This document shows, one piece after another, positions 1 to 7,878 of a stretch of DNA of 7,878 nt. The notes under the pieces were generated by a model, which worked only from the letters and a program-made list of their open reading frames with translations, made no database searches and was not told where the DNA came from. The first letter of the stretch is position 1; each line of letters starts with the position of its first letter. Source of the stretch: an uncultured Oscillospiraceae bacterium (lineage in GTDB: Bacteria > Bacillota > Clostridia > Oscillospirales > Oscillospiraceae); assembly GCA_934597125.1 (NCBI GenBank), contig CAKTQM010000061.1, forward strand, positions 1 to 7,878. Reading direction: 5' to 3'. The position numbers and the translations under genes were made by a program.

Positions 1-6
1 GAATAT

Positions 7-83
7 CCGGGTGTGGCGAAGTTTGGTATCGCGCTTGAATGGGGTTCAAGAGGCCTTGAGTTCGAATCTCAACACTCGGACCA
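7..83 (+). tRNA. tRNA-Pro (anticodon GGG), CCA encoded
   Basis: The full cloverleaf can be drawn. The acceptor strands CCGGGTG and CACTCGG pair with one G-U. The D stem is GCGA/TCGC with a GG-containing loop. The anticodon stem is CTTGA/TCAAG around the loop ATGGGGT, which gives anticodon GGG after T33 and G at position 37, as usual for proline tRNAs. The T arm is TTGAG, TTCGAAT, CTCAA, followed by A73 and an encoded CCA. It should read CCC and CCU codons. Only six bases precede it, so its promoter or any upstream tRNA partner lies outside the window. A terminator follows directly. The last 32 bases are repeated twice more downstream (200-231, 348-379). Confidence 0.97.
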
Positions 84-199
84 AAGAAGCATCTTCAGTA
101 ATGAGGGTGCTTCTTTTTTTGTTCCTAAGTGTCGAGAACTCATGGCCTCTTGCATTAAAATACACGGCCATAGGCCGTGACGCCGCAAAGCGGCGGGAC
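52..199 (+). repeat. Tandem 148-base repeat, copy 1 (starts inside tRNA-Pro)
   Basis: The unit starts at G52 in the variable region of the real tRNA. It contains the tRNA 3' end (52-83), the terminator (84-120), a spacer (121-162) and a hairpin segment (163-199). Copy 2 at 200-347 appears identical base for base. The unit holds no credible protein gene. Open frames running through it simply repeat with the period. Confidence 0.97.
84..120 (+). terminator. Rho-independent terminator of tRNA-Pro (array copy 1)
   Basis: The stem GAAGCATC (86-93) pairs with GGTGCTTC (106-113), including one G-U, and is followed by seven T (114-120). It begins one base after the tRNA CCA, so the primary transcript is probably short. 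Confidence 0.88.
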
Positions 200-203
200 G
201 GCC
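163..203 (+). repeat. Alternative hairpin segment in repeat copy 1
   Basis: CACGGCC (163-169), loop ATA, GGCCGTG (173-179) is a perfect 7-bp hairpin. CGCCGC (181-186), AAA, GCGGCG (190-195) is a perfect 6-bp hairpin. GGCCGT (173-178) can instead pair with ACGGCC (198-203), closing an outer stem around the second hairpin. GGCCGT therefore has two competing partners, and ACGGCC reaches into the next tRNA fragment. The same segment recurs at 311-351. Pairing was read by eye. Confidence 0.75.
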
Positions 204-231
204 TTGAGTTCGAATCTCAACACTCGGACCA
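200..231 (+). pseudogene. tRNA-Pro 3' fragment, copy 2
   Basis: This is an exact copy of the last 32 bases of the tRNA at 7-83: part of the variable region, the whole T arm, the 3' acceptor strand, A73 and CCA. The 5' half, including the anticodon, is missing and replaced by the hairpin segment ending at 199. It cannot be a working tRNA, although an intact T arm and CCA end might be recognised by tRNA-processing enzymes. Confidence 0.93.
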
Positions 232-268
232 AAGAAGCATCTTCAGTAATGAGGGTGCTTCTTTTTTT
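232..268 (+). terminator. Terminator in array copy 2
   Basis: Exact copy of 84-120: GAAGCATC (234-241) pairs with GGTGCTTC (254-261), followed by seven T. Any transcript reading past the first terminator meets a second identical one. Confidence 0.85.
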
Positions 269-347
269 GTTCCTAAGTGTCGAGAACTCATGGCCTCTTG
301 CATTAAAATACACGGCCATAGGCCGTGACGCCGCAAAGCGGCGGGAC

Positions 348-379
348 GGCCTTGAGTTCGAATCTCAACACTCGGACCA
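348..379 (+). pseudogene. tRNA-Pro 3' fragment, copy 3
   Basis: Third exact 32-base copy of the T arm, 3' acceptor strand and CCA of the tRNA-Pro at 7-83, again without the 5' half or anticodon. Confidence 0.92.
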
Positions 380-403
380 AAGAAGCATCTTCAGTAATGA
401 GGG
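348..403 (+). repeat. Tandem 148-base repeat, truncated copy 3
   Basis: Identity to the unit starts at 348 and holds to GAGGG at 399-403. Base 404 is G where the other copies have T, three bases are then missing in the T-rich tail, and similarity fades by about 414. The array therefore has about 2.4 units. Confidence 0.93.
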
Positions 404-413
404 GGCTTTTTTT
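380..413 (+). terminator. Altered terminator in array copy 3
   Basis: The left arm AAAGAAGC (379-386) is kept, but the right arm is changed to GGGGGC followed by seven T. Only a weaker A/T-rich stem (AGAAGC with GCTTTT, partly G-U) remains before the T run. It may still terminate, but less well than copies 1 and 2. Confidence 0.45.
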
Positions 414-452
414 GCGTTTTTACGGGAATTACGGAAATTATAGAAAAAGTGC

Positions 453-481
453 TGGACAATACCGGAAAAATATGGCATACT
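453..481 (+). promoter_or_regulatory. Probable promoter of the DUF6273-like gene
   Basis: The -35 TGGACA (453-458) and -10 CATACT (476-481) are separated by 17 bases, and a TG pair at 473-474 gives an extended -10. The start would lie near 488, giving a leader of about 90 bases that contains both palindromes at 498-542. Confidence 0.5.
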
Positions 482-497
482 GGGAAAAGAATAGGAC

Positions 498-519
498 GAC
501 GAAGGGATATCCCTTCGTC
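498..519. repeat. Perfect 22-base palindrome in gene leader
   Basis: The half-site GACGAAGGGAT (498-508) is followed directly by its reverse complement (509-519). It lies just after the predicted transcription start. It could be a dimeric repressor operator, an RNA hairpin, or part of a dispersed palindromic repeat. It lacks a T tract and so is not a standard terminator. Confidence 0.8.
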
Positions 520-541
520 ACGTTTATCTCGATAAACGTGA
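518..541. repeat. Second inverted repeat, abutting the first
   Basis: TCACGTTTATC (518-528), TC, GATAAACGTGA (531-541): an 11-bp inverted repeat sharing two bases with the preceding palindrome. It ends 24 bases before the ribosome binding site of the gene at 579, so it could also influence translation as RNA. Confidence 0.8.
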
Positions 542-578
542 TTTCCTTTGAAAACATAAAAAGATAGGGGAGACTTTT

Positions 579-2024
579 ATGAAACGATTGCTTTCTCTTT
601 TGCTGCCGCTTTTGGCGGCGTTGACCCTTTGCTCCACCGTTTGGGCAGAGGAAGACACGGCGCCTGCCATCGGCGTCGGCACAGACGGTATTTACGGCGC
701 CCATGGCAGTAATCTCTATCTGGGCAACTGGAAGAGCTATCCCATCCTGTGGTGGGTGCTGTCTACCAACGGCAGCGGCGGTACCTATACCGACGCCCAG
801 GGCCAGCCCGTCGCACAGGAGGACGCCATTTTCCTCCTGACGGCAAATCTCATTGAAACGGGTGCGCTGGACAACACAAGGGTACAGCCCGGTGATCCTT
901 TTGTATTTGATTATCTGAAGTTTTCCTCCCGCAACGAGTGGTGCCCTCAATTTTTCAGCGATACCTTTAACGCGGGTGAGCAGCTGGCGATCCTGAACAC
1001 ATCAAAAGCCAAGGATGGCGCGGTAGTATTGGTCGAGTCAACCGGTCTGCTGCTGACAAAGGAGAAGTCGCCGGCGCTGGAGAATGACAAGGTGTTCATC
1101 CCCTCTGCGGAAGAACTCTGCACCGAGGCCTACGGCTTTGCTGCTGCACCCGTTGCACAGGACAGAAAGCGGGATGCGATTCCCTTTGATAAGGAATATG
1201 CGAGGATGTACTTTGTGCGTTCGGAATTGAATTATGAGACACAGGGAGGCATGATGGGCTGCATTTTGGAAAACAGCGGCGGGCAGGTGGCTATTGCTCC
1301 GATGGCTTGGTGGCTGCCGGGCTTCAACTATTTCCGTCCCGCGACAAACCTGAACGCGGCGTGCATTGTCCTCAATACCGCGGTGGAGGGCGGCAAGACG
1401 GAGACACAGGGCCTGGCCGCCGTAGCGGCCGACGGGCCGCGGGACGCCGCCCGCAAGCTGACGCTGCTGGATGACAGCCGCAGCAATTTTTCCGTTTCCA
1501 CAGCGACTGTCACCAACGGAACAGCAGTATTCACCTATGAAAACGCCTCTGTTGGCGGAAATGAATATCTCTCCGCGCTGATTTGTGACGGGGAGGGCCG
1601 TGTGCTCTATTATGGATGGCTTGAAGCGCTGACCGACGAGACCGGCACCTCCGGTACGGTGGAACTGGACGTGTCCGGCCTGCCCCTTTCCAACGGGAAT
1701 ACCCTGTATGTGTTCAATGAGCAGTGCAATGGACTTACCTACACCGACTATTCCAGCCCCCTCCGTCCGGTGACACTGAAATACCCGCAGTCGGAGAATT
1801 TGCAGCCGGAGCCCTCAGAGCCAGAGACTCCGCAGCCGGAAGATCCGCGGCCGGAAACCGCAAAATCCAGAAGACTCCCGTCCCAAAACCCGCAGCCGGA
1901 GAATACGGGGGACAATATAGATTCCCCCAAGACCGCGGACGCTGGTATTGCCTGTTATTTTGCTGCGGCAGCCCTTACCTCCCTGTGGGGGGCCGTCTAT
2001 ATCACTACCAATAAGCGCCGCTGA
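579..2024 (+). CDS. Secreted surface protein, DUF6273-like, with PKT-type sorting signal
   Basis: This 481-residue protein starts at ATG 579, six bases after AGGGGAG. Residues 1-23 form a signal peptide (KR, Leu-rich core, cleavage after VWA). Cys18 does not fit a lipobox. Residues about 35-270 resemble DUF6273 modules of Clostridia cell-surface proteins: YPILWWVLS near 54, a block of FLLTAN type near 85, NDKVFIPSAEE near 169 and YGF at 185, then WWLPG near 244. Residues about 300-400 look like a beta-sandwich repeat (YYGWLEAL, LYVFNEQ, TDYSSP). Residues 402-448 are a Pro/Glu-rich, wall-spanning type linker. The end (449-481) is SPKTADAGIA, a hydrophobic stretch, then NKRR, as in sortase substrates. 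Probably anchored outside the cell. Ligand and role are unknown. The DUF assignment comes from memory of the motifs. It is transcribed alone between a promoter and a strong terminator. Confidence 0.85.
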   Translation: MKRLLSLLLPLLAALTLCSTVWAEEDTAPAIGVGTDGIYGAHGSNLYLGNWKSYPILWWVLSTNGSGGTYTDAQGQPVAQEDAIFLLTANLIETGALDNTRVQPGDPFVFDYLKFSSRNEWCPQFFSDTFNAGEQLAILNTSKAKDGAVVLVESTGLLLTKEKSPALENDKVFIPSAEELCTEAYGFAAAPVAQDRKRDAIPFDKEYARMYFVRSELNYETQGGMMGCILENSGGQVAIAPMAWWLPGFNYFRPATNLNAACIVLNTAVEGGKTETQGLAAVAADGPRDAARKLTLLDDSRSNFSVSTATVTNGTAVFTYENASVGGNEYLSALICDGEGRVLYYGWLEALTDETGTSGTVELDVSGLPLSNGNTLYVFNEQCNGLTYTDYSSPLRPVTLKYPQSENLQPEPSEPETPQPEDPRPETAKSRRLPSQNPQPENTGDNIDSPKTADAGIACYFAAAALTSLWGAVYITTNKRR

Positions 2025-2036
2025 CGATAAGACCTC

Positions 2037-2071
2037 CGCAGCCCCACAAAAGCCGTGGGGCTGCGTTTTTT
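2037..2071 (+). terminator. Terminator of the DUF6273-like gene
   Basis: CGCAGCCCCAC (2037-2047) pairs perfectly with GTGGGGCTGCG (2055-2065) around a 7-base loop, followed by six T. It starts 12 bases after the stop codon. Confidence 0.95.
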
Positions 2072-2140
2072 CTTTCAGCCCCGCTTGTCACTCCTTGTTG
2101 ATTTAGTAAAGAAATGTACTAAGCTGGAAAGAACAGTCCC

Positions 2141-2169
2141 TTGACAGGTGCTTTTCCCCGCTGTAAAAT
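2141..2169 (+). promoter_or_regulatory. Sigma-A type promoter of the CrtO-like gene
   Basis: Perfect -35 TTGACA (2141-2146), 17-base spacer, and -10 TAAAAT (2164-2169). Just downstream AACGC (2170-2174) and GCGTT (2190-2194) form a 5-base inverted repeat that might be an operator or weak leader hairpin. Confidence 0.85.
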
Positions 2170-2210
2170 AACGCAAGTTATCAACAAGAAGCGTTTTGAG
2201 AGGTGAATCA

Positions 2211-2861
2211 ATGCCAGCCACCAAAAAAGGAGAAAAAGAAGCCGTCGTCGGCGCGGCCACCAGCAACGCCCGCACTATGGCGAAAACATTACAACTGACC
2301 GCGCTGGCCGCGCTGGCAGGAACGATCCTTCTGGCGATTGGCTACCGGGTGGCCCCCTGCGGATTGCTGCTTTCCCTTGCGATCACTTGCGGAACGGTTG
2401 CGTATCACGTCATCATGCGGCTGCTGGTGGGTGGTGTGTTTTCCGCCGTGATGCGGAACAGAGCGGACTGCAAAAAGCGGTGGTATCAGGTCGGCAGGCG
2501 GGAAATGGCTTTCTATGAAGCGCTGCGAGTGAAGACATGGAAGCGCCGAATGCCCACCTATGACAGCACGCTGTTTGACCCGCGGATACATATCTGGGCC
2601 GAGATCGCCCAGGCCATGTGCCAGGCGGAGCTGGTACATGAAACGATCGCTGTGCTGAGCCTTCTGCCGATCGCGGCGGGTGTCTGGTTCGGCGCATATT
2701 CGGTGTTTCTCATTACGTCGCTTTTGGCTGCCGCGTGCGACATGCTGTTTGTGATGATGCAGCGCTACAACCGCTGGCGGATCATGAAGCTGCTGGAGCG
2801 GGAAGAGAGAAGGGGAACGGACAGCACAAAATGTCGAGAGACATTTCCTCCGGCACGGTAA
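2211..2861 (+). CDS. CrtO-like (glycosyl-diaponeurosporenoate acyltransferase family-like) membrane protein
   Basis: 216 residues. I chose ATG 2211, four bases after GAGAGGTGA. An in-frame TTG at 2196 lies upstream of that site and would leave it inside the gene. About four membrane helices: 27-46, 51-75, 145-162 and 163-182. The loop between helices 2 and 3 has WYQVGRREMAFYE (91-103), LRVKTWKRRMP (105-115) and ELVHE (140-144). QRYNRWR (184-190) follows helix 4. This order resembles CrtO, which adds a fatty acyl group in staphyloxanthin synthesis (W-K-x-x-x-P, a helix with E and H, and QRYNR near the end). No carotenoid genes are present, so the substrate is unknown and the family call is moderate. 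The basic, Cys-containing tail (196-216) is hydrophilic. Single-gene unit with its own promoter and a shared terminator. Confidence 0.8.
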   Translation: MPATKKGEKEAVVGAATSNARTMAKTLQLTALAALAGTILLAIGYRVAPCGLLLSLAITCGTVAYHVIMRLLVGGVFSAVMRNRADCKKRWYQVGRREMAFYEALRVKTWKRRMPTYDSTLFDPRIHIWAEIAQAMCQAELVHETIAVLSLLPIAAGVWFGAYSVFLITSLLAAACDMLFVMMQRYNRWRIMKLLEREERRGTDSTKCRETFPPAR

Positions 2862-2915
2862 AATGTACCTGTATCGAGCCGCGGGCGGTCAAAAAACTCA
2901 CGGAATGAGGGCGGC

Positions 2916-2959
2916 AAAAAAGGCCGCGGCATAGCGAAAGCTATGCCGCGGCTCTTTTA
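2916..2959. terminator. Bidirectional terminator between convergent genes
   Basis: A 13-bp perfect stem, GCCGCGGCATAGC (2923-2935) with 2940-2952, is closed by a GAAA tetraloop. On the plus strand TCTTTTAT follows. On the minus strand the A run at 2916-2921 supplies six T. It serves both the CrtO-like gene and the secreted-protein gene facing it. Confidence 0.9.
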
Positions 2960-2991
2960 TACCGTGTGGTTATGTTGAAGCGAGATCTTCC

Positions 2992-3990
2992 TTAGAACTC
3001 CTTCTTCTTGCCAATGACGATGGCGGTGCCGGTGACGGAGGTCAGCGCCAGGGCGGCGTAGACGGCGATGCCGGCGTCAAAGGTCTTGGCGGAGGGCACG
3101 GTGGTGCCGTTGCCGTTGGCGGGCTTATCGGAGGTGGCCTTCAGCGCCCAGCAGTACTTGTAGTCGCTGGCATACTTCTGGCCCCAGGCGAAGTCATAGT
3201 CGCCGTTGAACTTGTTGGCCTCATACACGGCGGAAGCGTCGTCAGAGCTGTAGGAGAAGGTGGAGCTGACCTTGTAGCCGTTCTTGGTGGCAACGGCCTC
3301 ATCATTGGTGCAGGCAAACTCTTCCTTGCAGATCAGGCAGGTGGCCACGTCGTAGCCGGTCTTGTCGTTCTTCACACCCTGGGCGAAGACGTGGGAGGCG
3401 GCGATGACGTAATCGGTGTCACCGGTCACGTCCTTGGCAGCCACCAGGGTGCCGTTGACGCTCAGGATGACGTGATTCTCGTTCTCGGGCTCATACTTGT
3501 CATAAGCCAGGCCGGAGAAGAAGTTGCCGTCCACATCAATGTAACCGTCCTCCTTGTACTGGGCGGTGGTGCAGTTGGGCTTGGCAGTGGTGGCCTTCTG
3601 AACCTTGGCAACTACGTCATAAGCGGCAGCGGCGATGGTCTCGCGGTCGCCCAGCTGGGCATCGTCGGCCTTGGTGCCGTCCACGGCGACCAGCCAGGTG
3701 TCAAAGGAACCGTTCTGGTACAGGGCGTGGGTGGCGTCAGACTTGTTGGCGCAGGGCAGCAGATAGGTCTCCTCACCAGCCTTGCCGGCGGTGTAGTAGG
3801 CCAGATAGCCGGAGCCGTCGTTCAGAGTGATGGCCTTGTGGGACACCACGTTATTCAGGGTGTGGGCGGCATCGGTCTTGATCTCGCCACCCACCACGGC
3901 GTAAACGGCGGGTTCGGTAGCGGCGAAGGCCATGACACTCAGGCTAAGGGCCATGACCAGGCTGAGGATCAGCGCAGTGATCTTTTTCAT
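2992..3990 (-). CDS. Secreted protein with PKT-type sorting signal, probably abundant
   Basis: 332 residues. The start is ATG 3990, seven bases after GGAGGAAA. An upstream in-frame ATG at 4077 lies inside the -35 box and is excluded. The signal peptide is residues 1-23 (MKKITALIL, cleavage after AFA). The mature part is acidic and rich in Ala, Asp, Lys and Tyr, with no enzyme motif I recognise. TCLICKEEFACT (217-228) carries C218, C221 and C227, like a small metal or disulfide knuckle. C80, C140 and C280 are the other mature cysteines. It ends in SAKTFDAGIAVY (300-311), a hydrophobic stretch and GKKKEF, a likely sortase signal or membrane anchor closely matching that of the protein at 579-2024. 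Codon choice is very narrow (mostly GCC, GGC, CTG, AAG, AAC), which with the strong promoter suggests high expression. Function unknown. Confidence 0.88.
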   Translation of the reverse strand: MKKITALILSLVMALSLSVMAFAATEPAVYAVVGGEIKTDAAHTLNNVVSHKAITLNDGSGYLAYYTAGKAGEETYLLPCANKSDATHALYQNGSFDTWLVAVDGTKADDAQLGDRETIAAAAYDVVAKVQKATTAKPNCTTAQYKEDGYIDVDGNFFSGLAYDKYEPENENHVILSVNGTLVAAKDVTGDTDYVIAASHVFAQGVKNDKTGYDVATCLICKEEFACTNDEAVATKNGYKVSSTFSYSSDDASAVYEANKFNGDYDFAWGQKYASDYKYCWALKATSDKPANGNGTTVPSAKTFDAGIAVYAALALTSVTGTAIVIGKKKEF

Positions 3991-4048
3991 GTTTGTTTCC
4001 TCCATAAAGATTTTTTGTGTCGGCGGGGAGATCGCCTTCACACCGCGC

Positions 4049-4077
4049 AGTATAGCCGCTTGCTTTTTCCGCGTCAA
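4049..4077 (-). promoter_or_regulatory. Strong promoter of the secreted-protein gene
   Basis: On the minus strand, -35 TTGACG (4077-4072), 17-base spacer, -10 TATACT (4054-4049). Start expected near 4042, giving a leader of about 50 bases. AT-rich DNA lies upstream. Confidence 0.85.
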
Positions 4078-4090
4078 GCCTTTGCGGGGG

Positions 4091-4122
4091 ATTGTAACTG
4101 TTTGTGTTTGATTTGTTACGAT
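4091..4122. promoter_or_regulatory. Inverted repeat upstream of the promoter, possible activator site
   Basis: ATTGTAAC (4091-4098) and GTTACGAT (4115-4122) form an inverted repeat with one mismatch and a 16-base gap. Its centre is about 64 bases upstream of the predicted start of the minus-strand secreted-protein gene, a usual place for an activator. The surrounding AT-rich region 4095-4195 holds no gene. Confidence 0.3.
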
Positions 4123-4227
4123 ATTGGATAATTATGTGGTGATTTTGCTGAATTTATTTCAAAAATATTCTTTATTTGGAAATTTGTGCTAAAAAGAAAA
4201 CGACTTCCTTTCATAGAAGATCTCATC

Positions 4228-4257
4228 AAAAAAGACCGCCCGAAGGCGGTCTTTTTT
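4228..4257. terminator. Terminator of htpG
   Basis: Minus strand: GACCGCC, TTCG loop, GGCGGTC, then six T (4233-4228). The left flank (4257-4252) is six A, so it is symmetrical. It begins at the htpG stop codon (TGA, 4259-4257). Confidence 0.93.
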
Positions 4258-6143
4258 CACCACAAGCTGCAAAGCAGATCTGTATAGGTGCTGGGATCCT
4301 CCAGCGGGAGACCGGCGATCAGCGCGGCCTGGTTGTACAGGATCTGAGCGTATTTTTTGGCCCTTTCCGGATCGGTGACGCGGGCAGTCTCCAGCGCCAG
4401 AAAGGCGGGATGATCCACATTTACCTCCAGTATGCGCTGGGCCTTCATGTTCAGATCGGGCTGGACAACGTTGAAATACTTCTCCATCTCAAAGGTAAGG
4501 CCCTGCCCGCTGGACAGGCACACGGGATGGGTCTTGAGCCGTGTGCTGGCCTTGACCTGCGTCACCTGATCCCCCAGCGCCTCTTTGATAAAGGCAAGGG
4601 TCTCCTGCTGGCTGTCTGTCTCATCCACCTTGGGGGCGTCGGGCAGCTCCAAATCGCCATCGGTCACGCTGCGGAAGGGCTTGTCCCGATACTGCCCAAA
4701 CAGATCCGGCAGGAAAGCATCAGTGCTGTCGGTGAAATAAAGCATCTCATAGTTATGCTCCTTCACCAGCTCCGTCTGGGGCAGGTGATCCACAGCAGAG
4801 ACGCTTTCGCCGGTAGCGTAGTAGATGTACTTCTGCTCCTCCGGCATACGATCCACGTACTCATCCAGCGTGACCAGCTTTTGTTCACGGGAGGAGTAGA
4901 ACAGCAGCAGATCCTGCACTTTCTCCCGATCAACGCCGTAGTTATTCAGAGCGCACAGCTTCAACTGGCGGCCGTAGCTGCGGTAGATGGTCTCATAGGA
5001 CTCCCGCTCGTCCTTCAGCATCCGCAGCAGCTCCGCCTTGATCTTTTTCTCCAGATTGGCGGCAATGATCTTCAACTGGCGGTCGTGCTGCAAAAGCTCA
5101 CGGGAGATGTTCAGACTCAGATCGGGGGAGTCCACCACGCCCCGGACGAAGTTGAAGTATTCCGGCAGCAGATCGGCACAGTGATCCATGATCATCACGC
5201 CGGAGCTGTACAGCTGCAGACCCGGCTTGAAATCCTCGGTGAAGTACTGGTTAGGCATGCGGGAGGGAATGAACAGCAGCGCCTTATAGGTCACGGCGCC
5301 CTCTACCGAGGCGGTGATGACCGACTGGGGCGGCGCCTGCTCGCCGAAGCGCTGCCGGTAAAAAGCGTCGTACTCCTCCTTGGTGACCTCGCTTTTCCTC
5401 CGCTGCCACAGGGGAACCATGGAGTTCAGGGTCTCCCATTCGGTTACGTCCTCGTATTCCGGCTTGTCGTCGGGACTGTCCGCCTTCCTGCGGGAGTGGG
5501 TGGTCAGCATGCGGATAGGGAAGCGGATGTAATCGCTGTATTTCTTCACCAGCTGTTTCAGGTCGTACTGCCGCAGATACTGGCTGTATTCGTCCGGCTC
5601 CTCCTCGCTGTCGGGTTTAATGTGCAGAATGATGTCGGTGCCCACGTTTTCTCGCTCACAGGGCTGGATGGTGTAGCCGTCCACACCGGCGGACTGCCAG
5701 CGGTAGGCCTGGTCGCAGCCGTATTTCCGCGTGACAACGGTGATCTGGTCGGCCACCATAAAGGCGGAATAAAAGCCCACGCCGAACTGACCGATGATGT
5801 CGGTGTCGGGGGTCTCCTTACCCTCCAGTTCCGTCTTGAACTGGAAGCTGCCGCTGTTGGCGATCACGCCCAGATGGTGCTCCAGATCACTCTCGTCCAT
5901 ACCGATGCCGTTGTCGCTGACGGTCAGCGTGCGGCTGGCCTCGTCAACTGTCAGGATGATGCGGAAGTCATCGCGGTTCATCCCCACCTGATCGTCCGTC
6001 AGGCTGAGATAGCACAGCTTGTCGATGGCGTCGGAGGCGTTAGAGATCAGTTCCCGCAGAAAGATCTCCTTGTGGGTATAGATGGAGTGGATCATTAGAT
6101 CCAGCAGACGCTTGGATTCCGCCTTAAATTGCTTTTTGCTCAT
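4257..6143 (-). CDS. htpG: Chaperone protein HtpG (bacterial Hsp90)
   Basis: 628 residues, the normal length (E. coli about 624). HtpG is a cytoplasmic ATP-dependent dimeric chaperone that remodels client proteins with DnaK. The N-terminal ATPase domain (about 1-215) has ELISNASDAIDKL (31-43) with the catalytic Glu31 and Asn35, DNGIGM (77-82) with the adenine-contacting Asp77, the lid with IGQFGVGFYSAFMVAD (117-132), and GTDIILH (168-174). The middle domain follows, with SLNISRELLQ (343-352), where Arg348 matches the arginine that contacts the ATP gamma-phosphate. The C-terminal dimerisation domain lacks the eukaryotic MEEVD tail, as expected. Start ATG 6143 has AAAGGA eight bases upstream. 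I found no convincing promoter or CIRCE element in the 118 bases before it, so it may be partly read through from the upstream metal-sensor gene. Confidence 0.98.
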   Translation of the reverse strand: MSKKQFKAESKRLLDLMIHSIYTHKEIFLRELISNASDAIDKLCYLSLTDDQVGMNRDDFRIILTVDEASRTLTVSDNGIGMDESDLEHHLGVIANSGSFQFKTELEGKETPDTDIIGQFGVGFYSAFMVADQITVVTRKYGCDQAYRWQSAGVDGYTIQPCERENVGTDIILHIKPDSEEEPDEYSQYLRQYDLKQLVKKYSDYIRFPIRMLTTHSRRKADSPDDKPEYEDVTEWETLNSMVPLWQRRKSEVTKEEYDAFYRQRFGEQAPPQSVITASVEGAVTYKALLFIPSRMPNQYFTEDFKPGLQLYSSGVMIMDHCADLLPEYFNFVRGVVDSPDLSLNISRELLQHDRQLKIIAANLEKKIKAELLRMLKDERESYETIYRSYGRQLKLCALNNYGVDREKVQDLLLFYSSREQKLVTLDEYVDRMPEEQKYIYYATGESVSAVDHLPQTELVKEHNYEMLYFTDSTDAFLPDLFGQYRDKPFRSVTDGDLELPDAPKVDETDSQQETLAFIKEALGDQVTQVKASTRLKTHPVCLSSGQGLTFEMEKYFNVVQPDLNMKAQRILEVNVDHPAFLALETARVTDPERAKKYAQILYNQAALIAGLPLEDPSTYTDLLCSLW

Positions 6144-6203
6144 GAATATCGTCCTTTCTGTGAAAAAACCAATGCAATAAACATTACCATTTGCACAGGT
6201 AAA

Positions 6204-6247
6204 GGCCCCCTTGTGTAAAGGGGGCTGTCACTGAAGGTGACTGGGGG
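6204..6247. repeat. Intergenic palindromic repeat (REP-like) between htpG and the 60-residue gene
   Basis: Two adjacent hairpins: GCCCCCTT (6205-6212) with AAGGGGGC (6218-6225), and GTCAC (6227-6231) with GTGAC (6237-6241), followed by GGGGG (6243-6247). From memory this layout (CCCCC-rich hairpin, GTCACC/GTGAC hairpin, GGGGGATTGT end) is a frequent dispersed repeat in Oscillospiraceae genomes. On the minus strand the first hairpin is followed only by CTTTACC, so it is at best a weak terminator. Confidence 0.6.
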
Positions 6248-6261
6248 ATTGTTACATAATG

Positions 6262-6444
6262 TTATTCTTTCTCACGCTTCTTCTCGTTGGCGCGGGTGAT
6301 GACCCAGCCCACGGCGGTCAGGGCGGTCATGGTGCCGTAGATCACGGCAAGGGCCTTGCCCAGCGGGACGAGGTTGGGCAGAAGCTTTCCGGCGGCGCGC
6401 GCCGCCTTTTCTCCTGCGTTGGCAATGGTTTTCATGTTGGGCAT
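6262..6444 (-). CDS. Small 60-residue single-helix membrane protein, function unknown
   Basis: I chose ATG 6444, four bases after GAGGTGA. A longer reading from ATG 6483 would bury this ribosome binding site. Residues 1-25 are amphipathic and basic (KTIANAGEKAARAAGKLL). About 30-50 is one hydrophobic helix (ALAVIYGTMTALTAVGWVI). The end is charged (RANEKKREKE). It has no Cys or His and so no obvious metal ligands. It lies 42 bases after the metal-sensor gene on the same strand, without a terminator between, so the two are probably cotranscribed. It may be a small membrane partner of the metal system or a bystander. I do not recognise the family. Confidence 0.7.
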   Translation of the reverse strand: MPNMKTIANAGEKAARAAGKLLPNLVPLGKALAVIYGTMTALTAVGWVITRANEKKREKE

Positions 6445-6486
6445 GATCTCACCTCTTTTTCTTCTGTGATATCCGGCGGCCATCAG

Positions 6487-6813
6487 TCAGCGCATAAAGC
6501 GGTCGATGGCGTCGTTCAGGCTGTCGATGGCGGCGGTGTCGCCGTCCTCCACCGCGTCTACGATGCAGTGGGCAATGTGATCCTTCAGGATCACGCGGCC
6601 GGTGGAGTTCAGCGCCGAGATCACGGCGGACAGCTGCACCAAAACCTGTGAGCAGTCCTCGCCCCGCTCCACCATGCGGCGTACGGCGTCCAGATGTCCC
6701 TGGGCGCGGCTGAGCCGATTCAGCACCGCCTTGGTGTGGGCGTGGGAATGGGTATGGCCGTGGGCGTCACCGTGGGTGTGGGTGGTTCCGTCAGCATGGG
6801 TATGTTCGGACAT
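6487..6813 (-). CDS. CsoR/RcnR-family metal-sensing repressor with His-rich N-terminus (InrS-like)
   Basis: 108 residues from ATG 6813, nine bases after AAGGAG. Longer readings run into the promoter. Residues 1-27 are His-rich (10 His). The family core (DUF156) is an all-helical DNA-binding fold, starting at AVLNRLSRAQGHLDAV (29-44). Cys54, His79 and Cys83 have the spacing (+25, +29) of the Cu(I) ligands of M. tuberculosis CsoR (C36, H61, C65). With His22 they also match, each shifted by one, what I recall as the Ni(II) ligands of cyanobacterial InrS (H21, C53, H78, C82). In this family metal binding releases DNA and opens the target promoter. The targets here are probably itself and the divergent His-rich/CooT operon, whose nickel link argues for Ni over Cu. 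Metal identity is not proven by sequence. Confidence 0.92.
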   Translation of the reverse strand: MSEHTHADGTTHTHGDAHGHTHSHAHTKAVLNRLSRAQGHLDAVRRMVERGEDCSQVLVQLSAVISALNSTGRVILKDHIAHCIVDAVEDGDTAAIDSLNDAIDRFMR

Positions 6814-6846
6814 GGGGCATCGCTCCTTCGGCATTTTATTTCCTAT

Positions 6847-6875
6847 ATGATACCGCAAGAAGGTTGGTTTTGCAA
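6847..6875 (-). promoter_or_regulatory. Promoter of the metal-sensor gene
   Basis: Minus strand: -35 TTGCAA (6875-6870), 17-base spacer, -10 TATCAT (6852-6847). Start expected near 6840. The -35 directly abuts the G tract at 6876-6888. Confidence 0.65.
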
Positions 6876-6888
6876 GGGGGTCGGGGGG
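6876..6888. promoter_or_regulatory. Candidate CsoR/RcnR-type operator (double G tract)
   Basis: GGGGGTCGGGGGG fills most of the gap between the two divergent -35 boxes (6870-6875 and 6893-6898). Operators of this repressor family typically hold a G/C tract with AT-rich flanks. The minus-strand reading ATATCCCCCC resembles the ATACCCCCC core known from FrmR/RcnR sites. A repressor here could shut both promoters. The assignment is inferred from position and composition. Confidence 0.55.
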
Positions 6889-6892
6889 ATAT

Positions 6893-6921
6893 TTGACTTG
6901 CGGAGCCGGGTGTGGTACAAT
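6893..6921 (+). promoter_or_regulatory. Promoter of the His-rich/CooT operon
   Basis: -35 TTGACT (6893-6898), 17-base spacer, -10 TACAAT (6916-6921). Start expected near 6928, leaving a leader of only about 23 bases, too short for a NiCo riboswitch. Confidence 0.88.
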
Positions 6922-6950
6922 GAAAAAAACAGGAAAGGGAGGGCATCTCC

Positions 6951-7250
6951 ATGTGCGACCATAATCACGAACATACCCACGCCGACGGCGTGACACATAC
7001 CCACAGCCACACCCACGACCACGATCATTGCCATGACCATGGGCACGAGCACGCTCACCACTCGCCGGAGGAGGCGCTGGCGCTGCTGGCCTATATGGTG
7101 CAGCACAACCGCCACCATGCCGAGGAGCTGCACGAGCTGGCCCACAGCATGGACGACGAGGCCGCGCAGCTGATCCACGATGCGATCCTGGATTTCAACC
7201 TGGGCAATGAAAAGCTGGATGAGGCGCTGAAGCTGCTGAAGGGGGAATAA
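6951..7250 (+). CDS. His-rich small protein, probable nickel-binding/storage partner of CooT
   Basis: 99 residues from ATG 6951, seven bases after GGGAGGG. Residues 2-37 contain 16 His, mostly alternating with Thr, Asp, Ser or Glu, plus Cys2 and Cys27: a flexible metal-binding tail like those of HypB, SlyD or Hpn. After Met removal the N-terminus would be Cys-Asp-His, an amino-terminal Cu/Ni-binding (ATCUN) arrangement. Residues 38-99 form a predicted helical domain with six further His (QHNRHHAEELHELAH, LIH), ending NEKLDEALKLL. I know no named family for the domain. EHTHADGVTHTH (7-18) nearly repeats EHTHADGTTHTH of the divergent repressor. It is first in a two-gene operon, two bases before the CooT-family gene. 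Likely role: cytoplasmic buffering or delivery of nickel, or another divalent metal. Confidence 0.88.
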   Translation: MCDHNHEHTHADGVTHTHSHTHDHDHCHDHGHEHAHHSPEEALALLAYMVQHNRHHAEELHELAHSMDDEAAQLIHDAILDFNLGNEKLDEALKLLKGE

Positions 7251-7252
7251 CC

Positions 7253-7441
7253 ATGTGTCTTTCCACAGTGTACACCCTGCGGGGCAATGAAAAAAAGGAA
7301 GTCTGCAAAAATGTTGCCGCCATGACGGTGGAGGGTGACAAGCTGGTATTCAGCGACATTCTGGGCGTCCCCACCGCGGTGACCGGCACCATTGAAAAGA
7401 TCGACCTGATGGAAAACATGATCTTTGTCAGAGAGAAATGA
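7253..7441 (+). CDS. CooT-family nickel-binding protein
   Basis: 62 residues starting MCLSTVYTL. The N-terminal MC with Cys2, a small all-beta body (VAAMTVEGDKLVFSDILG, about 21-38) and the ending TGTIEKIDLMENMIFV match the CooT family. The founding member, in Rhodospirillum rubrum, binds Ni(II) as a dimer through Cys2 and helps mature CO dehydrogenase. Many relatives occur in organisms without coo genes, so the client here is unknown. Cys18 is a second cysteine not needed in the family. The start lies two bases after the stop of the His-rich gene, and its ribosome binding site (AAGGGGGAA) is inside that gene's end, so translation is probably coupled. A terminator follows within 10 bases. Confidence 0.9.
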   Translation: MCLSTVYTLRGNEKKEVCKNVAAMTVEGDKLVFSDILGVPTAVTGTIEKIDLMENMIFVREK

Positions 7442-7448
7442 TGTCAAG

Positions 7449-7475
7449 AAAACACCCCCGAACGGGGGTGTTTTT
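7449..7475 (+). terminator. Terminator of the His-rich/CooT operon
   Basis: CACCCCC (7453-7459), GAAC loop, GGGGGTG (7464-7470), then five T (7471-7475), with matching A residues on the left. It starts eight bases after the stop. Confidence 0.93.
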
Positions 7476-7515
7476 GTATCTCAAATGTCCGTGGGACAGA
7501 GAGCTCTTTGCCGGT

Positions 7516-7550
7516 AAAAAAGTCCCGAGGCTTGCGCCCCGGGACTTTTT
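7516..7550 (-). terminator. Terminator of gdhA
   Basis: AAAAAGTCCCG (7517-7527) pairs with CGGGACTTTTT (7540-7550). The minus strand has six T after the stem (7521-7516). It lies about 28 bases beyond the gdhA stop. The plus strand also ends in T, so it can back up the cooT terminator. The bases between the two terminators (7476-7515) hold nothing I recognise. Confidence 0.9.
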
Positions 7551-7578
7551 GTGCAGTATAAGGAATAGAACCTTCGGC

Positions 7579-7878
7579 TTAGAAGCAGCCCTGCTCCATC
7601 ATAGCCTCGGCGACCTTCTTGAAGCCGGCGATGTTGGCGCCAGCCACCAGATCGTAACCCAGACCGTACTCAGCAGCGGCCTCGGCGGACACCTTGTGGA
7701 TGTTCTCCATCATCTTGTGCAGCTGATGATCGACCTCGTCGGCAGTCCAGACCAGACGCTCGGAGTTCTGGGACATTTCCAGAGCGGAAACGCCAACGCC
7801 ACCGGCGTTAACAGCCTTGGAAGGAGCAACGATGATGTGCTTCTGCTGACGCAGGAAGTTCAGAGCCTCGTTGGTGGT
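7579..7878 (-). CDS. gdhA: Glutamate dehydrogenase, C-terminal part (start outside window)
   Basis: The last 99 residues of hexameric glutamate dehydrogenase (full length about 445), which interconverts glutamate with 2-oxoglutarate and ammonium in the cytoplasm. The visible part has IIVAPSKAVNAGGVGVSALEM, shown here as APSKAVNAGGVG, then SQNSERLVWTADEVD and the end GYDLVAGANIAGFKKVAEAM. These match the E. coli-type NADP enzyme (PGKAANAGGV, LEMAQN, QGANIAGFVKVADAM). The C-terminal helix returns to the substrate domain. The frame is open to the window edge, and the stop is TAA at 7581-7579. Cofactor choice cannot be judged from this part. Codons favour GTT, GCT and GGT along with C-ending ones, as in highly expressed genes. 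Confidence 0.97.
   Translation of the reverse strand, partial: TTNEALNFLRQQKHIIVAPSKAVNAGGVGVSALEMSQNSERLVWTADEVDHQLHKMMENIHKVSAEAAAEYGLGYDLVAGANIAGFKKVAEAMMEQGCF

Follow-up and report, generated by a model that had tools for sequence, protein, structure and literature searches.

The window analysed here, a stretch of 7,878 nucleotides from an uncultured Oscillospiraceae bacterium, opens with a tRNA-Pro(GGG) gene followed directly by a tandem array in which the 3′ end of that tRNA recurs (Table 1). An earlier sequence-only reading had described tandem 148-base repeats behind the tRNA, each carrying the tRNA 3′ end, in about 2.4 copies of which the first two are identical, and this was borne out by ARAGORN (tRNA at 7-83) and by TRF, which returned a period of 148 and 2.5 copies over 52-413 (99% matches, score 710). 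The stretch 52-199 is identical to 200-347, with the third stretch (348-413) differing solely at 404 and 409 as assembled. As had also been claimed, the last 32 bases of the tRNA-Pro (52-83) head every copy and each copy has a terminator, this being a terminator-like hairpin with a T run in copies 1 and 2 and a variant terminator in the third; the third, in which both mismatches lie, is absent from the list given by the terminator scan (stems 83-116 and 231-264). The HtpG protein of the window (Hsp90 family, PF00183) is closest to those of uncultured Clostridia and Oscillospiraceae assemblies (best 83%), and in the nearest relative (G001) the tRNA is present and the array absent. Elsewhere in the window a His-rich small protein (6951-7250), a metal-sensitive repressor with a His-rich stretch (PF02583; 6487-6996) and a CooT-like gene (PF10133; 7253-7441) form a neighbourhood that looks metal-related.

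Table 1. Features of the array behind tRNA-Pro(GGG), in window coordinates.
Feature	Position	Strand	Basis and remarks
tRNA-Pro(GGG) gene	7-83	+	ARAGORN; Rfam tRNA 58.5 bits
First tRNA-end copy S1, final 32 bases of tRNA-Pro(GGG)	52-83	+	TRF repeat start
Intrinsic terminator, unit 1	83-121 (stem 83-116 plus T run)	+	Terminator scan and sequence
Inverted tRNA piece S′1	136-152	+	16/17 bases; P1 left arm 136-147 pairs with 200-211 (11/12)
Fork of unit 1, between S′ and S	148-199	+	Hairpins 163-179 and 181-195
Displaced tRNA-Pro 3′ end S2 (T arm, acceptor strand, CCA)	200-231	+	TRF, copy comparison
Terminator, unit 2	231-269 (stem 231-264)	+	Identical to unit 1 terminator
Inverted tRNA piece S′2	284-300	+	Pairs with 348-359
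Fork of unit 2	296-347	+	Identical to 148-199
Displaced tRNA-Pro 3′ end S3, last copy	348-379	+	TRF, copy comparison
Last terminator, variant copy	380-414	+	Differs at 404 and 409

What the sequence-only reading had missed is that part of the tRNA recurs in inverted orientation. The sequence GAACTCATGGCCTCTTG, found 3′ of each terminator, is an inverted piece of the same tRNA-Pro and pairs with the start of the following tRNA-end copy, with GC hairpins enclosed between the two such that the whole takes the form of a forked hairpin. The tRNA-end copy is here called S, the inverted arm S′ and the stretch between S′ and S the fork, the plan of a unit being terminator, inverted tRNA piece (S′), GC-rich fork and tRNA-Pro 3′ end (S). 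The predicted fold of the 148-nt unit has an energy of -70.6 kcal/mol compared with -38.5 ± 3.9 for dinucleotide shuffles (z -8.3, 0/200), and the best predicted fold is only slightly more stable than an alternative three-way junction (-41.2 vs -39.0 kcal/mol). There is no gene in the 116 bp between tRNA-end copies of the window, hence neither an integrase nor a cassette gene, and window positions 52-430 gave no match to phage and plasmid records.

A search for the unit in related genomes, which had been proposed together with the original observation, found units of the same plan and of differing sequence in at least 43 of 400 genomes of the family, behind GGG, TGG and CGG proline tRNAs. Two tRNA-Pro ends at unit spacing were present in 34 of the 400, in each of which at least one unit was inspected, and in 32 once G094 (two full tRNA genes) and G137 (a coding-type repeat) had been dropped from the unit count, with units in 11 further genomes of the same 400 (G070, G296, G305, G004, G067, G074, G124, G148, G157, G253 and G292) found otherwise. 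Among 31 units lying directly behind a full tRNA gene the isoacceptor was GGG in 24, TGG in six and CGG in one, more CGG cases occurring elsewhere in the survey. No tRNA gene was seen 5′ of the unit in G004 and G292, and in G074 (L236, G074:C62:1742) a unit with tRNA-Pro S and S′ stands behind a tRNA-Arg(ACG) gene. The tRNA ends lie 137-188 bp apart in all but one of 49 units, the exception having 224 bp; this narrow size is partly imposed by the search because the main two-end pattern accepts spacings of 122-182 bp only; besides the 224 bp unit, longer ones of 337 and 468 bp exist. In an order-level sample the two-end pattern was found in four of 394 genomes, all four also in the family sample, and since the pattern depends on the acceptor sequence this count does not establish absence outside the family. 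Nine other tRNAs in 80 HtpG loci, a small sample, gave two 14-nt matches downstream. A duplication of another sort is seen in G161, G058, G202 and G094, where two complete tRNA-Pro genes follow one another in tandem at a distance of 160-309 bp. At L127 (G305:C28) the S copy of a unit is split by a palindrome-rich insertion of about 300 bp, which we take to resemble an IS605-type palindromic element.

The inverted arm was examined in 49 distinct units (52 minus those of L121, L171 and L183). An arm scoring at least 8 within 75 nt after the terminator was present in 43 of the 49, compared with one of 37 control loci, these being tRNA-Pro loci without a second tRNA end, and 3% of base shuffles; with the search widened to 150 nt upstream of the copy the arm was found in 46 of 49. 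The arms fit their own S better, with a median of 10 there and of 6 against S copies from units whose T stem differs, where 34% reach 8. In a set of 31 type-A units, 29 of them picked by arm sequence and two added by hand, 344 of 372 cells of P1 were paired, with 33 compensatory, kinship among the units being ignored and the partial choice of the set by arm sequence bearing on these counts. The maxima over 1000 reshuffles of the forward arm were 335 paired and 22 compensatory, such that neither observed value was reached (0/1000), and the number of extra pair types was not raised (764/1000 reshuffles reach it). The RNAalifold consensus of the type-A alignment consists of P1 only. In 41 of 44 segments chosen for having the arm, the window included, two or more hairpins are enclosed by P1, with the inner part folding better than dinucleotide shuffles (z < -2) in 23 of 44. 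The motif AAAT/AATC in the fork loop (window 156-161 and 304-309) recurs across the type-A units and has a weak -10 score in the window.

An empty and a filled site can be compared in G002 and G003, whose flanks agree at 96.9% upstream (320 bp) and 96.7% downstream (1000 bp). The extra sequence in G003 is one 162-bp unit with its own terminator, placed exactly at the tRNA end; the terminator of the inserted unit is unrelated to the old one, which now lies 3′ of the displaced tRNA end. When the terminators flanking a unit were compared, 30 of 46 units had dissimilar ones and 14 of 46 had ones at least 80% identical; a unit thus carries in a terminator of its own or arises by duplication, with the 14 pointing to local duplication in those units. 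Similar units with both flanks unalignable were found in G003/G240 (86% over 125 bp), G201/G285 (83% over 114), G285/G379 (85% over 104), G048/G183 (76% over 115) and G071/G150 (96% over 74), and with the upstream flank alone testable in G142/G379 (93% over 151) and between G205 (GGG) and G296 (TGG; 93% over 72). Some of the best pairs have alignable flanks (G093/G164, G114/G268 and others in part), and intergenic flanks that decay faster than the units may explain the unalignable ones. Two kinds of unit occur in the order E-B in G142 and G379 and B-E in G201 and G285, in which the E unit is degraded or its end damaged; unequal recombination could also produce the two orders.

These observations bear on whether any dedicated recombination is needed. 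Were the units spread by ordinary homologous recombination and replication slippage in a region destabilised by its hairpins, the identity of both window units and the alike terminators would follow, the changes of order would be possible via unequal crossing-over in an E-B-E-B array, and the variable copy number of the E. coli rtT repeats (a unit in 4680 of 5426 genomes, in 1-9 places each, median 2) would also fit. The same processes do not produce the first S′-fork-S unit, nor the unit of G003 with its unrelated terminator exactly at the tRNA end, nor the similar units that stand behind different isoacceptors, each with an arm matching its own tRNA, and they leave the recurrent inverted arms to be explained, so that as a full account they appear unlikely. 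The repeated duplication at a tRNA 3′ end that the sequence-only reading had envisaged holds for the two identical copies of the window and fails for the origin of the unit, against which stand the G002/G003 insertion and the many unlike terminators.

If the folded part acted as RNA, wobble pairs would be expected to be commoner on that strand. In the folded part G-T pairs made up 80 of 1676 on the sense strand compared with 78 of 1685 on the antisense strand, the sense fold being the stabler in 27 of 49 units, whereas in the terminators, taken as a control that is partly compositional because T runs lie on one strand, they made up 62 of 762 compared with 13 of 704, with sense the stabler in 34 of 49. 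The folded part is without RNA-strand bias and the terminators have it. Among the P1 mismatches on the sense strand of type-A units, G-T (19 cells) is somewhat more frequent than A-C (12 cells). A non-coding RNA like that of rtT, in which each unit would give a small RNA that contains the tRNA 3′ half and serves as a decoy or a regulator, has in its favour the annotation of E. coli rttR, which follows the same plan, as a small RNA, together with the strong folding of the window unit and weak promoter-like sites at 132-161 and 280-309 of the window. We consider such an RNA improbable, given that every window unit is preceded by a terminator, that the folded part lacks the wobble bias to the tRNA strand seen in the terminators, that the forks, sorted by eye into kinds, differ strongly in sequence and length and that at eight unit loci no Rfam family other than tRNA was found at gathering score. 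In window positions 1-700 an Rfam scan up to E 1 returned the tRNA and a sub-threshold SpF41 only, with the RtT family unmatched.

The sequence-only reading had also allowed for scars of tRNA-targeted integration, which comes close. One form of this idea, in which the units are all that remains of ordinary tRNA-targeted integrase elements (phages, ICEs) stripped of their genes and reduced to attachment sites, is in keeping with the presence of tyrosine-integrase elements at the same tRNA genes (L132, L133) and of an integrase fragment behind a unit in G347. It is weakened by the inverted arm, which reached a score of 8 at none of nine displaced tRNA-Pro ends of other elements (highest 7) compared with 46 of 49 units, and by the boundary, with seven of the nine starting at the anticodon loop and not at the T arm; both ends were seen in four of these nine elements (L132, L133, L140, L142) and presumed in five, with genes examined in L132 and L133 only. 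Such remnants are accordingly very improbable. The element L133 (G037:C18, 393-4687), which spans 4.3 kb at tRNA-Pro, encodes a tyrosine integrase together with a replication protein that is CRESS-like (PF02407 Viral_Rep, PF00910), and is possibly a single-stranded DNA replicon at the same tRNA. The last of the earlier suggestions, an assembly artefact, does not account for the architecture, given that many independent assemblies contain diverged units built on this plan.

The reading that we favour, with a probability of roughly 0.55, is that the array is a row of mini-cassettes, likely formed by site-specific insertion at the tRNA 3′ end via folded, probably single-stranded DNA, and then likely by tandem duplication. 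Its basis is the anatomy of the units, their recurrence at the proline tRNAs of relatives, one pair of empty and filled sites, similar units with unalignable flanks and the lack of RNA-strand bias. In the proposed mechanism S′ would pair with S in single-stranded DNA and so reproduce the tRNA T arm in double-stranded form, upon which a candidate tyrosine recombinase supplied in trans, either element-borne or host Xer, would swap one strand between the folded site and the tRNA gene, with replication resolving the junction. Such an exchange would leave a single functional tRNA supplied with a new terminator, and behind it S′, the fork and a dead S. Slippage or recombination involving the directly repeated S copies could later raise the number of units. 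Against this reading stand the local duplication indicated where terminators are alike, the capacity of homologous recombination between tRNA-Pro copies to spread units and change their order, the tRNA-Pro unit behind tRNA-Arg in G074 and the scarcity of units in viral contigs. Searched with GAACTCNNGGCCTCTTGCATT or with the type-A S′-S pattern, the viral contigs gave no matches, and the two-end pattern gave three, namely two coding-type repeats and one true unit (L215), the sole one among these contigs, behind a tRNA-Pro on a contig that also has tRNA genes. A generic pattern of inverted and forward T loops gave one match (L251, IMGVR_UViG_3300035548_000196), in which a tRNA 3′-end copy resembling tRNA-Ser has an inverted GGGATTCGAACC about 100 bp upstream, with no tRNA gene within the 6.9 kb examined; judged from its sequence, this copy with the inverted GGGATTCGAACC appears to be an attP-like site. 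Taken together, the observation made in the sequence-only reading is confirmed and its interpretation partly supported.

The unit resembles the folded attachment site of CTXphi. CTXphi attP is described as a pair of att-like sites, oppositely oriented and separated by about 90 bp, which fold in single-stranded DNA into a forked hairpin some 150 bp long; once integrated, CTXphi has one working dif together with the two att copies, now dead, that had made up the hairpin stem (PMC3089051). Inverted att-like sites giving a forked hairpin are thus common to both, whereas the units target tRNA-Pro and not dif and are without phage genes, the single-stranded form and the use of Xer being putative for the units. 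The anatomy of a unit is that of the CTXphi product with tRNA-Pro replacing dif, which favours insertion through a folded strand by a tyrosine recombinase as the probable route. With tRNA-targeted integrative elements the array shares tandem tRNA 3′ ends, a restored tRNA and an own terminator, the window units differing in having no integrase, an inverted arm and a boundary at the T arm.

In integrons a fixed site is followed by cassettes, and at the end of each cassette stand two boxes, the first inverted and the second forward, with a variable hairpin part between them. The likeness to such attI/attC arrays is one of topology only, as the units hold no gene, their boxes are tRNA-derived and no integron integrase was found, with none of 38 relatives' genomes over the cut-off of TIGR02249; none of 14 control genomes was over it either, so that the power of the search is not demonstrated. 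Weaker tyrosine-recombinase matches occurred in 37 of the 38 genomes and in 14 of 14 controls. An integron in the strict sense, with an IntI over the cut-off and a gene cassette with attC, is unsupported.

The E. coli tyrT repeats were described decades ago and, to our knowledge, have no accepted origin. The parallel that the sequence-only reading had drawn with them goes deeper than was claimed, as in the rttR units, too, hairpins are enclosed by an inverted arm and the tRNA-end copy to which that arm is complementary. Three units of 178 bp lie behind E. coli tyrV. Each repeats 19 bases of the tRNA end and contains GGGGAAGGAT, which is exactly complementary to ATCCTTCCCC at the start of that copy; a fourth copy, between tyrT and tyrV, has GGGGAAGGGT. 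Both systems thus consist of a tRNA gene and tandem units ending in the tRNA 3′ end, with an inverted arm and hairpins, E. coli differing in its tRNA-Tyr, its 178-bp unit and 19-nt copy and its annotated small RNA (rttR) and small ORF (tpr). E. coli rtT is transcribed, which counts against the favoured reading. Eighteen of the E. coli rtT places lie on plasmids and not on chromosomes. At the hisR-proM operon of E. coli the last 14 bases of each of its four tRNAs were without a second copy over 2.4 kb. Literature titles and the beginnings of abstracts, with subscription papers mostly beyond reach, held nothing on inverted arms in tRNA-end repeats, and rtT is likened to BIME-family elements in one paper (PMC2965389). 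With a wide family that has the inverted arm, a comparison of empty and filled sites and like units at different isoacceptors, the origin of the tyrT repeats becomes a testable question of recombination. Tentatively, and with less confidence than for the array itself, tRNA genes might serve as an attI-like platform for what are perhaps the smallest known DNA cassettes, gene-less, of about 150 bp and moved via a folded single-strand site made of the T arm of the tRNA itself and its inverted copy, at tRNA-Pro in Clostridia and, as rtT, at tRNA-Tyr in E. coli, independently of integrons. If folded-strand integration at tRNA genes is true, tRNA 3′ ends would gain replaceable terminators, and single-strand cassette recombination would not be confined to integrons and filamentous phages.
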